Source: Miltoncostaea oceani
Lineage (GTDB): Bacteria; Actinomycetota; Thermoleophilia; Miltoncostaeales; Miltoncostaeaceae
Direction of reading: 5' to 3'
DNA: 64,000 nucleotides
Assembly: GCF_018141545.1 (NCBI RefSeq)
Contig: NZ_CP064356.1
Span: forward strand, 2,741,001 to 2,805,000
Of this stretch, positions 1 to 64,000 are shown in pieces. Below the pieces are notes generated by a model. That model saw nothing but the letters and a program-made list of their open reading frames with translations. It had not been told where the DNA came from and made no database searches. Both the position numbers and the translations under genes were made by a program. The number at the start of each line of letters is the position of its first letter. The first letter of the stretch is position 1.

Positions 1-1060
1 GCACGTCGATCGCGGGGTAGTGGTTGCGGTGCGCCAGCTCCCGCGACAGCACGATGTGGCCGTCGAGGATCGACCGGACCGCGTCGGCGACGGGTTCGTT
101 CATGTCGTCGCCGTCCACGAGGACGGTGTAGAGCGCGGTGATGCTCCCGACGGGCGCGGTGCCGGCCCGCTCCAGCAGGCGCGGGAGCATCGCGAACACC
201 GACGGCGTGTACCCGCGCGTCGCGGGCGGCTCGCCGATGGCGAGGCCGACCTCCCGCTGGGCGGTCGCCAGCCGGGTCACCGAGTCCATCATCAGGAGCG
301 CGTCGGCGCCCTGGTCGCGGAAGTACTCCGCGATGGTCGTCGCCACGAACGCCGCCTTGATGCGGACGAGGGCGGGCTGGTCGGAGGTCGCGACGACGAC
401 GACGCTGCGGGCGAGGCCCTCCGGCCCGAGGTCGTGCTCGATGAACTCGCGCACCTCCCGGCCACGCTCGCCGACGAGGGCAATCACGTTCACGTCCGCG
501 CCGGACGCCCGCGCCATCATGCCGAGGGTCGTGCTCTTGCCGACGCCGGAGCCCGCGAAGATGCCGATGCGCTGGCCGCGTCCGCAGGGCATGAGGCTGT
601 CGATCGCCCGCACGCCGAGGGGCAGGGGCGTGCGGATCGTGGGGCGGCCGAGCAGGTCGGGTGGCGCCGCGTCGATGGGGCGGCGCGCCTCGACGTGGAT
701 CGGGGGGCCGCCGTCGATCGGGCGGCCGAGGCCGTCGAGGACGCGGCCGAGGAGCCCCTCGCCCAGGTCGACGCGCAGCGACCCGCCGGTGGCGACGACG
801 GTCTGGCCGGGGCCGATGCCCGCCGAGTCGCCGAGCGGCATCAGCAGCGTCTTGCCCTCGCGGAACCCGACGACCTCGGCCTGGAGCGGGGGGCGCCCGG
901 CGCGGTGGCCGGGGACCATGATCTCGCAGCGCTCCCCCACGCTCGCCTCCGGCCCGCGGCTCTCCACCACCAGGCCGATCAGCTGGCTGACGCGCCCGTT
1001 CAGGCGGTACGGGTCGAGGGTGCGCAGGCGCTCGCGCGCGGGGGCGAGGTCGATGCTCAC
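1..1060 (-). CDS. fliI: Flagellum-specific ATPase FliI (N-terminal part; runs off left edge)
   Basis: FliI is the cytoplasmic hexameric ATPase that powers delivery of export substrates to the flagellar type III secretion gate, together with FliH. About 353 residues are visible. The Walker A motif GSGVGKST lies near residue 170 and the Walker B-like segment [10 protein letters not shown] near residue 255, both typical of the F1-beta-like ATPase family. The start is GTG at 1058-1060, overlapping the fliH stop as GTGA, so the two are translationally coupled. The C-terminal domain lies outside the window. The ATPase motifs and the fliG-fliH-fliI order make confusion with an F-type ATPase subunit unlikely. 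Confidence 0.97.
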
Positions 1061-1734
1061 GCGGGGTGCGCGACGAGCGACTCGTCGGGCGGCGCCGACA
1101 GCGCCTCGAGCACGCGGCCGAGCTGGCTCTCGAAGGTGGCGTCGACGTCGCCGGCGGCGGTCTGCAGCACGCAGGAGCCGGCGCCGACGCGGGGGTCGTC
1201 CACCACCTCGAGCCGGCCGATGCCGCCCATCTCCTCCAGGATCCGGGGCGCCGCGGCGCGGCACGCGGCGAGGTCCGCCGGGTTGACGTAGGCGGTGAGG
1301 GCGCTGCGGTCCGCGGCGCGGCGGATGGCGCCGCGGATGACGTCGGCGACCCGCTCCGGGTTGACGGACACCTCGGCGCGGACGAGGCGGGCCGCGATCT
1401 CCACCGCGAGCGCCGTCGCCTCGCGCTCGGCGTCGCGGGCGAGCACCTCGCGGTGGTCGTCGAGGGCGCGGGCGGCGTCGGCGAGGGCCGACAGGGCCCC
1501 GGCGACCTCGTCGCGGGCGTCGGCGTGGCCGGCGGCGTACCCCTCCTGGCGGGCGGCGGCGAGCAGCGTGTCCGCGTCGGAGCGCGCGGCGGTCAGCATC
1601 CGCTCCGCGTCGCGGCGGGCGTCGGCGAGCAGGCCCTCGGGGCTGTCCGGCACGGCGGGGCGCAGCGGACGGCTGCGCAGCGGGACCGCGACGGGGCTGT
1701 CCGACACCACCGTGCCGCGCAGGAGGCTAGGCAA
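1057..1734 (-). CDS. fliH: Flagellar assembly protein FliH
   Basis: A 225-residue protein with a proline-rich N-terminus, a long Ala/Arg/Glu-rich helical middle (about 35-115) and a C-terminal FliH/V-ATPase E-subunit-like domain (about 120-210, including [14 protein letters not shown]). FliH binds FliI, holds it inactive in the cytosol and docks it to the export machinery. Identification rests on this architecture and on its position between fliG and fliI, because FliH sequences diverge widely. It overlaps fliG by 8 bp and fliI by 4 bp, which implies one transcript. Confidence 0.88.
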
Positions 1735-2734
1735 CGAGCTGGTCCTCGCCGCCGCGGACGATCACGATGGTGCCGTCCTCCTCGAGGCGGCGGATCACCG
1801 CGACCACCTTCTGCTGGGCGTCCTCGACGTCCTTCACCCGGACCGGTCCCATGAACTCGAGGTCCTCCTTGATGTTCAGCGCGGCGCGCTCGCTCATGTT
1901 GCGGAAGATGGCGTCCTGGACCTCGGCGGGGGTCCCCTTCAGGGCCATCGCGAGCTCCTTGGTGTCGACCTCGCGGAGCACCTGCTGGATGTTGCGGTCG
2001 TCCAGCATCACGATGTCCTCGAAGAGGAACATCATGCGGCGCACCTCGTCGGCGAGCTCGGGGTTCTGCTCCTCGAGCGTCTCGATGATCGTCCGCTCCG
2101 TCGTCCGGTCGACCTGGTTGAGCAGGTCCACCAGGGACCGCAGGCCGCCCGCCGACGTGAAGTCCTGGTTGATGACGCTGCTGAGCTTGCGCTCCAGCAC
2201 CCGCTCGATCTCGCGGATCACCTCGGGGGCGGTGCGGTCCATCAGGGCGATGCGCATCGCCACCTCGGCCTGCAGCTCGTCCGGCAGGGCGCTCACGACC
2301 TGCGCGGCCGTATCGGAGGGCAGGTACGCGAGGATCAGCGCCACCGTCTGCGGGTGCTCGTTCGCGATCACGTTGATGATCTGCGAGGGGTCGGTGCGCC
2401 GCAGGAACTCGAACGGGCTGACCTGGATCGAGCTGGACAGCCGGTTCATCACCTCGTTCGCGCGCTCGGTGCCGAGGGCCTTGTCGAGGACCTGGCGGGC
2501 GTACTCGAGGCCGCCCTCGCTGATGTACTCCTGCGCGACGGCCGTCTCGTAGAACTCCTCCACGATGGCGGTCTTGCGGTCCGGCGCGATGTGGCCGATG
2601 CCGGCGATCTCCAGCGTCAGCTCGTCGATCTCGTCCTGGCGGAGGTGCTGGAAGACCGCCGCCGACGCGTCGGCGCCGAGGCTGACGAGGAGGATCGCGG
2701 CCTTCTGGCGGCCGGTCATGGTCGATGGGCTCAT
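1727..2734 (-). CDS. fliG: Flagellar motor switch protein FliG
   Basis: A 335-residue rotor protein of the C-ring. It begins with the FliG signature TGRQKAAILLVSLG near residue 7, carries the EHPQT motif near residue 125, and has the C-terminal charged torque helix region (VLREVDTKELAMALKG near 255) that faces the stator. The length matches the family. It sits between fliF, whose C-terminal tail binds the FliG N-domain, and fliH. FliG both transmits torque and sets the rotation sense through FliM, which is not in this window. Confidence 0.98.
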   Translation of the reverse strand: MSPSTMTGRQKAAILLVSLGADASAAVFQHLRQDEIDELTLEIAGIGHIAPDRKTAIVEEFYETAVAQEYISEGGLEYARQVLDKALGTERANEVMNRLSSSIQVSPFEFLRRTDPSQIINVIANEHPQTVALILAYLPSDTAAQVVSALPDELQAEVAMRIALMDRTAPEVIREIERVLERKLSSVINQDFTSAGGLRSLVDLLNQVDRTTERTIIETLEEQNPELADEVRRMMFLFEDIVMLDDRNIQQVLREVDTKELAMALKGTPAEVQDAIFRNMSERAALNIKEDLEFMGPVRVKDVEDAQQKVVAVIRRLEEDGTIVIVRGGEDQLVA

Positions 2735-2743
2735 CCGGTCCGC

Positions 2744-4330
2744 CTAGCGGTTCTCGAGGAGCCAGCCCCGGAGGAGCTGCGCCACGTCGTCGGGCTTGCG
2801 CTTCGCGAGGTCCTCCATCTGGGCCTCGATCGCGGTCTTGCGCTGCCCCTCCAGCTGGCGGACGGGGGCGCCGCCGCTCGCCGCCGACAGCTCGGCCACG
2901 GAGACGGGGCCGCGCTTCAGCAGCTCGGGGAGGGCCTTCTCGAGGTCGGTCTGGCGGCGCTTCAGGGACTTGCGGGCGAACAGCGCGAGGAGGAGCAGGC
3001 CGATGCCGGCGGCCGCGGTCTTGGCGAGGCCCATGATGTCGAGGCCGCCGCCCGACGCCGTCGCGCCGCCGTCCTTCGCGGCCTCCGCCGCCGCGGCCGC
3101 GCTGGTGACGGCGGTGCCGTCCTCCGCGAAGGCGACGGCGTTGACGCTGATCGTGTCGCCGCGCGCCTGGTCGAACCCGACGGCCGCGGCGATCGTGTCC
3201 TCGAGACTCGCGATGGTCGCGGCGGGCACCTGGTCGCTGACCTGCACCGAGACGGTCTGCTTGGTGACGGCTCCGGGGGTCTTCTCCACCTGGGAGCGGA
3301 TCCGGTCGATCCCGTTGCGCGTCGCCTCGGAGGTCTTGCTGTAGTCGGTGGTCCCGCCGCCGATGGCACCCGCCGGGTAGGTCGTGCCGGCCGGGGTGTT
3401 CGCCGACGTGCCCGCCGTCGCGCCCGACCCGCCGCCCTCCGAGGTGAGGGTCTCCTCGCTGGTCTCGGTCTCGAGCGGGATCGTCTCCCCCTCGAACTCC
3501 TCGCTGTCGGTCGTGACCTTGTCGAGGTCGAGCTGGGCGCGGACCTGGGTGACGGCCTTGCCCGGGCCGAGGACGGCGGCGAGCATCGCGTCGAGGCGGG
3601 CCTGGACGCTGCGCTCGTAGCGGCCCTCCAGCTCGATGCGCTGGGAGGCGGCGCTCGCGCCGGACACCTCGGCGTCGGCGCCCTCCAGGATGTTGCCCTG
3701 GGAGTCGGTGATCGTGACGTCGGCGATCTTCATGCCGGGGACGGCCATCGCGACGAGCTTGGCGATGCCCTTCACCTGGCCGGGCTCGAGCGTCTGCCCG
3801 GCGCGCATCGTCAGGACGACGGCGGCGGTGGTGGGCTCCTGCTCCTCGGTGAAGAGCTGCTCCTCGGGCATGCCGATCTTGACCGTCGCCGACTGGACGG
3901 GGTCGAGGCGGCCGATGATCCGCGAGAGGTCCCCCTCGCGGGCCCGCAGGAGGTTGACGCGGTTCGTGAAGTCGGTGGCGCCGAGGTTCGACTTGTCGAA
4001 GATCTCGAAGCCGACGGTGCTGCCGCCGTCGAGGACGTTCGACGCGGCGAGGTCGATGCGGGCCTGGTCGAGCTCGGCCGACGGCACCTGCACGACGTTC
4101 CCACCGTCGGCGAGCTTGTAGCGGATGCCGAGCTCGTCGAGCTGCGTCGTGATGGCGGCGGCGTCGCTCGCGCTGGAGGCGGTCGCGAGGGTCGCGTAGG
4201 ACTCCTGCCCGGAGAACCTCATCAGGGCGAAGATGCCGACGATGAAGATCACCACGGCGGCGATGAGCAGCCGGCGGCTCGGGCCGGTGAGCCCCTCCCA
4301 GAATCCCGTGACCTTGCCCAGTGCGCCCAC
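2744..4330 (-). CDS. fliF: Flagellar MS-ring protein FliF
   Basis: A 528-residue protein that forms the inner-membrane MS ring. There is an N-terminal transmembrane helix (about residues 19-40, LLIAAVVIFIVGIFALMRF), periplasm-side ring-building domains with the YscJ-like stretch (about 45-290), a Gly/Ser/Thr-rich linker (about 290-340), a second transmembrane helix (about 430-452), and a charged cytoplasmic tail ending in DDVAQLLRGWLLENR, the segment that binds FliG. The order fliE-fliF-fliG is conserved across flagellated bacteria. Nine bases separate it from fliG. Confidence 0.98.
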   Translation of the reverse strand: MGALGKVTGFWEGLTGPSRRLLIAAVVIFIVGIFALMRFSGQESYATLATASSASDAAAITTQLDELGIRYKLADGGNVVQVPSAELDQARIDLAASNVLDGGSTVGFEIFDKSNLGATDFTNRVNLLRAREGDLSRIIGRLDPVQSATVKIGMPEEQLFTEEQEPTTAAVVLTMRAGQTLEPGQVKGIAKLVAMAVPGMKIADVTITDSQGNILEGADAEVSGASAASQRIELEGRYERSVQARLDAMLAAVLGPGKAVTQVRAQLDLDKVTTDSEEFEGETIPLETETSEETLTSEGGGSGATAGTSANTPAGTTYPAGAIGGGTTDYSKTSEATRNGIDRIRSQVEKTPGAVTKQTVSVQVSDQVPAATIASLEDTIAAAVGFDQARGDTISVNAVAFAEDGTAVTSAAAAAEAAKDGGATASGGGLDIMGLAKTAAAGIGLLLLALFARKSLKRRQTDLEKALPELLKRGPVSVAELSAASGGAPVRQLEGQRKTAIEAQMEDLAKRKPDDVAQLLRGWLLENR

Positions 4331-4345
4331 GACGACCAGCCCTTC

Positions 4346-4672
4346 CTAGACCGACATCCGGCTGAGTTCCTGCCAGCCCTCGACGAGCTTGTTGCGGACC
4401 TGCACCGCGGTGTTGAAGGCCAGGTCGGCCTTCTCGACCGCGACGAGCGCGACCGTCGGGTCGGCGAGCCCGCCGGTGGCGGCCTGCTCCGACAGGCGCT
4501 CCGAACCGACCATCTGGCCGTTGAGGCCGGAGATGGCGCCGGCGAGCATGTCGCCGAAGCCGCCGGCCGCGGCCGGGGCGGGGGACGTCTCGCCCGCGCC
4601 CTGGACCGCGCCGGCCGCCATCGGGCCGAACGGCATCGGGGCGAGCGCGGAGATCGGGGGGAGCGGGGTCAC
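4346..4672 (-). CDS. fliE: Flagellar hook-basal body complex protein FliE
   Basis: A 108-residue rod/MS-ring junction protein. The C-terminal half (from about residue 65, LADPTVALVAVEKADLAFNT) matches the conserved FliE core, including the VQVRNKLVEGWQEL motif. The GTG start at 4670-4672 overlaps the flgC stop (GTGA); longer upstream reading in this frame lies over flgC and flgB and is not a plausible extension. The first 60 residues are Pro/Ala/Gly-rich. FliE links FliF to the proximal rod proteins FlgB and FlgC, and the flgB-flgC-fliE order matches that assembly role. Confidence 0.93.
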   Translation of the reverse strand: MTPLPPISALAPMPFGPMAAGAVQGAGETSPAPAAAGGFGDMLAGAISGLNGQMVGSERLSEQAATGGLADPTVALVAVEKADLAFNTAVQVRNKLVEGWQELSRMSV

Positions 4673-5118
4673 GTGATGATCCGGAGGGAGTCGCGGGCCA
4701 TCGACTTGGTGGCCTCGAACGCTGTGACGTTCGCCTGGAAGGCGCGGGTCGCGGCGACCATGTCCACCATCTCGGTGACGGCGTTGACGTTCGGCCGGGT
4801 GACGTACCCGTCGGTGTCGGCGTCGGGGTGGCCGGGCTCGTAGACGCGACGCAGCGGCGTCGGGTCCTCGGCGATCCCCGTCACGGACACGCCGTGCAGG
4901 TCGGCGGCGCCGGCGGTGCTCTCGATGCCGGCGGGGCGGGGCAGCGCGAACGCCGCGCCCCCCGGGGCCGTCGACATCTGGACGACCTTGCGGCGGTAGG
5001 CGTCGCCGACGCCGTTGGTGCTGTCGGCGTTGGCCAGGTTGTTGGCGATCACGTCCATGCGGAGGCGTTCGGCGGCCAGGCCGGTGGCGCTGATGCCGAG
5101 TGCGGCGTACATGCCCAT
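4669..5118 (-). CDS. flgC: Flagellar proximal rod protein FlgC
   Basis: A 149-residue rod protein. The N-terminus has the axial-family signature (GISATGLAAERLRMDVIANN) and the C-terminus has the heptad-like partner helix ending EATKSMARDSLRIIT; these two helices coil together in the assembled rod. The middle section carries VMEPDHP-like and NVNAVTEMVDMVAATR motifs seen in FlgC. A GAGGAG ribosome binding site lies about 7 bases before the ATG at 5116-5118. The gene follows flgB by 35 bp and overlaps fliE. Confidence 0.96.
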   Translation of the reverse strand: MGMYAALGISATGLAAERLRMDVIANNLANADSTNGVGDAYRRKVVQMSTAPGGAAFALPRPAGIESTAGAADLHGVSVTGIAEDPTPLRRVYEPGHPDADTDGYVTRPNVNAVTEMVDMVAATRAFQANVTAFEATKSMARDSLRIIT

Positions 5119-5153
5119 CTATGAGCTCCTCGCCGGGTGGTGGTGTGCGGGGA

Positions 5154-5561
5154 TCAACGGCCGGTGATGGCCGTGCGGAACTGCGAGAAGCGCTTGTCGA
5201 GCAGCGAGACGACGGTCTGGTGCGCGAGCTGGTTGGCGCTGAGCTGCGCCATCTCGTCGTCGGCGTCGACGTTGCTGCCGTCGACGCGCATGGTGGTGGT
5301 GCCGACGGAGCGGACCGACGGCGCGGAGCCCTCGACCTCGCCGGCGGCGCCGAGGAACGACGACTCCCCCATCGACCCGCGGCGGATGCGCTCGCGGTCG
5401 CTCTGGACGGCCTCGGCGAGGGCGGACTCGAACTGGACGTCGATCCGCTTGTAGCCGGGGGTCTCGGCGTTGGCGATGTTGTTGACGAGGGCGGCGTTGC
5501 GGGCGTCGTGGCCACGCAGCGACGCGGTCAGCACCTCGGTGGTGAGGTCGTCGGGGAACAT
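5154..5561 (-). CDS. flgB: Flagellar proximal rod protein FlgB
   Basis: A 135-residue proximal rod protein. It has the motif AALVNNIANAETPGYKR (about residues 22-38), the axial-protein N-terminal signature, and a C-terminal helix with MAQLSANQLAHQTVV followed by the FRTAITGR end. The ATG at 5559-5561 overlaps the stop of the upstream HDOD gene as ATGA, which fixes the start. Exported by the flagellar type III apparatus, it joins FliE and FlgC at the base of the rod. Confidence 0.96.
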   Translation of the reverse strand: MFPDDLTTEVLTASLRGHDARNAALVNNIANAETPGYKRIDVQFESALAEAVQSDRERIRRGSMGESSFLGAAGEVEGSAPSVRSVGTTTMRVDGSNVDADDEMAQLSANQLAHQTVVSLLDKRFSQFRTAITGR

Positions 5562-6418
5562 CAGGCGAACCCGTAGGGGTCGTCGGCGATGAGCGGGGCG
5601 ACGTCCTCCATCAGCTGGACGAGGCGGTCCGGGCCGACGCCGAGGGCGGCCATCGACGCGGGGTCGATGCCGTACATCATCCCGTCGGTGCCGAGGCCGA
5701 CGCCGAGCATCATGCAGGCGGCGTCGGCGAGGTGGATGCAGTGCGCGAGCCGCGGCTTGAGGGTGGCCTCGCCGGGTGAGTGGTGGTGGCGGATCGCCTC
5801 CTCCAGCTCCGCCGGGAAGCTCCATGCCGCGGCGACGTGCGCGCCGAGCTCGGCGTGGTCGAAGCCGAGCAGCTCCCGCTCGACCTCGTGGAACGGCAGG
5901 CGCCGCTCCTGGGCGACGCGGGTGACCTCGTCGAAGGCGTGCTCGAGGTGCGCCGACAGGATCGACTTCCCGATGTCGTGCAGCAGGCCGGCGACGAAGG
6001 CCTCCTCCACCGGCGCGAGCTGCACCTCGACGGCGAGGCGCCGCGCGGTGAAGGCGACGGAGATCGAGTGGCGCCACAGCTCACCGGCCTGCAACCCGTA
6101 GCCGGGCAGGGCCCCGCTGAGGAGCCGCGACGTGTGGCTCGAGATGGCGAGGCTCTTGATGGCGGAGAACCCGAGCAGCACGACGGCCTCCGTGACCGTG
6201 GTGACGCGACGGGCGTGGCCGTAGAACGCCGAGTTGGCGAGCTTCAGGATGTTCGCCGTCAGGCTCTGGTCGCCGAGGATGACCTGCGAGAGCTGGCCGA
6301 CCGTCATGTCGTGGTCGTCGCACGCGGAGATCACCTGGGTGATGCTCGACGGCATCGCCGGGAGCTCGGCGACCGCGGCCGCGACCTCCTGGGCGGTGAG
6401 TCGTGTGATGGTGTTCAT
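5561..6418 (-). CDS. HDOD domain protein in flagellar operon
   Basis: A 285-residue soluble protein made almost entirely of one HDOD domain, a metal-dependent phosphohydrolase-related output domain found in signalling proteins. Visible markers are LGDQSLTANILKLANSAFYG (about 47-66), typical of the family, and VAGLLHDIGKSIL (about 139-151), which keeps the HD pair. No receiver, GGDEF or EAL domain is attached. It lies between fliS and flgB with a 1-bp overlap to flgB, so a role in controlling motility or flagellar assembly is likely. Its substrate, if any, cannot be read from the sequence. Confidence 0.85.
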   Translation of the reverse strand: MNTITRLTAQEVAAAVAELPAMPSSITQVISACDDHDMTVGQLSQVILGDQSLTANILKLANSAFYGHARRVTTVTEAVVLLGFSAIKSLAISSHTSRLLSGALPGYGLQAGELWRHSISVAFTARRLAVEVQLAPVEEAFVAGLLHDIGKSILSAHLEHAFDEVTRVAQERRLPFHEVERELLGFDHAELGAHVAAAWSFPAELEEAIRHHHSPGEATLKPRLAHCIHLADAACMMLGVGLGTDGMMYGIDPASMAALGVGPDRLVQLMEDVAPLIADDPYGFA

Positions 6419-6446
6419 GGGGCCCTCCGTGTCCGGCGGCGGTGGA

Positions 6447-6839
6447 TCAGGCCAGGGCGGGCGCGGAGGTGTGCGACTCGGCCTCGGCCTGGCGTTCGGC
6501 GACCAGCGCGCTCCACGCCTCGCAGAGCACGAGGAGGTCGGCGACGACCTCGCCCACGGTCACGGCCTCGACGGTGTCGGGGTCGAGACGGCGGAGCACG
6601 TACTCGTAGATGGCGCCGAGGTGGCGCGTGATGGAGCCGGCGGCCGGGTTCAGGCCCCGGTCGAGCTCCTCGACGATCGCGCGGACGCGGCCGACGAGGG
6701 CGGCGCCCTTCCCACGGTCCCCCTGGTCGAGGGCGTGCTGGGCCTGGCGGCCGAAGGAGACGGCGCCCTCGAAGAGCATGAGGACGAGGTCCTCCGGGGA
6801 GGCGGACTGGACCTGCTCGAGAGACGGAATGCTGTGCAT
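6447..6839 (-). CDS. fliS: FliS-family flagellar export chaperone (paralogue 1)
   Basis: A 130-residue all-helical protein of the FliS family: SPEDLVLMLFEGAVSF near residue 15, a central helix with VGRVRAIVEELDRGLN, and ITRHLGAIYEYVLRRL followed by a final helix with LVLCEAWSAL. FliS binds flagellin C-termini in the cytosol and prevents early polymerisation. It is the first gene of the operon running to fliI and is separated from the more canonical fliS at 10556-10972. Two copies in one organism may serve different substrates, since there are two flagellins. No sigma-28-like site was found upstream. Confidence 0.83.
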   Translation of the reverse strand: MHSIPSLEQVQSASPEDLVLMLFEGAVSFGRQAQHALDQGDRGKGAALVGRVRAIVEELDRGLNPAAGSITRHLGAIYEYVLRRLDPDTVEAVTVGEVVADLLVLCEAWSALVAERQAEAESHTSAPALA

Positions 6840-7032
6840 CCTGAAGGGACCTCGCGGTCGGGATTGGATGTTCGAGCGGGGTTCCGTCCCCTATGAGCCG
6901 GCGTCGTTCCCTGCCGGCCCTCTCTCTCTCGACTCCTGCCGCGCGATCCTTAACGGTCGGGTCACCGACGGGCGAGAAACCACCCATGCCGGCGCCCCCC
7001 GGGCGCCGTCGGCCGAGTGCACCCCGCGGCCG

Positions 7033-7440
7033 GGTCCAAGGGGCCCTCGGGGTCGGGTCCAAGTGGACCTCGGGGTCGGGTCCAAGTGTGGACCTCGGGG
7101 TCGACGCCAATTGACCAACCGGGGTCGACGGCCGAATGGGCCCCGGCGTCGACGCCAATTGGCCGATGAGTCGCCGGCCAAATGGACCTCGGCGCAAAGT
7201 CAATTGGCCGACGGGGTCGACGGCCGAATGGACCTCGGCGTCGACGCCAATTGGCCGATGAGTCGCCGGCCAAATGGACTTCGGCGCAACGTCAATTGGC
7301 CAATGAGTCGCCGGCCAAATGGACTTCGGCGCAACGTCAATTGGCCAATGAGTCGCCGGCCGAATGGACCTCGGGGTCGGCGCCATCGGCCGACCGGGCT
7401 CGACGGCCAATTGGACCTCACGCCGAGGTCCAATCGGACC
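7033..7440. repeat. 23-bp palindromic repeat array, degenerate, about 17 units
   Basis: This array fills the gap between fliS (start 6839) and glgP (stop 7515). Units begin near 7033, 7056, 7079, 7104, 7130, 7152, 7175, 7197, 7221, 7244, 7267, 7289, 7312, 7334, 7357, 7380, 7404 and 7427, so the step is 22-26 bp and mostly 23. Cores read GGTCCAAGTGGACC, GCCAATTGGCC, GGCCAAATGGACC and GGTCCAATCGGACC, all variants of GGTCCA-NN-TGGACC. Between 7244 and 7379 a 45-bp two-unit superrepeat is visible. Orientation (CCAAGTGG, spacers TCGGGGTCG) is the reverse complement of the 29.4-kb array. Positions 6840-7032 show nothing else recognisable. Confidence 0.9.
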
Positions 7441-7480
7441 ATGACGACACGGGGCCTCCGACGGCACCCCGGCCCCCCAG

Positions 7481-7506
7481 CCCCCGGGATCCCACGATCC
7501 CGGGGG
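7481..7506 (-). terminator. Hairpin terminator after glgP
   Basis: A perfect inverted repeat with 11-bp arms (CCCCCGGGATC, loop CCAC, GATCCCGGGGG) lies 8 bp beyond the glgP stop. It has no clear U tract on the minus strand, which is common in very GC-rich actinobacterial terminators. Confidence 0.7.
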
Positions 7507-7514
7507 GAGGGGGT

Positions 7515-10070
7515 TCAGTCGTTCGGCTCCCAGGTGATGAGGAAGTCCGGCTCGGGGCCGGCGCCGTCGGGGCGGAGGGGGACGACGCGGGCGGCGACGG
7601 CGAGGCGGCCGCTCTCCGCGGCCGGGACGACGGCGAGGAAGCGCTGCTCGTCACCCTGGGCGCCCTCGTGCACGCCGGCGACGACGCGGCGGGGGATCAG
7701 CCCCCCCTGCCCGTCGGCGAGGCCGGCGACGACCTCGACGCGGACGTCGTCGATCGACAGGTCGCCGAGGGTCGCGAGCACCTCGACGGCGACGTCGGTG
7801 CCGACGGGGACGGTCCCGTCGGCGCCGCGCAGGGAGCTCCTCACCCCCACCGTCGGCCACGCGGCCCTCATCCGCTCCCGCCAGGCGGCGAGGGCGCGGG
7901 CGCCCTTCCCCCCGTCGGCGCCGAGCGACACCGCCGCCCGGTGCGCGGGGATGTACGCCCGCTCGGCGTAGTCGCGCACCATCCGCCCCGTGCTGAACGC
8001 CCCGCCGAGGCGGCGGATCGACGCGGTCATCATCGTCGTCCACTCACGCGGCCGGCCGGAGGCGTCGCGTGCGTAGAACGCCGGCACCACCTCGCGCTCC
8101 AGGAGCGTGTAGAGCGCCTCCGCCTCGACGGCGTCGTTCTCCTCCGGGTCGTCGTACTGCTCGCCGCTGCCGATCGCCCACCCGCACTCCGGCGAGTAGC
8201 CCTCCGCCCACCAGCCGTCGAGCACCGACAGGTTCAGGCACCCGTTCACCGCGGCCTTCATCCCGCTGGTGCCGGACGCCTCCAGCGGACGACGCGGCAC
8301 GTTCAGCCACACGTCGGCGCCCTGCACGAGGTACCGGGCGACGTGCATGTCGTAGTCCTCGAGGAACACGATGCGGTCGCGCAGCCGCGGGCGCTGGCTC
8401 TCCTGCACCACCGTCCGCAGGAGGTCCTTGCCGGGGCCGTCCATCGGGTGGGCCTTGCCGGCGACGATGAACTGGACGGGGCGGCGCTCGTCGTCGAGCA
8501 GGCGGGCGAGGCGCTCCGGGTCGCGGAACAGCAGGTCCGCCCGCTTGTAGGTGGCGAACCGGCGGGCGAAGCAGATGGTGAGGGCGTCGGGACGCAGCGC
8601 GTCACCGGCGGCGCGGCTCGCGACGCGGCGCGACCCCTGACGGGCGAGCTGGGTGCGCAGGCGCTCCCGCGCGAACAGCACGAGGCGCTCGCGGCGCAGC
8701 TCGTGCACCCGCCACAGCTCCCCCGCCGGGATCGTGTCGGCCTTGTCCCACACCGCCGGGTCCTCCGGCCGCTCCCGCAGGCCGGGGCCGATGTAGCGGT
8801 CGAGCAGCTCGTGCATCTCACGGCTCAGCCAGCTCGGGGTGTGGATGCCGTTCGTGATGCTCGAGATCGGGACCTCGTCGATCGGCAGCTGGGGCCACAG
8901 CCCCCGCCACATGCGCCGCGACGTGTCGCCGTGGAGCGCCGCCACCCCGTTCGCGTACCCCGACGTCCGGAGGGCGAGGGGCGTCATGCCGAACGCCGAC
9001 TCCCCCTCGTCGGGGTGCGCCGCGAGCGCCGACAGCTCGTCCCACGACAGGCCGGCCGCCACCGCGAGGGGCTCCAGGTACGTCCGCGCCAGGGCCGGGT
9101 CGAACGTCTCGTTCCCGGCGGGCACGGGAGTGTGGGTCGTGAAGACCGTCGACCCGATGACCTGCTCCCGCGCCTCGACGGACGTCATCGCCGTCGCGGC
9201 GATCAGGGCCCGCATCCGCTCGAGCGCGAGCAGCGCCGAGTGGCCCTCGTTCATGTGGAAGACCGTCGGCTCCATCCCCGCCGCCGCCAGGGCGCGCACG
9301 CCGCCGACGCCGAGGAGGACCTCCTGGCGGATCCGCAGGTCGCGGTCCCCGCCGTAAAGGGTGCTCGTGATCAGCCGGGCCTCCGGCGAGTTGCCGTCGA
9401 TGTCGGCGTCGAGCAGCAGCAGCGGCACCCGGCCCACCTGGATGCGGCGCACCGCCGCGCGGACCGTCTCGTCGCCGATCGCGACCTCCAGCACCACCGG
9501 ACGGCCGTCGGCGCCGACGACGTCGGCGAGCGGCAGGTCGGACCAGTCGGTCGCCGGGTAGCGCTCGCGCTGGCCGCCGTCGGGCCCGAGGGCCTGGCGG
9601 AAGTAGCCGCCGCGGTACAGCAGACCGACGCCGACGAGGGGGACGCCGAGGTCCGACGCCGACTTCAGGTGGTCGCCGGCGAGGATGCCGAGGCCGCCGG
9701 AGTAGAGCGGGATGCCGGCGTCGAGGCCGAACTCGAGCGAGAAGTACGCGACGAGCATGCCCTCGGCGTCGGGGTTCGCCGGGACGAGCCAGCCGGGGTC
9801 GGAGGTGTAGGCGTCGAGGCGCCGCGCGACGCGCGCCACCATCGCCACGAAGCTCTCGTCGGCGGCCGCGGCGTCGAGCGCCTCCTGCGGCAGGCCGCGC
9901 AGCAACGCCACGGGGTTGTGCCCGAGCCGCTCCCACGCCTCCGGGTCGAGCCGCTGGAACAGGTCGCCCGCCTCCGGGCTCCACGATGACCAGACGTTGC
10001 GGGCGATCTCACCGAGCCAGGCGATGCGCTCCGGTAGCGCCGGGTGGACGTCGACCTCGTGGACCTTCAT
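7515..10070 (-). CDS. glgP: Alpha-glucan (glycogen/maltodextrin) phosphorylase GlgP
   Basis: An 851-residue cytoplasmic enzyme that releases glucose-1-phosphate from alpha-1,4-glucans using pyridoxal phosphate. The N-terminal region (about 1-110, ALPERIAWLGEIARNVWSSW) is the DUF3417-type segment of the actinobacterial GlgP subfamily; ILAGDHLKSASDLGVPLVGV follows near residue 130; the PLP-lysine motif EASGTSGMKAAVNG lies near residue 600. A CAGGAG ribosome binding site precedes ATG 10068-10070, and upstream in-frame sequence overlaps fliT-like coding, so this start is preferred. It is not a flagellar gene although it sits between two flagellar clusters. Confidence 0.95.
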   Translation of the reverse strand: MKVHEVDVHPALPERIAWLGEIARNVWSSWSPEAGDLFQRLDPEAWERLGHNPVALLRGLPQEALDAAAADESFVAMVARVARRLDAYTSDPGWLVPANPDAEGMLVAYFSLEFGLDAGIPLYSGGLGILAGDHLKSASDLGVPLVGVGLLYRGGYFRQALGPDGGQRERYPATDWSDLPLADVVGADGRPVVLEVAIGDETVRAAVRRIQVGRVPLLLLDADIDGNSPEARLITSTLYGGDRDLRIRQEVLLGVGGVRALAAAGMEPTVFHMNEGHSALLALERMRALIAATAMTSVEAREQVIGSTVFTTHTPVPAGNETFDPALARTYLEPLAVAAGLSWDELSALAAHPDEGESAFGMTPLALRTSGYANGVAALHGDTSRRMWRGLWPQLPIDEVPISSITNGIHTPSWLSREMHELLDRYIGPGLRERPEDPAVWDKADTIPAGELWRVHELRRERLVLFARERLRTQLARQGSRRVASRAAGDALRPDALTICFARRFATYKRADLLFRDPERLARLLDDERRPVQFIVAGKAHPMDGPGKDLLRTVVQESQRPRLRDRIVFLEDYDMHVARYLVQGADVWLNVPRRPLEASGTSGMKAAVNGCLNLSVLDGWWAEGYSPECGWAIGSGEQYDDPEENDAVEAEALYTLLEREVVPAFYARDASGRPREWTTMMTASIRRLGGAFSTGRMVRDYAERAYIPAHRAAVSLGADGGKGARALAAWRERMRAAWPTVGVRSSLRGADGTVPVGTDVAVEVLATLGDLSIDDVRVEVVAGLADGQGGLIPRRVVAGVHEGAQGDEQRFLAVVPAAESGRLAVAARVVPLRPDGAGPEPDFLITWEPND

Positions 10071-10133
10071 CTGGGATCTCCTGGGGCGTGGCAACAGGGC
10101 GCGCGGCGGCCCCCCGGCCCGCCGGCGATTCCC

Positions 10134-10162
10134 GGGACGGCCGAAGCATAGGCCAGCGTCCC
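10134..10162 (-). terminator. Possible hairpin terminator after the flaG-fliD-fliS-fliT unit
   Basis: GGGACGGCC and GGCCAGCGTCCC flank an 8-base loop and form a stem with a small bulge, 60 bp beyond the last gene of the unit. It could end that transcript before glgP. No U tract is present, so this is tentative. Confidence 0.4.
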
Positions 10163-10221
10163 ATGGCGTCCATCCCCCCACGGGGGAGGCCGCCCGCCCA
10201 CGCGGGGCGGTCCGCCGGGGC

Positions 10222-10566
10222 CTAGCGGGAGCGGTCGAGGTAGAGCGAGTGGCCCGTCGCCGGGGGCCGGTACCCCGCCAGTGCGGAGCGCCCGGCGCGC
10301 AGGGAGCCGAGCTCGCCGCGCAGCGCGTCGCGCGCCGCCGCGGCCCGCTGGGCCAGCTCCTCCTGGTCGCGGCGGAGCACGTCGACGAGGGCGCGCACCT
10401 CGGCGAGGTCGGCGGAGCCGAGGGGCGGCGCGTCGCCGGGGACGATGCGCGCCTGCAGCACACGGCGCTCCGCGTCGAGCACCGCGAGGCGCTCGAGGTC
10501 GGCCCCCGCGAGGGCCCGGGCCTGCGCGAGCTGCAGCTCGCGCAGGCGGCGGAGGTCAGCCAGCAA
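10222..10566 (-). CDS. Small coiled-coil protein in FliT position
   Basis: About 114 residues, Leu/Arg/Ala-rich and strongly helical (LADLRRLRELQLAQARALAG, then a second helix LAEVRALVDVLRRDQEELAQ). In many bacteria the gene after fliS encodes FliT, a short helical chaperone for the filament cap FliD. The size, helical character and place fit, but there is no diagnostic motif. The likely start is TTG at 10564-10566, overlapping the last codons of fliS; reading further upstream in this frame only shadows fliS. It could equally be an FlgN-like chaperone. Confidence 0.6.
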   Translation of the reverse strand: MLADLRRLRELQLAQARALAGADLERLAVLDAERRVLQARIVPGDAPPLGSADLAEVRALVDVLRRDQEELAQRAAAARDALRGELGSLRAGRSALAGYRPPATGHSLYLDRSR

Positions 10567-10972
10567 GGTTGACGCCGAGCACCGGGCCGCGGCGCTCCGA
10601 GGCGGGCCGGGCGGTCGCGGCGATCTGGACCCACGCCGAGCGCAGCTCCGACATGTGGCGGACGGCCTCGTCGATCTGGGCGGTGTCCTGCGACAGGCGG
10701 GCGGCGGTGAGGCGCTCACCGACGTACTCGTAGATGCTCGCCAGGTTCTGGGCGATGGGGCCCTGGGTCATGTCGAGCGTCACGCGCAGCTCCGTCACGA
10801 TCGCCTGGGCGCGGGTCAGCCGCATGCCGGCCTCGCCGACGTCGCCGCGAGCGAACGCGGCCTTCGACTGCGCCGAGAACCGCAGGAACCCGTCGTAGAG
10901 CATCACGACGAGCTGACCCGGGGTCGCCGTCTGGGCGGTGTGGTTCGTGTACTGCCGCAGCTCGGTCAGCAA
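10556..10972 (-). CDS. fliS: Flagellar export chaperone FliS (paralogue 2)
   Basis: A 138-residue flagellin chaperone. It carries TPGQLVVMLYDGFLRF (about 17-32), the family's LxxMLYDG motif, and IAQNLASIYEYVGERLTAA (about 72-90) with the NL..(I/L)Y.Y signature. It follows fliD, the usual place for fliS, and overlaps the small fliT-like gene. It is closer to textbook FliS than the copy at 6447-6839. Transcription probably starts at the sigma-28-like site upstream of flaG. Confidence 0.94.
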   Translation of the reverse strand: MLTELRQYTNHTAQTATPGQLVVMLYDGFLRFSAQSKAAFARGDVGEAGMRLTRAQAIVTELRVTLDMTQGPIAQNLASIYEYVGERLTAARLSQDTAQIDEAVRHMSELRSAWVQIAATARPASERRGPVLGVNLAG

Positions 10973-11053
10973 GGCGGAGGCCCTCCCTGGGTGCTCGTCA
11001 TGGAACGGTCGGTGCGTCCGGCGGGGGCCGGACGCGTCACGGGCGCGGGGTCA

Positions 11054-12373
11054 TCACAGCGACGAGAGCCGCGACGCGAGGTCGGCGCCCTGGCTCTGGA
11101 ACCGCGAGACCGCCTGGTCCATCGCCTGGAACTGGGCCCGCAGGCGGGTCTCCTTGAGCTCCATCAGGACCTCGAGGCTGGAGATCTTCTCGTCGAGGCG
11201 GCCGAGCGACGCGGTGTAGCCGGTCAGCCGCGACGCGAGGATGTCGGTGGAGAAGCTGGCGGCGAAGTTCTGGATCTGGCGGGCGACGCCGTCGCTCGCG
11301 CCGATCGTCCCGTTGCCGTCGTCGCCGCCGAAGAGCTTGCCGACGGCGGTCGGGTCGGCCGCGAGGGCCGCGGTGAACGCGTTCTGGTCGAGCGTCATCG
11401 TGCCGTCGCGCGCCACGCTGAACCCGATCTGGGAGAGCGAGTCGTAGGCGCCGCCGAGGCCCGTGACGGACGAGCCCGAGATGCCGCGCAGCTGCCCGGC
11501 GAGGGACGACATCGTCTGGTCGCCCTGCAGGGTGCCCGCCGTCTTCGTGGCGGCGTCGTACATCGTCGCCCGCTTGATGTTCGACGTCAGCGCGTTGTAC
11601 GCGTCGACGAACGCCTGGGCGGTCTTCACCGACCCCGCCTGGTCGGCGCCGACGGTGACGGTCGTCGAACCGACCTTGCCGAGGCTGAGCGAGACGCCGT
11701 TGATGGCGCCCTCGATGTTGTTGCCGGCGCTCGTGACGGCGAGGCCGTTGACGGTGGCGGCGGCGTCCTGGCCGGTCTGGGTGGTGGCGAAGCCGAAGCC
11801 CGCCGCCGCGGCGCCGCCGAGGCCGATCGTGCCGCCCGCGCCGCTCTCCTTCGAGATCAGCACGAGCTTGTCGTTGATGACGCTCGCCGACACCCCGATG
11901 TCGGTGGTGCCGTTGATGCGGTCCGCGAACTTCTGGAGCGTGTCGCCCGCCTCGATGGCGACGCTCGCCGTCTCCCCGCCCACCGTGATGTCGAGCGCCT
12001 GGCCGGCGGTGAGCGCCGGCGCGGCGGTCGAGGCCGTCGTGTGGGCCTGCGCGAGGGCGGTGACGACGACGTTGTAGGTGCCGGAGGCGGCCTGCGACCC
12101 GACGCTCGCGGTGGCGACGGTGGCGTCGCCCGACGAGGCCGTCTTGCCCTGCAGCGCGCCGGGGGCGTACATCGCCGCGGAGGCGTCGCGGAGCTTGCCG
12201 AGCAGGCCGTTGATCTCCTGGACGACGCCCTGCTTCTGCTTCAGCCGGGTCTTGTCGCTCTCGATGCGGTCGATCGGCATGCGCTCGAGCTTCATCAGCG
12301 CCTGGACGATCGACGCCGTGTCGATGCCGCTGCCGAGGCCGCTGAAGCTGATCGATGCCGCGTTCGTGCTCAT
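11054..12373 (-). CDS. fliD: Flagellar filament cap protein FliD
   Basis: A 439-residue filament cap (hook-associated protein 2). The N-terminal FliD_N domain starts SFSGLGSGIDTASIVQALM (about residues 9-27) with MERMPIDR-like sequence, the middle contains Ala/Gly/Thr-rich D2-D3 domains, and the C-terminal FliD_C helix (about 385-430) has the coiled segment KISSLEVLMELKETRLRAQF. Exported FliD sits at the filament tip and helps insert flagellin subunits. The ATG overlaps the flaG stop by 4 bp. Confidence 0.95.
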   Translation of the reverse strand: MSTNAASISFSGLGSGIDTASIVQALMKLERMPIDRIESDKTRLKQKQGVVQEINGLLGKLRDASAAMYAPGALQGKTASSGDATVATASVGSQAASGTYNVVVTALAQAHTTASTAAPALTAGQALDITVGGETASVAIEAGDTLQKFADRINGTTDIGVSASVINDKLVLISKESGAGGTIGLGGAAAAGFGFATTQTGQDAAATVNGLAVTSAGNNIEGAINGVSLSLGKVGSTTVTVGADQAGSVKTAQAFVDAYNALTSNIKRATMYDAATKTAGTLQGDQTMSSLAGQLRGISGSSVTGLGGAYDSLSQIGFSVARDGTMTLDQNAFTAALAADPTAVGKLFGGDDGNGTIGASDGVARQIQNFAASFSTDILASRLTGYTASLGRLDEKISSLEVLMELKETRLRAQFQAMDQAVSRFQSQGADLASRLSSL

Positions 12374-12708
12374 GAGGTCAGGTCCACCCGCAGTCCGGGG
12401 CCGGTCAACGACGCGAGGACGTCGAGGATCTCCCGCGAGGGGAACTCGCGGAGCACCTCACCCGTCGCCCTCTCGTACATGGTCACGGTCACAACGCTCG
12501 TCGCCTCGTGGATCTCGAATCTGGCGTCCACATCGGCGGCCGTCACGGTGAACTTGAGCGTGCTGGGCGGCACCCAGTCCGCCGGTACGTCGACGGGGGC
12601 GCGCTCGGGTGGCCTGTCTGTGGCGGCCTCGGCCGGCGGGGGCGCATCGATGCGGCGAGGGGTGGTCGCATCGGCCGCGTCGGCGAGCCGCAGTGCGCTG
12701 ACGTCCAT
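12370..12708 (-). CDS. flaG: FlaG family protein
   Basis: A 112-residue protein whose C-terminal half (about 48-108) is a FlaG domain: LKFTVTAADVDARFEIHEAT, then VVTVTMYERATGEVLREFPS, resembling the FlaG motif of a variable strand followed by GEV(I/L)R-(Q/E)-(I/F)P. FlaG affects filament length in several bacteria and is normally found beside fliD, as here. The N-terminal 45 residues are Pro/Ala-rich and probably disordered. A sigma-28-like promoter lies 55-82 bp upstream. Confidence 0.86.
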   Translation of the reverse strand: MDVSALRLADAADATTPRRIDAPPPAEAATDRPPERAPVDVPADWVPPSTLKFTVTAADVDARFEIHEATSVVTVTMYERATGEVLREFPSREILDVLASLTGPGLRVDLTS

Positions 12709-12762
12709 GTCAACTCCGCGCTCGTTGTGCGTGCCGGGCCCGGGTTCGGGGGCCTGACCATG

Positions 12763-12790
12763 GCATCGGCGCGTCCGGAGCAGACCTTGA
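12763..12790 (-). promoter_or_regulatory. Sigma-28-like promoter for flaG-fliD-fliS
   Basis: On the minus strand: CTCAAG containing the -35 core TCAA (12787-12790), a 16-bp spacer, then -10 GCCGATGC (12763-12770). The sigma-28 (FliA) consensus is TAAA-N15-GCCGATAA. It is one of seven similar sites in the window. Confidence 0.75.
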
Positions 12791-12844
12791 GGTGCCCCGG
12801 GAGGGCGCCCCGCCCCACCGGGCGGGACGCGGGCGGCGCCACGC

Positions 12845-14905
12845 CTAGCGGGTGGCGCCCGCCAGGAGCGTCATCGACTGGCGCAGCTCGCGCAGCACGC
12901 TCGAGTGGGGGTACACGATCAGCCCCTCGCGGATGACCGCGTCGGCGTCGTCGTAGCGTCCCGCGCCGGCGAGCAGGCCCGCCAGGTCGATGTGGCGCGA
13001 CATGTTCTGCGGGTCGGCCTCGAGGGCGGCGCGCATGAACGCCTCGGCGTCCTCGTCGAGGCCCTTCGACTCGCAGATCCGCCCGAGCGCCGAGTAGGCC
13101 TCGGGGGTGCCGTCGCCCCCGCGGACCGCGGCGAGCAGCCGGTCGGCGGCGGGGTCGGGGAAGTCGTTGACGTAGAGCATGTACCCGAGCCGGCGGTCCA
13201 CCTCGACGGGGCCGTCGGCGATGGCGTAGGCGAGCGGGACGAGGGCGTTGAAGGCCTCCAGCTCACCGAGCTCCAGCAGGGTGCCGGCCATCTCGAGCAC
13301 GGCGCCGAGGGCGCCGGGGCGGTCGATGCCCTCGGGGAGGGCGGGGTCGGGCACGCCGGTGCGGACGGCGGCGAGCGCCGCCGCGTAGGCGGCGGCGTAG
13401 AGGCCGCCGGCCACGGGCCGCAGCTCGTCGATGGCGGCGCCGGCCTCGTCGGCGTCGCCCGCGACCAGGCCGATCAGGACCGTCTTCGCGAGGGCGAGGT
13501 GGCGGCTGGCGCTGCTCGGCGCGATGTCCGCGAGCTGCGCGCGGGCGCCCGGCAGGTCGCCGAGGCGGATGAGGGCGTCGGCCATCGCGAGGCGGATCGG
13601 GGCGTCCGCCGGCTCGAGCTCACGGGCCTCCGCGAGGACGGCGAGGGCGTGCTCCGGGTGCCCGTCCCTCAGCAGCACCTGGGCGACCGCGGTGAGCGAG
13701 TCGGCGCGGTTGGTGGTCCCGATGATCCGGGCCATGAACTCGCGCACCTCCAGCGGGTCGTCGGCGCGGAGGAGCAGCGTCGTGAGGCGCATCACGGGGG
13801 CGGCGTAGTGGCCGTTCGCGGTGCGGATGGCGTTGCGCTGGCAGCGGACGGCCTCGTGGGAGTCGCCCATCATCTCGTGCAGCACGCCGAGGGAGTGCCA
13901 CGAGTAGAACGACCCCATCCCGGCCTGGGCGAGGTACCGGTCGCCGCCGTGGTCGCCGAGGTCGATCGCCCGGCGGAAGCTCTTGACGGCGGCGCGGTAC
14001 TCGCGGCGGTTCGAGTGGATCTGGCCCTGCAGGTAGTGCAGGTCCGTGAAGTCGGGGTAGGCCTGCAGCGCGTCGCCGAGCACGTCGAGGGCCTCGTCCC
14101 AGCGCTCCAGGGAGTTCAGCGACGCGACGATGTTCCGCAGCAGCAGCGAGGCGTAGTACGCCTTCAGCGACGCCAGCTCCGTGAACGAGCGCCGGAAGTA
14201 GGTGAGCGCGGTCTCGAAGTCGCCGATCCGCTGGTACTCGACGCCGGCGTTGAAGAGCGTGAACGAGTCGGTGGGCTTGCGCGCCACCTCGTCCATCACG
14301 ATCGCCATGTTGCGGTCGGTCTTCTCCTTCGCGCGGCTCGTCGGCTCGAGGTAGCCGTAGTGGTGGATCTCGATGCCGACGAAGCGGCTGCAGGCGCCGC
14401 CCGCGGGGTCGACGGTCCCCATGATCTGCTCGTGCAGCGCGCCGGAGTACCGGTAGGCGGGGCGGTTGCGGAACAGGCGGAACGCGGAGTTCACCACGCT
14501 CTCGATGCCCCGCTCCTCGCCGATGAAGTTCACCTCGCGCAGGCAGTAGCCCTCGATGGCCTCGTCGTGCAGGAGCTCCCGCAGACGCGCACCGTCGACG
14601 AGCTCCTCGTCGGCGTCGAGCACCAGGATCCAGTCGCCGGTGGCGGCGTCGATGGACGTGTTGCGGGGGGCGGCGAAGTCGCCGGCCCACTCCTCGTGCA
14701 GCACCCGGGCGCCGAACGACTCCGCGATCTCGACGGAGCGGTCGACGGAACCGGTGTCGACGATGACGATCTCGTCCACGACCCCGCGGACGCTGGTGAG
14801 GCACCGCGCGAGGTGCTCCTCCTCGTCGCGCATGATCATGCAGAGGGACAGCCGCTGCGGCGCACGCTCGATCGGCGTCTGCAGGCTGGCGATCTTGAGG
14901 CCCAT
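12845..14905 (-). CDS. Family 2 glycosyltransferase with TPR repeats, probable flagellin glycosyltransferase
   Basis: A 686-residue cytoplasmic fusion. Residues about 18-240 are a GT2 (GT-A fold) domain: LSLCMIMRDEEEHLARCL, EIVIVDTGSVDRSVEIAESF and WILVLDADEEL, which keeps the DxD metal-binding motif. Residues about 250-680 are tetratricopeptide-like helical repeats, which could bind the acceptor protein. Proteins of this build often occur in flagellar loci and glycosylate flagellin. Its own sigma-28-like promoter lies upstream and a GAGGAAGG ribosome binding site precedes the ATG. Donor sugar and acceptor are unknown; flagellin is inferred from regulation and location. Confidence 0.85.
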   Translation of the reverse strand: MGLKIASLQTPIERAPQRLSLCMIMRDEEEHLARCLTSVRGVVDEIVIVDTGSVDRSVEIAESFGARVLHEEWAGDFAAPRNTSIDAATGDWILVLDADEELVDGARLRELLHDEAIEGYCLREVNFIGEERGIESVVNSAFRLFRNRPAYRYSGALHEQIMGTVDPAGGACSRFVGIEIHHYGYLEPTSRAKEKTDRNMAIVMDEVARKPTDSFTLFNAGVEYQRIGDFETALTYFRRSFTELASLKAYYASLLLRNIVASLNSLERWDEALDVLGDALQAYPDFTDLHYLQGQIHSNRREYRAAVKSFRRAIDLGDHGGDRYLAQAGMGSFYSWHSLGVLHEMMGDSHEAVRCQRNAIRTANGHYAAPVMRLTTLLLRADDPLEVREFMARIIGTTNRADSLTAVAQVLLRDGHPEHALAVLAEARELEPADAPIRLAMADALIRLGDLPGARAQLADIAPSSASRHLALAKTVLIGLVAGDADEAGAAIDELRPVAGGLYAAAYAAALAAVRTGVPDPALPEGIDRPGALGAVLEMAGTLLELGELEAFNALVPLAYAIADGPVEVDRRLGYMLYVNDFPDPAADRLLAAVRGGDGTPEAYSALGRICESKGLDEDAEAFMRAALEADPQNMSRHIDLAGLLAGAGRYDDADAVIREGLIVYPHSSVLRELRQSMTLLAGATR

Positions 14906-14935
14906 GCCGGTCCTTCCTCGGGGTCGTCGCCCCCG

Positions 14936-14962
14936 CTATCGGCAGCGTCCCGGCGTTCTTGA
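14936..14962 (-). promoter_or_regulatory. Sigma-28-like promoter for the GT2-TPR gene
   Basis: Minus strand: CTCAAG with core TCAA at 14959-14962, a 15-bp spacer, then GCCGATAG at 14936-14943, differing from the sigma-28 -10 consensus only in the last base. It lies 31 bp upstream of the ATG of the glycosyltransferase. Confidence 0.78.
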
Positions 14963-14980
14963 GGACCGGTGGAGCGGCGC

Positions 14981-16039
14981 TCAGGGCAGCAGCAGCATCG
15001 AGTCGCCGAACTCGTGCCAGAGGTATCCGCCGGCGACGGCGGCGGCGTAGGCCTCCCCCACCAGCGCCGTCCCCGCGACGGCCTCGAGCAGCAGCAGGTG
15101 GCTCGCCTCGGGCTCGTGGAGGCCGGTGACGAGGCCGTCGACGACGCGGGCGGGCCGGTCGGGTCCGAGGACGAGGCCGGTCCACCCGCCGGTCGCCGTC
15201 ACCCGCCCGGAGGGGTCGGCGGCGCTCTCGATCGCCCGCACGGCGGTCGTGCCGACGGCGACGACGCGCCCGCCGGCGTCCCGGGTCGCGCCGACGAGGC
15301 GGGCGGTCGCGGGCGGCACCCGGAAGCGCTCGGGGATCGGCGGCTCGTGCAGCTCGGGGCTCGACACGCCGGCGTGGAGGACGACGGGCGCCACCACGAC
15401 ACCGGCGGCCATGAGGCGCACCAGCAGGCGGTCGGTGAACGGGCGGCCGGCGCTCGGCATCTCGGCGCTGCCCGCCTCGGTGGCGTAGACGGTCTGGTGG
15501 TCGGAGAGGGCGGTCGCCCCCGTGAGGTGGGCGTAGCCGATGGGCCGGCCGTGGCGGGCGAGGTACCGGGCGGGGGGCGTCGCCGGCGCGACGTCCGCCG
15601 TCCACAGGCGCCCCGGGCCGGCGGCGGGGTCGGGGTAGGGGTCGCGCAGGGTGAGGGTCCGGCCGCCGGGGAGGTCGAGCACCTCGCCGGGACCGAGGGT
15701 CGTGTCCGGCCCGTGGCCGTCGACCCGCCGCGGCTCCACCACCCAGCGGCCGTCGTCGAGGCCGGTGGAGACGTGCAGCGGCAGCCGGGACCCGTCGCGG
15801 CGGCGGGCGTCGAGCGCCGCGGGGAGGGTCGCCGAGGTGTTGACGACGACGATGTCGCCGGGGTCGAGCATGTCCGGGAGGTCGTGGAAGCGCAGGTGCC
15901 GGACCACGCCGGGGCGCGCGACGAGCAGACGCACCCCGTCGCGGGTGAGGCCGCGGCGCTCGGGGGGCTCGTGGGCCTCGCCCCCGGGCGGCAGCGCGAA
16001 CCGGGTCGCCGGCGCCGGCGCGGCCGTCGGCGCGCTCAC
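14981..16039 (-). CDS. QueA-like S-adenosylmethionine:tRNA ribosyltransferase-isomerase (divergent)
   Basis: A 352-residue QueA-family protein. QueA transfers the ribosyl part of SAM to preQ1 in tRNA during queuosine synthesis. Clear family motifs are GRPIGYAHLTGATALSDHQT (about 165-184) and the C-terminal GYLWHEFGDSMLLLP. Two catalytic-region motifs differ from canonical QueA: AGLHFT reads AGRPFT, and the usual LHVGxGTFRPV region reads LHAGVSSPELHEPP. This suggests a paralogue with altered chemistry or substrate rather than a standard QueA. It overlaps the SDR gene by 4 bp, so the two are co-transcribed. Confidence 0.85.
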   Translation of the reverse strand: MSAPTAAPAPATRFALPPGGEAHEPPERRGLTRDGVRLLVARPGVVRHLRFHDLPDMLDPGDIVVVNTSATLPAALDARRRDGSRLPLHVSTGLDDGRWVVEPRRVDGHGPDTTLGPGEVLDLPGGRTLTLRDPYPDPAAGPGRLWTADVAPATPPARYLARHGRPIGYAHLTGATALSDHQTVYATEAGSAEMPSAGRPFTDRLLVRLMAAGVVVAPVVLHAGVSSPELHEPPIPERFRVPPATARLVGATRDAGGRVVAVGTTAVRAIESAADPSGRVTATGGWTGLVLGPDRPARVVDGLVTGLHEPEASHLLLLEAVAGTALVGEAYAAAVAGGYLWHEFGDSMLLLP

Positions 16040-16776
16040 GTGGCGACCGCCGTGCGCAGGTCGGCCGCCCGGTACCGGCCGCTCGGCAGGTCACCGTCGA
16101 TGAGGCGCAGCAGGGCGGGCACGACGCCCTCGGGCCCCGGCCATCCGCTCATGTCCTCGCCGGGGTAGGCGGCCCTCAGCATCGCGGTCGCCATCTCCCC
16201 CGGGTCCACGGCGTACACGCGGACGGCCGGGTTCTCGGCGGCGAGCGTCGCGCTGACGTGGTCGAGGGCGGCCTTCGTGGCGCCGTACCCGCCCCACCCC
16301 TCGTAGGCCTCGACCGCGGCGTCGGAGGAGATGTTGACGATCGCCCCCCGTCGCCGGGCCAGGTGGGGCAGCGCGATCTGCGCGAGGGCGACGGGCGCGA
16401 CGACGTTGACGGCGAACATCGCCTCCAGGTCGGCGGCGGGGTGGTCGGCGAGCGGGGTGTGGGCGCTCGCGCCGAGCATGCCGGCGTTGTTGACGAGCAG
16501 GTCGAGGCGGCCGAGGTCCCAGACCACCCCCATCAGCCGCTCGCGGTGGGCGGGGTCGGCGACGTCGCCGGGGATGGCGACGACCCGGTCGGCCGCCATG
16601 AACGCGGCGGCCCCGGCGAGGGCCGAGGGGTCGCGGGCGTCGATGACGACGTGCCAGCCCCGGGCGGCGAGGCGGGCGGCGAGCGCGCGCCCGAGGCCGC
16701 GGGAGGCCCCGGTGACGAGCGCGACGGGGGCTCCGGCCCCCTGCGGGATCCGTGTCGTTCCGTGTGGAGTGGTCAT
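16036..16776 (-). CDS. Short-chain dehydrogenase/reductase (SDR)
   Basis: A 246-residue Rossmann-fold oxidoreductase of the classical SDR family. The nucleotide-binding motif TGASRGLG is near residue 20, NNAGM near residue 94, and the catalytic Ser and YxxxK lie in NISSD (about 147) and YGATK (about 162). The substrate is not predictable. It is co-transcribed with the QueA-like gene. A promoter with an overlapping palindrome lies directly upstream, and the -10 is so close that the ATG may be at or near the transcript 5' end. Confidence 0.92.
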   Translation of the reverse strand: MTTPHGTTRIPQGAGAPVALVTGASRGLGRALAARLAARGWHVVIDARDPSALAGAAAFMAADRVVAIPGDVADPAHRERLMGVVWDLGRLDLLVNNAGMLGASAHTPLADHPAADLEAMFAVNVVAPVALAQIALPHLARRRGAIVNISSDAAVEAYEGWGGYGATKAALDHVSATLAAENPAVRVYAVDPGEMATAMLRAAYPGEDMSGWPGPEGVVPALLRLIDGDLPSGRYRAADLRTAVAT

Positions 16777-16783
16777 GGCGGGC

Positions 16784-16814
16784 AGGGTAGGACTTCAATC
16801 TTGGTTGAAGTCAA
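16784..16814 (-). promoter_or_regulatory. Promoter with palindromic operator upstream of the SDR/QueA-like pair
   Basis: A perfect palindrome GACTTCAA-N6-TTGAAGTC (16791-16812) is AT-rich in a GC-rich context. On the minus strand it overlaps a possible -35 TTGACT (16809-16814), and a possible -10 TACCCT lies at 16784-16789. TTCAA-N6-TTGAA symmetry resembles MarR/TetR-type operators. The alternative is a small terminator hairpin for the GT operon ending at 16863. Confidence 0.6.
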
Positions 16815-16862
16815 GCCCGGTGCGCCGGCCCCCCGGTCGGTCGCGCCCTCCCCCCAGACGGC

Positions 16863-17669
16863 TCAGGCGGGGAGGGCCACCCGGTCGCGCGCGGGGTCGA
16901 ACGCCCGGGCGGGGAGGATCCCGCGGGGGTCGCGGTCGAGGGGGAGGTCCCACTTGAGGGCGTACCGCATGCCGTTGGTGCGCAGCAGCTCCTCGTAGTC
17001 CTCGTCGAGCAGGTCGAAGGTCTTGTGCCCGAAGTGGTGGACGTAGCTGTCGTCCGCGATCCAGAGGCGGAAGCCGGCGAGGCGGGCGCGCATCGAGTAG
17101 TCGTCGTCCTCCAGGTTGCCGACCTCGAAGCACGGGTCGAAGCCGCCGATCCGGTCGAGGACGTCGGCGGTGATCGCCATGCAGAGGCCGCTGAGGCGGG
17201 TCGCCTCGCGGCCGCGGCCGCGGTGGGCGCGGGCGCGTTCCGCGGCGAAGCGATCGAGGTCGCCGGACGGCGCCTCGGTGTACGGCGGGTGCGGGATGAT
17301 CTGGTCGTCGGAGACCCAGTTCGACCGGGGCCCGGCGATGCCGACGTGGCGTCCGCGCGCGAGCGCGCCGGTGAGGCCGCGGAGCCAACCGGGTGTCGCG
17401 AGGGCGTCGTTGTTCAGCACCACCGCGACGTCGCCGCGCATCCGGCCGAGGCCGAGGTTCACGCCGCCGGCGAAGCCGAGGTTGACGGGCGAGTGGACGA
17501 TGCGGACGCCGCGCTCCTCGCACCACTGCGCGGTGCCGTCGGTCCCGCCGTTGTCGACGACCACCACCTCGTGCGGCTCGGGCGTGTGGCGGGCGATGCT
17601 GTCGAGGCAGAGGGCGGTGTAGAGCAGGTTGCCGTGGCAGGGGATGACGATGCTCGCGAGCGCGGTCAC
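16863..17669 (-). CDS. Family 2 glycosyltransferase
   Basis: A 268-residue GT2 enzyme (GT-A fold): ASIVIPCHGNLLYTALCLDS at the N-terminus, HEVVVVDNGGTDGTAQWCEE near 32, and LNNDALATPGWLRGL near 84, where NND replaces the more usual DxD. The acceptor-site region LSGLCMAITADVLDRIGGFD and EDDDYSMRARLAGF match rhamnosyl/GT2 relatives. The GTG start at 17667-17669 overlaps the upstream gene's stop (GTGA). It is the last gene of the sigma-28-linked three-gene GT operon. The donor sugar is unknown. Confidence 0.9.
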   Translation of the reverse strand: MTALASIVIPCHGNLLYTALCLDSIARHTPEPHEVVVVDNGGTDGTAQWCEERGVRIVHSPVNLGFAGGVNLGLGRMRGDVAVVLNNDALATPGWLRGLTGALARGRHVGIAGPRSNWVSDDQIIPHPPYTEAPSGDLDRFAAERARAHRGRGREATRLSGLCMAITADVLDRIGGFDPCFEVGNLEDDDYSMRARLAGFRLWIADDSYVHHFGHKTFDLLDEDYEELLRTNGMRYALKWDLPLDRDPRGILPARAFDPARDRVALPA

Positions 17670-19888
17670 GCGGACACCGCCACGCGCGGGTCGCGGCGGC
17701 CGGCGAGCGCGCGCAGGCGCCGGGCGGCGATCGCGGCGGCGGCGTCCCAGGTGTGGCCGGCGCGGATGTGCGCGCTCGCGCGGCGTCCCGTCTCCCGCGC
17801 CGCCTCGCGCTGTTCGTAGGCGTCGCGCATGCGCCGGGCGAGGTCGAGCACCAGCACCTCGATCACGCTGACGGGTCCCGTCAACGTGAGGTCGCCGACG
17901 ACGTCGCGGTCGAGCACGAGTGGGTGGGACGCGACGAGCAGCGCGGTGTCCGCGTCGCAGAAGTCGGCGGTGGAGCCCCCCTCGGGCACGATGACGGGGA
18001 GCCCGCAGGCCATCCCCTCGGCCACGGTGAGGCCGTACCCCTCGCCGCGGTAGGGGTGCACGAGGCAGTCGGCCGAGGCGTAGAGGCGGGGGAGCTCGTC
18101 GTCGGTGAGGCGCTCGCGCATGAAGTGGACGCGCGGGCCCGTGGGGTCGGCCGCCATCGCCCGGACCCGCTCCTCGGCCTCCTGCGGCTGGTACGGACCG
18201 CCGCGGCCGAAGTCCTTGACGATGAGCGTCACGTCGTCGTCGCGCGTGAACGCGGCGCGGTACGCGTCGAGCAGGAGGTCGGCGCCCTTGCGCCACAGCA
18301 GCCCGCCGACGAAGAGGAACCGGTAGCCGTCACCCGCGCCGGGCAGCGGCAGCGGGGCGAGACCCGGCCGGTACCGCAGGGGGTCGATGCCGTGGGGGAC
18401 GACGTGGACGATCTCCGGGTCGAGCCCCGACGCGAGGTAGCCGTCCCGCACGTGCCGCGAGCAGGCCCACACCTCGTCGACGCCTCCGTCCTCGATCGCG
18501 CGCCGCCAGTCGCGGGGGATCGGGCCGAACTCCCAGGGGAGCGCCACCACCAGGCGCCCCGCGGGCGGGCGGGCGAAGCTCGGGGGGTAGCCGTGGCGGA
18601 TCGTGACCTCGGGCATGTCGGCGAACAGGCGTCGCGCGGCGCGGCGGGCCTCCCCCGTCGGCATCGCCCCCTCCCGGCCGGGGTCTGCCGGTTCGACCTC
18701 GACGAGGCTGAGGTCGACGTCGCCGGCGCGCACGAGCGCCGCCGCGAGGCTGCGGTTCGCGAGCGCCAGGGAGTGGGCCCGGGTGACGGCGCCGTAGAGC
18801 GCCACCCGCGGACCGGACCGGTCGCCGCTCCGGCGGGGGCGGGGGGTCACCGTCGCGAGGCGCTCCCGGACGTGCCGCGCGACCACGGGGGCGTCGTGGA
18901 CGGCGGCGACGCGGGCGCGCGCCGCGGCGCCCATCGCGGCCGTCGCATCGCGTCGCGCATGGGCGTCGCGGAGGGCGGCCACGAGGGCGTCGCGGTCGGG
19001 GCGGCCGGCCGCGTCCTGGGGGAGCTCCCAGCCGATCGCGGCGTCGATCCGGGTGCCGCACGCGCCGGCGCGGCCGATGACGGGGCGCCCGTGGGCCATC
19101 CCCTCCAGCAGGTCGCGGCCGCGGCCGAGGCCGGCGCCGGGTGCGCAGACGACGTGGGCGGCGGAGTAGAGGGCCCCCATGCGGGCGACGGGGACGGGTT
19201 CGTCGAGGATGACGACGTCGGGCATCGCCGCGGGGTCGTGCCCGGCGGCGGTGACGGCCTCGAGCGCCCGCGCCCCGAAGTCGGCCTCGACCCCGTCGCT
19301 CGCGTACGCGTGGAGCACGAGGGTGACGTCGTCGCCGGGTCCGAAGGCGCGGCACCAGGCGTCGAGCAGCAGGTCCCAGCCGGAGCGCGACGTCCAGTCG
19401 ACGATCGCGAGCACCACCGTGCCGTGCATGTCGGGGTGGGCGAGCGGAGCCGGGACGGCGGCGGGGACCTCGACGGGCTCGGGGATCACGGCGACGCGGT
19501 CGCCGGGGAGGCCCGCGGACACGAGGGCGTCGCGCTGGGCGGCGGTCGGCACCCACACGTCGTCCATCTGGTCGAGGCGCATCAGCCAGTCCTCGCGGGG
19601 GGTCGCGCCGGGGAGGGCGGTGAGGGCGACCCGCAGCCGGCCGCGGACGTAGGGGTCGAGGATGCGTCCCGGCACGTGCTGCACCGTCACATCGACGTCG
19701 TCGAGGGGACGGCGGGCCATCTCGGCGAGCACCGCCTCGTCGACCGGGGCGAGCACCGACCCCCGCTGCCAGAGCAAGGGCTCCAGGGCGACGGTCGCCC
19801 CGATCGCGCGGAGCCCGGCGAGGTGGCCGCGTGTGCCGGCCGCCCAGGGGGAGCGGTCGAGCACGGGGCCGCGCCAGGCGATCCTCAC
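17666..19888 (-). CDS. Tandem GT-B (family 4) glycosyltransferase, two-domain fusion
   Basis: A 740-residue protein with two consecutive GT-B units. The first (about 1-340) starts RIAWRGPVLDRSPWAAG and is related to the neighbouring 19885-21021 protein; its donor site is weakly conserved ([20 protein letters not shown]). The second (about 350-740) starts RVALYGAVTRAHSLALANRS and has a clear GT4 donor site, HPYRGEGYGLTVAEGMACGL, followed by PVIVPEGGS. Proteins like this add two sugars, or use one domain for binding. The GTG start overlaps the gene before by 4 bp. Confidence 0.88.
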   Translation of the reverse strand: MRIAWRGPVLDRSPWAAGTRGHLAGLRAIGATVALEPLLWQRGSVLAPVDEAVLAEMARRPLDDVDVTVQHVPGRILDPYVRGRLRVALTALPGATPREDWLMRLDQMDDVWVPTAAQRDALVSAGLPGDRVAVIPEPVEVPAAVPAPLAHPDMHGTVVLAIVDWTSRSGWDLLLDAWCRAFGPGDDVTLVLHAYASDGVEADFGARALEAVTAAGHDPAAMPDVVILDEPVPVARMGALYSAAHVVCAPGAGLGRGRDLLEGMAHGRPVIGRAGACGTRIDAAIGWELPQDAAGRPDRDALVAALRDAHARRDATAAMGAAARARVAAVHDAPVVARHVRERLATVTPRPRRSGDRSGPRVALYGAVTRAHSLALANRSLAAALVRAGDVDLSLVEVEPADPGREGAMPTGEARRAARRLFADMPEVTIRHGYPPSFARPPAGRLVVALPWEFGPIPRDWRRAIEDGGVDEVWACSRHVRDGYLASGLDPEIVHVVPHGIDPLRYRPGLAPLPLPGAGDGYRFLFVGGLLWRKGADLLLDAYRAAFTRDDDVTLIVKDFGRGGPYQPQEAEERVRAMAADPTGPRVHFMRERLTDDELPRLYASADCLVHPYRGEGYGLTVAEGMACGLPVIVPEGGSTADFCDADTALLVASHPLVLDRDVVGDLTLTGPVSVIEVLVLDLARRMRDAYEQREAARETGRRASAHIRAGHTWDAAAAIAARRLRALAGRRDPRVAVSA

Positions 19889-21021
19889 GCCGGCACCGCC
19901 GCGGCGGCGGTGAGGCGGGCGAGGGCGGTGGCGGCGACACGCAGGTGTCCGTGGTCCGCGGCGCGTGTCGCCGCGGCGTCGCCGCGCGCGGCGCGCCCGG
20001 CGGGGTCGCGGTGGGCGTCGATGAGGGCGGCGGCGAGGGAGTCGCGGTCGGGTTCGGCCCAGCGGTGCCCCGCGTAGACGGGCACCTCGTGGACGGCGGC
20101 GGCGGGGACGTCGACGAGGCGGTGGGCGACGGGCCAGCCGACGGTGGCGTCGACGAACTCCGCCGGGCCGGACCAGGCGGTCGCGATCGCGGGGCGCCCC
20201 ATCGCCATCGCCTCCATGATCGGCCTCCCCCACCCCTCACCACGGGTCGGCGCGACGTAGACGTCGCACGCGCGGTAGAGGCCGGCCATCGCCTCCGGCG
20301 CGAGGAGGTCGTCGACGATCACGACGTCGGGGATGCGCGCCGGGTCGAACCCGAGGGCGACGATGCGCGCGCCGATCGCCCCGTGGATCGCGGCGGCGTC
20401 CATCCCGGCGGTGGTCGACCAGACCTTCAGCACCAGGGTGACGTCGTCGTCGGCGCGGAACGCGTCGCACCAGGCGGCGAGGAGGACGTCCCAGCCCTTG
20501 CGCAGCGAGAAGTCGAAGGCGGCGAGGAAGACGGTGCCGTGCGCGCCGGGGAGCGCGATCGGCGGGGCGTCGCGGTGGAGGCGGTCGAGCTCGAACGGCT
20601 CGGGGACGACGTGGAGCAGCCCGGGGTCGACGCCGGCGGCGGCGAAGGCCTCCCGGTTGTGCTCCGTGGGCACCCAGACCTCGTCGGCCCGGTTGCACGG
20701 CTCCACCCACGCGGCGGGGATGCGATCGGTCTCGAACATCGTGCGCAGCACCCGCAGCGGCGCAGGGGTCGCGAGGTCCGCGAACGGCGGGAACGTGTGC
20801 TCGACCCGGGCGTCGATGCGCGGGAGGGGTGCGCCGATGAGGCCGCCGAGCACCTGCCGGTCCTCGGGTGACAGCGCCACGCGGTTGCTCCACGCCTGCG
20901 GCTCGATCCGCACCGTCGCGCCGAGCTCGCTGAGCCCGCGCACGAACGCGCGCCCGCCGGCCGCGTACCCGGAGGGGTCGGTGAGGGGCCCGCGCCACAG
21001 CACGCCGGGGGTCGTCGCCAT
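19885..21021 (-). CDS. GT-B (family 4) glycosyltransferase
   Basis: A 378-residue cytoplasmic glycosyltransferase. The N-terminus GVLWRGPLTDPSGYAAGGRA resembles the start of the downstream fused GT, suggesting duplication. The donor-binding motif is APTRGEGWGRPIMEAMAMGR (about 261-280) with E residues in the EX7E arrangement typical of family 4. It heads the GT operon. The sigma-28-like -10 element ends only 6 bases before the ATG, so the mRNA is probably leaderless. Confidence 0.9.
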   Translation of the reverse strand: MATTPGVLWRGPLTDPSGYAAGGRAFVRGLSELGATVRIEPQAWSNRVALSPEDRQVLGGLIGAPLPRIDARVEHTFPPFADLATPAPLRVLRTMFETDRIPAAWVEPCNRADEVWVPTEHNREAFAAAGVDPGLLHVVPEPFELDRLHRDAPPIALPGAHGTVFLAAFDFSLRKGWDVLLAAWCDAFRADDDVTLVLKVWSTTAGMDAAAIHGAIGARIVALGFDPARIPDVVIVDDLLAPEAMAGLYRACDVYVAPTRGEGWGRPIMEAMAMGRPAIATAWSGPAEFVDATVGWPVAHRLVDVPAAAVHEVPVYAGHRWAEPDRDSLAAALIDAHRDPAGRAARGDAAATRAADHGHLRVAATALARLTAAAAVPA

Positions 21022-21027
21022 GGCCCC

Positions 21028-21054
21028 CCATCGGCGCGGGGACGGCGGTCTTGA
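21028..21054 (-). promoter_or_regulatory. Sigma-28-like promoter for the GT operon, leaderless start
   Basis: Minus strand: CTCAAG with core TCAA at 21051-21054, a 15-bp spacer, then GCCGATGG at 21028-21035. Six bases (GGGGCC) follow before the ATG at 21021, so transcription should begin at or beside the start codon. Confidence 0.74.
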
Positions 21055-21071
21055 GGCCCTGCGCTACCCGG

Positions 21072-22076
21072 TCAGGGCGTCACGCGCGTCATGGTGCGGT
21101 CGGACCGGCTCAGCACCCAGACGCCACGGCCGGAGGGGACGACGTCGACGGGGTCGTCCCCCACCGCCACCCGTGACGTCCCGCCGGCGCCCGAGGCGCG
21201 CCGGCTCACGACCACGCCGCGAGGGCGGCCTTGCCGGGCGACGGCCGCCCACCAGACGCGTCCGCCGCTGCGGGCGACGTCCCTCGGGTACAGCGCCCGC
21301 GGGCGGGTGCACATCTCCAGGGACCGACCGGGGCCCTCGGACGGGAGGATCGTGACGGTGCACGAGTAGCGGCGGGTGGCGTGGAGGGTCCCCGACCGGG
21401 CGGACAGCTGCCACGCCCCACCGGGGATCAGGGCCGGGACGGGGCCGTCGACGCGCTCGAGGTCCCTGGTCGGCGAGGTGCGGGCGGCCCACAGGCCCCG
21501 GCGCCCGACGGCGATCTCCACGGTCGAGTCCGTCGAGGTCGGCAACCTGCCGATCACTCGTGCATCGGCAGGGTCGACCCGGCTCACGGTCCCGGGCAGC
21601 ACCTCCTGGCCGGGGAGTGCCATCGGACGCGGCGCGCCCGTGATCCAGAGCCCCGCCGGCCCGGCGGCGACGTACGCGGCGCCGAGGGGGGCGCGGGCCG
21701 TGACGGTCGCGGTGCGGGGGTCGACGCGGACGAGGTCGCCGGTCACGGGGTCCGGCGTCCAGAGGGCGCCTCCCGCGGCCGCGATCGAGGGACGCACGAC
21801 CATCGGGACGAGGACGGGGAGGTCCCGCGGGACCCCGGTCGCGACCACGACCTCGCGGCCGGTCGGGCGTCCCGTCACGCGGTCCGTCTCGATGAGGACG
21901 CGGGTGGCGCCGCGGTCGGCGAGCACCCAGAGGTCGCCGTCCGCGACGACGCCGGCGCGTGGCTCCGCGTCGAGGCGGGCCGTGGTGACCGCCCCCTGCG
22001 CCGGCGCCGCCGCGAGCAGTGCGAGGAGCGCGACGGAGGAGGCGGCGACCGGGATCCCCATGAGGGGACCTCGCAT
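21072..22076 (-). CDS. Secreted beta-propeller-like protein
   Basis: A 334-residue protein with a signal peptide (VAASSVALLALLAAAPAQGA, cleavage after about residue 28). The mature part has repeated short beta-strand blades of the form G-LWV/VDP (DLWVLADRG, ALWTPDPVTGDLVRVDPRT, GLWITGAP, GLWAARTS, GVWVLSRSD), like YVTN/Vgb or SMP-30-type propellers. No catalytic residues are evident. The ATG overlaps the upstream PQQ-like gene's stop (ATGA). The first codons of this gene are echoed downstream of the second PQQ-like copy at about 23397, as a duplication scar. Confidence 0.75.
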   Translation of the reverse strand: MRGPLMGIPVAASSVALLALLAAAPAQGAVTTARLDAEPRAGVVADGDLWVLADRGATRVLIETDRVTGRPTGREVVVATGVPRDLPVLVPMVVRPSIAAAGGALWTPDPVTGDLVRVDPRTATVTARAPLGAAYVAAGPAGLWITGAPRPMALPGQEVLPGTVSRVDPADARVIGRLPTSTDSTVEIAVGRRGLWAARTSPTRDLERVDGPVPALIPGGAWQLSARSGTLHATRRYSCTVTILPSEGPGRSLEMCTRPRALYPRDVARSGGRVWWAAVARQGRPRGVVVSRRASGAGGTSRVAVGDDPVDVVPSGRGVWVLSRSDRTMTRVTP

Positions 22077-24540
22077 CAGGGTGTGGTCGGTGCGGTCGGC
22101 GGTGTCCGCGGATCCAGCAACGTCAGGCGATCACGGAGCGGGCCGCGCCAACCACCCCCGGCGGACACCGCCACCATGCCGTTCCGCAGCTCGGCGGCGC
22201 CGCGGACCGCGAGCCGGGTGCGCTTCTCCCAGACGGTCGTGCCGTCGGACAGGCGGGCGGCGCGCATCCCGCGCCGGGCCGCCGCGCCGATCGAGACGTA
22301 CACCCGTCCGCTGCGCCCCACCGACAGCAGACGCGACCGGTCCTCGGGCGCGGTCCGCCAGAGCTGGACGCCGGTGCTGCCCACGAACGCCGCCACCGAG
22401 GCCGACGTCGGACCGGCCGAGCCGACGTAGAGGCGGTCCCGGAGGAGGTCGACCGCCACCGCCGACGGCTCCGTCCCCTCGTTCGCCGGCAACGCCCGCC
22501 ACCACGACTCCGTGCCGTCCGGCCCCACCCCCGCCACGCCGCCGTCCCGGTACGCCACCAACCCGCTGCGGAGGCCCGCGAGAGGCTGATACCACCCCGT
22601 CCGCTGCCAGAGGAGCCTGCGGGACGCGGGATCCAGAGCGAACAGCCGCCCGGTCTCCAGGGTGCCGACCGGCTCGTAGGCGAAGAACGCGGTGTAGGCG
22701 ATTCCCGCGCCGTCGCGGACGACGATGGGCGGTGCCTCCGCACTGAAGGAGACCTCGAGCGCCGGATCGCTGACCTCCCAGAGGCCCCTCCCCGCCGCGT
22801 CGCGTGCCACGAAGACCGGCGCCGGGAGCGGCCCGGGCGGCAGGACCGGGGAGGCCCTTCCGGTCACCGAGATGCAGGTGCCGTCGGCGTCGATGACCAC
22901 ACCGGTGCAGGAACGGACCTCGCGGCCGCGGGGGTCGACGGCCCAGCTCGTGTCGCCCGTGACCCCGAGCGGCCCGTAGGTGCCGTCCGGGTTCAGCACC
23001 ACCGCCTGCAGCCCGTAGTCGCAGTTCCCGCACGCAGGGTCCGGGTGCCGGTGGGCCCAGAGCCGCCGACCGTCCCGGCGGAAGGCGGTGGCGGCGTTCG
23101 GATAGTGCTCGCCGCGGCCGAACAGCCCGCCCGAGACGACCACCACACCGCCACCCGGCCCCTGGTGGACGGTGCCGGCGGGGACCGTCTTCGGCCAGCC
23201 GGCCACCGTCGGGGGAGTCGTGGAGGCGAGGCCCGGGGCCGCGGTGGCCAGGACCGCCAGCGTGGCGAGTGCGGAGATCCGAGTGCGTGTCATGGGGCGA
23301 GCCTATGACCGCCGGAGGATCACGAACGTGATGGGAGCGGAAGAGTCGGTGAGGAGTCTGTGACGATCCCCGGGGATCCCGTGGCGCGGCCTCGCATCAG
23401 GGTGTGGTCGGTGCGGTCTGCGGTGTCCGCGGATCCAACAACGTCAGGCGATCACGGAGCGGCCCGCGCCAACCGCCCCCGGCGGACACCGCCACCATGC
23501 CGTTCCGCAGCTCGACGGCGCCGCGGACGGCGAGCCGGGTGCGCTTCTCCCAGACGGTCGTGCCGTCGGACAGGCGGGCGGCGCGCATGCCGCGCCGGCC
23601 GGCCGCGCCGATCGAGACGTACACCCGTCCGCTGCGCCCCACCGACAGCAGGCGCGACCGGTCCTCGGGAGCGGTCCGCCAGAGCTGGACACCGGTGCTG
23701 CCCACGAACGCCGCCACCGAGGCCGACGTCGGACCGGCCGACCCGACGTAGAGGCGGTCCCGAAGGAGGTCGACCGCCACCGCCGACGGCTCCGTCCCCT
23801 CGTTCGCCGGCAACGCCCGCCACCACGACTCCGTGCCGTCCGGCCCCACCCCCGCGACGCCGCCGTCCCGGTACGCCACCAGGCCGCTGCGGAGGCCCGC
23901 GAGAGGCTGATACCACCCGGTCCGCTGCCAGAGGAGCGTGCGGGACGCGGGGTCCAGAGCGAACAGCCGCCCGGCCGACCTGGCATCCACCGGCTCGGCG
24001 ACGGAGGACGCCGAGTAGACGATCCCCGCCCCGTCGCGGACCACGACGGGCGGGGCGTCCGAGCCGAAGTAGACCTCGAGCGCCGGATCGCGGACGCTCC
24101 AGAGGACCGTCCCCGCCGCGTCGCGTGCCATGAAGACCGGCGTCAGGTGCGGCCCGGGCGGCAGGACCAGGGAGGCCCTTCCGGTCACCGAGATGCAGGT
24201 GCCGTCGGCGTCGATGACCACACCGGTGCAGGAACGGACCTCGCGGCCGCGGGGGTCGACGGCCCAGCTCGTGTCGCCCGTGACCCCGAGCGGCCCGTAG
24301 GTGCCGTCCGGGTTCAGCACCACCGCCTGCAGCCCGTAGTCGCAGTTCCCGCACGCAGGGTCCGGGTGCCGGTGGGCCCAGAGCCGCCGACCGTCCCGGC
24401 GGAAGGCGGTGGCGGCGTTCGGATAGTGCTCGCCGCGGCCGAACAGCCCGCCCGAGACGACCACCACACCGCCACCCGGCCCCTGGTGGACGGTGCCGGC
24501 GGGGACCGTCTTCGGCCAGCCGGCCGCCGTTGGCGGCGAC
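22074..24540. repeat. Tandem duplication of about 1.15 kb, 1321-bp offset
   Basis: Sequence from about 22074 to 23220 (copy A) reappears at about 23395 to 24541 (copy B) with near identity. The shared part begins inside the mature N-terminus (AGWPKTVPAG) and extends a few codons past the stop, including the start of the next gene (CATCAGGGTGTGG), which became a useless remnant after copy B. A patch (about 22615-22850 against 23936-24170) is clearly more diverged than its flanks, a mosaic that suggests gene conversion or selection. Confidence 0.9.
22076..23293 (-). CDS. Secreted PQQ-like beta-propeller protein (copy A)
   Basis: A 405-residue exported protein with a signal peptide (ISALATLAVLATAAPGLAS). 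It contains PQQ/WD-like blades: AVDPRGREVRSCTGVVIDAD, LFALDPASRRLLWQRT, DGTTVWEKRT and LYVGSAGPTSASVAAFVGS, the type that binds quinones or acts as an adhesion or assembly scaffold. Cysteine pairs (CGNC, CTG/CIS) suggest disulfides outside the cell. It is nearly identical to copy B (23397-24611) except for the signal peptide and a central patch. Function is unknown. Confidence 0.78.
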   Translation of the reverse strand: MTRTRISALATLAVLATAAPGLASTTPPTVAGWPKTVPAGTVHQGPGGGVVVVSGGLFGRGEHYPNAATAFRRDGRRLWAHRHPDPACGNCDYGLQAVVLNPDGTYGPLGVTGDTSWAVDPRGREVRSCTGVVIDADGTCISVTGRASPVLPPGPLPAPVFVARDAAGRGLWEVSDPALEVSFSAEAPPIVVRDGAGIAYTAFFAYEPVGTLETGRLFALDPASRRLLWQRTGWYQPLAGLRSGLVAYRDGGVAGVGPDGTESWWRALPANEGTEPSAVAVDLLRDRLYVGSAGPTSASVAAFVGSTGVQLWRTAPEDRSRLLSVGRSGRVYVSIGAAARRGMRAARLSDGTTVWEKRTRLAVRGAAELRNGMVAVSAGGGWRGPLRDRLTLLDPRTPPTAPTTP

Positions 24541-24611
24541 GGTGGGGCGGCGGCGGCCGCGACGGATGCGGCGAGCAGCGCGGTGACCACGGCGGCGAGG
24601 ATCGTCCCCAT
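23397..24611 (-). CDS. Secreted PQQ-like beta-propeller protein (copy B)
   Basis: A 404-residue paralogue of the 22076-23293 product. The signal peptide (ILAAVVTALLAASVAAAAAP) is unrelated to that of copy A, while the mature protein is almost the same from AGWPKTVPAG onward. Differences cluster between about residues 170 and 235, where copy B reads HLTPVFMARDAAGTVLWSVR and DARSAGRLFALD. Its own upstream region differs from that of copy A, so the two may be expressed differently. It precedes the flagellin terminator region. Confidence 0.78.
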   Translation of the reverse strand: MGTILAAVVTALLAASVAAAAAPPSPPTAAGWPKTVPAGTVHQGPGGGVVVVSGGLFGRGEHYPNAATAFRRDGRRLWAHRHPDPACGNCDYGLQAVVLNPDGTYGPLGVTGDTSWAVDPRGREVRSCTGVVIDADGTCISVTGRASLVLPPGPHLTPVFMARDAAGTVLWSVRDPALEVYFGSDAPPVVVRDGAGIVYSASSVAEPVDARSAGRLFALDPASRTLLWQRTGWYQPLAGLRSGLVAYRDGGVAGVGPDGTESWWRALPANEGTEPSAVAVDLLRDRLYVGSAGPTSASVAAFVGSTGVQLWRTAPEDRSRLLSVGRSGRVYVSIGAAGRRGMRAARLSDGTTVWEKRTRLAVRGAVELRNGMVAVSAGGGWRGPLRDRLTLLDPRTPQTAPTTP

Positions 24612-24700
24612 GCGCGCACGCTACGACCGACAGGGGATTCGTTCCGTCAGGGATCCGTGAGGAAACCGGTCGTTCCCTGAGAACGCTGTGAGAACGACGC

Positions 24701-24725
24701 GGGGCCCGCCGTGATGGCGGGCCCC
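24701..24725 (-). terminator. Terminator hairpin after flagellin 1
   Basis: A perfect inverted repeat, GGGGCCCGCC-GTGAT-GGCGGGCCCC, with 10-bp arms, lies 25 bp beyond the flagellin stop. It is symmetrical and could act from both sides. There is no U tract. Confidence 0.72.
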
Positions 24726-24750
24726 GGTCGAACGCGTGCTCAGCCCTGGA

Positions 24751-25581
24751 CTAGCGGAGGAGCGAGAGGACGCTCTGCGGGGCCTGGTTGGCCTGCGCGA
24801 GCATCGCCGTGCCCGACTGCTGGAGGATCTGGTTCTTGGTGAACTTGATCATCTCCTGCGCCATGTCGGCGTCACGGATGCGGGACTCGGCGGCCTGGAG
24901 GTTCTCCGAGGTCATGCCGAGGCGGTTGATGGTGTGCTCCAGGCGGTTCTGGATGGCGCCCAGGTTCGCCCGGCTGGTGGTGACGGTGCTGATCGCGGCG
25001 TCCAGCGAGGCGATGGCCGCGCTGGCCGACGCCGCCGAGGAGACGGCGATGCCGGAGATGCCGAGGTCGGAGGCCGAGACGGTGCCGATGGTGAAGGCGA
25101 TGCTCTGCGACGCGTTGGCGCCGACCTGCAGGGTGACGGCCGACGCGGCGGTCGCGACGGACCCGGCCAGGATCTTCAGGCCGTTGAACTCCGTGTCCGT
25201 GCCGGTCTTGCCGATCTCGGTCAGGACCTGCTGGACCTCGGTGTCGAGGTTCTTGCGCTGGGCGTCGGTCAGCGTGCCGTTGGAGGCCTGGACCGCCAGG
25301 TCACGGACGCGCTGCAGCATGTCACCGACGTTGCCCAGGGCACCGTCCGCGACCTGCACCATCGAGACGCCGTCCTGCGCGTTGCGGGAGGCGACGTTCA
25401 TGCCGCGGATCTGGGAGCGCATGCCCTCAGAGACGGCGAGGCCGGCGGCGTCATCGGCCGCGCGGTTGATGCGGAGACCGCTCGACAGCCGCTCCATGGA
25501 CTTCGAGAGCTGCGTGCCGGTGTTGCTGAGGACGCGGTGCGCGTTCTGCGCCTCGACGTTGTTGTAGACGCTCAGACCCAT
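24751..25581 (-). CDS. fliC: Flagellin 1
   Basis: A 276-residue short flagellin. The conserved D0/D1 N-terminus (NNVEAQNAHRVLSNT, MERLSSGLRINRAADDAAGL) and C-terminus (ENLQAAESRIRDADMAQEM, NQILQQSGTAMLAQANQAPQ) are intact, and the central variable domain is small and Ala/Ser-rich, with many possible O-glycosylation sites. The ribosome binding site AAGGAGG (25587-25593) is near perfect and contains AGGA/AAGGA, the CsrA-binding type of sequence; csrA lies just upstream. A sigma-28-like promoter with an exact GCCGATAA -10 lies about 115-140 bp upstream. Confidence 0.98.
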   Translation of the reverse strand: MGLSVYNNVEAQNAHRVLSNTGTQLSKSMERLSSGLRINRAADDAAGLAVSEGMRSQIRGMNVASRNAQDGVSMVQVADGALGNVGDMLQRVRDLAVQASNGTLTDAQRKNLDTEVQQVLTEIGKTGTDTEFNGLKILAGSVATAASAVTLQVGANASQSIAFTIGTVSASDLGISGIAVSSAASASAAIASLDAAISTVTTSRANLGAIQNRLEHTINRLGMTSENLQAAESRIRDADMAQEMIKFTKNQILQQSGTAMLAQANQAPQSVLSLLR

Positions 25582-25694
25582 GATTCCTCCTTGAATCCAG
25601 GTCGATCAGGACACTGCCGTCGTCCGACCCGCATCCGTGCGGGGTGTTCGGCGCGACGCCGCGAGGACCATCCGGGTCAACGCGTTCAGAGGGG

Positions 25695-25721
25695 TTATCG
25701 GCGGGGCCCGGCGGAGCTTGA
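25695..25721 (-). promoter_or_regulatory. Sigma-28 promoter for flagellin 1
   Basis: Minus strand: CTCAAG with core TCAA at 25718-25721, a 15-bp spacer, then GCCGATAA at 25695-25702, which is the exact sigma-28 -10 consensus. The predicted leader is about 105 nt, long enough for CsrA control at the ribosome binding site. Confidence 0.88.
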
Positions 25722-25745
25722 GCCCCGGATGGACGATTCACCCAC

Positions 25746-25764
25746 ACCGGCCCGGGAGGCCGGT
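25746..25764 (-). terminator. Hairpin directly after csrA
   Basis: ACCGGCC-CGGGA-GGCCGGT forms a 7-bp stem 3 bp beyond the csrA stop on the minus strand. It probably separates csrA from the flagellin promoter downstream. Confidence 0.6.
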
Positions 25765-25767
25765 CGT

Positions 25768-26010
25768 TCAGCGGGTCTCGTCGCCCTCGCCCATCATCCC
25801 GAGCGCCTGATCGAGGGCGTCCTTGCTCGATTCGGCGGCCTCGAGGTTCTGCGCCTGGATCTCCAGGAACACCTCTTTGCGGAACACCGGGACGTCACGC
25901 GGCGCCTGGATGCCGAGCCGCACCTTCTCCCCCAGCACGGAGAGGACGGACACCTCGATCTCGTCGCCGATCATGATGCTCTGGTTCGCCTTGCGGGTGA
26001 GCACCAGCAT
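25768..26010 (-). CDS. csrA: Carbon storage regulator CsrA
   Basis: An 80-residue RNA-binding translational regulator. The N-terminus MLVLTRKANQSIMIGDEIEV is a textbook CsrA start; the critical Arg near residue 44 lies in VRLGIQAPRDVPVFRKEV. The last 25 residues (QALGMMGEGDETR end) are longer than E. coli CsrA, as in Gram-positives. CsrA blocks flagellin translation by covering the ribosome binding site, and FliW titrates CsrA; fliW is at 46608. It sits directly upstream of flagellin 1. Confidence 0.96.
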   Translation of the reverse strand: MLVLTRKANQSIMIGDEIEVSVLSVLGEKVRLGIQAPRDVPVFRKEVFLEIQAQNLEAAESSKDALDQALGMMGEGDETR

Positions 26011-26122
26011 TGGGGGAGGCCTCCTTGCGCGATGAATGCGGTTCCGATCGGGGGCACGCCCCGCGTGGGCGCTAGTATGTCCGGTCGGTTCGGAACGTGC
26101 CACAAACGGCCGGGGAGTTTGG

Positions 26123-26683
26123 ATGCTGTACGGAAGGCGCCTGGATCAGTCGCTCCAGCACGTGGACGGGTCGCGTTACGCGCTCGTGCACGCGGTGGCG
26201 AAGCGGGCACGCCAGATCACGCTCTGGCTGACCGCCGACCCGGCGGAGCTGCGCGCCGAGGCGGCGCCGCCGCCCGCGCCGGGCGAGCTCACGTCCCGTG
26301 ACCCGGTCGCGCTGGCCGAGGCCGAGATCCTCGACGGCGAGGTCAAGGTCCGCTGGGACCCGGACGGGCTCGACGAGGCCGCGCTGCTCGAGCTCGACGA
26401 GATCGAGACGGACCCGCTGCTGATCGAGGGCCTCGGCGACGACGACGAGGTCGGGATCGACGGCGAGGACGACGGCGTCGCGCTGACGCCGGCGCTCGCG
26501 CAGGTGCTCGAGGGCGACGCCGTCGAGGCGGACGACACCGAGGACGACGCCGACCCGGTCGAGGCCGTGGAGACCATCCGCACCGTCTCGGGCGTCGACG
26601 CCCCCGACGAGGTCGAGGAGATCTCGCTGGAGGACGTCGAGGAGCCCGACGACGACGATGACGAGGCCGAGACCGACCTCTAA
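26123..26683 (+). CDS. rpoZ: RNA polymerase omega-like subunit with long acidic C-terminal tail
   Basis: A 186-residue protein. The N-terminal third has the omega signature SRYALVHAVAKRARQI (residues about 17-32) and RDPVALAEAEILDGEVKVR (about 67-85), aligning with the second omega motif (xPxxIALxEIxxGKV). From about residue 95 it is dominated by Asp and Glu to the end (VEEPDDDDDEAETDL), roughly doubling the normal omega length. Omega helps fold the beta' subunit. The GGGGAG ribosome binding site and ATG at 26123 are clear. It stands divergent from csrA rather than next to gmk, its usual neighbour. Possible alternative: an omega-like accessory factor. Confidence 0.82.
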   Translation: MLYGRRLDQSLQHVDGSRYALVHAVAKRARQITLWLTADPAELRAEAAPPPAPGELTSRDPVALAEAEILDGEVKVRWDPDGLDEAALLELDEIETDPLLIEGLGDDDEVGIDGEDDGVALTPALAQVLEGDAVEADDTEDDADPVEAVETIRTVSGVDAPDEVEEISLEDVEEPDDDDDEAETDL

Positions 26684-26703
26684 AGCCGGCCGGTCGTGGG
26701 TGT

Positions 26704-26728
26704 GGCCGTCCCTCGCGCGGGGGCGGCC
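26704..26728 (+). terminator. Possible terminator after the omega-like gene
   Basis: GGCCGTCCC and GGGGCGGCC pair with one mismatch around a 7-base loop, 20 bp beyond the stop. GC-rich, without a T run. Confidence 0.45.
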
Positions 26729-26812
26729 GGCGGGATAGCGTTGGGGGCGCCGGCCACCGTCGGCGGCGCTCCCGGACGCCGTTCACCCGCACCCGCCCAC
26801 CGGGAGACGTCG

Positions 26813-27052
26813 ATGACCCATCCGCCCGCGTACGACCCCCTCGACACCGTCCGCTGGATGCTCGAGGAGGCCCGCGCCGAGCTGACGTCCGCGACCTACG
26901 TCACGGACGACGGCAGGACACGCAAGAAGACGAAGGCGCAGCGCAACGACGACCGGGTCCGCTTCGACACCCTCTGCGCCGTCCTGTGGAACGTCACGGG
27001 ACGCCCCGAGCCGCTCGAGGCGATCGCCGAGAGGGAGCTGCAGGCGGCCTGA
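26813..27052 (+). CDS. Small hypothetical protein
   Basis: A 79-residue charged soluble protein (LDTVRWMLEEARAELTSATY, then TRKKTKAQRNDDRVRFDTLC). A GGGAG ribosome binding site lies about 6 bases before ATG 26813, whereas the longer upstream reading is low-complexity. I do not recognise a family. Predicted helices at both ends flank a basic loop that could contact nucleic acid; this is only a guess. It follows the omega-like gene on the same strand with a possible terminator between. Confidence 0.6.
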   Translation: MTHPPAYDPLDTVRWMLEEARAELTSATYVTDDGRTRKKTKAQRNDDRVRFDTLCAVLWNVTGRPEPLEAIAERELQAA

Positions 27053-27076
27053 CGCCGGAGGGGCCCGGCGGGGGCG

Positions 27077-27406
27077 CTAGGCCCCCGCCAGGGTCCCCTT
27101 CGCCGGGTCCCCCGCGGGGTGCGGGCTGGTGACGAGGATCGTCATCGGCGCCGCCCACAGGTCGTGGCTCGACTCGCGGAACGCCCGGAGGTGCTCGGTG
27201 GCGAGGTGCTCGTCGAGGGCCTCCCGCGACGCCCACCGCTCGACCAGCACGATCTGGTCGGCGTCGGCGGCGGAGCGGTGCAACGCGTAGCTGATGCAGC
27301 CCGCCTCCGCGTGCGTCGGCACCGCCACCTCGCCGAAGGCGGCGAGCGCCGCGTCGCCCTGCCCCGGCTTGGCCTGGGCCACCACCAACACCACGACCTC
27401 CGACAT
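27077..27406 (-). CDS. Antibiotic biosynthesis monooxygenase (ABM) domain protein
   Basis: A 109-residue ferredoxin-like alpha+beta protein of the ABM/YgiN type. Characteristic features are VVVLVVAQAKPGQGDAALAA at the N-terminus, HAEAGCISYALHRS near residue 33, and VLVERWASREALDEHLATEH (about 53-72), where W and the H pair are conserved. Family members are small quinol or cofactor-free monooxygenases, or heme-degrading enzymes. A GGAGGAGG ribosome binding site precedes the ATG. No physiological role is evident from the neighbours. Confidence 0.88.
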   Translation of the reverse strand: MSEVVVLVVAQAKPGQGDAALAAFGEVAVPTHAEAGCISYALHRSAADADQIVLVERWASREALDEHLATEHLRAFRESSHDLWAAPMTILVTSPHPAGDPAKGTLAGA

Positions 27407-27710
27407 CCCCGTCCCCTCCTCCTTCGATCACCGGCCGGTCGCGAACGCTACCGTCGTCACAGCAGCCGGGCCAGCCGGGCATCCATGCAACGCGGCGGAT
27501 GGGCGTCGCCGAGTCGCCGCGGGTCATCGCGACCGTTTCGGACCCGCCCGGCGACGCCACCGGCGGGCGCCGCGTCCGGCCACCGGCGACCCGGGCATCT
27601 CATCGCCCCGGGGTCGCCCCCGCCCCCGCTCCGTCCCAGAATGGGAGCCACCAGAGGAACGGGTTTCCCGCCGTCGCCACGGGCGCCGGCCACGCACACG
27701 GAGGTGCGAC
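27407..27710. other. Intergenic region between ABM gene and chemoreceptor gene
   Basis: A 304-bp divergent intergenic region. It must hold promoters for both genes, but I see no convincing sigma-28 site, operator palindrome or repeat. Short GC-rich inverted repeats are present and unremarkable. Reading frames through it are low in coding character. Confidence 0.5.
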
Positions 27711-29141
27711 ATGAGGCTCCCATTCGGCTCACGTGACGACGCGGGCTCGACGCCCTGGCGGAGAAGCTGACGAGTCTCGACCGGGTCTGCCTGACGGATC
27801 TCGAGTCGGGCCTGACGGCGATGGCCGCCGGCGACTACACGGTGGCGGTGGAGCCGCACACCACGCCGATCGAAGCGGAGGCCCACGACCCGCGCGTCGC
27901 CGCCCTCGTCGAGGTCTTCAACACGATGCTGGGGCGGGCGCAGCGGGCGATCGAGGGGTACGACGCGATCCGCCGCGACCTGCGCGACGCCCTCGGCGAC
28001 CAGTCGAGCCTCGGCGCCCTCACCGACCGTCTCCGGAGCCTCGACGAGAACTGCCTCACCCGGCTCCGAGCCGGCCTGTCGGACCTCGCCGCGGGTGAGC
28101 TGACGACCGAGGTGGTCCCCGTGACGACGCCGATCACGAGCGCCGACGGCCTCCCCATCGGGTCCCTCGCGACGCGGTTCAACGGGATGCTCGACAAGGC
28201 CCAGGCCTCCATCGAGGGGTACGACGCGACGCGGCGGCAGATGCGCGACGGGGTCGGTGACCGCTCGTGCCTCGCCCCTGACGGAGCGGCTCCAGAGCCT
28301 CGACGGGAACTGCCTGACCAACCTCCGCGCCGGCCTCGGCGCCGTCGCCGGGGGCGACCTCACCCACGCCGTGACCCCCGTGACCACGCCGCTCGCGGCA
28401 TCCGGCGGGGGCTACCACGGCGCCCTCGGCGAGATCTTCAACGGCATGCTGGAGAAGGCGCAGGCCTCCATCGAGGGCTACGAGATGATGCGCGTCACCA
28501 CGGCGGAGATGATCGGCGAGATGTCGGAGACGTCGGCGACGCTGTCGGCCTCCGCCGGCCAGATGGCGACGGCGGCGGAGGAGAGCGGCCGGGCCGTCGG
28601 CGAGATCGCCGGCACCATCGAGAGCGTCGCCCGGGGCTCGTCGGACCAGGCGGGCTCGGCGCAGGCGGTGAGCAGCGCCGCCGAGGTCGCGGCCGAGGTG
28701 GTCGAGGCGCTCGGCCGCAAGAGCCAGGCGGTGGGCGACATCGTCGCGACGATCGGCGGGATCGCGTCGCAGACGAACCTGCTTGCGCTGAACGCCGCGA
28801 TCGAGGCGGCGCGGGCCGGCGAGCAGGGCCGCGGCTTCGCGGTCGTCGCGGAGGAGGTCCGCAAGCTGGCGGAGGGTTCGCAGGAGTCCGCGAGCTCGAT
28901 CAGCGAGATCATCGAGGACATCCAGGCGCAGACCGCCCGCGCCGTCGAGGCGATGGCCGCGGTCCAGCAGGACGTCTCGGCCGTCGCGTCGGTCGCGGAG
29001 GAGAACGCCGCGGCGGCGGAGCAGGTCTCGGCCTCGACCGAGGAGACGTCGGCGGCCACGGAGGAGGTCGCCGCCACCGCCGAGGAGATCGCCCGGGCCG
29101 CCGAGTCGCTCACGGCGATGGTCGCGCGCTTCACCGTCTGA
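27711..29141 (+). CDS. Soluble methyl-accepting chemotaxis protein, coding frame interrupted twice
   Basis: The gene starts at ATG 27711 with a GGAGG ribosome binding site, but the frame shifts near 27750 and again near 28275. Reading across gives three tandem HAMP-like repeats of about 90 residues (LTxLDxxCLTxLxxGL, then VxPxTTPI, then FNxMLxxAQxxIEGYD), followed by an intact MCP signalling domain (in frame from 28257) with the hairpin tip [20 protein letters not shown] and [18 protein letters not shown]. No transmembrane segment is present, so it would be a cytoplasmic chemoreceptor. Both shifts fall in GC-rich runs, so sequencing indels are as likely as a true pseudogene. Confidence 0.85.
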
Positions 29142-29160
29142 CCCCGGCGGCCGGATCGGC

Positions 29161-29193
29161 GGGACCCCGCGGCGCCACTCGTCGCGGGGTCCC
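29161..29193 (+). terminator. Terminator after the chemoreceptor gene
   Basis: GGGACCCCGCG and CGCGGGGTCCC form a perfect 11-bp stem with an 11-base loop, 20 bp past the stop. Together with the array that follows, it insulates this gene from the convergent ydcF-like gene. Confidence 0.75.
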
Positions 29194-29391
29194 TCGTGGT
29201 CGACGCGGCGGCGGGGCGGTCGGCGCGTCCACCGCTCGGTCGGCGCGACGCGGATGGGAGCCGCGTTCGAGCGACCGACGTCACGCCGGCCGGATCGACG
29301 GTGACGCCACATCGGCACACCCGTCGCCGAATCGTCACGTCCCCCGCTCGTCCCGCCCCGGCCAGGGCACCCCACCCGACCGCCTCCCGAC

Positions 29392-29741
29392 GGTCCACTT
29401 GGACCCGACGCCACACGGTCCACTTGGACCCGACCCCACGGTCCACTTGGACCCGACGCCACGGTCCACTTGGACGCGACCCCACGGTCCACTTGGACCC
29501 GACGCCATGGTCCACTTGGACCCGACGCCATGGTCCACTTGGACCCGACGCCATGGTCCACTTGGACCCGACGCCATGGTCCACTTGGACCCGACGCCAT
29601 GGTCCACTTGGACCCGACGCCATGGTCCACTTGGGACGATCATCCCCCGCGTGCGCTCCGGACGGATCCCCGGGATCACCGGTGCCGAGCGGGATCCGGG
29701 GCGAGGTCCAGATGGACCCACGCGCCTCGTCCGAATGGACC
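29392..29741. repeat. 23-bp palindromic repeat array, 11 regular units plus 2 outlying
   Basis: GGTCCACTTGGACC cores begin at 29392, 29417, 29440, 29463, 29486, 29509, 29532, 29555, 29578, 29601 and 29624. The step is 25 bp once, then exactly 23 bp nine times. The 9-bp spacer is CGACGCCAT in the right-hand units and CGACGCCAC or CGACCCCAC on the left. Two diverged cores, GGTCCAGATGGACC at 29705 and CGTCCGAATGGACC at 29728, are also 23 bp apart. The core is palindromic except for the central CT. The array lies between the 3' ends of two convergent genes. Because 23 is not a multiple of 3, reading frames through it are not real genes. Confidence 0.97.
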
Positions 29742-29781
29742 CCGACCGGGCGACGCCCCGACGGCACCGGCCCCGGAGCGG

Positions 29782-30276
29782 TCAGCGGACCCGTCGGGGA
29801 CGGCTCCCGAGGGCGGCCTGGGCGGGGGCGAGGGGCCAGATGAGGGCCTCGCGGACGAGGGCGCCGCGGGGGCGGGGCCCGGGGGCGGGGGCGACGGAGG
29901 CGGGGATGCCGGTCCCCCGCAGCGCCCACCGCACCATCGCCCGGGCCCGGGGGGCGTGCCAGCCGGACGTCACGATCACCACCTCGCAGGCGTCCTCGCG
30001 GCGGGCGAGCAGCGCGACGTGGGCGGCGTTGTGCGCCGTGTGGGTCGCCCCATCGTCGAGGAGGAGCCGCGCCGCCGCCCCCTGCCAGGCCCGGCGCATC
30101 AGCTCGGCCTCGCTCGGGGCGCCCGCCCGCGGCGCCCACCCCGACAGCACCACCACGTCGTCGCCGCGGGACAGCGACGCCGCGTGCACGACGCGGGCCT
30201 CGCACACCGGGTGGAGGTCCCCCCCACCCCCCGCCGAGTACCCGAGCACCGCCACGACCCGGGGGCCGTCGCTCAC
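29782..30276 (-). CDS. YdcF-like DUF218 domain protein
   Basis: A 164-residue DUF218 (ElyC/SanA/YdcF) family protein: VVAVLGYSAGGGGDLHPVCE at the N-terminus, VVVLSGWAP near residue 42, THTAHNAAHVALLARRE near 79, and VVIVTSGWHAPRARAMVRWA near 100-120, a pattern typical of the family's Rossmann-like fold. Family members act in envelope or sugar-lipid metabolism in some bacteria. The GTG start at 30274-30276 overlaps the stop of the DPM-like gene, so they form an operon. Confidence 0.85.
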   Translation of the reverse strand: MSDGPRVVAVLGYSAGGGGDLHPVCEARVVHAASLSRGDDVVVLSGWAPRAGAPSEAELMRRAWQGAAARLLLDDGATHTAHNAAHVALLARREDACEVVIVTSGWHAPRARAMVRWALRGTGIPASVAPAPGPRPRGALVREALIWPLAPAQAALGSRPRRVR

Positions 30277-30989
30277 GACCGGCGGCTCATCCAGCGGAAG
30301 AACAACAGGGTCCCCGTGACGGTGACGACGAGCTTCACGGCCTTCCCGCCACGCAGGCGCGACAGGCCGCTCGCCCGCTCGCGCATCTCCACGGGCACCT
30401 CCTCCACCCGCAGCCCCGCGCGGTGCAGCCGCAGGAGCGCCTCGACCTCGGGGGCGCCGCTGCGGTACGGCACCCCGAGCACCGGCATCGCCCGGTCGTT
30501 CACGGCCGCCATGCCGCTGCCGGGGTCGCGGAACGGCCGGCCGAGGCGCACGTGCATCGCCCGCTGCAGGATCCCGATCCCGAACCGCCGGGCCCTGCTC
30601 GGCACGTACCGGCCCGCCTCGTACCCGTCCGCGACCGCGAACCGCGACCCGATCGCCACGTCGCACGCGTCGTCGCGCACCAGCCGCAACAGACGGGCGA
30701 GCTCCGCGGCGGGGTGCTGACCGTCCGCGTCGACCCGCCCGCAGAACCGGTACCCCCGCTCGTGGGCCTCCCGGTAACCGGCGGCGATCCCCTCCCGCAG
30801 CCCCCGGTTCTCGCCGAACGACACGACGATCGCACCCGCCGCGGCCGCCACCTCCGCGGTCCCGTCCGTCGAGCCGTCGTCGATCACGAGCACATCGACG
30901 TCCGGCAGCTCCGCCCGCAGCTCGTCGAGGACGGCGGGCAGGTTGGCCTCCTCGTTCCAGGCCGGGATCACCACGACGGTGTCGGTCAC
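30273..30989 (-). CDS. Family 2 glycosyltransferase, polyprenol-phosphate sugar synthase-like
   Basis: A 238-residue GT2 of the dolichol-phosphate-mannose synthase type: VVVIPAWNEEANLPAVLDEL, VLVIDDGSTDGTAEVAAAAG, and GRVDADGQHPAAELARLL with the DxD metal site (about 85-90). The C-terminus is hydrophobic and basic (VVTVTGTLLFFRWMSRRS), consistent with membrane association. Such enzymes load a sugar onto a polyprenyl phosphate for extracytoplasmic glycan building. Paired with the DUF218 gene. The actual sugar is unknown. Confidence 0.88.
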   Translation of the reverse strand: MTDTVVVIPAWNEEANLPAVLDELRAELPDVDVLVIDDGSTDGTAEVAAAAGAIVVSFGENRGLREGIAAGYREAHERGYRFCGRVDADGQHPAAELARLLRLVRDDACDVAIGSRFAVADGYEAGRYVPSRARRFGIGILQRAMHVRLGRPFRDPGSGMAAVNDRAMPVLGVPYRSGAPEVEALLRLHRAGLRVEEVPVEMRERASGLSRLRGGKAVKLVVTVTGTLLFFRWMSRRS

Positions 30990-31038
30990 GCGCCGAGTCT
31001 GACACCTCCCCCCGCGCGGGCGCGACCCCGCCGGCGGG

Positions 31039-32034
31039 TCACAGCTCCGCCGGCAGGCCGAACGCCGGGAAGACGTCCGGGGCGAAGGTGTTGATCTCGG
31101 CGACCATGCCGCCCTCCACGCGGAGCACGTCGAGGGCCATCGGCCGGAACCGCGTGTCGCCGTGACGCCGCGAGTAGCACGCGACGGCGGGCTGCATGTT
31201 CGCCCACACCGCCATGCACCGCAGCTCGCCGATCTGCTCCGTGCCGAACCCGCCCTCCCGCCAGCACTCCACGATCGCCTCGCGCCCGTCGACCACCTCG
31301 GGCATCGAGAAGCGGGCGTCGTCGGTCATCATCGTCGCCAGGGTGCCGATGTCGTTCCGCTCGGTCGCCTCCATGAAGCGCCGCAGCATCTCCCTCTCCT
31401 CGGCGCTCGGCTCGACCGTCGGGGGACGGTCCGGCGCGTACTCCGGCAGGCGCTCCTGCAACGTCGCCCGCGCCCGCTGGAGCGAGCTGTTGACGGCGGC
31501 GACGCTCGCCTCCAGCGGCTCCGCCGCCTCCTTCGCCGACCAGCCGAGCACGTCGCGCAGGATCAGCACGGCCCGCTGGGCGGGCGGCAGGTACTGGATC
31601 GCGATGAGGAAGGCGAGCTCGATCGTCTCCTTCGTGACCACGACGGCCTCGGGCTCGTCCTCCGGTGGCGCGGCGGCCGCGAGCAGCCGGTCGGGGCACG
31701 GCTGCAGCCACGGCACCTCGGCCGGTGAGGCGGCGCCCTCCCCCTCCGGCATCCGCCGCTTCCGAGACGCGACCGCGTCGAGCGAGGCGTTCGTGGCGAT
31801 GCCGTAGAGCCACGCCCGGAACGTCGCCCGCCCCGCGTAGGTCTCGCGGCGGCGCCACGCGCGCAGGAACGTCTCCTGGACCGCGTCCTCGGCGTCCTCC
31901 AGCGAGCCGAGCATGCGGTAGCAGTGCACCTGCAGCTCGCCGCGGTGGCGCTCCACCAGGCGGCCGAACGCCGCCTCGTCCCCACCGACCGCGGCCGCCA
32001 CCGTCCCGTCGTCCACCGTCCGCGACGTGCTCAT
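31039..32034 (-). CDS. ECF sigma factor with C-terminal SnoaL-like domain
   Basis: A 331-residue extracytoplasmic-function sigma factor. Region 2 (about 23-90) includes CYRMLGSLEDAEDAVQETFL, and region 4 (about 150-200) includes LPPAQRAVLILRDVLGWSAK. After residue 215 follows a SnoaL-like alpha+beta cone domain (RRFMEATERNDIGTLATMMT onward) that in related sigma factors controls activity in place of an anti-sigma factor. A GGGGAGG ribosome binding site precedes the ATG. No anti-sigma gene is adjacent, in keeping with this class. Confidence 0.92.
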   Translation of the reverse strand: MSTSRTVDDGTVAAAVGGDEAAFGRLVERHRGELQVHCYRMLGSLEDAEDAVQETFLRAWRRRETYAGRATFRAWLYGIATNASLDAVASRKRRMPEGEGAASPAEVPWLQPCPDRLLAAAAPPEDEPEAVVVTKETIELAFLIAIQYLPPAQRAVLILRDVLGWSAKEAAEPLEASVAAVNSSLQRARATLQERLPEYAPDRPPTVEPSAEEREMLRRFMEATERNDIGTLATMMTDDARFSMPEVVDGREAIVECWREGGFGTEQIGELRCMAVWANMQPAVACYSRRHGDTRFRPMALDVLRVEGGMVAEINTFAPDVFPAFGLPAEL

Positions 32035-32146
32035 CGCGCGCCTCCCCGTCCGCGCCGCGGGTCCGTCCCGCGGCTTGCACGACTATGACGACGGGGACCG
32101 CGGGAACTCATCGCGCCGGGCCCCGCGGCACCGGCGCCGAGGGGGA

Positions 32147-33385
32147 TCAGGCGGGGACCGCCGACATCGTCCGGCACAGCCACGACGGCATGCCGAGCGA
32201 GGCGGCGCCGCCGCTCTCCAGCCAGTCGAGCAGCCGCGGCGCGTCCGGGCCGGGGACCGCCGGGAACGCGGACCGCAGGCCCGGCTCCTCCGCCCACGCG
32301 CTCGCGCCGTAGACCGACAGCGCGCCGAGCTCCGACGGGTCGCCCGCCGGCGCGGCGAGCCACTCCAGGAACCGCGACTCCCCGGCGGGGGCGAACGGGT
32401 TCGGCGGGAGGGGCGCGCCCGCCGCCTCCGCCGCCATCAGCGCCCGCCGGTAGAGGCGGCGCATCCGCGGCTCCAGCCGCAGGCCGCCGGGCAGCTCGTC
32501 GAGCCCGTACGGGCTGCGGCGCAGGGTCGCGTGCCCGCGCTCCTCGAGGCGTGCGGCGTAGTCGTCGCAGATCTCCCGCAGCAGCGGGTGCTCGTCGAGG
32601 CGCACCCGGGGGTCGGGGCCCTGGTACTTGCTGAGCAGGTGCGGGCGCGCCGGGTCATAGCCGCTGAAGTGGAAGAAGACGAGGGGACGGCCGTCGACCG
32701 TCCAGCCGTCGTCGTCGCGGCCGAGGGTGCGCACCGGCAGGTTCCAGTAGGCGACGTTCACCTCCGGCAGCCGCATCACGTGGTGCCGGAAGTAGCAGGG
32801 GACCAGGTCGATCCACTTCTGGTCGACGAACAGGCCCTGCGGCGTCGCGTCGATGCAGTGGCGGGCGAGCCGGCCGGCCCACCAGTCCAGGAACGGCCCT
32901 CCGCCGGGGCCGACCGCCACGAAGCCGAGGTTGAAGACCCCGCACGCGAGGAACGCCGCCTCGTACGGGTGCTTGCCGTCGTCGGGCAGCGGCACGGTGT
33001 TGTGGGGCGTCAGCACGATGTCCTCGGCGCGCGCCATCCGCTCGATCTCGTCGAGGGGGCGGAACACGAGGATGTCGGGGTCGAGGTAGGCGACGGGCTC
33101 ACCGGTCGCGTCGAGCAGGTGGCGCATCAGCGTCGGCTTCACCGCCGTCGCCAGCTCCACCACGCCGTAGATCGTCGCCATGCGGTCGAACTCGTCCTGG
33201 GTGAAGCCCGCGCCCGTCGGCCCGACCACGTGCACGCGGGGGTCGTCCGACTCGACGCGGTCGTCGCCCATGTCGATCACGAGGATCGTGAAATCCCCCT
33301 CGGGGCACGCCTCCACGAAGGAGTCGGCGAGCGCCGACGCCTGGGCCAGGTAGTTGCGGGCGACGATGGTGCAGGCGTTGATCAC
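32147..33385 (-). CDS. Glycosyltransferase, GT8/nucleotide-diphospho-sugar transferase-like
   Basis: A 412-residue protein with a GT-A-like N-terminal half: INACTIVARNYLAQASALAD, then EPVAYLDPDILVFRPLDEI (about 95-113), where DPD matches a DxD sugar-nucleotide site, and GVFNLGFVAVGPGGGPFLDW. The arrangement resembles GT8-type and capsule glycosyltransferases. The C-terminal third is helical with no recognised domain. The GTG start at 33383-33385 overlaps the upstream fused GT (GTGA). It is the last gene of the sigma-28-linked fdtA operon. Confidence 0.8.
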   Translation of the reverse strand: MINACTIVARNYLAQASALADSFVEACPEGDFTILVIDMGDDRVESDDPRVHVVGPTGAGFTQDEFDRMATIYGVVELATAVKPTLMRHLLDATGEPVAYLDPDILVFRPLDEIERMARAEDIVLTPHNTVPLPDDGKHPYEAAFLACGVFNLGFVAVGPGGGPFLDWWAGRLARHCIDATPQGLFVDQKWIDLVPCYFRHHVMRLPEVNVAYWNLPVRTLGRDDDGWTVDGRPLVFFHFSGYDPARPHLLSKYQGPDPRVRLDEHPLLREICDDYAARLEERGHATLRRSPYGLDELPGGLRLEPRMRRLYRRALMAAEAAGAPLPPNPFAPAGESRFLEWLAAPAGDPSELGALSVYGASAWAEEPGLRSAFPAVPGPDAPRLLDWLESGGAASLGMPSWLCRTMSAVPA

Positions 33386-35352
33386 GCGACGGCCTCCAGC
33401 GGGGGGATGGCGGCGTGGCCGCCGAGCACGACGGATTCGGGGACCTCGACGGGCGTCACGGCGGCGCCGGCGCGCACCGCGGCGAGGGAGGTCAGGACGC
33501 ACGTCTCGCGACCGGTGGCGCCCGCGATGCGGGGGGCGACGGCGCTGACCCCGGCGCGGGCGAGCGCGGCGCGGAGGGGCGCGAGCCAGCCGGGGGCCAG
33601 CACGACGTCGGAGGTGACGAGCAGCACGGCCTCCCCGTCGGCGCGCGCCACGCCCTCCGGCCACGCGGCGGCCGCCCCGCGGGGCACGGGGTTCGTGACG
33701 ACGGCGATGTCGCCGGCGAGGGACGCCAGCAGGTCGGCGGTGCCGTCGCGCGACCCGTCGTCGACGACGACGGCGGTGACGTCCTCGACCTCGGAGCAGG
33801 TCGCCACGGCCGACGCGATGAGGCGCTCCAGCCCCGCCCGGTCGTCGTGGGCGTGGATGACGATCGCGAGACCCGCGGCCGGGTCGCGCGGGAAGGCGTC
33901 GGCCCCGCGGGCGACGGCGGCCTCCACGGGGATCGCCATGCCGGAGGCCTCGTGCAGGCGCAGCAGGAACGCGTCCTCGTGGGCCGTGTCAGCGGTCGCG
34001 GTGATCGGCGGGGCCGCCACCGGCGGGGCGGCGGCGACGTCCGCGGCGCGGGCGTACGCGGCGTCGCGGGCGGCGGTCCAGGCCCCCCGGTCGGCCATCG
34101 CGGCCACCGCCGCGGCGGCCGCGGCGCCCGCCCGCGCACGGCCGGCGGGGTCGGCGACGAGGCGAGCGATCGCCGCGGCGTACGACTCGGGGGTCGGGGC
34201 GCGCACGTGGGCGGCGCCGAGGGCCGGCTCGTCGATGTCGTAGGTGGCGGCCTGGGGGCGTGGCGGCTGGTGGCTGACGACGCACATCCCGGCGGCGGCG
34301 GCCTCGAGGGCGGCGGTCAGCGAGGAGCAGGGGTAGCCGTCGAGGAAGACGTCGCCGGCGGCGAGGACCCCGGACAGGTCGTGCACGGTGCCGAGGGCCC
34401 GCACCCGACCGCCCGACCGCTCCCGGGCGGCGGCCCAGTCGCCCGCGTCGTCGGGGCCGACGGCCAGCAGCACCGTCTCCGGCAGGGCCGCGACGATGGG
34501 CTCCACCAGGTCGAGGAGCCCGACGTCGTCGATGCGCTCCAGCTTGTAGGCGGACGCGACGACCAGCAGCGCGCAGGCCCCGGGGGGGACGCCGAGGGCC
34601 GCGCGGGCGGCGTCGCGGTCGGCGGCGACGACCGGCGGGTCGACGGGGACGGGCAGCACCGCCGTCCGCTCCGCCGGCACGCCGCGGCGGGCGACGGCCA
34701 TCCGCGACGCGGCGGCACGCGGCGAGACGACGAGGTCGGGGACGTCGGCCCCGAGCCAGAAGCAGTGGTCGGCGTGGTTCACGTGCAGCACCGGGGGGCG
34801 TCCCGCGCGGTCGGCGAGGGCGATGGCGGCGGCGACCTCGAACGGGTGGACGTGCAGGACGACCAGGTCGCAGTCGTCGACGAGCGCGGCGAGGGCGCGT
34901 GCGCGGGCGAGGGCGTCGTGGCCCTCGACGTGGTGGAGGGCGCCGCCGCGGTCGCGGACCGCGTCGCGCAGGCCCTCGGGCACCGGTCCGCGCTGGCGGG
35001 TGAGCGCCACCACCGGCACGCGTCCGGTGTCGCGCTCGATCCACCGCCACGCCATGCGCGAGTGGCCGCCGACGCCCGCCACCTCGGTGGCGACGTGCAG
35101 CACCCGCGGCGGGCCGTCGGGACGCGCGCCGCGCGGGGTGCGCGGACAGGTGCGCAGGCCGATGGAGCGGAGCGCGCCGTCGATGGCGGGGCTCGCGACG
35201 ACGCCCGTGGGGCTGTGCCACGCGTGGTCGCCGGCGATCTGCGCCCAGGCTGCGGCGAGGGCGTCGTCACCGCCGTCCGCGAGGCGCACGACGCGCTCCT
35301 CGAGGGCGGCGAGGGCCGCCCGGTGCGCGGCGACGCGCGCGTCCGCGCTCAT
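33382..35352 (-). CDS. GT4-GT2 fusion glycosyltransferase
   Basis: A 656-residue bimodular glycosyltransferase. After a helical start, a GT-B domain (about 60-430) has PRVLHVATEVAGVGGHSRMA and the donor-site region YPCSSLTAALEAAAAGMCVV. A GT-A family 2 domain (about 470-656) follows, with LAIVIHAHDDRAGLERLIAS, VTAVVVDDGSRDGTADLLAS and a less conserved metal site (LLVTSDVVLAPGWL). Such fusions usually add two sugars in sequence. ATG at 35350-35352 overlaps the gene before (ATGA). The acceptor is inferred to be flagellar or surface glycan. Confidence 0.85.
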   Translation of the reverse strand: MSADARVAAHRAALAALEERVVRLADGGDDALAAAWAQIAGDHAWHSPTGVVASPAIDGALRSIGLRTCPRTPRGARPDGPPRVLHVATEVAGVGGHSRMAWRWIERDTGRVPVVALTRQRGPVPEGLRDAVRDRGGALHHVEGHDALARARALAALVDDCDLVVLHVHPFEVAAAIALADRAGRPPVLHVNHADHCFWLGADVPDLVVSPRAAASRMAVARRGVPAERTAVLPVPVDPPVVAADRDAARAALGVPPGACALLVVASAYKLERIDDVGLLDLVEPIVAALPETVLLAVGPDDAGDWAAARERSGGRVRALGTVHDLSGVLAAGDVFLDGYPCSSLTAALEAAAAGMCVVSHQPPRPQAATYDIDEPALGAAHVRAPTPESYAAAIARLVADPAGRARAGAAAAAAVAAMADRGAWTAARDAAYARAADVAAAPPVAAPPITATADTAHEDAFLLRLHEASGMAIPVEAAVARGADAFPRDPAAGLAIVIHAHDDRAGLERLIASAVATCSEVEDVTAVVVDDGSRDGTADLLASLAGDIAVVTNPVPRGAAAAWPEGVARADGEAVLLVTSDVVLAPGWLAPLRAALARAGVSAVAPRIAGATGRETCVLTSLAAVRAGAAVTPVEVPESVVLGGHAAIPPLEAVA

Positions 35353-36080
35353 GCGCGGGGCACGGCCCGGACGCCGATGTTGGCGAGCAGCGCGGGCGGC
35401 AGCTCGGGGCTGATGCCCGTCAGGGCCTCCATCAGCGCCGGCGGCCAGTCGAGCATCATCGCGTTCGGGACGCACTTGAGCGTGAACCCGAACCGGTCCT
35501 CGACGTCGAAGCCCGCGGCGGCGAGGTCGTCGGCGAGGGTGTCGAAGCCGTAGACGCGCAGGTGGCCGACGAGGCCGTCGCGGGCCGAGAGCGTGTCGAG
35601 GCGGTCCTGCAGGCCCATGCGGACGGCGAGGCGGCGGTGCAGCGACTCGCGGTTCGGCACGACCACGACGAGGGCGCCGCCGGGGGCGAGCCACCCGCGC
35701 ACGCGCTCCATCAGGGAGCTCGGCGAGTCGACGTGCTCCATCACGTGCAGCGCGAGCACCGCGTCGTAGACGGGGCCGGGGTCGAAGTCCTCGAACATCG
35801 CCTCGTGCACCACGAGGCCCGGGTGGGCGTCGCGGGCGCGGGCGGCGAGCAGGGGCGATCCCTCGACCACCTCGGCCTGCATGCCGCGGCCGAGCAGCTC
35901 GGCCGCCATCTCGCCGGTGCCGTACCCCATGTCGAGCACCCGGCGGGCGTCGCCGGCGGCGGCCGCGATGCGGGGGGCCGAGAGGCGCTGGGCGCGCTCC
36001 TCGATGTCGATGTCGTCGACCGCGTCGCTGAGGTAGTACGTGCGGGCGTAGCGGTCGAGCGCGGCGGGCGTGAGCGTCAC
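35349..36080 (-). CDS. SAM-dependent methyltransferase (class I)
   Basis: A 243-residue Rossmann-fold methyltransferase: motif I VLDMGYGTGEMAAELL (about 48-63; DxGxGxG with Tyr replacing Cys/Ala), motif II EVVEGSP, and the post-motif VLALHVMEHVDSPSSLMERV (about 109-128). Its HVMEHV and W-L-PGG features resemble sugar and small-molecule O/C-methyltransferases. GTG at 36078-36080 overlaps the oxidoreductase stop. In this operon it may methylate a glycan sugar. Confidence 0.88.
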   Translation of the reverse strand: MTLTPAALDRYARTYYLSDAVDDIDIEERAQRLSAPRIAAAAGDARRVLDMGYGTGEMAAELLGRGMQAEVVEGSPLLAARARDAHPGLVVHEAMFEDFDPGPVYDAVLALHVMEHVDSPSSLMERVRGWLAPGGALVVVVPNRESLHRRLAVRMGLQDRLDTLSARDGLVGHLRVYGFDTLADDLAAAGFDVEDRFGFTLKCVPNAMMLDWPPALMEALTGISPELPPALLANIGVRAVPRA

Positions 36081-37459
36081 CGGGTCACCTCCTCGGCTCG
36101 CAGGCCCTGGATCACCTGCTCGTTGAACGAATCCGCGCCGAACGCTCCGGCGCCCCCGACGATCTCGGCGGGGAGGGCCGCGCGGTCGAGCGCCGCGGCC
36201 GACGCCGCGAACGCCTCCATCGCGTTGCGGGAGGGGTCGGGCGCCCCCGGCCCCGTCAACCGGTGGACGACCTCGACGGCCGCACCCTCGCGCACCACGC
36301 CGCACCCGGTGAGGCTCGCGCGGACGGCGGCGGGGACGTCGTCGGGGTCGATGTCGTGGCGCAGCTCGACGACCAGCAGCACGCGGCCGGGCGCTCCGGG
36401 CCCGCCGGGGCTGATCCGGAACGCCGGGATCGCGGGGTCGGGGGCGTGCACCACGCTCGGCAGGGCGAGCACGTCGGCCTCGTCGACCTCGGCCCAGGCC
36501 ATCGCCATCGGGACGCGGCCGGGGGCGAAGGGCGCGCCGACGGCGGCGAACAGCTCCCCGGCGCCGACGCCGATGACGGGGTGGACGGCGCGGCGGACGA
36601 CCTCGTCGGCGAAGCGCAGCTCGGTGACCGCGTCACCGACGCGGGTGGCCGAGGTGAGCGTGGCGACGGGCGTGACGGTCGCGAGCGCCGAGGCGCGGAT
36701 GCGCGCCAGGAGCGCGTCGACGACGTCGCCCATGCCGCCGGGCTCGACGGTGTGGAAGGGGCGGTGCGGCCGGTACCCCGTGTCGCGGCCCTCCGCGGCG
36801 CGCTCCAGCGTGGCGGGGTGGAAGAGCGGCATCCAGACCTTGCGGCGCAGCGCCGCGGGCACGATGCCGGCGCCGCCGGGGTGGATCTTGGCGCACATCG
36901 GGGCGATGAACCGCGCGTGGAAGCCCTCGCCGTGGTTGAGGCGGGACGCCTCCTCCAGCGAGCAGCCGAGCAGGTCGCGGCCGTCGCCGAGCACGCCGGC
37001 GTCGCCGCCGCTGCGGCGGGCCGCGCCGGCCTCCGCGGCGGTGCGCCGGGCGGCGTCCTCGCCGAGCGCGGCGCGCAACCCCGCGAGGTCGACGGTGAAG
37101 TAGATGTCGTCGTGCAACCGGCCGTCGAGGGCCATCGCCGGCCGGTCGACCTCGCGCAGGCGGTCGCCGACGAGGTCGACGACCCAGTCGCGGACCCGGC
37201 GCACGAACGCGGCGTGGGCGGTCGGGCCGGGGCGGTAGTCGGCGAGGGGCGGCGGCGGGCCGGCGTCCTCGCGGTCGATCTCCAGCAGCCGCACCCCGAT
37301 GGGCAGGCGGCGTCCGCCGAGCTCGATCGGGCGGAAGCCGCCGCCGACGCCGCGCCGCGGCAGCAGCAGCTCGACGGGCCGGCCGCGGCGCAGGGCGGCG
37401 TCGGCCGCCACGAGGGCCGCGACGGAGCCGCCGACGACGAGGAGGCGGTCAGCGGGCAC
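36077..37459 (-). CDS. FAD/NAD(P)-binding oxidoreductase
   Basis: A 460-residue protein with an N-terminal dinucleotide-binding fold (LLVVGGSVAALVAADAALRR, with GGSVAA in place of the usual GxGxxG) and a long middle containing EPGGMGDVVDALLARIRASA, as in amine-oxidase or protoporphyrinogen-oxidase-like flavoproteins, where MG-V precedes a redox domain. It may act on a sugar, in the manner of UDP-galactopyranose mutase-like proteins, or be an inactive relative. Position inside the sugar operon (10-bp and 4-bp overlaps) supports a glycan role. The substrate cannot be read. Confidence 0.65.
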   Translation of the reverse strand: MPADRLLVVGGSVAALVAADAALRRGRPVELLLPRRGVGGGFRPIELGGRRLPIGVRLLEIDREDAGPPPPLADYRPGPTAHAAFVRRVRDWVVDLVGDRLREVDRPAMALDGRLHDDIYFTVDLAGLRAALGEDAARRTAAEAGAARRSGGDAGVLGDGRDLLGCSLEEASRLNHGEGFHARFIAPMCAKIHPGGAGIVPAALRRKVWMPLFHPATLERAAEGRDTGYRPHRPFHTVEPGGMGDVVDALLARIRASALATVTPVATLTSATRVGDAVTELRFADEVVRRAVHPVIGVGAGELFAAVGAPFAPGRVPMAMAWAEVDEADVLALPSVVHAPDPAIPAFRISPGGPGAPGRVLLVVELRHDIDPDDVPAAVRASLTGCGVVREGAAVEVVHRLTGPGAPDPSRNAMEAFAASAAALDRAALPAEIVGGAGAFGADSFNEQVIQGLRAEEVTR

Positions 37460-38165
37460 GGAGCACCAGGTAGGTCATGGCGCAGTGGTCGGGCAGGTGC
37501 CGCGCGGCGCGCTCGAAGCCGTCGAGCACCTCGTCGGGCAGGCCCTCCATCATCGCGTTGGGCAGCGGCTTCAGCATCACGCCCTCGCGGGCGACGGTCG
37601 CGAGCCCGGCGCGCCACGCCATGTCCATCAGCTCCCGGGCGTGGTGGACGCCGCGGGTCGCGTAGCGGTGGCCGTTCTCGGAGACCTCGGCCACGTCGGC
37701 GATGAGGCCCATCTCGACGGCGACGAGACGGTGGATCGAGAGGGGGTTCTGCAGGGAGACGTGCACGAGCCCGCCGGGGGCGAGGACGTCGCGGGCGCGG
37801 CGCAGCAGCCCGACCGGGTCGGTCATCTCGTGGAGCAGGTTGCAGGCGAGCACGTGCGCGAACCCGTCGCCCGCCAGGTCCTCCCACCCCGGCTCCTCGA
37901 GCGCGGCGCGCACGAAGCGCGCCCCCGGGAGGTCGCGGGCGCGTGCGCGCTCCAGGTACGACCCGGCGTGGTCGATGCCCGTCACCCGGCCGCCGGCGGC
38001 GGCGACGGGGACGCTCATCAGGCCGGTCGCGCAGCCGAGCTCGAGCACCCGGTCGCCGGGGGCGACGCGCTCCGCGACGCGGGCGCCGGTCGCGCGGGTG
38101 TAGCGGCTGTCGAAGTCGCGGTCGGGGTCGTAGATCGCGGCGTAGCCGGGGGTCGCGGTGCTCAC
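37449..38165 (-). CDS. SAM-dependent methyltransferase (class I)
   Basis: A 238-residue methyltransferase: motif I VLELGCATGLMSVPVAAAGG (about 40-59), acidic motif II GIDHAG, and ACNLLHEMTDPVGLLRRARD (about 109-128). The C-terminal region ends in a strand pair (MTYLVLRAR). It shows similarity in pattern to the 35349-36080 protein (both have an LKxxPNAMM motif near the end), so the two look like diverged paralogues. GTG at 38163-38165 overlaps the acyltransferase stop. Confidence 0.87.
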   Translation of the reverse strand: MSTATPGYAAIYDPDRDFDSRYTRATGARVAERVAPGDRVLELGCATGLMSVPVAAAGGRVTGIDHAGSYLERARARDLPGARFVRAALEEPGWEDLAGDGFAHVLACNLLHEMTDPVGLLRRARDVLAPGGLVHVSLQNPLSIHRLVAVEMGLIADVAEVSENGHRYATRGVHHARELMDMAWRAGLATVAREGVMLKPLPNAMMEGLPDEVLDGFERAARHLPDHCAMTYLVLRAR

Positions 38166-39097
38166 CGGGTCCTCACGAGGTCGAGGCGGAGGCTCTCTCG
38201 GGCGAGCACGCTCCGCTTGAACTGGATGAGCCCCTGGTCGGGCACGCCCGCGATGCTCGACGGGCCGAGGTCGAGGACCAGGGCGCCCTCGCCGAGGACC
38301 TGCGCGACGAGGAGGTGCGCGAGGGCGTTCATGGGGGAGCGCGGCAGGTCGTGGCCGGCGTCGCCCCAGTAGACGACCAGCTCGCGGCGGGGCGCGACGC
38401 GGTAGACGAGCGCCGCCGCGCAGGGGGCGCCGGCGTGGGTGAGCGTGAACATGCGGATCCGCCCGGGGAGCGCGTCCCGGGCCCGGAGGACGTAGCCGAG
38501 CGGCAGGGCGAGCGTCCGGCCCTTCGCGGCGCGGTTCGCGGCGAGCAGTGCGTGGCCGGTCGCCCAGGCGGCGTCGTCGGCCGCGGCCTCCAGGGCGTAC
38601 GGCTCGCCGAGGGCGTGGCGCACGGCGCGGCGGGCCGGTGAGCGCAGCGCCGCGACGTAGTCGTCGGCGCCGGCGAAGGGCGCGAGGTCGATGTGGAAGC
38701 TCAGCTCGCACCCGGCGACGGCGAAGCCGAGGTTCAGCAGCGCGAACTGGACGGCGGTCTCGGAGCCCGAGTAGTGCGCGGGCCGGGCGGTGACCCGGAT
38801 GGTCCGGACGCCCTCGTCGTCGAGGCGCGCGACGGCGGACGCCAGGGTGGCGGTGACGTTGGCGGCGGTCTCCGCGTCGCGCACGAAGTCGGGGCCGCCG
38901 AACGGCGCGCTGTGGCCCGAGTGGAAGCGGTCCCCCTCGACGACGCCGACGAGCGAGCCGACGAGGCGCCCGTCGGCCACGTGGTCGAGGCGGCGCAGGG
39001 TCTGGCCGGGGCGCAGGTTGAGGGCGTGGAACGCCTCGGTCGAGAAGAGGCCGAGGTGGTCGGCGCCCACGGGTGGCGCGGCGGTGGCCTCAGCCAT
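38162..39097 (-). CDS. FemAB/GNAT-like N-acyltransferase
   Basis: A 311-residue protein with the tandem GNAT arrangement of FemAB/BioF2-like acetyltransferases. Visible features are HSGHSAPFGGPDF (about 57-69), ELSFHIDLAPFAGADDYVAA (about 130-149), a basic helix SPARRAVRHALG, and PCAAALVYRVAPRRELVVYW (about 224-243), the acyl-donor strand region. In sugar loci such proteins acylate the amino group of an aminodeoxy sugar. It overlaps the aminotransferase gene fdtB by 8 bp, which fits that order of chemistry. Confidence 0.75.
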   Translation of the reverse strand: MAEATAAPPVGADHLGLFSTEAFHALNLRPGQTLRRLDHVADGRLVGSLVGVVEGDRFHSGHSAPFGGPDFVRDAETAANVTATLASAVARLDDEGVRTIRVTARPAHYSGSETAVQFALLNLGFAVAGCELSFHIDLAPFAGADDYVAALRSPARRAVRHALGEPYALEAAADDAAWATGHALLAANRAAKGRTLALPLGYVLRARDALPGRIRMFTLTHAGAPCAAALVYRVAPRRELVVYWGDAGHDLPRSPMNALAHLLVAQVLGEGALVLDLGPSSIAGVPDQGLIQFKRSVLARESLRLDLVRTR

Positions 39098-40211
39098 CGG
39101 CGCCGTCCCACGCGGCGACGGCCTCGAGCACCCGGTCGACGTCGGCGTCGCCGAGCTGGGGTCCCATCGGCAGGCTGAGCGTCTCGCGGGCGAGCCGCTC
39201 CGCGACCGGAAGGTCCCCGGGCCGGAGGCCCATGTCGCGGTACGCGCCGGACAGGTGCGGCGGGGTCGGGTAGTGCATCAGCGTGCCGACGCCCCGGCGG
39301 GCGAGGTGGCCGGCGAGGTCGTCGCGGGCCGGGGTGTGCACCGCGAAGACGTGCCAGGCGTGGACCGCGCCGGCGGGGACGACGGGGAGCCGGACCCCGG
39401 TGAGGCCCGCGAGGTAGCGGCCGGCGATCGTGGCGCGGCGGGCGTTCCACGCGTCGAGGTGCGCGAGCTTCACCGCCAGGAGGGCGGCCTGCAGCTCGTC
39501 GAGGCGGCTGTTGAACCCGCGTTCGTCGTTGACGTACTTGCGCCGCGACCCGTAGTTGCGCAGCGAGCGCAGGCGCTCGGCGAGGTCGTCGTCGTCGGTG
39601 GTGACGGCGCCGCCGTCGCCGATCGCCCCGAGGTTCTTCGTCGGGTAGAAGCTCCAGGCCGCGGCGGTGCCGAGCGCGCCGGCGCGGCGGTCGTGCAGGG
39701 CGGCGCCGTGGGCCTGGGCGGCGTCCTCGAGCACCGGCAGCCCGTGGCGGGCAGCGAACGCGCCGATGGCGGCCATGTCGGCGGGCAGGCCGTAGAGGTG
39801 CACCGGGAGCACCGCGCGCGTGCGCGGCGTGCGGGCCGCCTCGAGCCGGGCGGGGTCGATGTTGCCGGTCACGGGGTCGGGCTCGACGGGGACGGGCACG
39901 GCGCCCGCCCGCGACACGGCGAGCCACGTCGCGATGTATGTGTTCGACGGCACCAGCACCTCGTCGCCGGGGCCGACGCCGAGGGCGAGCAGGGCGAGGT
40001 GCAGGGCGTCGAGCCCCGAGCCGACGCCGACGCAGTGGCGGGTGCCGGCGTGGTCCGCGAACGCCCGCTCGAAGGCCTCGACCTCGGGGCCGAGGACGTA
40101 CCAGCCGCTGCCGAGCACCCGCCGGGCGGCGGCGTCGAGCTCCGCCGCCAGCTCCTCGTAGGAGGGCAGCAGGTCGAGGAACGGCACCCGGGCGGGTGCG
40201 CCCGTCGTCAC
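39090..40211 (-). CDS. DegT/DnrJ/EryC1 aminotransferase, FdtB/QdtB-like
   Basis: A 373-residue PLP-dependent sugar aminotransferase. Family marks: VPFLDLLPSYEELAAELDAA start, GVGSGLDALHLALLALGVGP (about 58-77), VLEDAAQAHGA (about 157-167), and the PLP-lysine segment SFYPTKNLGAIGDGGAV (about 182-198). With FdtA next door it should convert a dTDP-3-keto-6-deoxyhexose to the 3-amino sugar. The GTG start overlaps fdtA's stop (GTGA). Which sugar isomer is made cannot be told from sequence by eye. Confidence 0.9.
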   Translation of the reverse strand: MTTGAPARVPFLDLLPSYEELAAELDAAARRVLGSGWYVLGPEVEAFERAFADHAGTRHCVGVGSGLDALHLALLALGVGPGDEVLVPSNTYIATWLAVSRAGAVPVPVEPDPVTGNIDPARLEAARTPRTRAVLPVHLYGLPADMAAIGAFAARHGLPVLEDAAQAHGAALHDRRAGALGTAAAWSFYPTKNLGAIGDGGAVTTDDDDLAERLRSLRNYGSRRKYVNDERGFNSRLDELQAALLAVKLAHLDAWNARRATIAGRYLAGLTGVRLPVVPAGAVHAWHVFAVHTPARDDLAGHLARRGVGTLMHYPTPPHLSGAYRDMGLRPGDLPVAERLARETLSLPMGPQLGDADVDRVLEAVAAWDGADG

Positions 40212-40684
40212 CTCGGGGTCCGGACGACCCGCAGGAACTCGTCGTAGTCGCGGTAGTAGTCGGCCTCCGAGAAGTGCTCGGAGGCGAGCACCAGGGCCAC
40301 CGACCCCGACGAGAAGTTGGTGAGCTGCCCCCACACCATCGGCGGGAGGTACACCCCGGCGTACGACCGGTTCAGCGACCAGGTGCGGGTCGCGACGCCG
40401 TCGTCGGCGGTGACGTCGAAGCTGCCGGACGCCGCGATCACGAGCTGCTGCAGCTCGCGGTGGGCGTGGCCGCCGCGGTCCTCGCCGCCGGGGACGTCGT
40501 AGAGGTAGAACACCCGCCGGCACTCGAACGGGATGTGCCGGTTCGACTCGATGAACGTGAGGTTGCCCCGCGGATCGGTGATCCGGGGCAGCGGGACGAC
40601 GCGCGCCGGCCCGTGCGGTCCGTCGCCGACGGGGGGTCCGTCGACCGCGGCCTCGGTCGCCCCTCCCAGGAGTCGCAGTCCCAT
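40208..40684 (-). CDS. FdtA/QdtA-like dTDP-4-keto-6-deoxyhexose 3,4-ketoisomerase (WxcM-like cupin)
   Basis: A 158-residue cupin. The active-site motif RGGHAHRELQQLVIAASG (about 69-86) has the paired histidines of FdtA/QdtA, and RGNLTFIESNRHIPFECRRV (about 39-58) is typical of the family. It isomerises the 4-keto to the 3-keto sugar, the step before 3-amination. Starts ATG at 40682-40684; the sigma-28-like -10 element ends 6 bases upstream, so the transcript is probably leaderless. First gene of the sugar operon running to 32147. RmlA/RmlB, which would supply the substrate, are not in the window. Confidence 0.9.
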   Translation of the reverse strand: MGLRLLGGATEAAVDGPPVGDGPHGPARVVPLPRITDPRGNLTFIESNRHIPFECRRVFYLYDVPGGEDRGGHAHRELQQLVIAASGSFDVTADDGVATRTWSLNRSYAGVYLPPMVWGQLTNFSSGSVALVLASEHFSEADYYRDYDEFLRVVRTPR

Positions 40685-40690
40685 GCCCCC

Positions 40691-40717
40691 CCATCGGCAG
40701 GAGGGGTCCCGGGTTTA
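40691..40717 (-). promoter_or_regulatory. Sigma-28-like promoter for the fdtA sugar operon, leaderless start
   Basis: Minus strand: TAAA (40714-40717; the exact -35 consensus, partly formed by the TAA stop of the upstream methyltransferase), a 15-bp spacer, then GCCGATGG (40691-40698). Six bases separate it from the ATG at 40684, the same layout as at 21021. Confidence 0.75.
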
Positions 40718-41527
40718 GCGCTCCCGCCCCCCGGCCCCGACGGGCGGCCTCCGGGCGCGGACGGTGTAGATCAGCGGGATCTCCGGCGCGCCCTCGGGAA
40801 AGCGGTAGACGCGGGCGTCGTCGTCGCGCCGCAGGAACGGCCAGCGCAGGTGGAGGGTCTCCACCCGCTCGTGGAGGGCCTCGATCACCAGGCCCTCCGC
40901 CAGGAGGGCGCCGACGACCGCGCCGAGCGGGTGGACCCACTCGACCGAGCGGTTGTGCACCGTGACGGCGTCGGGGTCGGCGTAGCTGCCGGACATCTCC
41001 CACGCGAGCGCCTCGCCCTCGCGGTACCGCAGCATCGGGCGTACCTCGTCGTCGGCCATCACCTGCTCGACGGGGTGGAACTCGGTGAGGTGCAGCACGC
41101 CCCCGGGACGCAGCAGGCGGGCGACGACGTCGGCCCAGCGGGTGATGTCGGGCAGCCAGCAGAGCGCGCCGAGGCCGGTGTGGATGACGTCGTAGGTGCA
41201 CCCGAGCGCCTCGGGGGCGTCGTGGACGTCGGCCACCACGAACCGCGCGTCGATGCCGAGCTCGGCCGCGAGGCCACGCGCCGCGGCGATCGCCGCCTCC
41301 GAGAAGTCGAGCCCGGTGACGCGGGCCCCACGCCGGGCCCAGTCCAGCGTCTCGAGGCCGAAGTGGCACTGGAGGTGCAGCAGGTCGCGGCCGTCGACGG
41401 ACCCCATCTCCTCGACCACGAAGGTGGGCAGCGCCGCCGCGCCGGCGCGGAACCCGTCGACGTCGTAGTAGCTGCTCGCGACGTGGATCGGGGCGAGCTC
41501 GTCCCACATGGCGCGGTTCAGCGCCAC
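40715..41527 (-). CDS. SAM-dependent methyltransferase
   Basis: A 270-residue class I methyltransferase of the UbiE/small-molecule type: LLHLQCHFGLETLDWARRGA (about 48-67, motif I as LQCHFGLET), VTGLDFSEAAIAAARGLAAE (motif II region), and DVIHTGLGALCWLPDITRWA (about 112-131). The LQCxFGxxT motif I is a known variant. It lies upstream of the sigma-28-like site of fdtA, so it is probably transcribed separately, although its stop codon supplies part of that promoter. Confidence 0.9.
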   Translation of the reverse strand: MALNRAMWDELAPIHVASSYYDVDGFRAGAAALPTFVVEEMGSVDGRDLLHLQCHFGLETLDWARRGARVTGLDFSEAAIAAARGLAAELGIDARFVVADVHDAPEALGCTYDVIHTGLGALCWLPDITRWADVVARLLRPGGVLHLTEFHPVEQVMADDEVRPMLRYREGEALAWEMSGSYADPDAVTVHNRSVEWVHPLGAVVGALLAEGLVIEALHERVETLHLRWPFLRRDDDARVYRFPEGAPEIPLIYTVRARRPPVGAGGRER

Positions 41528-41580
41528 GGGATCACCGGCCCCGCCGCCGGCGGCGGCGGGGTCCGGGTGGTGCCCTCCGG

Positions 41581-42252
41581 TCAGCCCGTCGGAGCGGTCG
41601 ACGTGTCCGGGACGTCGGTCGTGTCCGGCACGACGTCGGGGACGCCGTCCTCCGCGGTGGTGCCATCGTCGGCCGCGGCGGTGCCGGTCGGGCCGAGCAG
41701 CACGATCACGTCGGCGTCGGGCGCCTGGGCGAGCGCGGGCTCGTCGGCGGACGCCAGCTCCGGGTCGGACAGGCCGAGGTCCTCCGCGACGCGGGCGGCA
41801 CGCGGCGCGGCGCCCTGGCGGTAGAGGACGAGGTCGGACGTGACCGGGAGGGGCGCGTTGCCCTCCGTCACCTCGACGTAGCCGATCTGGCGGGCGTCCT
41901 CGGCGGTGCTGGCGGCCAGGCCGCTCTCACCGGATCCGTTGAGGACGGCGAGCGAGATCGTCGCGCGCGTCCCCTCCGCGCTCGGCTCGACCCCCGCCGA
42001 CACCTCGGCCGCCGGGGCCGTCACGGTCCTCGTCTCGGTGATGGTGGTGGTGCCACCGCCGCCGCTGCTCACGACGTAGCCCACGAAGAGCCCGCCCACC
42101 AGGGCGGCGGCCACGATCGGCAGCCCGAAGGTGCGCGCCCGTGTTGGCGGCCCGCCACGGCGGCGCGGCCGGGGCGGCTCGTCCCAGTCGTCCTCGTCCC
42201 AGTCGGATGGTTCGCGGCTGCTCACGTCGAGCCCCCTCGTCGTCTCGTGCAC
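41581..42252 (-). CDS. Membrane-anchored LytR C-terminal domain protein
   Basis: A 223-residue protein with a cytoplasmic Asp/Glu- then Arg/Pro-rich start, one transmembrane helix (about 42-62, LPIVAAALVGGLFVGYVVSS), and an extracytoplasmic LytR_C-type domain (about 98-180; ISLAVLNGSGESGLAASTAE, with the VLNGSG motif). The C-terminal tail is Asp/Thr/Pro-rich and probably disordered. LytR_C domains occur in cell-wall polymer ligases and stand-alone wall proteins; here no catalytic LCP domain is present. Confidence 0.82.
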   Translation of the reverse strand: MHETTRGLDVSSREPSDWDEDDWDEPPRPRRRGGPPTRARTFGLPIVAAALVGGLFVGYVVSSGGGGTTTITETRTVTAPAAEVSAGVEPSAEGTRATISLAVLNGSGESGLAASTAEDARQIGYVEVTEGNAPLPVTSDLVLYRQGAAPRAARVAEDLGLSDPELASADEPALAQAPDADVIVLLGPTGTAAADDGTTAEDGVPDVVPDTTDVPDTSTAPTG

Positions 42253-42298
42253 GTCCCCACGACTTGCACGGCGACGGCCGGACTCCTGCGCGGGGGGT

Positions 42299-43576
42299 TC
42301 AGCGCAGCCGGACGACCAGGGGGCGCTTCCGGGCCGCGGCGGTCGCCGCCGGGCGCAGCGTGATGGTGCGGTTCACCCACGGGCGGGACGCGTAGCGCTC
42401 GCGTGACGCACGGTCGAGGCCGGTCCAGACGACGACCCGGTACCGCCCGGGACGCAGGCGCACCTGGCGGGCGGGGCGGTCGGGGAACAGGGACGCGACC
42501 TTCCTCGCCCGGCTGAAGACCTGGAGGTTGTAGAAGCGGGCCCGCCGGTCGTGGCGCCACCCGAACCGCACGGCGCGGGGTGCGGCGCTGCCCGCGGGCG
42601 CCGCGCCCGCGGGGCGGCGCACCACGATGCGGGTCGTCATCTCGCGCGTCGTCCCGCCGGGCACCGTCGCCCGCAGCGTCACCCCGTGGACGGCGGGGCG
42701 CGCGCCCGGCGGGATCCCGACGACGACGAGCGCCTGGTGGTCGGCGCCCGCGACCGGAACGATCGTCCCCGGGCTCGGGGCCGCCGACGCGCCGGGAACA
42801 CTGGTGGTGGCGCTCAACGTCACCGCGAGGGCGGGGCCGCGCCCCCCGTGGCGGAGGGTGAAGGGCACCGCGACGACCGACCCCGCGGGGGCGGGGATGC
42901 CGGTGGCGCCGGCGACCACCGCGAGGTCCTGGGTCGCGACGCTCAGGTCGGTCGCGATCTGGCCGCGCCCGGGGGCGTCGGCGCAGACGACGACGCCGTC
43001 GGCGCCGTCGCCCCGCAGGGCGGTCAGGTCGTCGCCGCACGCCACGGGGCGGCTCGCGGGGGTCGCGGCGGTCACGGAGCGGGCGCCGACGACGGGACGG
43101 TACGGAAAGGGACCCGCGAAGGCCGCGCCGGGGGTCGCCGGCAGCCCGAAGTCGGCGCTCACCGCCAGGCCCGCCGCCGACGCCGCGGCGGTGTGTGTGA
43201 ACGGCTCCGACAGGTAGCCGACCCAGCGCATCCCCGGGGGGGCGGGCGCGAGGCGCTGCAGCTCCGCGGCGTAGCCCTCGCTCGCGGCGAACGCCACCCG
43301 GGCCGACGCGAGGGTCGCGGGGGCGGCGGAGCCGGCGGGGATGCGGTACCCGAGCAGCAGCTGGCCGGAGGCGCCCTCCCCCGGCGCGGTGTCGGAGTTG
43401 CCGCGGCCGTTGCAGCCGGAGGTCTGGGCGGCGCACACGACCACCGAGACGCGCACGTCGCCGATCTGGGTCGGCTGCGCCGCCCCGGCGGAGCGGAAGC
43501 CGACGCACCCCGTCGCGAGGGCGGCGATCGCGACGACGGCGGCGCACCCCACCCCCCGCCGCACCCGGCGGGGCAC
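42299..43576 (-). CDS. Predicted lipoprotein of unknown function
   Basis: About 425 residues. An Arg-rich N-terminus precedes a hydrophobic stretch ending in the lipobox LATGC (AAVVAIAALATGCVGF), so the protein is probably lipid-anchored outside the membrane. The mature part is beta-rich with IgG-like stretches (VVAVPFTLRHGGRGPALAVT; TTREMTTRIVVRR), and the C-terminus (FYNLQVFSRARKVASLFPDR) resembles a fibronectin-like sandwich. No enzyme motif is seen. The start is uncertain: GTG at 43574-43576, or GTG 12 bases further in. Confidence 0.65.
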   Translation of the reverse strand: MPRRVRRGVGCAAVVAIAALATGCVGFRSAGAAQPTQIGDVRVSVVVCAAQTSGCNGRGNSDTAPGEGASGQLLLGYRIPAGSAAPATLASARVAFAASEGYAAELQRLAPAPPGMRWVGYLSEPFTHTAAASAAGLAVSADFGLPATPGAAFAGPFPYRPVVGARSVTAATPASRPVACGDDLTALRGDGADGVVVCADAPGRGQIATDLSVATQDLAVVAGATGIPAPAGSVVAVPFTLRHGGRGPALAVTLSATTSVPGASAAPSPGTIVPVAGADHQALVVVGIPPGARPAVHGVTLRATVPGGTTREMTTRIVVRRPAGAAPAGSAAPRAVRFGWRHDRRARFYNLQVFSRARKVASLFPDRPARQVRLRPGRYRVVVWTGLDRASRERYASRPWVNRTITLRPAATAAARKRPLVVRLR

Positions 43577-43584
43577 CGTCCTTA

Positions 43585-44169
43585 TCAGGAGCAGGCCTCG
43601 GGGTACCGCACCTCGGGGAGCTCGCCGACGCTCATCTCGCTGACGTAGCGGCCGGGGATGCGCGCCAGGCGGCCGACGGTGAAGACGTACCGGCGGGTCG
43701 GCTGGGCCTTCGGGCGGGGGCGGTAGACGAGGTCCACGCCGCCGGCGTCGACGTTGCGGATCGCGGCGAACGGCCGGCCGTACCGGCTGCGCACCTCCTC
43801 CTCCGACGACGCGAGCCGCACGCCCCTCGTGGTGAGGTTGTAGAAGTTGATCGACGTCGTCGACCCGACCGTCGCCCGCCGCACGACGCCGTCGGTGAGG
43901 ATGAAGTAGACGCCGTCGTACTCCCCCACCTGCTCGAGGACGGCGCACGACCCGTTCGTCTGGGTGATGCGCAGACGCGACGACGTGGCGGCGCGCGCCT
44001 GGGCGGTCGTCATCCCGATCTTCACCGGGCCGAGGCCGTCGGGGCCGAGGCGCGCCTCGTCGAGCGGTGGGCGGGCGCCCGCGGCCGGCCCGGCGAGGAC
44101 GGCGGCGCCCGCGGCGAGGGCGACGGCGAGCAGGACGGCGGGGCGGCGGACGGTCACGGCGGCGCGCAT
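43585..44169 (-). CDS. Secreted protein of unknown function
   Basis: A 194-residue protein with a signal peptide (PAVLLAVALAAGAAVLAGPA; cleavage near GARP). The mature part begins with a GLGPVKIGMTTAQARAA-type repeat, found in secreted actinobacterial proteins of unknown role, and has a cysteine pair likely to form a disulfide. The next gene follows after 8 bp, so they are probably co-transcribed. ATG at 44167-44169 is chosen; a GTG two codons earlier is possible. Confidence 0.7.
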   Translation of the reverse strand: MRAAVTVRRPAVLLAVALAAGAAVLAGPAAGARPPLDEARLGPDGLGPVKIGMTTAQARAATSSRLRITQTNGSCAVLEQVGEYDGVYFILTDGVVRRATVGSTTSINFYNLTTRGVRLASSEEEVRSRYGRPFAAIRNVDAGGVDLVYRPRPKAQPTRRYVFTVGRLARIPGRYVSEMSVGELPEVRYPEACS

Positions 44170-44250
44170 GATCACCCGTGGGAGGGCTCCGCGTCCAGGC
44201 CCCCGGGCACGGATGCCCGTGCGGATCGGCGCTCCGGTAGCGTCGCCTGC

Positions 44251-45063
44251 GTGGAACGCCCCTCCTCCCCCGACGCCCGCGAGAGCTTCGACCGCAGCGC
44301 CACGGTCTACGACGACCACGTCGCGTTCAACCGCGAGGGCGCGCGGCGCCTGGTCGCCTCGGTCCCGGAGGGGACGTACCCGCGGCTGCTCGACGTCGCG
44401 TGCGGCACGGGCTTCGCCGCCCTCGCGGCGATCCCGCGGCTCGGGGTGGAGCACGTCATCGGGGTGGACGCGTCCGCCGCGATGGTCGGGGTCTTCCGCG
44501 AGCGCCTCGCCGCGCACCCCGGCGTCACCGCCGACCTGCGGGTGTGCGACGTGATGCGCACCGAGGTCCCCGACGGGACGGTCGACCTGGCGCTGTGCGC
44601 GATGGCGCTCCACTGGTTCGAGGAGCGCGCCGCGGCGGTCGCCCTGATGGGGCGGACGCTGGCGCCCGGGGGCGTGCTGGCGGTGCTCGCGCCCGGCCCG
44701 GAGCACGACCGCGAGACGGTGGAGCGGGTGCGCGCCACCGGCGACCACCACCTGATCCGCCTCGCCGACGCGATCGAGGCGAACGAGGTGACGCCCGAGG
44801 CGCTGACCCGCTACCTGTCCGGCGCGGGCCTCGAGGTCCTCGACCTGTGGACCGAGACGCGGTGGCGCGTCACGACGGCCGCGGCGTACGGCGCCCGCCT
44901 CGACGCGGTCGCCAGCCACCTCTGGTCGGACCTCGCCCCCGGCGACCGGGCGGCGGTGGCCGCGCGCCTGCACGCGCTGCTCGACGGCGCCGCCGGGCCG
45001 GACGGCCTCTACCGCTACTCGTTCGTCAAGGTCTTCGGCGTGGCGCGGGCGCCCGGGGCCTGA
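44251..45063 (+). CDS. SAM-dependent methyltransferase
   Basis: A 270-residue class I methyltransferase: RLLDVACGTGFAALAAIPRL (about 45-64; motif I DVACGTG), VIGVDASAAMVGVFRERLAA (motif II), and LALCAMALHWFEERAAAVAL (about 113-132), typical of UbiE/trans-aconitate-type enzymes. The GTG start at 44251 has no strong ribosome binding site. It stands alone on the plus strand, divergent from the secreted-protein pair. Confidence 0.9.
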   Translation: MERPSSPDARESFDRSATVYDDHVAFNREGARRLVASVPEGTYPRLLDVACGTGFAALAAIPRLGVEHVIGVDASAAMVGVFRERLAAHPGVTADLRVCDVMRTEVPDGTVDLALCAMALHWFEERAAAVALMGRTLAPGGVLAVLAPGPEHDRETVERVRATGDHHLIRLADAIEANEVTPEALTRYLSGAGLEVLDLWTETRWRVTTAAAYGARLDAVASHLWSDLAPGDRAAVAARLHALLDGAAGPDGLYRYSFVKVFGVARAPGA

Positions 45064-45167
45064 CCGCCGGGTTCGGCAAGCCCGCAGCGGCATCCGACGG
45101 ATCCCCGATGGCGGCGCCCCCGGGGGGGCGGGAGCATCCCCGGCGCACACGACCGGGGGAGGCACCC

Positions 45168-45794
45168 ATGGACCACGAGGACGTCGCCGTCGCGACCAGG
45201 GGCGAGGAGCTCCTCATCGACGGGCTCATGCGCCACTACGACGCGACGGTGGTGCGCCACGAGGTCGTCGACGCGCCACCCGCGGTCGTCTGGGACGCGC
45301 TGCGCGACCTCGACCTCGCGGAGGTCGGGGCCGGGGCGCCGGTGGCCCGGCTGCTGATGGCGGTGCGGGGCCTCCCGGAGGCCGTCGTGCGGCGGCTGCG
45401 CGGCCGGCCGGCCCCACCGCCGCCGGAGCGGCTGCCGCTGGTCGAGCCGGAGCGGATCGGCTGGATCATGCTCGGGCAGCGGCCCGGCCGGGAGCTGGTG
45501 GTCGGCGCGGTCGGGCACTTCTGGACGCCGTCGATCCGGTGGCGGGAGGACGTCGGGGCGGACGGCTTCGCCGCCTTCGACGAACCGGGGTGGGCGGCGA
45601 TCGCCTGGGGCTTCACGCTGCGGCCCTACGGCGAGGGCCGCACGCTTCTCACCACGGAGTGCCGCACCCACGCCACCGACGCGGCGGCCCGTCGCGGGTT
45701 CCTGCGCTACTGGCGGCTGGTGGGGCCGTTCGCCGCGTACATCATCGGGCTGTCGCCGAAGGCGGTGAAGCGGCACGCGGAGGCGGCGCGGTGA
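45168..45794 (+). CDS. SRPBCC-like (START/Bet v1 fold) protein
   Basis: A 208-residue soluble protein. Residues about 28-175 fit the helix-grip fold: VRHEVVDAPPAVVWDALRDL at the start, WIMLGQRPGRELVVGAVGHF in the middle, and GEGRTLLTTECRTHATDAAA near the end. These proteins bind hydrophobic ligands. A GGGGGAGG ribosome binding site lies 5 bases before ATG 45168. The C-terminal helix ends at 45794, convergent with the VOC gene. Confidence 0.75.
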   Translation: MDHEDVAVATRGEELLIDGLMRHYDATVVRHEVVDAPPAVVWDALRDLDLAEVGAGAPVARLLMAVRGLPEAVVRRLRGRPAPPPPERLPLVEPERIGWIMLGQRPGRELVVGAVGHFWTPSIRWREDVGADGFAAFDEPGWAAIAWGFTLRPYGEGRTLLTTECRTHATDAAARRGFLRYWRLVGPFAAYIIGLSPKAVKRHAEAAR

Positions 45795-45812
45795 CGCTGC
45801 CGGGGCCCGCGG

Positions 45813-46259
45813 TCAGACGGGCGGGTGCTGCCAGCGGAAGAACCCGATGAGGTTGCCGTCGAGGTCGAGCACGGCGAACTCGCGGGTGCCGAAGTCGGTG
45901 GCGGCGACGTCGTCGGAGGCCGGGTGCAGCACGTCGGCGCGGCGCATCTCCTCGAAGAGCGCGTCGACGTCGGCGACCTCGATGCGGCAGCTCGCGGTGC
46001 CGGCGAGGAACGACTCGGCCCCCGAGATCACGGGCTGCTCGCCGGCGTCGGGACGGCCGCGCCAGCGCTCGTCGGTCGCACCCCACAGGTGCAGGACCGC
46101 GTCGTCGCGCGTCAGCACCGCGAAGCCCGTGTCGATGTGGGGCGCGTCGAAGCCGAGGCGGTCGCGGTAGAAGTCGACGGCGGTCCCGACGTCGCGGACG
46201 GGCAGGGCCGGGATGGTGCGGTGCATGCCGGCCGCGGCGCGTCGCGGGGAGGGGGTCAT
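45813..46259 (-). CDS. VOC (glyoxalase/bleomycin-resistance) family protein
   Basis: A 148-residue VOC protein: IPALPVRDVGTAVDFYRDRL (about 15-34) is the first beta-alpha-beta motif, and FAVLDLDGNLIGFFRW (about 129-144) is the closing one, with DPDGN-like GN. The paired histidine and glutamate metal-ligand positions are partly kept (HLWG near 61). Proteins like this bind small toxic compounds. A possible -10 GATACT lies 6 bases before ATG 46259, implying a leaderless transcript; longer starts have no ribosome binding site and run into the SOS box. Confidence 0.82.
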   Translation of the reverse strand: MTPSPRRAAAGMHRTIPALPVRDVGTAVDFYRDRLGFDAPHIDTGFAVLTRDDAVLHLWGATDERWRGRPDAGEQPVISGAESFLAGTASCRIEVADVDALFEEMRRADVLHPASDDVAATDFGTREFAVLDLDGNLIGFFRWQHPPV

Positions 46260-46309
46260 GGGGCGAGTATCGCCCACCGCGGCGGCCGTGACGAACGGGC
46301 CTCGATCAT

Positions 46310-46323
46310 CGAACACATGTTCG
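46310..46323 (+). promoter_or_regulatory. SOS box (LexA operator)
   Basis: CGAACACATGTTCG fits the Gram-positive/actinobacterial LexA consensus CGAACRNRYGTTCG at every position and is preceded by T. It lies 16 bp before the GTG of the 81-residue protein and also upstream of the divergent VOC gene. Confidence 0.85.
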
Positions 46324-46339
46324 CTATCGTGCCCGGCCC

Positions 46340-46585
46340 GTGCACGCCTCCGTCGACGACCTCGTGACGTTCTGCCGCCTCAACATCGGCGAGGACGACG
46401 CCGAGCGCCTCGTGGGCTGGATCGCCTGGCGGACGGGGCGCAACCAGGCGATGGCCGGCGCGGGGCCGGCCATCGAGAGGCTGGAGCACGCCGCCGAGAA
46501 CTGGCTCGACGACGACCGGCGCGGACGCCTGCTGGCGTGGCTCGCGCGGCGGGTGGCCGAGGGCCGGCCGCCGGTCCCGGACTGA
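46340..46585 (+). CDS. Small SOS-box-associated protein of unknown function
   Basis: An 81-residue acidic-to-neutral, helix-rich protein (VDDLVTFCRLNIGEDDAERL, then MAGAGPAIERLEHAAENWLD, then RRGRLLAWLARRVAEGRP). No family is recognised. GTG 46340 follows directly after a possible -10 TATCGT (46325-46330), so it may be leaderless. A LexA box overlaps the promoter, predicting induction by DNA damage. Candidates for such small SOS proteins include cell-division inhibitors and polymerase accessory factors; no transmembrane helix of the division-inhibitor type is seen. Confidence 0.7.
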   Translation: MHASVDDLVTFCRLNIGEDDAERLVGWIAWRTGRNQAMAGAGPAIERLEHAAENWLDDDRRGRLLAWLARRVAEGRPPVPD

Positions 46586-46599
46586 CGGTCCGGGACCGG
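46571..46599. terminator. Bidirectional terminator between convergent genes
   Basis: CCGGTCCCGGAC-TGACG-GTCCGGGACCGG has perfect 12-bp arms. The stop of the 81-residue gene lies in the loop, and fliW ends 8 bp on. It should end transcripts from both sides. Confidence 0.75.
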
Positions 46600-46607
46600 C
46601 CGCGGAC

Positions 46608-47081
46608 TCAGGCCACGGGGCCGTTCATGCGGTGGCGCGTGTGGTACTCGTCGTTCAGCAGCACGACCTGCTTCGCCCGCCGCAGCGCCATGTTCACGAC
46701 GATCGGCGCGCGCAGGTTCACCGTGATCTCGCTGGGGTTGCCCGGCACGGTGAGGATCGCGAAGACGCGGGCGTCCTCGAAGTTCTCGAGGCCGAGGTCC
46801 GTGGCGTCGGCGTCGGCGATCTCCGGGGAGTACTCGGGGAACACGCCCCACGGGTCGGTCACGACGAACGCGTGGAACGGGCGCTCGACGGCCTGGAGCC
46901 AGAACACGCTCGCGCTCGGCCGGCCGTCGCGCTTCACGTGCTCCACGAGGGCGTAGCCCGCGCAGTCGGGGAAGCCGGCCAGCGGCTCGCAGACGGTGAT
47001 GACGCTGTCGGTCGCGATCTCGACCGCGCCGAGGGCCTGGGACGGCACGGCGATCGTGGTCGCCGCGGTGTCGGTGCTCAT
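46608..47081 (-). CDS. fliW: Flagellar assembly factor FliW
   Basis: A 157-residue protein that binds flagellin and CsrA in turn: when flagellin is exported, free FliW sequesters CsrA and lifts repression of flagellin translation. Family features: EPLAGFPDCAGYALVEH near residue 31, PFHAFVVTDPWGVFPEYSPE (about 69-88; the usual PxLxFxVxxP region), and FAILTVPGNPSEITVNLRAPIV (about 110-132). ATG 47081 has a GGTGGAG ribosome binding site; a GTG four codons earlier is less likely. It lies 15 bp after flagellin 2 on the same strand. Confidence 0.94.
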   Translation of the reverse strand: MSTDTAATTIAVPSQALGAVEIATDSVITVCEPLAGFPDCAGYALVEHVKRDGRPSASVFWLQAVERPFHAFVVTDPWGVFPEYSPEIADADATDLGLENFEDARVFAILTVPGNPSEITVNLRAPIVVNMALRRAKQVVLLNDEYHTRHRMNGPVA

Positions 47082-47096
47082 CGTCGGCTCCACCCT

Positions 47097-47927
47097 CTAG
47101 CCGAGGAGCTGCAGGATGCTCTGCGGCGCCTGGTTGGCCTGCGCGAGCATCGCGGTGCCCGACTGCTGCAGGATCTGGTTGCGGGTGAAGTCGATCATCT
47201 CCATCGCCATGTCCGCGTCGCGGATCCGCGACTCGGCGGCCTGGAGGTTCTCGGAGGTCAGCTCCAGCCGGCCGATGGTCTGCTCGAGCCGGTTCTGGAT
47301 GGCGCCCATCGAGGCCCGCTGGCTGTTGACCGAGCGGATGGCGGCGTCGATCGAGGCGATGGCGGCGGTCGCCGACGCGGCCGTCGAGACGGCGATGCCG
47401 GAGACGCCGAGGTCGGAGGCGCTCATCGTGCCGATGGTGAACGCGATCACCTGGGCGCCGTTCGCGCCGACCTGCAGGGTGACGGCGCTCGCCGCGGTCG
47501 CGACGGAGCCCGACAGGATCTTGATCCCGTTGAACTCGGTGTCGGAGGCGACCCGGCCGATCTCGGACGTGATCGACTGGACCTCGCGGTCGAGATTGTT
47601 CCGCTGGAGGTCGGTGAGCGTGCCGTTGGCCGCCTGCACCGCCAGGTCGCGGACGCGCTGCAGCATGTCGCTCACGCCACCGAGGGCGCCGTCGGCGACC
47701 TGCACGAGGCTGACGCCGTCGAGCGCGTTGCGGGAGGCGACGTTCATGCCGCGGATCTGGGTCCGCATCTCCTCGCTGACCGCGAGGCCGGCGGCGTCGT
47801 CGGCGGCGCGGTTGATGCGCAGACCCGAGGAGAGCCGCTCCATCGTGCCACTCAGCTTGTTGTTGGTGGCGGAGAGCTGCCGATGGGCGTTCTGCGCCTC
47901 GACGTTGTTGTAGATCCGCAGACCCAT
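47097..47927 (-). CDS. Flagellin 2
   Basis: A 276-residue short flagellin, same length as flagellin 1 and very similar throughout (NNVEAQNAHRQLSATNNKLS, MERLSSGLRINRAADDAAGL, and the same C-terminal QQSGTAMLAQANQAPQ motif). Differences lie mostly in the D1 helices and central Ala/Ser stretch. The ribosome binding site AAAGGAC carries an AAGGA CsrA-type site about 11 bases from the ATG. It has its own sigma-28-like promoter and is followed by fliW. Two closely matched flagellins could build a segmented or alternately expressed filament. Confidence 0.97.
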   Translation of the reverse strand: MGLRIYNNVEAQNAHRQLSATNNKLSGTMERLSSGLRINRAADDAAGLAVSEEMRTQIRGMNVASRNALDGVSLVQVADGALGGVSDMLQRVRDLAVQAANGTLTDLQRNNLDREVQSITSEIGRVASDTEFNGIKILSGSVATAASAVTLQVGANGAQVIAFTIGTMSASDLGVSGIAVSTAASATAAIASIDAAIRSVNSQRASMGAIQNRLEQTIGRLELTSENLQAAESRIRDADMAMEMIDFTRNQILQQSGTAMLAQANQAPQSILQLLG

Positions 47928-48094
47928 TTCAGAAGTCCTTTCTCGCCTGTCGATCCGCCGCGGTGGCGGCAGCGGGCGGATGCCCGGAGATGACCTGCGA
48001 CGGGACTTCCGTGTCCTTCGTCACCATGTCGTGCCCACCGACCATCCGGGTCGGTGTCCGTCTGCGGACCTCAGGTTCGGGGTCCGCCCCCCGC

Positions 48095-48121
48095 TCATCG
48101 GACCGCGCACCGCGGACTTGA
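48095..48121 (-). promoter_or_regulatory. Sigma-28-like promoter for flagellin 2
   Basis: Minus strand: CTCAAG with core TCAA at 48118-48121, a 15-bp spacer, then TCCGATGA at 48095-48102 (two mismatches to GCCGATAA). The predicted leader to flagellin 2 is about 160 nt. The flgL stop lies 14 bp upstream. Confidence 0.65.
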
Positions 48122-48134
48122 GTTCCGAGTCCCC

Positions 48135-49034
48135 TCACCGCAGGAAATCGACGAGGGAGGGCTGGATCACGCGCGCGCCGGCCGCGAGGGCCGAGCGGTA
48201 GACGGTCTCCTTCATGGTCAGGTCCGTGATCGCCTGGGCCATGTCCACGTCCTCGATCCGCGAGAGCTGGTCGCCCGTCGCGATCTTCTGCGCCTCGAAG
48301 CGGCTGGCCGTGAGCTCGAGCCGGTTGACCTTCGCGGCCTGCTCCCCGCGCAGCGCGCTGATGTTGTCCTGGTGGGCGTCGAGGGCGCCGAGCGACCGGG
48401 TGATCCCGTCGAAGTCGCTCGTCCGCAGGGAGTTCGAGAGGTCGTCGAGCACCGTGAAGATGTCGGCGGTCGCCCCCGGCGGGTCCTGCAGGCGGTCGGC
48501 CGTGATGTTGACGCTGATGACCGAGCCCTGCGCGACCTCGCGGTTGATGAGGCTCGTGTTGACGGGCGCGGCGGCCGTCTCGGTGGCCGGGTCGAAGGGC
48601 GGCCGGTCGGTGGCGGTGCCACCGAAGATGTACCGCCCGCCGATGCTGCTGTTCCCGATCTCGACGAACTGGCTCTTGAGGCTGTCGACCTCCGCCGCGA
48701 TCAGCGCACGCGACTCGGCCGACAGGGTCCCGTTGCCACCCTGCACCGCCAGCTCCCGGGCGCGCTGGGCGACCTCGAGGGCCTGGCCGAGCGCACGGTC
48801 GGTGGTGTTCATCCAGGTGAGCGAGTCGTCGATGTTGCGGCCCCACGCCTCGCCGGCCTTCTGGTCGCGGCGCAGACCGAGGGCGATCGCGATGCCGACG
48901 GGGTCGTCCGACGGGGTGAGGATGCGCTTGCCCGTCGACACCTGTCGCTGCGAGTCGGCGAGCGATCGGTAGTTGCCCTCCAGATCGGCCAGGAAGTTCC
49001 TGGTCATCTGGCCGGTGCTCATGCGGGTGACCAT
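48135..49034 (-). CDS. flgL: Hook-filament junction protein FlgL
   Basis: A 299-residue junction protein (HAP3). N-terminal flagellin-like helices: MTRNFLADLEGNYRSLADSQ, and STGKRILTPSDDPVGIAIAL (about 34-53). The C-terminal helix bears ASRFEAQKIATGDQLSRIED and ends in RVIQPSLVDFLR. The middle domain has SIGGRYIFGGTATDRPPFDP, typical of FlgL. A GGGGGAG ribosome binding site precedes ATG 49034. Next to flgK, as usual. Confidence 0.95.
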   Translation of the reverse strand: MVTRMSTGQMTRNFLADLEGNYRSLADSQRQVSTGKRILTPSDDPVGIAIALGLRRDQKAGEAWGRNIDDSLTWMNTTDRALGQALEVAQRARELAVQGGNGTLSAESRALIAAEVDSLKSQFVEIGNSSIGGRYIFGGTATDRPPFDPATETAAAPVNTSLINREVAQGSVISVNITADRLQDPPGATADIFTVLDDLSNSLRTSDFDGITRSLGALDAHQDNISALRGEQAAKVNRLELTASRFEAQKIATGDQLSRIEDVDMAQAITDLTMKETVYRSALAAGARVIQPSLVDFLR

Positions 49035-49044
49035 CGCGCTCCCC

Positions 49045-50454
49045 CTAGCGTCCGACGACGCCCATGCGGCTGATGATGGTGTCGAGCATCTCGTCGAGAG
49101 TCGTCACCATCCGCGCGGCGGCGTTGTAGGACTTCTGGAACCGGACCATGTCCGACATCTCCTCGTCCAGGTTCACGCCGCTCACGCCGTCGCGGCGTGC
49201 CTGGGCGGCCTCGAGGACCCCCTGCTGGACCTGCGCCATCCGGCCGGCCTGGTCGGTGTCGACGCCGATGCGGGCGACCATCTGCTGGTAGAAGCCGTCG
49301 AGCGTCGTCGTCGAGGTGCCGATGGTCTGCACCACGAACTGCAGCTGCGCGAGGTCGACGGCGTTGTCGGCGCCGGCGGGCAGGTTGCCGGCGGTGTCGC
49401 TCGCGGCGATCGCGTCGACCGACGCGGTGATCGCGGCGGACACCCCGAGCGTCGCGGCGGTGGTGCCGGTGAAGAAGGCCGTGCCGGTGGTGCCGTCGAG
49501 GCCGAAGCCCGCGGCGTGGCGGGTGTTGACGGACGTCGCGACGGCGGCGGCGAGCGTGTCGAGCTGCGCGATGTAGCCGGTCGCGCCGCCGATGACGGTG
49601 TCGCGGATGTCCACGAGGCCGCGGAGGCTGCCGCTGGTGACGGTGGTCGCCACGCCGTTGACGGTGGCGGCGCCGGCGGCGTCGATGGCGAGGGCCCCGA
49701 CGGTGTCGGTGGTGCCGTCCACGAGGAGCTGGGAGCCGACGGCGATGGAGACCTTGCCGTTGGCGCCCGGCTCGGTGACCGTCACGTTCGCGAACCCGGC
49801 GATCTGGTCGATCAGCACGTCGCGCTGGTCGCGGAGGTCGTTCGGCTCCTGGCCGACGGCGACGACCATCGCGATCTGCTTGTTCAGCTCGTTGACCTGG
49901 CCGGCGAGCTCGTTGACGCGCTGGACGCCGAGGCCGATGCGGGTGTCCGCCTCGCTCCGCGACGCGGTGAGCTGCGCGCTGACGTCGTTGAAGCCCTGGG
50001 CGAGCGCCTGGCCGGCGTGCCGGACGGTCTCGCGGGCCGCGGCGGAGTCGGGCTGCAGCGACAGCGCCTGCCACGAGCCCCAGTACTGGCTGAGGAGGTG
50101 CGTGAGGCCGGTGTCGCCGGGCTCGTCGATGATGGTGTCGATCGTCGAGAGGGCGTCGGCCTTCGCCGAGTAGTTGCCGACGTCGGCGCTGGTCGCCCGG
50201 TAGTTGAGGTCGACGAACTGGTCGCGGAGCCGGGCGTGCTGGGTCGCGACGACGCCGGTGCCGAGCTGCCCGGGGCCGACCGGCATGTTGAGCGCCGGGT
50301 AGGGCGTCGGCGTGTTCGCGGCCATGTCGACGCGCTGGCGCGAGTAGCCGGGCGTGGTCGCGTTCGTCAGGTTGTGCGAGACCGTGTTGAGGGCCCGCTG
50401 CTGGGTGACGACGCCGCTGAGCGCGACGTTCAGGCCGAAGAAGGTGGATGCCAT
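49045..50454 (-). CDS. flgK: Hook-associated protein FlgK
   Basis: A 469-residue junction protein (HAP1) that starts at the hook. N-terminal axial motif: VSHNLTNATTPGYSRQRVDM (about 25-44), and LNYRATSADVGNYSAKADAL (about 71-90). C-terminal helix: VNLDEEMSDMVRFQKSYNAA (about 425-444), the family signature, ending DTIISRMGVVGR. The Ala/Thr/Val-rich middle is the D2 domain. It is separated from flgL by 10 bp. Confidence 0.96.
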   Translation of the reverse strand: MASTFFGLNVALSGVVTQQRALNTVSHNLTNATTPGYSRQRVDMAANTPTPYPALNMPVGPGQLGTGVVATQHARLRDQFVDLNYRATSADVGNYSAKADALSTIDTIIDEPGDTGLTHLLSQYWGSWQALSLQPDSAAARETVRHAGQALAQGFNDVSAQLTASRSEADTRIGLGVQRVNELAGQVNELNKQIAMVVAVGQEPNDLRDQRDVLIDQIAGFANVTVTEPGANGKVSIAVGSQLLVDGTTDTVGALAIDAAGAATVNGVATTVTSGSLRGLVDIRDTVIGGATGYIAQLDTLAAAVATSVNTRHAAGFGLDGTTGTAFFTGTTAATLGVSAAITASVDAIAASDTAGNLPAGADNAVDLAQLQFVVQTIGTSTTTLDGFYQQMVARIGVDTDQAGRMAQVQQGVLEAAQARRDGVSGVNLDEEMSDMVRFQKSYNAAARMVTTLDEMLDTIISRMGVVGR

Positions 50455-50466
50455 CGCCGTCGTCCC

Positions 50467-50973
50467 CTACGCGGCCGTGTTGAGGAGCATCGGGACGGCG
50501 GGCGCGTCGGCCGCCCGGCCGCCGGTCGCGCTGTAGGCGCGGTGGGCGGTGCGCGGGTCGGGCCGGGCGAGGCTGCGGATCGAGAGGTCGAGCAGGTCGA
50601 GCTCCTGCCGCACGAGCTGCCCGTTGATGGTGTTGGCGAGCTCGAGGTCGCGCACCAGCGTCTCGACGCGCTCGACGCGGGGGGCGATCAGCGAGCGCTC
50701 GTCGTGGGCGAGGACCTCGCGCAGCGCCGACCAGCGGGTGGCGGCCAGCCCGACCTCGTCGGCGAGCGCCTCGGCGGCGGCGGCCCGGGCCTTCTCGATG
50801 CCCGCCATGCGGCGGATCTCGAGCTCGATCTCGGCGGCGACGGCGTCGACGTCGGCGTGGCGGCCCTCGATGATCGCGGGGCGCTGGCGGAGCACCAGGT
50901 CGAGCAGCAGCTCCTGGGCGCGGACGAGGTCGGCGAGCCGGTCGGCGAGTTCCTGTGCGGCGGGCCGGATCAC
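50467..50973 (-). CDS. FlgN-like export chaperone
   Basis: A 168-residue helical protein (AQELADRLADLVRAQELLLD, then IELEIRRMAGIEKARAAAAE, then ELANTINGQLVRQELDLLDL). Its NGQLVRQELDLLDLSI end resembles FlgN, the chaperone for FlgK and FlgL, which are encoded directly downstream. The GTG start at 50971-50973 overlaps the upstream yvyF-like gene (GTGA). FlgN proteins are poorly conserved, so the name rests on location, size and the Asn-Gly motif. Confidence 0.75.
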   Translation of the reverse strand: MIRPAAQELADRLADLVRAQELLLDLVLRQRPAIIEGRHADVDAVAAEIELEIRRMAGIEKARAAAAEALADEVGLAATRWSALREVLAHDERSLIAPRVERVETLVRDLELANTINGQLVRQELDLLDLSIRSLARPDPRTAHRAYSATGGRAADAPAVPMLLNTAA

Positions 50974-51341
50974 GACGTCCGCGTCCTCATGCCGAGCGGG
51001 CGCGGCGCCGACGGGCGAGCGGCGTCCACGGGGGCGGGGCCGGCGGCCTCGCGGGCCGCGAGGTCGCGGCGGATGCGCTCCTTGAGCTCCTCGTCCTCCA
51101 TCGATGCGGTGGCGGCGCCGACGAACTCGAGCCGGCCCTCGCGGACGAAGGCCATGATGAGCGACTCCTCGACACCGGTGGACTGGGCGGCGTCGGCGAC
51201 GGACGCGCCGCGGTTGTCGAGCAGCCACTCCCGGACGTCCTGGTAGCGGCGCTCGCGGAGGTCGATGCAGTCGGCGCAGTAGCCGCGGGGCAGGAACGCG
51301 AACAGCCCGCCGCAGCCCTTGCACGATTCGACGGGGCTCAT
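50970..51341 (-). CDS. YvyF-like flagellar operon protein (TIGR03826 type)
   Basis: A 123-residue protein with a zinc-ribbon-like start (CKGCGGLF, then YCADC), followed by a winged-helix-like segment (YQDVREWLLDNRGASVADAA and EESLIMAFVREGRLEF). This is the pattern of YvyF, which lies between comF and flgM in Bacillus. Its exact role is not established; it is thought to be a flagellar regulator. Here it sits between flgJ-like and flgN-like genes with 4-bp overlaps on both sides. No flgM was recognised beside it. Confidence 0.8.
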   Translation of the reverse strand: MSPVESCKGCGGLFAFLPRGYCADCIDLRERRYQDVREWLLDNRGASVADAAQSTGVEESLIMAFVREGRLEFVGAATASMEDEELKERIRRDLAAREAAGPAPVDAARPSAPRPLGMRTRTS

Positions 51342-51622
51342 GCGGCACCCCCGCCCATCTGGCGCTCGATGACGTCGGCGAGGCCGATGCCGCCGGAGCG
51401 GGAGATCTGGTCGCCGAGCTTCTCGGTCATGAGGCCGGTGTAGAGCGGGTTGCCCTTGGCGACCTCGGTGCTCTTCATCATCTCCTCGACGAGCATCGAC
51501 ATGAAGACGCCCTCGAAGGCCTCGGCGGCCTCGCGGATCTTCGGGTCGGAGGTGGTCGCGGCGGCGGCGGGCGCGGCGGCGGGGGGCGCGGCGGCGGTCA
51601 GGCCGGCGACGGCGGTGCTCAT
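51338..51622 (-). CDS. FlgJ-like rod-binding protein (without peptidoglycan hydrolase domain)
   Basis: A 94-residue protein containing the FlgJ N-terminal rod-binding domain: IREAAEAFEGVFMSMLVEEM (about 29-48) and LMTEKLGDQISRSGGIGLAD (about 64-83), with the short GGIGLAD end. The muramidase domain of enteric FlgJ is absent, as in most Gram-positives. It caps rod growth. It overlaps flgG and the yvyF-like gene by 4 bp each. Confidence 0.88.
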   Translation of the reverse strand: MSTAVAGLTAAAPPAAAPAAAATTSDPKIREAAEAFEGVFMSMLVEEMMKSTEVAKGNPLYTGLMTEKLGDQISRSGGIGLADVIERQMGGGAA

Positions 51623-52374
51623 CGGCGCAGCCCGTTCGCCATGCCCATCATCTCGTCGCTCGCCATGACCACCTTGCTCGACGCCTCGAAGGCGCGCTGC
51701 GTGGTGATCAGCGAGATCATCTCGGTGCCGACGTTGACGTTCGACGCCTCGAGGGTCCCCTGGGTGAGGGGTCCGCGTCCGGCGGTGCCGGGGGCGCCGA
51801 GGCTCGCGGCCCCGGAGTTGGCGGATGCGGTGAAGAGGTTGCCGCCGGCCGCCAGCAACCCGGAGGGGTTGGTGAAGGAGGCGGTCTGGATGGTGCCGAG
51901 CGTCGTGATCTTCCCGGCGACGGTGGCGGTGACGGAGCCGTCGGGCGAGATCGTCAGGTCGCCGGCGCCGGCGGGCACCTGGATGCGGGGCTGCAGCAGC
52001 TCGCCGGTCGGGGTGCCGATGCGTCCGTTCGCGTCGACCTGGAGGTTCCCGGCGCGGGTGTAGGCGAGCGTCCCGTCGGGGCGCGTCACCTGGAAGAAGC
52101 CCTCGCCCTGGATCGCGACGTCCATGTCGCGCCCGGTGTTCTGGAGGCCGCCCTGCTCGTGTTCCTTGTTGACGCGGCCGGGGGCGGCGCCGAGGCCGAC
52201 CTGGCCGGTGCCGCCGCCGGGCAGCTGGAAGGGCTGGTAGGCGAGGTCCACCAGGTCGAGGCGGTCGCGCTTGTAGCCGGAGGTGGTGGCGTTCGCCAGG
52301 TTGTTGGCGACCACGTCCATGCTGGTCTGCTGGGCGGTCATGCCCGATGCAGCCGAGTACAGAGCGTCCATCAT
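51619..52374 (-). CDS. flgG: Distal rod protein FlgG
   Basis: A 251-residue distal rod protein. The N-terminal signature ALYSAASGMTAQQTSMDVVA and NNLANATTSGYKRDRLDL are intact; the middle contains GFFQVTRPDGTLAYTRAGNL (about 93-112), diagnostic of FlgG/FlgF; the C-terminus has ASNVNVGTEMISLITTQRAF (about 211-230). The SD-like GGAGG lies about 12 bases before the ATGATG start. A hairpin lies in the 164-bp gap to flgF. Confidence 0.93.
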   Translation of the reverse strand: MMDALYSAASGMTAQQTSMDVVANNLANATTSGYKRDRLDLVDLAYQPFQLPGGGTGQVGLGAAPGRVNKEHEQGGLQNTGRDMDVAIQGEGFFQVTRPDGTLAYTRAGNLQVDANGRIGTPTGELLQPRIQVPAGAGDLTISPDGSVTATVAGKITTLGTIQTASFTNPSGLLAAGGNLFTASANSGAASLGAPGTAGRGPLTQGTLEASNVNVGTEMISLITTQRAFEASSKVVMASDEMMGMANGLRR

Positions 52375-52452
52375 CTGCCCATCAGCCTCCGTGTCGTCAT
52401 GCGTGACGGCGGGGCCGGCGGAGAGTCCGTTGCGAGCGGGGCGGTGCGGGGT

Positions 52453-52478
52453 GGGGGCCGTCGATCCGTCGGGCCCCC
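52453..52478 (-). terminator. Possible attenuating hairpin between flgF and flgG
   Basis: GGGGGCC and GGCCCCC flank a 12-base loop in the otherwise unfilled 164-bp gap. It could reduce read-through from flgF into flgG or stabilise the RNA. Confidence 0.4.
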
Positions 52479-52538
52479 GGAGCTTCCGTCACGTCGGGAC
52501 GGTCCGGCTCGGGTCATCTGCTCGCGCTGTGGCTCTCG

Positions 52539-53273
52539 TTATCCGACCGCACCCACCTTCGAGATCGAGGCCTGGAGGGCCTCGTCGTGTGACTGGACCG
52601 CCTTCTGGTTCGACTCGAACGACCGCATCACGCGGATCAGATCGACCATCTCGGTGACCACGTTGACCGTGCTCGACTCGAGGTGGTTCTGTCGGACCTC
52701 CGCCGTCGGCGCGCCCTTCGGCGTGCCGGTCAGCAGGTTCTGGCTCATCTGCTGGATCGACGCGGGGTCGAGTGCCGTGAGCATCAGGCGCCCGCGGACC
52801 ACACCCCCCTGCGTGATCGAGCCGTCGATCCCGACCTTCAGCTCGCCACGGTCCAGCGTGATCGGCCGGCCGTTGTCGCCGAGGACGGCGTTGCCGTCCT
52901 TCGTCACGAGCCGGCCCGCGGTGTCGAGGCCGAACGAGCCGTCGCGCGTGTAGCGGCGGCCGGCGGGGGTGTCGACGGTGAAGTGGCCGTCGCCGACGAG
53001 CGCCATGTCGAGCGTGTTGCCGGTGAACCTCAGCGCGCCCTGGGAGTCGATCATCGAGATCCCCTCCACCTGGGCGCCCATCGTCAGCGGACCGACGTCG
53101 GCCGTGCCGGGCATCCCCTGGCTCTTGAGGAGCATCTCCTGGAAGGGCGAGGCGACCGACTCGCTGCGCTTGAAGCCGGTGGTCGTGGCGTTCGCCAGGT
53201 TGTTGGCGATCACGTCCTGGCGTGCGCTCTCGGCGAGCAGTCCGCTCGCCGCGATGTAGATCCCTCTGATCAC
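52539..53273 (-). CDS. flgF: Proximal rod protein FlgF
   Basis: A 244-residue rod protein of the FlgF type: GIYIAASGLLAESARQDVIA at the N-terminus, NNLANATTTGFKRSESVASP, then GDGHFTVDTPAGRRYTRDGS (about 92-111) and a C-terminal STVNVVTEMVDLIRVMRSFE (about 203-222). The GTG start at 53271-53273 has a GGAAGG ribosome binding site. It heads the operon flgF-flgG-flgJ-yvyF-flgN-flgK-flgL, with a sigma-28-like promoter upstream. FlgF and FlgG are paralogues; the order and start favour FlgF here. Confidence 0.88.
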   Translation of the reverse strand: MIRGIYIAASGLLAESARQDVIANNLANATTTGFKRSESVASPFQEMLLKSQGMPGTADVGPLTMGAQVEGISMIDSQGALRFTGNTLDMALVGDGHFTVDTPAGRRYTRDGSFGLDTAGRLVTKDGNAVLGDNGRPITLDRGELKVGIDGSITQGGVVRGRLMLTALDPASIQQMSQNLLTGTPKGAPTAEVRQNHLESSTVNVVTEMVDLIRVMRSFESNQKAVQSHDEALQASISKVGAVG

Positions 53274-53307
53274 ACCGGGCCTTCCGTGGAGAATCCGTTC
53301 GCAGGGC

Positions 53308-53335
53308 CTATCGGCACGGCCCGTGCGCCACTTGA
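53308..53335 (-). promoter_or_regulatory. Sigma-28-like promoter for the flgF-flgL operon
   Basis: Minus strand: TCAA (53332-53335), a 16-bp spacer, then GCCGATAG (53308-53315). Rod genes are usually early genes, so a sigma-28 site here would be unusual; the operon also contains the late genes flgK and flgL. Confidence 0.65.
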
Positions 53336-53383
53336 CCCCCGGGCGCTTCAGGACGGGGGCGCCACGGACGACACAGTGGGGGC

Positions 53384-54934
53384 ATGTCGACCTCCGTCAC
53401 CCCCGGCGCGCCCGCGCCCGCGGGACCCGCGCCCGCGGCCCCCGTCGCCGCGGCGGGCGCCCCCGGCGCGGTCGTCACCGACCGCCCCCTCCCGGTCTCC
53501 CCCGGCCAGGCGCTGGCGGCACGCGTGCTCGCGGTGCAGGCGGGGATGGTCGAGCTGTCCCTCGCCGGCGGCACCGTGACCGCCGCGAGCGACCTGCCGC
53601 TCGAGCCGGGCCAGACGCTGCGCCTCGTGGTCGGGGAGGCCGGCGCCGACCGGGTGACGTTGCGCCTGCAGCCCGACGCGCCCGGTCCCGGCGGCTCCCC
53701 GGGCGCCGCCGCGGCGGCCGCCGCCGCCCGGGCGACCCCCGCGGGGGCCCTCGCCGCCGCGGGCATCCCCGCCGCCGCGGCCTCCGCCCTGCTCGCCGCC
53801 CTCGCCGAGGCGGGCGCCGCACCCGGCGACGGCGCGGCCGCCACCGCCCTCGCCACCCGCGCCGCCGCGGCGGGCGTGGGGACCCCGGCGACGGCGGCGG
53901 CCTTCGCCCGCCTCGACGCCGCCGGCCTCCCCACCACCCCCGCCTCCGTCGCCGGCCTCGCCCGACTCCTCGACGGCGCCCCCCTCGGCCGCGCCATCGC
54001 CACCCTCCTCGACGGCGCCGCCGCGGCAGCGGCGGCGGGAGGCCCTCCGACGGGTCCCGCCCCCGGTCCCGGTGGCCTCGCGTCCCCCGCCGCCGGGGGA
54101 TGGTCCAATTGGACCAACGGCGCGGGTCCAATTGGACCATCCCCCCAGAACCCCGTTCCCATGGGCGTTCCCGGGCCGATGTCCAATCGGGTCGACCCCG
54201 GTGGTCCATTTGGACCCCACCCCGCGACACCCGGCCCGGGGGGCCCGGCGACCCCCATCACCGCCGCGATCCTCGGGGCGCTCGCCGACCTGACGGAGGG
54301 CATCGGGACGGGGGCGACGTCGGGGAGCGCCGAGCTGCTGCGCCGTGCGATCTCCGACCTCGGGGGGAACCTCGAGGCGCGCCTCGCCGCCGGCGACCCA
54401 CCCGACGCCCCCCCGCTGCGGGCCCTGCTGCACGCCCTCGCCACCCACCCGGGAACCGACGCCGCCCTCGCCCGCTCGGCGACCGGCATCGCCGACGGGC
54501 TCGCCGCGCAGGGGCTGGCGGGCGCGACGATCCCCCCTCCCGGCGCCGCCGCACCCGACCCCGCCCAGCAGGGCGCCTACCTCCAGGTCCCCCTCCCCGG
54601 CGGCGGCACCGCCGAGGTGCGGGTCGCGCCCGACGGCGGCCACGACGCCGGCGACGGCCGTGAACGCCCCCGGCGCCTCGCCTTCCTGCTGCACCTGTCG
54701 GCGCTCGGACCCGTGATGATCGAGGCCACCGCCGGTGGCGGGGCGGTCGACGCCACCGTCCGCGTCGGCACCGACGAGGCCCGCCGCTTCCTCGCCCCCC
54801 TCGCCGGCGACCTCGCCGCGTCGCTGCGCCGGGCGGCGCCCGCCGCGTCGGTGAGCGTGGAGCGCCTCCCGGGCCCGGCCCCCGAGCGCCTCCTCGCCCC
54901 ACCGCCCCCCTCCGGCCTGGACCTGTCGGCGTGA
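53384..54934 (+). CDS. FliK-like hook-length control protein
   Basis: A 516-residue Pro/Ala/Gly-rich protein with a compact C-terminal domain (about 395-500; PLPGGGTAEVRVAPDGG, LAFLLHLSALGPVMIEATAG, VGTDEARRFLAPLAGDLAAS) that fits the FliK hook-length domain, where GPVxIE and LxxxLxxLxxxL are typical. The N-terminal two thirds form the long flexible ruler part. Residues about 239-278 are encoded by four units of the 23-bp repeat, reading as WSNWTNGAGPIGPSP and similar. It is divergent from flgF, and its stop overlaps the fhlB gene by 4 bp. FliK is otherwise absent from the window. Confidence 0.8.
   Translation: MSTSVTPGAPAPAGPAPAAPVAAAGAPGAVVTDRPLPVSPGQALAARVLAVQAGMVELSLAGGTVTAASDLPLEPGQTLRLVVGEAGADRVTLRLQPDAPGPGGSPGAAAAAAAARATPAGALAAAGIPAAAASALLAALAEAGAAPGDGAAATALATRAAAAGVGTPATAAAFARLDAAGLPTTPASVAGLARLLDGAPLGRAIATLLDGAAAAAAAGGPPTGPAPGPGGLASPAAGGWSNWTNGAGPIGPSPQNPVPMGVPGPMSNRVDPGGPFGPHPATPGPGGPATPITAAILGALADLTEGIGTGATSGSAELLRRAISDLGGNLEARLAAGDPPDAPPLRALLHALATHPGTDAALARSATGIADGLAAQGLAGATIPPPGAAAPDPAQQGAYLQVPLPGGGTAEVRVAPDGGHDAGDGRERPRRLAFLLHLSALGPVMIEATAGGGAVDATVRVGTDEARRFLAPLAGDLAASLRRAAPAASVSVERLPGPAPERLLAPPPPSGLDLSA
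54102..54216. repeat. 23-bp repeat units inside the fliK-like gene
   Basis: GGTCCAATTGGACC at 54102-54115 and 54125-54138 are perfect palindromes 23 bp apart. A second pair at 54180 (diverged) and 54203-54216 (GGTCCATTTGGACC) is also 23 bp apart. They lie in the low-complexity ruler region and keep the reading frame open. Confidence 0.92.
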
Positions 54935-55245
54935 GCGGCCCCGGCCGCCCACCCCGGGAACGCCGGCCGATGGCGGTCGCGTTGCGGTACTCGCGTGACG
55001 AGGCCCCCGCCCCACGGGTGACGGCCGCGGGGTCCGGCCCGGTCGCCGAGCGGATCCTCGAGCTCGCCCGCGCCGAGGGCATCCCCCTCCGGGAGGACCC
55101 CGACCTCGTCGCGGCGCTCGCCGCCCTCGACCTCGGCGCGATGATCCCCGCGGAGCTCTACGACGTCATCGCGGAGGTGCTGGCCTGGGCCTACCGCGCC
55201 AACACCGCGTACGCGTCGACGACCCGGGGCCTCGCCGGGCCGTGA
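54931..55245 (+). CDS. Standalone FlhB C-terminal-like protein (FhlB)
   Basis: A 104-residue soluble protein matching the cytoplasmic domain of the export switch protein FlhB: AVALRYSRDEAPAPRVTAAG (about 15-34), AERILELARAEGIPLREDPD and IPAELYDVIAEVLAWAYRAN (about 73-92). The transmembrane part and the NPTH autocleavage motif are absent. Such FhlB proteins can partly replace the FlhB C-domain in setting export specificity together with FliK, which precedes it with a 4-bp overlap (GTGA). The pairing with fliK is functionally apt. Confidence 0.88.
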   Translation: MSGPGRPPRERRPMAVALRYSRDEAPAPRVTAAGSGPVAERILELARAEGIPLREDPDLVAALAALDLGAMIPAELYDVIAEVLAWAYRANTAYASTTRGLAGP

Positions 55246-55260
55246 CGGACCGGGATCCGG

Positions 55261-56267
55261 TCAGCGGGCCCCCGTCGCCCGCAGCCGCCGCGCCACCAGC
55301 ACCCCCAGCCCCACGAGACCGAGGCCGGCGAGCACCACCGCGAGCGCCGCGCCCGTGGCGGACCCCACGCCACGGCGATGAGGACCACCCAGAACGCGCC
55401 CCCCGCCGCGGCGAGCCAGACGAGGACGTCGGAGTCGAGCGCCGCCGCCGCGAGGAACGCGGCGACGACCACGCCGGCGAGCACGACGTGCCACACCGAG
55501 AACGACGCGAGGTCGTCGCCGGCGAAGACCACCGCCGCGTAGCCGCCCACGGTCGCCCACACGGCGGCGTACCGGCAGCCGGCGGGGTCGCGCGAGCTCA
55601 GGACCCACGCGACGACCGCGGCGGCGACGGCCTCGCCGAGCAGCACCCAGCCGAGGCGCTCCGGCCCCGCCGCCGGGGCGTCCCAGAGGCCGGCGAGGAA
55701 CGCGAGCGCCACCCCGAGGGCGGCGAGCGCGGCGGGGACCCCCACCCAGAGCAGCCGCGTGCTCCCGGTCACTCGGTGCAGGAGGACGGCGATGGCCACG
55801 CCGACGAGGGCGGTGACGGCGACCCCCGCGGCGGCGCCGCGCGCCGTGTCGGTCCAGCCCCAGGCCGCCCCCGACACCCCGGACGCGACGGCGAACGCCA
55901 CGTAGCCGACGAGACCGGCGAGGTCCACCTGCCACCACGGCGCGCGGCGGCGGGCGAGCCCCAGGCACGCGACGAACGCCGCGAGCGGGAACGCGAAGGG
56001 AGCGACCACCCGGACGGCCCGGGGCAGGTCGTCGTGGACCGTGCCGTACGCGATCGCCAGGCCCACCAGCACGACCACCGCGCCGAGCGCGTACAGCACG
56101 CCCGCCGCTCCCGGTCCGCCGCTCACGGGCCCGCGGTCGCGGGCGAGCACCCGCAGGACGTCGTCGCGCGTGACCTCGCCGGCGTCGAGGGCCCGCGCCA
56201 GTCGGGCGAGCAGCGGCGCGCCGTCGCCCGGTTCCACGCCCCGTGGGTCGCCCTCGTTCCCGTGCAT
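55261..56267 (-). CDS. DUF2157-like polytopic membrane protein, C-terminal frameshift
   Basis: About 335 residues if one base is restored. The N-terminal 45 residues are soluble (LLARLARALDAGEVTRDDVL), followed by about nine hydrophobic helices, as in DUF2157-type membrane proteins. Near 55363-55366 a run of four C (plus strand) breaks the frame; adding one base continues into a final transmembrane helix (LAVVLAGLGLVGLGVLVARR) and the stop at 55261. Without it, the tail turns Arg-rich and overruns the fhlB gene. A sequencing indel in the homopolymer is the simplest explanation. Start ATG 56267. Confidence 0.7.
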
Positions 56268-56388
56268 CACCGGATGCTCCCACGACGGGCGGGCGACCCC
56301 ATCCGCGATCCACCACACCCCGGCACGGCCGGGCCGCACCCCGCGTGCGCGGCCGGGACACCACCCCGCGCCGCGCTACGTTAGGCCG

Positions 56389-57426
56389 ATGACGTCCACC
56401 GTCACCTTCGGCGACCTGGGGCGCGACCCCGGCGACGTCGCGCGCGGGCTGGTCGCGTGGGTCCGCGGCGACCCCGCGGAGGCGGTCGTCCAGACCCTCG
56501 CCTTCTCGGGGCGGGAGCTGACGAACCGGCGGTACACCCTCTGGATCTGGGCGGGCCGCACCGCCGCGTCGGAGCCGGCCTGGGTGCTGCCGACGACGGC
56601 GGCGGGGGCGTCGGCGTTCGTGCCCCGCGGCCCCGCGACGGTGCTGCTCCAGTGCCTCGACACCGCCGTCGAGCTCGGCGCCGACCCGGCCCTGATGCGC
56701 CTGGAGGACTGGCGCGGCCACGTCTGCCTCGTCGCCCCCGGCATGATCGAGGGCCCCCTCGCGGCCGAGGTCGTCGCGGAGGACCACCCGCCGCCGGACC
56801 GCGCCGCGCTCGCGACCCTGCCGGCCGACGTCGTCGTCGGCGGCCCGCCGATCCCCCTGCCCGACGGCGAGGGCTGGCGCGGCGGGCCCGTCGCGGAGGT
56901 CGCCGCCGAGCTCGGCGCCCACCCCGTCCAGGTCGCGCTCGCCCTGCTCGTCAGCAAGGTCCGCCTCGCGACGTTCGCCGACGACCCGTCGTCGTACCTC
57001 GGTCAGCTCCGCGGCTGGGGCGTCGTCGGCGACCGCCGGGGGCCGCCCCCACCCCCGCCGCCGAGCCTCGAGATCGCCGACGACCCCGACCCGCGGCGGC
57101 GGCACGCCCGCACGGTGCTGCAGCGGTTGCTGCGCATGGGGAAGGTGGGGCCGGGCTACCACACGGAGATCTCGCACTTCTCCCGCGGGGCGGCGGTGCA
57201 CGAGCGGCACCAGGCCCACGAGGTCGCCGAGGCCCTCCTGCGCGCCGGGCTGCTCGGCGAGAAGCCGAGCGTCGGGCAGCGCCACATCTACCTCAACGTC
57301 CGCGCCCTCCCCGACATCCACGCACTGATCGACCGGGGCGAGACACGTGACCCGCACCTCGCGGCGCTGTGGACCGCACCCGCACCCGGCGACGCGGCTA
57401 CGGCGCCTCCGGCACCGTCACCGTGA
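56389..57426 (+). CDS. Hypothetical protein with C-terminal winged-helix-like region
   Basis: A 345-residue soluble protein. The first 140 residues are mixed alpha/beta with WxWxGRTAASEPAWVLPTTA; after a Pro-rich linker, the C-terminal part (about 240-330) looks like a winged-helix fold (GPGYHTEISHFSRGAAVHER, then HEVAEALLRAGLLGEKPSVG, then RHIYLNVRALPDIHALIDRG). No known family is recognised. The -10-like TACGTT lies just upstream of ATG 56389, so the mRNA may be leaderless. The 3' end overlaps the convergent small gene by 29 bp. Confidence 0.65.
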   Translation: MTSTVTFGDLGRDPGDVARGLVAWVRGDPAEAVVQTLAFSGRELTNRRYTLWIWAGRTAASEPAWVLPTTAAGASAFVPRGPATVLLQCLDTAVELGADPALMRLEDWRGHVCLVAPGMIEGPLAAEVVAEDHPPPDRAALATLPADVVVGGPPIPLPDGEGWRGGPVAEVAAELGAHPVQVALALLVSKVRLATFADDPSSYLGQLRGWGVVGDRRGPPPPPPPSLEIADDPDPRRRHARTVLQRLLRMGKVGPGYHTEISHFSRGAAVHERHQAHEVAEALLRAGLLGEKPSVGQRHIYLNVRALPDIHALIDRGETRDPHLAALWTAPAPGDAATAPPAPSP

Positions 57427-57622
57427 CGACGGGGACCGGGCGGGTCTCGGTGATGAGGCCGCCCGGCGGGTCGTCCCCCCGCGCGGAGTAGCCGACCACG
57501 ATCCCGGCGAGCAGGGCGACGACGGCGAGTAGGCCCGCCAGCGAGAGCCGGATCTTGCGCGCCGGCGGCTTGCGGGGGCGCGGCGGCCGCGGCCGCGGGG
57601 CGTCCTGCGGGTCCGTCGTCAT
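57398..57622 (-). CDS. Small single-pass membrane protein
   Basis: A 74-residue protein: a Pro/Arg/Lys-rich cytoplasmic start, one transmembrane helix (about 29-49, LSLAGLLAVVALLAGIVVGY), and a short outside tail with ITETRPVPVVTVTVPEAP. The tail and helix resemble the corresponding part of the LytR_C protein at 41581-42252 (GTTTITETRTVTAP), suggesting a shared module. The ATG overlaps the upstream gene's stop (ATGA). Confidence 0.65.
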   Translation of the reverse strand: MTTDPQDAPRPRPPRPRKPPARKIRLSLAGLLAVVALLAGIVVGYSARGDDPPGGLITETRPVPVVTVTVPEAP

Positions 57623-57942
57623 CCGCGGGCGTCCGTGGCGGTGCGGGCGTACGACGAGAAGGCGCCGTCGAGCGTGACGGCGGGGTCCCATGAGTCGGGC
57701 TCGCGGGGCGCGGTGCGTGCCGCGAGGTCGAGGTACCACGACGACGCCTCGTCGTAGGCGGCGACGAGCTGGCGGAGGGTGAAGGTCACGCCGACGCGGC
57801 GGCGCAGCTCGTCGTGGACGGCCGTGACGATCCGGCGGCGCGCGCGGACGACCGCGAGGGGCGCGGGCTCTGCCATGCGGGCGGCGCCGTCCTCCCACGC
57901 GAAGCGGGCGGTGTCGACGGCGGGGTCGTCACCGGCGCTCAC
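57619..57942 (-). CDS. Hypothetical protein downstream of DUF501
   Basis: A 107-residue helical protein: RFAWEDGAARMAEPAPLAVV, then RRIVTAVHDELRRRVGVTFT, then LRQLVAAYDEASSWYLDLAA. No family is recognised. The GTG start at 57940-57942 overlaps the DUF501 stop and its own stop overlaps the next gene, so it is translated as part of the eno-ftsB-DUF501 run. A conserved role with those genes is possible but not shown. Confidence 0.6.
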   Translation of the reverse strand: MSAGDDPAVDTARFAWEDGAARMAEPAPLAVVRARRRIVTAVHDELRRRVGVTFTLRQLVAAYDEASSWYLDLAARTAPREPDSWDPAVTLDGAFSSYARTATDARG

Positions 57943-58430
57943 CCCCCGCCGCCGGGCGACAGGCGCTCGAGGCAGCACCGGTCCGGCCACCGGGCGCCGG
58001 CGCGCTCGAGGATCCAGTCGGCGACGGGGGAGCCGCCCTCCGCCAGGCCGAACGCGAGGTGGGCGTGGAGGCACTTGACGTGGGCGGGGTCGCCGCCGCC
58101 CGCGACGCGGTGCCCGGCGTGCAGCTCCTGGTGGCGGGCGTGGGCGTCGGCGAGGGGCCCGGCCATGTCGGGGTCGTCCTCGAGGGCGCGGACGCCACCG
58201 GCGGCCTCGAGCCGGCTGACGGCCTCGCCGAGGGCGCGGCAGGCGAGCCAGTCGCGGGTCGGGAAGGGCCGGCCGCGGCGGTCGAGCGGTTCGTTGCGGA
58301 CGACGGCGGGGCCGCCGTGGGGGCAGCGCACCGCGACGCTGAAGTGCGTGAACGGCTCGCGCCCGAGGAGCGCGGCGACGGCGACCCGGTCAGAAGACGG
58401 CGGTGAGCCAGCCGAGGGGGCCGCCGTCAT
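57939..58430 (-). CDS. DUF501 family protein
   Basis: A 163-residue protein of the actinobacterial DUF501 family: FSVAVRCPHGGPAVVRNEPL (about 37-56), FPTRDWLACRALGEAVSRLE (about 63-82) and DPAHVKCLHAHLAFGLAEGG (about 120-139), with conserved Cys and His that suggest a metal site (RCPHG, VKCLHAH, CCLE). Function is unknown. It follows eno and ftsB, as in many actinobacteria. The ATG at 58428-58430 lies within the ftsB 3' end. Confidence 0.9.
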   Translation of the reverse strand: MTAAPSAGSPPSSDRVAVAALLGREPFTHFSVAVRCPHGGPAVVRNEPLDRRGRPFPTRDWLACRALGEAVSRLEAAGGVRALEDDPDMAGPLADAHARHQELHAGHRVAGGGDPAHVKCLHAHLAFGLAEGGSPVADWILERAGARWPDRCCLERLSPGGGG

Positions 58431-58729
58431 CGCCGTCGTCCTCCGCCGGCGGTGGCACGGGGTCGAGGTCGCCACGCACGAGGAACGCCCGCTCGCCGGG
58501 GAGCACCAGGCCGAGCTCCCGCGCACGCGCCTCCAGCACGGGCCGCTGCCCGAGCTGGGCGATCTGCTGACGGAAGCCGTCCCGCCGCGCCTCGAGGTCG
58601 GCGAGCTTCGCCTGTTCCTCGCGGAGCTCCGCCCGCTGGTCGAGGTAGCCGGAGACCGGGCCGATGTAGCCGAGCAGGATCGCCGTGAGGAGACCGGCGA
58701 TGAAGATGCGCCTGGCGCGGATGGATCAC
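58390..58729 (-). CDS. FtsB/DivIC-like septum formation initiator, start disturbed by one base
   Basis: About 112 residues: a transmembrane helix (IFIAGLLTAILLGYIGPVSG), then a coiled coil (RAELREEQAKLADLEARRDG) and a short acidic tail. This is the layout of FtsB/DivIC proteins that join FtsL and FtsQ in division. The open frame has no normal start; the GTG at 58727-58729 is one base out of frame, and removing one C near 58723 would give VIIRARRIFIAG. Alternatively ATC at 58720-58722 is used. Order eno-ftsB-DUF501 supports the call. Confidence 0.75.
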
Positions 58730-58750
58730 GTCCCGGGAGGTGGCGTCGGG

Positions 58751-58774
58751 CCGTGGGGCCCCCGTCCCCCACGG
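58751..58774 (-). terminator. Hairpin between eno and ftsB
   Basis: CCGTGGGG and CCCCACGG form an 8-bp stem with an 8-base loop in the gap after eno. It could be a partial terminator that lowers ftsB expression relative to eno. Confidence 0.45.
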
Positions 58775-58812
58775 GTACGCGACGAGGGCCCCCGTTCCTG
58801 CCGTCCGGCGTC

Positions 58813-61282
<2,470 letters not shown>

Positions 61283-61310
61283 GCCCCGCGGCCCGGGCGG
61301 CGTCCCGGAT

Positions 61311-61412
61311 GGTCCACTTGGGCCTCGCGCCATGGTCCACTTGGGCTCTCACGCCACCCGCTCGGGGCGGGGAGTGGTCCACTTGGACCCGTCGTCGTGG
61401 TCCACTTGGGCC
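61311..61412. repeat. Four 23-bp-phased repeat units after ogt
   Basis: GGTCCACTTGGGCC at 61311, GGTCCACTTGGGCT at 61334 (23 bp on), GGTCCACTTGGACC at 61376 and GGTCCACTTGGGCC at 61399 (23 bp on). The orientation (CCACTTGG) and the first spacer TCGCGCCAT match the 29.4-kb array. The stretch 61283-61502 otherwise holds nothing recognisable. Confidence 0.92.
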
Positions 61413-61502
61413 ATGACGGCCCACGCGAGGGCCGGCGGGGGTGGCGGGCCGACGGCCCCGGCCCCCGTTCAAGGGGACGCGGGGCCATGGCGCGGCCACC
61501 GG

Positions 61503-61589
61503 CTAGCGGGCGAGGCTCGTCCGCAGCTCCGGCGTCATCTGGCCGTTGGTCGTGGTGCCGTTCGAGTTGCGGATGTAGGTGAGGAACAT
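61503..61589 (-). CDS. Small peptide gene divergent from marR (tentative)
   Basis: A possible 28-residue peptide (MFLTYIRNSNGTTTNGQMTP then ELRTSLAR), with a GGAGAG ribosome binding site 7 bases before ATG 61589. A longer 72-residue version from 61721 would run over the marR operator and promoter and is less likely. The polar sequence has no known family. Divergence from a MarR gene with an operator between them is the common layout for a regulated target. Confidence 0.4.
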   Translation of the reverse strand: MFLTYIRNSNGTTTNGQMTPELRTSLAR

Positions 61590-61620
61590 GCGAGGCTCTC
61601 CATGGTCGGGTGGAGCATTT

Positions 61621-61640
61621 ATTTGTTGTGCGAAACAAAT
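61621..61640. promoter_or_regulatory. Palindromic operator upstream of marR
   Basis: ATTTGTT-GTGCGA-AACAAAT is a perfect 7-bp inverted repeat, AT-rich in a GC-rich genome, lying between the marR gene (start 61685) and the divergent small peptide gene (start 61589). This is the expected position and form of a MarR autoregulatory site. Confidence 0.78.
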
Positions 61641-61684
61641 TACGGTCCCACCCGTCATCCGGATCACCCGTCGAGGAGGAACCC

Positions 61685-62179
61685 GTGCCGCCGACGCCGC
61701 CGAGCACCGACATCGCCGCATGGCGCGGGCTCGCCCGGGTCCAGGGGGACGTCCGCCGTGGGCTCGGCGCCGCGCTCGAATCCGCCCACGGCCTGTCGCT
61801 CTGGGACTACACCGTGCTGCGCACGCTCGCCGAGCAGCCGAAGCGCCGGATGCGCATGACCGAGCTCGCCCGCGCCGTGGACTACACGCCGAGCGGCCTC
61901 ACCCGTCTCGTCGGCCGGCTGGAGGCCGCCGGCCTGGTCGAGCGCTACCCCTGCCCCGACGACGGCCGGGGGTTCATCGCGTGGCTCACGGCCGAGGGTC
62001 ACCGGGTCTTCGTCCGCGCCCGCCGCACCCACGTCGCCGGTGTCCGCCGCCTGTTCCTCGACCTCTGCACCCCCGACGAGCTGGAGACGATGGTCCGCGT
62101 GTGGGAGCGCATCTCCCCCGGTTGCACCGGTGTCACGACGACGCCGGGCACCCGTGTGCGGTCCGGGCCGCCGGGGTAG
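61685..62179 (+). CDS. MarR family transcriptional regulator
   Basis: A 164-residue winged-helix repressor-type protein. DNA-binding region: LWDYTVLRTLAEQPKRRMRM, TELARAVDYTPSGLTRLVGR (about 59-78, recognition helix), and ERYPCPDDGRGFIAWLTAEG with the DxRG wing tip. N- and C-terminal helices form the dimer. The GTG at 61685 has a GAGGAGGAA ribosome binding site, better than the ATG at 61610 which lies before the operator. It probably represses its own promoter through the palindrome at 61621-61640. Confidence 0.93.
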   Translation: MPPTPPSTDIAAWRGLARVQGDVRRGLGAALESAHGLSLWDYTVLRTLAEQPKRRMRMTELARAVDYTPSGLTRLVGRLEAAGLVERYPCPDDGRGFIAWLTAEGHRVFVRARRTHVAGVRRLFLDLCTPDELETMVRVWERISPGCTGVTTTPGTRVRSGPPG

Positions 62180-62215
62180 GGTCGGCGCGAACCCACATCC
62201 CACCGGGGAGGCCGG

Positions 62216-64000
62216 ATGAGAAGCGCACGCGGTCCACGAACGAGGCGGGCCTGCGCCGCCGTCCTCGCCGCCGCCGCGGCGGGCCTGGCGCTCGGTGCCT
62301 CCGGTGCGACGGCGACGCAGAAGGCGCCGCGCACCGTCGATCTCCAGATCCTGTCGTTCAACGACTACCACGGGCACCTCGCGCCGCCGACCGGTGGTGA
62401 CGGCAACGTCACGACCGCGACGGGCCCCGTGGCCGCGGGTGGCGTCGAGTACCTCACCACCCACCTGAAGGCGCTCCGCGCCGGTCACCGGAACACGTTG
62501 ACCGTCGCCGCCGGGGACCTCATCGGCGGCTCCCCCTTCCTGTCGGGCCTCTTCAAGGACGAGCCGAGCGTCGAGACGCTCGACACCCTCGGACTCGACG
62601 TCTCGGGGGTCGGCAACCACGAGTTCGACGAGGGCGTCCCGGAGCTGCTGCGGATGCAGTTCGGTGGATGCCACCCCGTCGAGGGCTGCTTCGACCCGGA
62701 CGGCTACTCCGGCGCCGGGTTCGACTGGCTCGCCGCGAACGTCACCTACAACGCGGGCGCGACCATCACCCGCCCCGCCGGCTCCAAGGGCTACGGCTCC
62801 TGGTTCCGCGCCTCGACCGGCCGCACCGTGCTGCCCCCCACCAGCGTCAAGGTGGTGAACGGCGTGAAGGTCGGCTTCATCGGGATGACGCTGGAGGACA
62901 CCCCGACCCTGGTCGCCCAGTCCGGGATCCGGGACGTCTCGTTCGGGGACGAGGTCGTCACCGCCAACAAGGCGGCGAACGACCTGCGCCGCAAGGGCGT
63001 GAAGGCGATCGTCGTGCTCCTGCACGAGGGTGGGCTGCCGCCCGCCGGCGCGACGTTCGACTACACCTGCACGCAGGGTGACGCGGCGGGACTCTCCGGT
63101 CCGATCGTCGAGATCGCGCAGAAGCTGTCGCCCGCGATCGACCTGGTCGTCACCGGCCACACGCACCAGCCGTACACGTGCGACATCCCCGACCCCAAGG
63201 GCACGTCCCGCTGGGTGACGAGCGCCGCCTCCTTCGGGCGCGTGATCACCGAGACGGAGCTGAAGCTCGACCGCCGCACGAAGGACGTCGTGCGGTCGTC
63301 GGTGACGAGCGTCAACCACGCGGTGACCCGCGACGTCGCGGCCGACCCGGTCCAGACGGCGACGATCGCCAAGTGGACGGCCCTGTCGGCCCCGATCGCA
63401 AACCGGGTCGTCGGCTCGGTCACGACCGACATCGCCCGCAGCCTCTCCCGTGACACGGAGTCGGCGCTGGCCGACCTCATCGCCGACGCCCAGCTCGCCG
63501 CGACGTCCGCCGCGGGCGACGGTGGCGCGGTGATGGCGTTCATGAACCCGGGTGGCGTCCGCGCCGACCTGACGTTCGCGCCCTCCCCCGTGGGTGAGGT
63601 GCCGGGCGCGGTGACCTACGGCGAGGCCTTCACGGTCCAGCCGTTCGGCAACCTGCTCGTCTCGATGACGCTGACCGGGGCGCAGATCGAGGCGATGCTC
63701 GAGCAGCAGTGGACCACCCAGACCGACGGGAGCGTGCGGTTCCTGCACCTCGGGGTCTCCGAGGGCTTCGCGTACTCGTGGTCGCGGTCGGCGCCCGTCG
63801 GCCAGAAGGTCGACCCGGCGTCGATCACGCTCGGCGGGACGCCGATCGACCCGGCGGCGTCGTACCGGGTCACGGTCAACTCGTTCCTCGCCGACGGCGG
63901 CGACGGGTTCACCGTCCTGAGGGACGGCACCGACCGCCTCGGCGGCGGGAGCGACCTGGACGCGTTCATCGCGTACCTGACGGCGAACGCGCCCGTCACG
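62216..64000 (+). CDS. 5'-nucleotidase/2',3'-cyclic phosphodiesterase (UshA-like), C-terminus cut by window edge
   Basis: 595 residues visible. A signal peptide (CAAVLAAAAAGLALGASGAT) is followed by a calcineurin-like metallophosphatase domain: LQILSFNDYHGHL (about 43-55), AAGDLIGGSP, SGVGNHEFDEG (about 129-139), VVLLHEGG and VVTGHTHQPYTC (about 309-320), with all metal-ligand motifs. The C-terminal 5'-nucleotidase domain (from about 400) has FMNPGGVRADL and SFLADGGDGFTVLRDG, the substrate-ring stacking region. Extracellular nucleotide hydrolysis is expected. The GGGGAGG ribosome binding site precedes ATG 62216. Confidence 0.95.
   Translation, partial: MRSARGPRTRRACAAVLAAAAAGLALGASGATATQKAPRTVDLQILSFNDYHGHLAPPTGGDGNVTTATGPVAAGGVEYLTTHLKALRAGHRNTLTVAAGDLIGGSPFLSGLFKDEPSVETLDTLGLDVSGVGNHEFDEGVPELLRMQFGGCHPVEGCFDPDGYSGAGFDWLAANVTYNAGATITRPAGSKGYGSWFRASTGRTVLPPTSVKVVNGVKVGFIGMTLEDTPTLVAQSGIRDVSFGDEVVTANKAANDLRRKGVKAIVVLLHEGGLPPAGATFDYTCTQGDAAGLSGPIVEIAQKLSPAIDLVVTGHTHQPYTCDIPDPKGTSRWVTSAASFGRVITETELKLDRRTKDVVRSSVTSVNHAVTRDVAADPVQTATIAKWTALSAPIANRVVGSVTTDIARSLSRDTESALADLIADAQLAATSAAGDGGAVMAFMNPGGVRADLTFAPSPVGEVPGAVTYGEAFTVQPFGNLLVSMTLTGAQIEAMLEQQWTTQTDGSVRFLHLGVSEGFAYSWSRSAPVGQKVDPASITLGGTPIDPAASYRVTVNSFLADGGDGFTVLRDGTDRLGGGSDLDAFIAYLTANAPVT

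Follow-up and report, generated by a model that had tools for sequence, protein, structure and literature searches.

In the genus that includes Miltoncostaea oceani, a family of short repeats is built from a 37-bp twin, two 14-bp near-palindromes set 23 bp apart, and the features kept across copies are the centre of the core, the 23-bp step and the pairing of the cores. Because this constant centre, constant step and obligatory pairing stand beside randomised spacers, we consider the element a putative DNA site for a sequence-specific dimeric protein, a reading to which we assign a probability of about 0.5. The family, in which site pairing and spacing rather than hairpin pairing appear to be kept, offers a compact and testable case.

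The array between fliS and glgP

The window, by which we mean the whole stretch of 64,000 nt that was analysed, corresponds to G000:C1:2741001-2805000 in a genome of 4.54 Mb and three contigs. Near its left end, a minus-strand fliS-type gene (6447-6839; PF02561, 66.9 bits) is separated from the minus-strand glgP gene, encoding alpha-glucan phosphorylase (7515-10082, with its 3' end at 7515; PF00343 and PF11897), by an array that occupies positions 7010-7440 of the plus strand, 75 bp past the glgP stop and about 170 bp upstream of fliS. A second fliS-type gene occurs at 10556-10972 (124.7 bits, as compared with 66.9 for 6447-6839), such that the pair flanks glgP. Best-chain parsing resolved the array into 19 near-palindromic 14-bp cores with steps of 22-25 bp (mode 23), in agreement with the periodic array of about 18 cores at 22-26 bp steps that an earlier note had described as filling this gap. 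The repeat periods reported by Tandem Repeats Finder were 23, 24, 45, 92 and 137. The amplified 45-bp two-core block claimed in that note was recovered at 7257-7346 (plus strand), with copies at 7257-7301 and 7302-7346 that differ by one base, and a duplicated 92-bp block was found besides (7120-7301, plus strand; 90-nt copies at 7120-7209 and 7212-7301, 96% identical). At its right end the array contains both orientations, and positions 7404-7440 form a canonical opposed twin of the isolated type, the best model match of the array (36 bits); the array is a tandem expansion beside this one canonical twin. Directly after the glgP stop, and before the array, lies a GC-rich inverted repeat (7474-7513, minus strand; 18-nt arms, 89% complementary, 4-nt loop) that has no T run and is likely an ordinary terminator.

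The array had been presented as the second of its kind; in fact the window contains four such loci (7010-7440, 29392-29741, 54102-54216 and 61311-61412) and the genome about 31. The locus at 29.4 kb comprises a homogeneous minus-strand array of 11 cores of the same family, downstream of a plus-strand gene (29392-29637), and an adjoining isolated twin on the plus strand that was detected by matrix scan (29705-29741). Two further minus-strand twins of the family occur 29 bp past a gene end at 61311-61412. That the 7.0-kb and 29.4-kb arrays carry the same repeat in opposite orientations was borne out, although exact reverse complementarity holds for the core GGTCCAAGTGGACC only: for the spacer TCGGGGTCG, 6-7 of 9 bases agree with the reverse-complemented 29.4-kb spacers. 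The 7.0-kb array was also correctly described as the less homogeneous of the two, its 29.4-kb counterpart having 95% matches. To call the 7.0-kb array older is therefore reasonable for the whole, though its 45- and 92-bp blocks look recent.

A paired unit with a 23-bp step

We trained a position weight matrix on the arrays and used it to scan about 1.0 Mb, drawn from four genomes of the genus and in part selected because known matches lay there; it detected 62 clusters containing 363 cores. No cluster was found in a reversed-sequence control, and the arrays are therefore far beyond chance. In the contiguous stretch at 2.5-2.9 Mb, nearly all strong cores (111/122) had a partner at 22-24 bp, and the 11 unpaired ones were no more than the 13 cores of the reversed control. 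Isolated pairs were spaced by exactly 23 bp in 64/70 cases; the cluster filter required steps of 20-26 bp, so that this result represents a sharp peak inside that range, and a spacing histogram made without the filter has the same peak. Because strong cores almost never occur alone and their isolated pairs keep this distance, the 37-bp twin is the minimal unit, and the constraint on spacing proposed earlier is supported. Spacers, in contrast to cores, are close to random: across loci they agree at only 4.6/9 positions (3.75 expected by chance), as compared with 20.7/28 for the cores. The longest tandem runs reach 25 cores, and no convincing motif emerged among the words shared by the linkers between twins. 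By eye, a higher-order repeat of roughly 195 bp, combining twin arrays with similar linkers, can be seen at G000:C1:2559604-2560180 (L028, L029).

The earlier note also proposed selection on palindromic symmetry, to be revealed by compensating changes within cores. We found that paired core positions change independently, with no excess of symmetric changes, which is the outcome that the note itself had named as a refutation: 43/269 cores were fully symmetric, as compared with 49.9 expected from re-pairing half-sites within loci and 44.3 under a global half-site shuffle, and in the 7010-7440 array the figure was 1/13 against an expected 1.3. Only 2/19 cores of this array reach 6/7 paired positions, and GGCCAAATGGACC, quoted as symmetric, matches at 4/7 pairs in the 14-bp frame. 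The third half-position gave p = 0.02 by global shuffle and was not significant by within-locus shuffle. In isolated twins, agreement within cores at this position was 82/124, versus 63 by across-element shuffle; swapping inner partners inside each twin, which controls for relatedness, gave p = 0.053, and the other five partner-swap comparisons gave p = 0.16-0.57. Orientation-normalised tests produced an apparent covariation that we rejected as an artefact: once the cores are oriented, one asymmetric class is merged with the other, and this alone creates the association. The case shows that so simple a step can mimic selection on symmetry when covariation is tested. Folding is strong (z -9.6), because of the palindromes themselves, and the absence of support for compensating changes weakens a stem-loop role.

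Independent variation of paired positions fits half-sites on duplex DNA, unlike a selected hairpin, and the presence of twins inside a gene (see below) and in both orientations likewise fits a DNA site. Under the protein-site reading, two near-palindromic cores with CCAANTGG-like centres, 23 bp apart, would accommodate two dimers side by side, and the protein would read both cores on duplex DNA, with purifying selection keeping their centres and spacing. The 23-, 45- and 92-bp tandem arrays could then arise when the cores of one twin, or twins that adjoin each other, undergo slipped pairing or recombine unequally, and such arrays would persist where they do least harm, directly beyond the ends of genes. 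Speaking against a protein site, the fixed spacing could be inherited with a copied 37-bp unit.

Taxonomic range, turnover and gene context

A sequence-only model built from 62 twins matched at least 34-65 times per genome in 4/4 genomes of the genus (at most 67 candidates were scored in each), and 96/97 other genomes of the family or class had no match, the remaining one (G019) having a single weak match (E 0.0036). As judged from these model matches, the element is limited to the genus. The two-core pattern was found in two stretches, spaced by 22 or 24 bp, among 84,980 species genomes and again in two stretches, spaced by 22 or 24 bp, among viral contigs, all of which we read as chance; a second pattern had no stretch in the viral contigs. 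Rfam had no match in the window, and no paper on these repeats was found in the literature covered.

Within the genus, the glgP-fliS gap differs from genome to genome: G001 has four perfect 23-bp units there, oppositely oriented, in G002 four units lie past an additional gene, and G003 has none. Among comparable gaps of G000 and G003, the element is present in both genomes at one and in only one genome at four, and single sites are therefore dispensable, a point against the protein-site reading. The window also includes a case in which the twins are embedded in coding sequence: a plus-strand fliK-type gene (53384-54934; PF02120, Flg_hook, 24.1 bits, below the curated cut-off of 29.8) carries two twins, 78 bp apart, in its coding linker (54102-54216; L116). 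The same two twins occur 78 bp apart in the G003 fliK, with no indel relative to G000, and this matching place and matching distance make it likely that they are orthologous. Outside the cores, identity between the two genes is saturated (17/59), and the cores are no more alike (42/56) than those of unrelated copies; the fliK twins therefore show persistence only if the G000 and G003 copies share ancestry. The fliK linker of G001 has no twin. In G003, an 811-bp intergenic segment with twins, its right end lying within the repeat region, occurs at two distant places (G003:C1, about 1085900-1086708 and 2632978-2633788; L111 and L066) with 98.8% identity; it contains no called gene, and Rfam returned nothing above the gathering score.

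With genes called solely by a simple, purpose-made codon-usage caller, we found loci preferentially in convergent gaps and near the 3' ends of genes. In contiguous stretches, the element was present in 9/40 convergent, 11/225 tandem and 2/117 divergent gaps (convergent versus rest, p = 1e-4; divergent versus rest, p = 0.03), the median distance being 75 bp where the adjoining gene end is a 3' end and 154 bp where it is a start. Divergent gaps are where regulators tend to bind, and their near-freedom from the element argues against a protein site; inspected by eye only, the genes flanking loci in divergent gaps included no obvious self-regulated DNA-binding gene.

This distribution over gap types is the published REP pattern (PMC3733652), and it favours the foremost alternative, a selfish or neutral REP/BIME-like repeat, in which the twin would be a miniature element expanded by slippage, copied by an enzyme (lost or not known) or by recombination, and harmless when inserted at gene ends. 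The rapid turnover of units in the glgP-fliS gap and the 811-bp segment point the same way. Paired palindromes, intragenic copies and same-site copies in orthologous genes are all known for REPs (PMC3733652); most of the anatomy is shared with them, and a selfish REP-like origin is possible. However, PF01797, the RAYT-type Y1 transposase domain present in 5/14 control genomes, is absent from G000, and the REP tags are not enriched: GTAG/CTAC occurs in 0.8% of 128 outer flanks versus 1.5% nearby and CGTC in 9.4% versus 9.9%, the only raised tetranucleotide being GACG (18.0% versus 9.5%). With the exception of the 811-bp segment, little is common to copies from different loci apart from their cores, whereas decay of a mobile unit would be expected to affect core and spacer equally. 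We do not file the element as a REP, since tag and RAYT gene are both absent, and we regard this alternative as a tentative one, appreciably less probable than the protein site.

Possible chromosome zones and known systems

A special case of the protein-site reading is zone-specific chromosome organisation of the SlmA/Noc/MatP kind, in which a genus-specific protein would act on zone-confined, array-amplified pairs of dimer sites 23 bp apart, as a chromosome-organising system that arose within the genus. In G000, 128 model matches were obtained among 150 candidates scored, a limit that weighs on the zone argument, and grouping model and pattern matches gives about 31 loci, all on C1. None falls in the 1.66 Mb made up of C1 2.885-3.68 Mb, C2 and C3 (P about 8e-7 if loci were uniform, a null that overstates the significance, since local duplication clusters loci). 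Direct scans detected 13 loci in the 400 kb at 2.5-2.9 Mb and 4 in a terminus-proximal stretch of 200 kb (1 in the control in each case), as compared with none in 400 kb of origin-proximal DNA and none in 200 kb of C2, the scanned stretches having similar gap numbers. Taking the position of dnaA (1.1 kb in both G000 and G003) as the origin, all 23 loci of G003 lie 547-1117 kb and 732-984 kb from it on the two arms. These patterns favour zones. However, the zones of the two genomes overlap without being identical: some loci of G000 lie near the terminus and two on the right arm close to the origin, whereas G003 has no locus in either place. SlmA and matS, moreover, are described as single sites rather than arrays (PMC3116907). 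We consider this special case improbable. Near one twin locus of G000, a called ORF of 65 aa (C1:743145-743342; L074) consists almost entirely of a VPA repeat and is possibly a tandem repeat rather than a gene.

Least probable, and in our judgement quite unlikely, is that the elements act as RNA hairpins, either bidirectional terminators or mRNA-stabilising structures at gene ends: their location past gene 3' ends, the strong folding, and a 37-bp G003 twin (2631170-2631206) with complementary 14-bp cores that nearly fills a convergent gap speak for it, but no stem-loop with a T run was found at 6700-7700 on either strand, glgP has a separate hairpin directly after it, twins occur inside fliK, compensating changes are not in excess within cores and at most slightly so for the long hairpin, by a test that orienting inflates, and in 39/64 isolated twins the two cores point the same way.

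Compared with known systems, the element resembles intrinsic terminators between convergent genes in being palindromic and located at gene ends, and differs from them in having no T run, in being also intragenic and in that the symmetry of its cores is not maintained. Noc binding sites are dispersed palindromes with a zone bias, single sites with a known protein. The element is like these, and like SlmA and MatP sites (PMC3116907), in consisting of dispersed 12-14 bp palindromes that occur also within genes, with what may be a bias towards chromosome zones, but where those systems have single sites and known proteins, the sites here are always twins and often tandem arrays. Should a binding protein exist, REP-like repeats and protein-marked chromosome zones would be linked through this family. 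The closest known kind is REP/BIME, comprising the GTAG and CGTC super-families and including the dRS3 repeats of Neisseria and RPE-4/6 of Rickettsia (PMC3733652). In contrast to REP/BIME units of 20-40 bp, the element has 14-bp cores, a fixed 23-bp twin and long tandem runs, with neither tag nor RAYT gene and no hairpin covariation found. Both are short, many-copy, taxon-limited palindromes that occur in pairs or clusters, at gene ends and in convergent gaps, with some intragenic copies (PMC3733652); the element looks like a REP, and may behave like one.

Follow-up and report, generated by a model that had tools for sequence, protein, structure and literature searches.

We consider it fairly probable that two adjacent genes for propeller-type proteins, here copies A and B, are a tandem pair in which the 5' part of the mature gene underwent recent conversion, the remainder has one shared age, and a central patch has accelerated in protein as the two copies became tuned. 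The pair sits between a flagellin gene and glycosyltransferase genes in the 64,000-nucleotide stretch of DNA that was analysed (the window), which contains no tRNA genes; in 22000-25000 no consensus promoters or terminators were found. Signal peptides and export of both proteins are predictions from N-termini inspected by eye. The locus is laid out as follows.

Gene C: 21072..22076, minus strand; open reading frame of 334 aa whose start overlaps the stop of B at 22076.
Copy B: 22076..23293, minus strand; open reading frame of 405 aa, of the same family as copy A and 88% identical to it.
Diverged patch of B: 22616..22849, minus strand; placed by DNA alignment.
5' mature tract of B: 22849..23204, minus strand; counterpart, by DNA alignment, of A 24170-24525.
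B's own 5' end: 23205..23389, minus strand; intergenic 23294-23389 and signal peptide, with little likeness to those of A.
Gene C start relic behind A: 23390..23397, minus strand; ATGCGAGG, extending 7 bases beyond the stop of A.
Copy A: 23397..24611, minus strand; open reading frame of 404 aa, propeller-type protein (PQQ_2 / BamB-like), export predicted by eye.
3' part of A: 23397..23936, minus strand; differs from B at 13/132 four-fold sites and 3 amino acids, that is, mainly silently.
Diverged patch of A: 23937..24170, minus strand; codons 148-225, with 26 amino-acid differences.
5' mature tract of A: 24170..24525, minus strand; 356 bases equal to B 22849-23204 by DNA alignment, recent conversion tract.
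A's 5' end: 24526..24696, minus strand; upstream region plus signal peptide, both of a type also seen in a paralogue, L003.
Flagellin: 24751..25581, minus strand; adjoins copy A, and a similar fragment precedes L003.

The first-pass annotation described two propeller genes in tandem with a central diverged patch of about 70 residues, and alignment of the two reading frames bears this out. At the DNA level A 24525-24170 and B 23204-22849 agree over 356 bases with 0 differences, and the longest run of identical four-fold sites covers 101 of 255 (permutation P = 0.001). Across codons 30-403 the proteins differ at 29 positions, 26 of them inside one stretch of 79 codons, for which the maximum in 5,000 permutations was 17; the patch itself is 78 residues long and has a sharp left edge at codon 148.

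Silent sites date these segments differently. At four-fold sites the 5' part shows 0/82 differences, the patch 5/41 and the 3' part 13/132, from which we conclude that the 5' part was recently converted. Outside the tract the two copies are 10-12% divergent at four-fold sites (18/173, versus 0/82 within it), so that the tract has far less silent divergence than the pair shows elsewhere, as interlocus gene conversion demands. Counting all silent sites, the 5' part has 0/97 differences and the remainder 25/222 (counts rounded; Fisher P = 1.3e-4); a codon model rejected giving the 5' part the same age as the 3' part (2dL 24.34), and the four-fold sites 3' of the identical tract showed no further clustering (P 0.93). 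The 356-base tract, which reaches from the point at the signal peptide where homology ceases on the left to the patch on the right, is thus far younger than its surroundings, in keeping with gene conversion, and the earlier description of the duplication as recent is to be taken relatively, given the 10-12% divergence outside this tract.

Beyond the tract, the mature genes have one common silent age, patch included. Patch and 3' part do not differ in silent divergence (Fisher P = 0.26), and the codon model accepted a common age for them (2dL 1.17) while rejecting a common omega (2dL 17.06). Replacement changes by the Nei-Gojobori count were 30.3/169.7 in the patch and 3/379.7 in the 3' part (Fisher P = 1.6e-13), with replacement-to-silent ratios of 30:10 and 3:15 (P = 4.4e-5). 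Because silent divergence is alike, the patch does not exceed the 3' part in age; what differs is the amino-acid rate (omega 0.62 versus 0.04), and relative to silent sites the patch protein has changed about 16 times faster since the common age. The patch is accordingly sharply diverged, as first described, in protein (26 differences) and not at silent sites (5/41 versus 13/132), and the comparison of synonymous divergence inside and outside it, proposed at the outset, gave a value above that of the 5' part and not different from that of the 3' part. Conversion had been suggested on both sides of the patch: the 5' side is upheld, whereas the 3' side (P = 0.26, 2dL 1.17) is unsupported, since patch and 3' part do not differ in silent divergence. 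A diverged patch is easily taken at first sight for an old or imported one, an impression that these comparisons correct. When A or B was paired with the paralogues L003 and L004, most codon-model values were saturated, and these pairings were excluded from the age estimates.

Diversifying selection, suggested at the outset, is a possibility. Patch omega is 0.62 (95% interval 0.30-1.40), raised over that of the 3' part (0.039, interval 0.010-0.12) and compatible with 1 (2dL 1.54 when fixed there), so that positive selection on the patch is possible and relaxed constraint fits equally. Relaxation after duplication, with no adaptive gain and an incidental 5' conversion, is a reading we regard as quite possible though short of probable; it competes solely with the functional half of the favoured account. 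An omega near, and not above, 1 is what it predicts, and the patch is also the fastest part when A or B is compared with L003 (pN 0.52, versus 0.30 in the 5' part and 0.37 in the 3' part). Between L003 and L004, however, the patch is no faster than the rest (pN 0.40, with 0.39 on the 5' side and 0.37 on the 3' side), which shows that it is not free to vary in general, and the low omega of the 3' part indicates strong constraint, so that neither copy is decaying. Residues D193, G196, Y199 and A218, invariant across 7 aligned rows, are kept within the patch.

The changes also favour long loops, which argues against simple relaxation. In three long connections of one parity 17/37 residues changed, as opposed to 1/14 in turns with the opposite parity (P = 0.010), with the facing of the loops argued from strand order and the loop classes drawn after the data were seen. 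The long-loop excess is modest against the entire remainder of the patch (P = 0.030) and non-significant against strands alone (P = 0.20), of whose residues 8/28 changed; strand residues are not depleted among the changes (8/26, P = 0.62). The AlphaFold model of copy A has a pLDDT of 79.2 and a pTM of 0.80, falling below a pLDDT of 50 at 145-155, 181-185 and 205-212, which makes the patch loops low-confidence. When the 26 patch sites were polarised with five outgroup rows, these favoured A at 6, B at 9 and neither at 11, suggesting that both copies took part, although the outgroup rows are few and 11/26 sites stay undecided. In the account we favour, the loops of a single propeller face would make up the patch, and each copy may be adapting to a partner of its own, be it a surface sugar, a protein or another ligand, while purifying selection and conversion hold the remainder of the protein constant. 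If the patch is adaptive, it marks the putative binding face of an uncharacterised family of secreted propellers.

The 5' ends have a separate history. The first 28 codons differ at 40/84 bases, the upstream regions differ too, and the different signal peptides noted from the start are thus confirmed. Upstream of A, 75/84 aligned bases before the ATG match those of L003, a paralogue on another contig (contig 2) with an A-type promoter and signal peptide, a flagellin fragment before it and gene C directly behind it. Because L003 combines these features, the ancestral flank survives on the 5' side in A and on the 3' side in B, the 5' end of B being the odd one. Downstream of A, identity with B runs 7 bases beyond the stop (23390-23396), which together with the overlapping T gives the first bases of gene C, and A/B homology stops 7 bases inside the start of gene C. 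The relic of the next gene's start is therefore genuine, but with the ancestral flanks divided between the copies it does not by itself fix the direction of duplication, as had been proposed. The promoter and signal peptide of B may come from another source or have been kept from an older tandem partner, and since their origin is other than that of A's, a difference in expression or export between A and B is probable.

It is this last point, the origin of B's 5' end, on which alone the favoured account parts from that of an old tandem pair in concerted evolution, which is possible but doubtful. Each copy would have kept its own promoter and signal peptide while the mature parts were homogenised twice, once from the position of B (carrying the gene C relic into A) and once in the 5' part. 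Divergence between the signal peptides is indeed saturated (t 16, interval 4.3-20), as compared with values of 0.5-0.9 for the patch and 3' part. The region upstream of B aligns weakly to those of A (P about 0.012) and L003 (P 0.036), by shuffles that keep single-base content only, and matches L003 at 17/21 bases at positions 7-27 before the start of B, in the same place. Past the relic the sequence weakly resembles gene C when gaps are allowed (P 0.06 over 60 bases and 0.0035 over the first 40, single-base shuffles), as if the relic had once been longer and then decayed; the single-copy order at L003 could be a collapsed pair. Yet these similarities are weak, that ahead of the start could reflect a common promoter motif, conversion would have had to cover the entire mature gene and stop at the signal peptide, and no such pair occurs in the genomes searched (399 of the class, 42 of the family). 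Searched against its own genome, B's 5' end gave a 128-base match of 68% (E 3.9e-5) before and inside L003, and otherwise itself, the ends of the pair and shorter weak matches (40/80 candidates scored). Matches at E <= 0.001 occurred in 8/42 family genomes, its own included; the other 7 were rejected as donors, being pieces of 24-61 bases in the alanine-rich stretch of the signal peptide (<=19 candidates scored per genome), and a plasmid collection gave no match.

A whole-genome protein search found the family at four loci, namely A, B, L003 (46%) and L004 (41%), and so no further close copies. The gene C copy behind L003 carries an internal deletion, and the flagellin fragment before it matches the window flagellin and that of a congener, G003, equally (82/87 each). 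Four-fold divergence between the window and the L003 locus is 16/53 for gene C, 3/17 for the flagellin fragment and 58/126 for the mature gene, against a species yardstick set by this genome and G003 (flagellin 44/161, glycosyltransferase 81/198). We therefore rejected L003 as a simple in-genome duplicate; either a related lineage may have supplied its locus as a fragment, or contig 2 is perhaps of foreign origin. With the own genome counted, the family is present in 4/101 relatives, 4/399 genomes of the class (4 candidates scored per genome) and 4/42 at family level, and it is absent from 3/3 congeners, of which two are fragmented (310 and 520 contigs) and G003 is one contig. Coverage beyond the class came from a pattern scan of named genomes, which matched 87 stretches, 3 of which encode a relative, all in metagenome assemblies. 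The secreted BamB/YxaL-like family is thus distributed patchily. The tandem pair was found in no other genome among the 101 relatives, 399 class and 42 family genomes, so that the order of events cannot be derived on a tree, and among the papers listed by a literature search that included Thermoleophilia with beta-propeller no report of it appeared.

That one copy acquired its patch through recombination with a third and more distant relative is very unlikely, despite the sharp edge at codon 148. Patch silent divergence does not differ from that of the 3' part, so a donor would need the same silent age, and at 5/41 it lies far below that to L003 (58/126); no third close copy appeared among the scored candidates, and when each patch was searched as DNA against the genome, hits outside the pair did not exceed about 60 bases (best E 4.4e-5; 40/234 and 40/261 candidates scored). 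Diversity-generating retroelements mutate adenines, and as a source of the patch they look improbable, 18/40 patch differences involving an A on one side or the other. An assembly artefact, in which two diverged copies were collapsed into, or overwritten by, a consensus over the 356 identical bases, is barely credible for an assembly of 3 contigs in which both reading frames are open and silent differences return at even density past the right edge of the tract.

The pair invites comparison with two known systems. Duplicates that undergo gene conversion yet show a local divergence peak, such as red/green opsin and RHCE/RHD, are treated by the Innan model, opsin exon 5 being raised in divergence against low flanking introns (PMC3924837). 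A and B resemble them in being tandem duplicates, homogenised over one part and retaining protein differences in the adjoining one; unlike them, silent divergence in the patch exceeds that of the 5' flank only, not that of the 3' flank. Mosaic outer-membrane proteins of E. coli carry highly variable regions, often extracellular loops, in a pattern defined by negative selection and local recombination among strains (PMC12175518). A and B likewise have a short variable block in an otherwise conserved, putatively exported protein, but they are paralogues in one genome and their block is without silent excess; an imported variable region should be older at silent sites than its frame, whereas here a shared age was accepted (2dL 1.17). 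The underlying processes look ordinary and the case unusually clean, silent sites alone separating recent conversion, shared age and local protein acceleration in one gene pair.

A more speculative and rather improbable extension is that the pair forms a two-module diversification unit, with a propeller frame kept uniform by conversion, one loop face varying for putative partner recognition, and a separate 5' module, promoter together with signal peptide, that is swapped whole. Each putative binding variant could then be placed under a different expression or export signal, and the flagellin and glycosyltransferase neighbourhood would make the pair a surface-recognition locus.

Both copies score above the cut-off of 27.6 bits for PF13360 (PQQ_2 / BamB-like superfamily; A 28.4, B 28.6) and, at 17.3 and 14.7 bits, far below that of 285.2 for the BamB equivalog TIGR03300, placing them outside BamB proper. 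They resemble YxaL of Bacillus velezensis, by its title a secreted propeller (PDB 7eq5, 7dxn, 7evf; PMC6483160), in fold (7eq5: VIA-align Z 22.4, rmsd 3.9, 300 aligned) and profile (E 4.5e-10), with secretion of A and B judged by eye, but share only about 21% identity with it. BamB (8orr: Z 21.7, rmsd 4.2, 306 aligned) and Mycobacterium Rv3035 (9p3g: Z 21.9, rmsd 4.2, 325 aligned) match similarly, and because other propellers score as high as the YxaL and BamB types (Rsa4, 4wju: Z 23.6, rmsd 5.4, 314 aligned), the fold match assigns no function. For PQQ-dependent dehydrogenases there are likewise just fold and weak profile matches.

Copy A (404 aa) and copy B (405 aa), neighbouring PQQ_2 propeller genes with 88% protein identity, lie in tandem in a genome assembled as three contigs, and the stop of B is overlapped by the start of gene C (334 aa):

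24751-25581, minus strand: flagellin, first in minus-strand order
23397-24611, minus strand: copy A, second, after flagellin
22076-23293, minus strand: copy B, third, after A
21072-22076, minus strand: gene C, fourth, after B
beyond gene C, minus strand: glycosyltransferase genes, end of the listed order

The A-B DNA alignment falls into four zones. In the signal peptide zone (first 28 codons) 40 of 84 bases differ, and the regions upstream are barely alignable; the other three zones are:

A 24525 to 24170, minus strand: identical stretch, 356 bases shared by A and B
codons 148 to 225: patch, 26 amino-acid differences between A and B
codon 226 on: 3' part, 3 amino-acid differences, remaining differences silent

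Identity extends 7 bases beyond the stop of A and then ends, and the same bases behind B are the start of gene C. Zone boundaries were set post hoc from the alignment, and two permutation tests are independent of them: the longest identical run of four-fold sites comprises 101 of 255 (permutation P = 0.001), and one 79-codon window holds 26 amino-acid differences, the maximum over 5,000 permutations being 17. The first-pass annotation had described mosaic divergence with different signal peptides, and these counts confirm it; we conclude that the mosaic pair is real and well resolved and that its mechanism is ordinary.

Silent divergence inside and outside the patch, a comparison the same annotation had proposed, was counted by Nei-Gojobori in the 5' part (codons 29-147), the patch (148-226) and the 3' part (227-404), giving 0/97.3, 9.7/67.3 and 15/154.3 differences per sites, respectively, and at four-fold sites from codon 30 on, giving 0/82, 5/41 and 13/132. 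Silent divergence is lower in the 5' part than in the other two taken together (P = 1.3e-4, rounded counts), whereas patch and 3' part show no difference (P = 0.26, rounded counts). Replacement differences number 1/259.7 in the 5' part, at codon 29 on the signal-peptide edge, 30.3/169.7 in the patch and 3/379.7 in the 3' part. A codon model that used the G+C-rich codon frequencies of the gene itself agreed with the counts, accepting a single age for patch and 3' part (2dL 1.17), and rejecting both a single omega for these two (2dL 17.06) and the 3' part's age for the 5' part (2dL 24.34). Omega is 0.039 (0.010-0.12) in the 3' part and 0.62 (0.30-1.40) in the patch, where the model does not establish a value above 1. 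Together, counts, ages and omegas identify the 5' part as a conversion tract and the patch as a zone where protein changes are tolerated or favoured, neither an older nor a foreign block. Of the conversion proposed on either side of the patch, the 5' side therefore stands, whereas the right side gives no sign of conversion younger than the patch; the alternative, a third relative as patch donor, has left no sign, patch and 3' part fitting one silent age.

Successive connections in antiparallel meanders should alternate between two faces. In the strand order of the A model, the three long connections that share a parity (148-157, 175-189 and 203-214) carry 17 changes in 37 residues compared to 1 in 14 in the short turns of opposite parity (P = 0.010), and the patch strands carry 8 in 28. 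The long-connection excess gives P = 0.030 against all remaining patch residues and is not significant against strands alone (P = 0.20), and changes are not depleted in strands within the patch (P = 0.62). A concentration of patch changes in the long connections is suggestive only, because the loops have low model confidence. At the 26 patch sites, five outgroup rows sided with A in 6 cases and with B in 9 and left 11 undecided, which suggests that changes occurred in both copies.

A search for further copies, also proposed earlier, found two paralogues in the same genome, L003 (contig 2, 46%) and L004 (contig 1, 41%). A flagellin fragment of 89 bases (84/89 identical to the window's flagellin) stands in front of L003, whose upstream region matches that of A at 75 of 84 aligned bases and whose signal peptide is A-like; directly behind L003 lies an internally deleted copy of gene C. 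Judged by this neighbourhood, the ancestral locus with a single copy most likely ran from flagellin through an A-type promoter, its signal peptide and the propeller to gene C; of this order A has kept the left side and B the right side, the pattern expected from tandem duplication. On contig 2, the loci L003 and L050 (about 384528-386300) combine the flagellin fragment, A-type upstream region, open propeller gene and deleted gene C. The gene beside this cluster, which we take to be uracil-DNA-glycosylase-like, is absent from the 3 congeners at E <= 1e-20, and the segment may have come from a related lineage.

Against the expectation for simple duplication, B's 5' end hardly matches A's (upstream similarity P about 0.012), and signal-peptide divergence is saturated; no donor was found in the own genome or in 42 family genomes. 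B's 5' end may thus have been captured, or an older pair may have been homogenised in its mature part. We lean, undecidedly, to the older, homogenised pair because of weak similarities upstream of B and behind the gene C relic that follows A. The signal peptide of A (MGTILAA..., 24526-24611) is without Arg or Lys, whereas those of L003 and B contain them.

Outside the converted tract, the pair's four-fold divergence is 10-12%, well below the values to L003 (46%) and between this genome and the congener G003 (flagellin 27%, glycosyltransferase 41%). Provided that silent rates are similar, the pair would have arisen, or last been homogenised over its full length, after the G003 split. Between flagellin and glycosyltransferase the window (21021-24751) holds the propeller pair and gene C, and G003 holds about 13.7 kb; of 40 ORFs listed at that locus, seven from the interval were scanned and six gave matches (IS481-like transposase, PEP-utiliser domain, transporter, aminotransferase, ATP-grasp protein and glycosyltransferases), and G003 has no propeller family member at E <= 1e-8. 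These different contents mark the interval as a variable site. Among 42 family genomes, 4 carry the propeller family, with this genome included in the count, and it occurs in 0 of 3 other congeners; its named relatives are metagenome assemblies labelled Thermoleophilia (n=2) and Actinobacteria (n=1). By eye, the three relatives L055-L057 are longer at the C-terminus by roughly 90-100 residues, an extension absent from all four copies in this genome, and an integrase-like gene lies downstream of L055.

The structure model of A (mean pLDDT 79.2, pTM 0.80) matches propellers: YxaL (7eq5; Z 22.4, rmsd 3.9, 300 aligned), Rv3035 (9p3g; Z 21.9, rmsd 4.2, 325 aligned), BamB (8orr; Z 21.7, rmsd 4.2, 306 aligned) and the eukaryotic 4wju (Z 23.6, rmsd 5.4, 314 aligned). 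Foldseek likewise matched the model to propellers, and a sequence profile matched YxaL (E 4.5e-10). Since eukaryotic propellers match as well as secreted or periplasmic ones, function is not assignable from fold; a curated model rejected A and B as BamB. In evolutionary pattern the pair resembles duplicated genes under gene conversion with one part kept different, as described in PMC3924837 and PMC3728101, but the selection form of that system is marked by a peak above both flanks, which the A-B silent sites lack. It also resembles the mosaic outer-membrane proteins of PMC12175518, but without an imported block.

Elsewhere in the window, a 259-base tandem duplication (75% matches) at 27950-28483 lies within a gene of chemoreceptor-like sequence (by eye). 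A 23-base tandem array, GGTCCACTTGGACCCGACGCCAT, occupies 29392-29634 (10.5 copies, 95%), and units resembling it at 7017-7419 and 61309-61356 may form with it a family of dispersed repeats that share a palindromic core.
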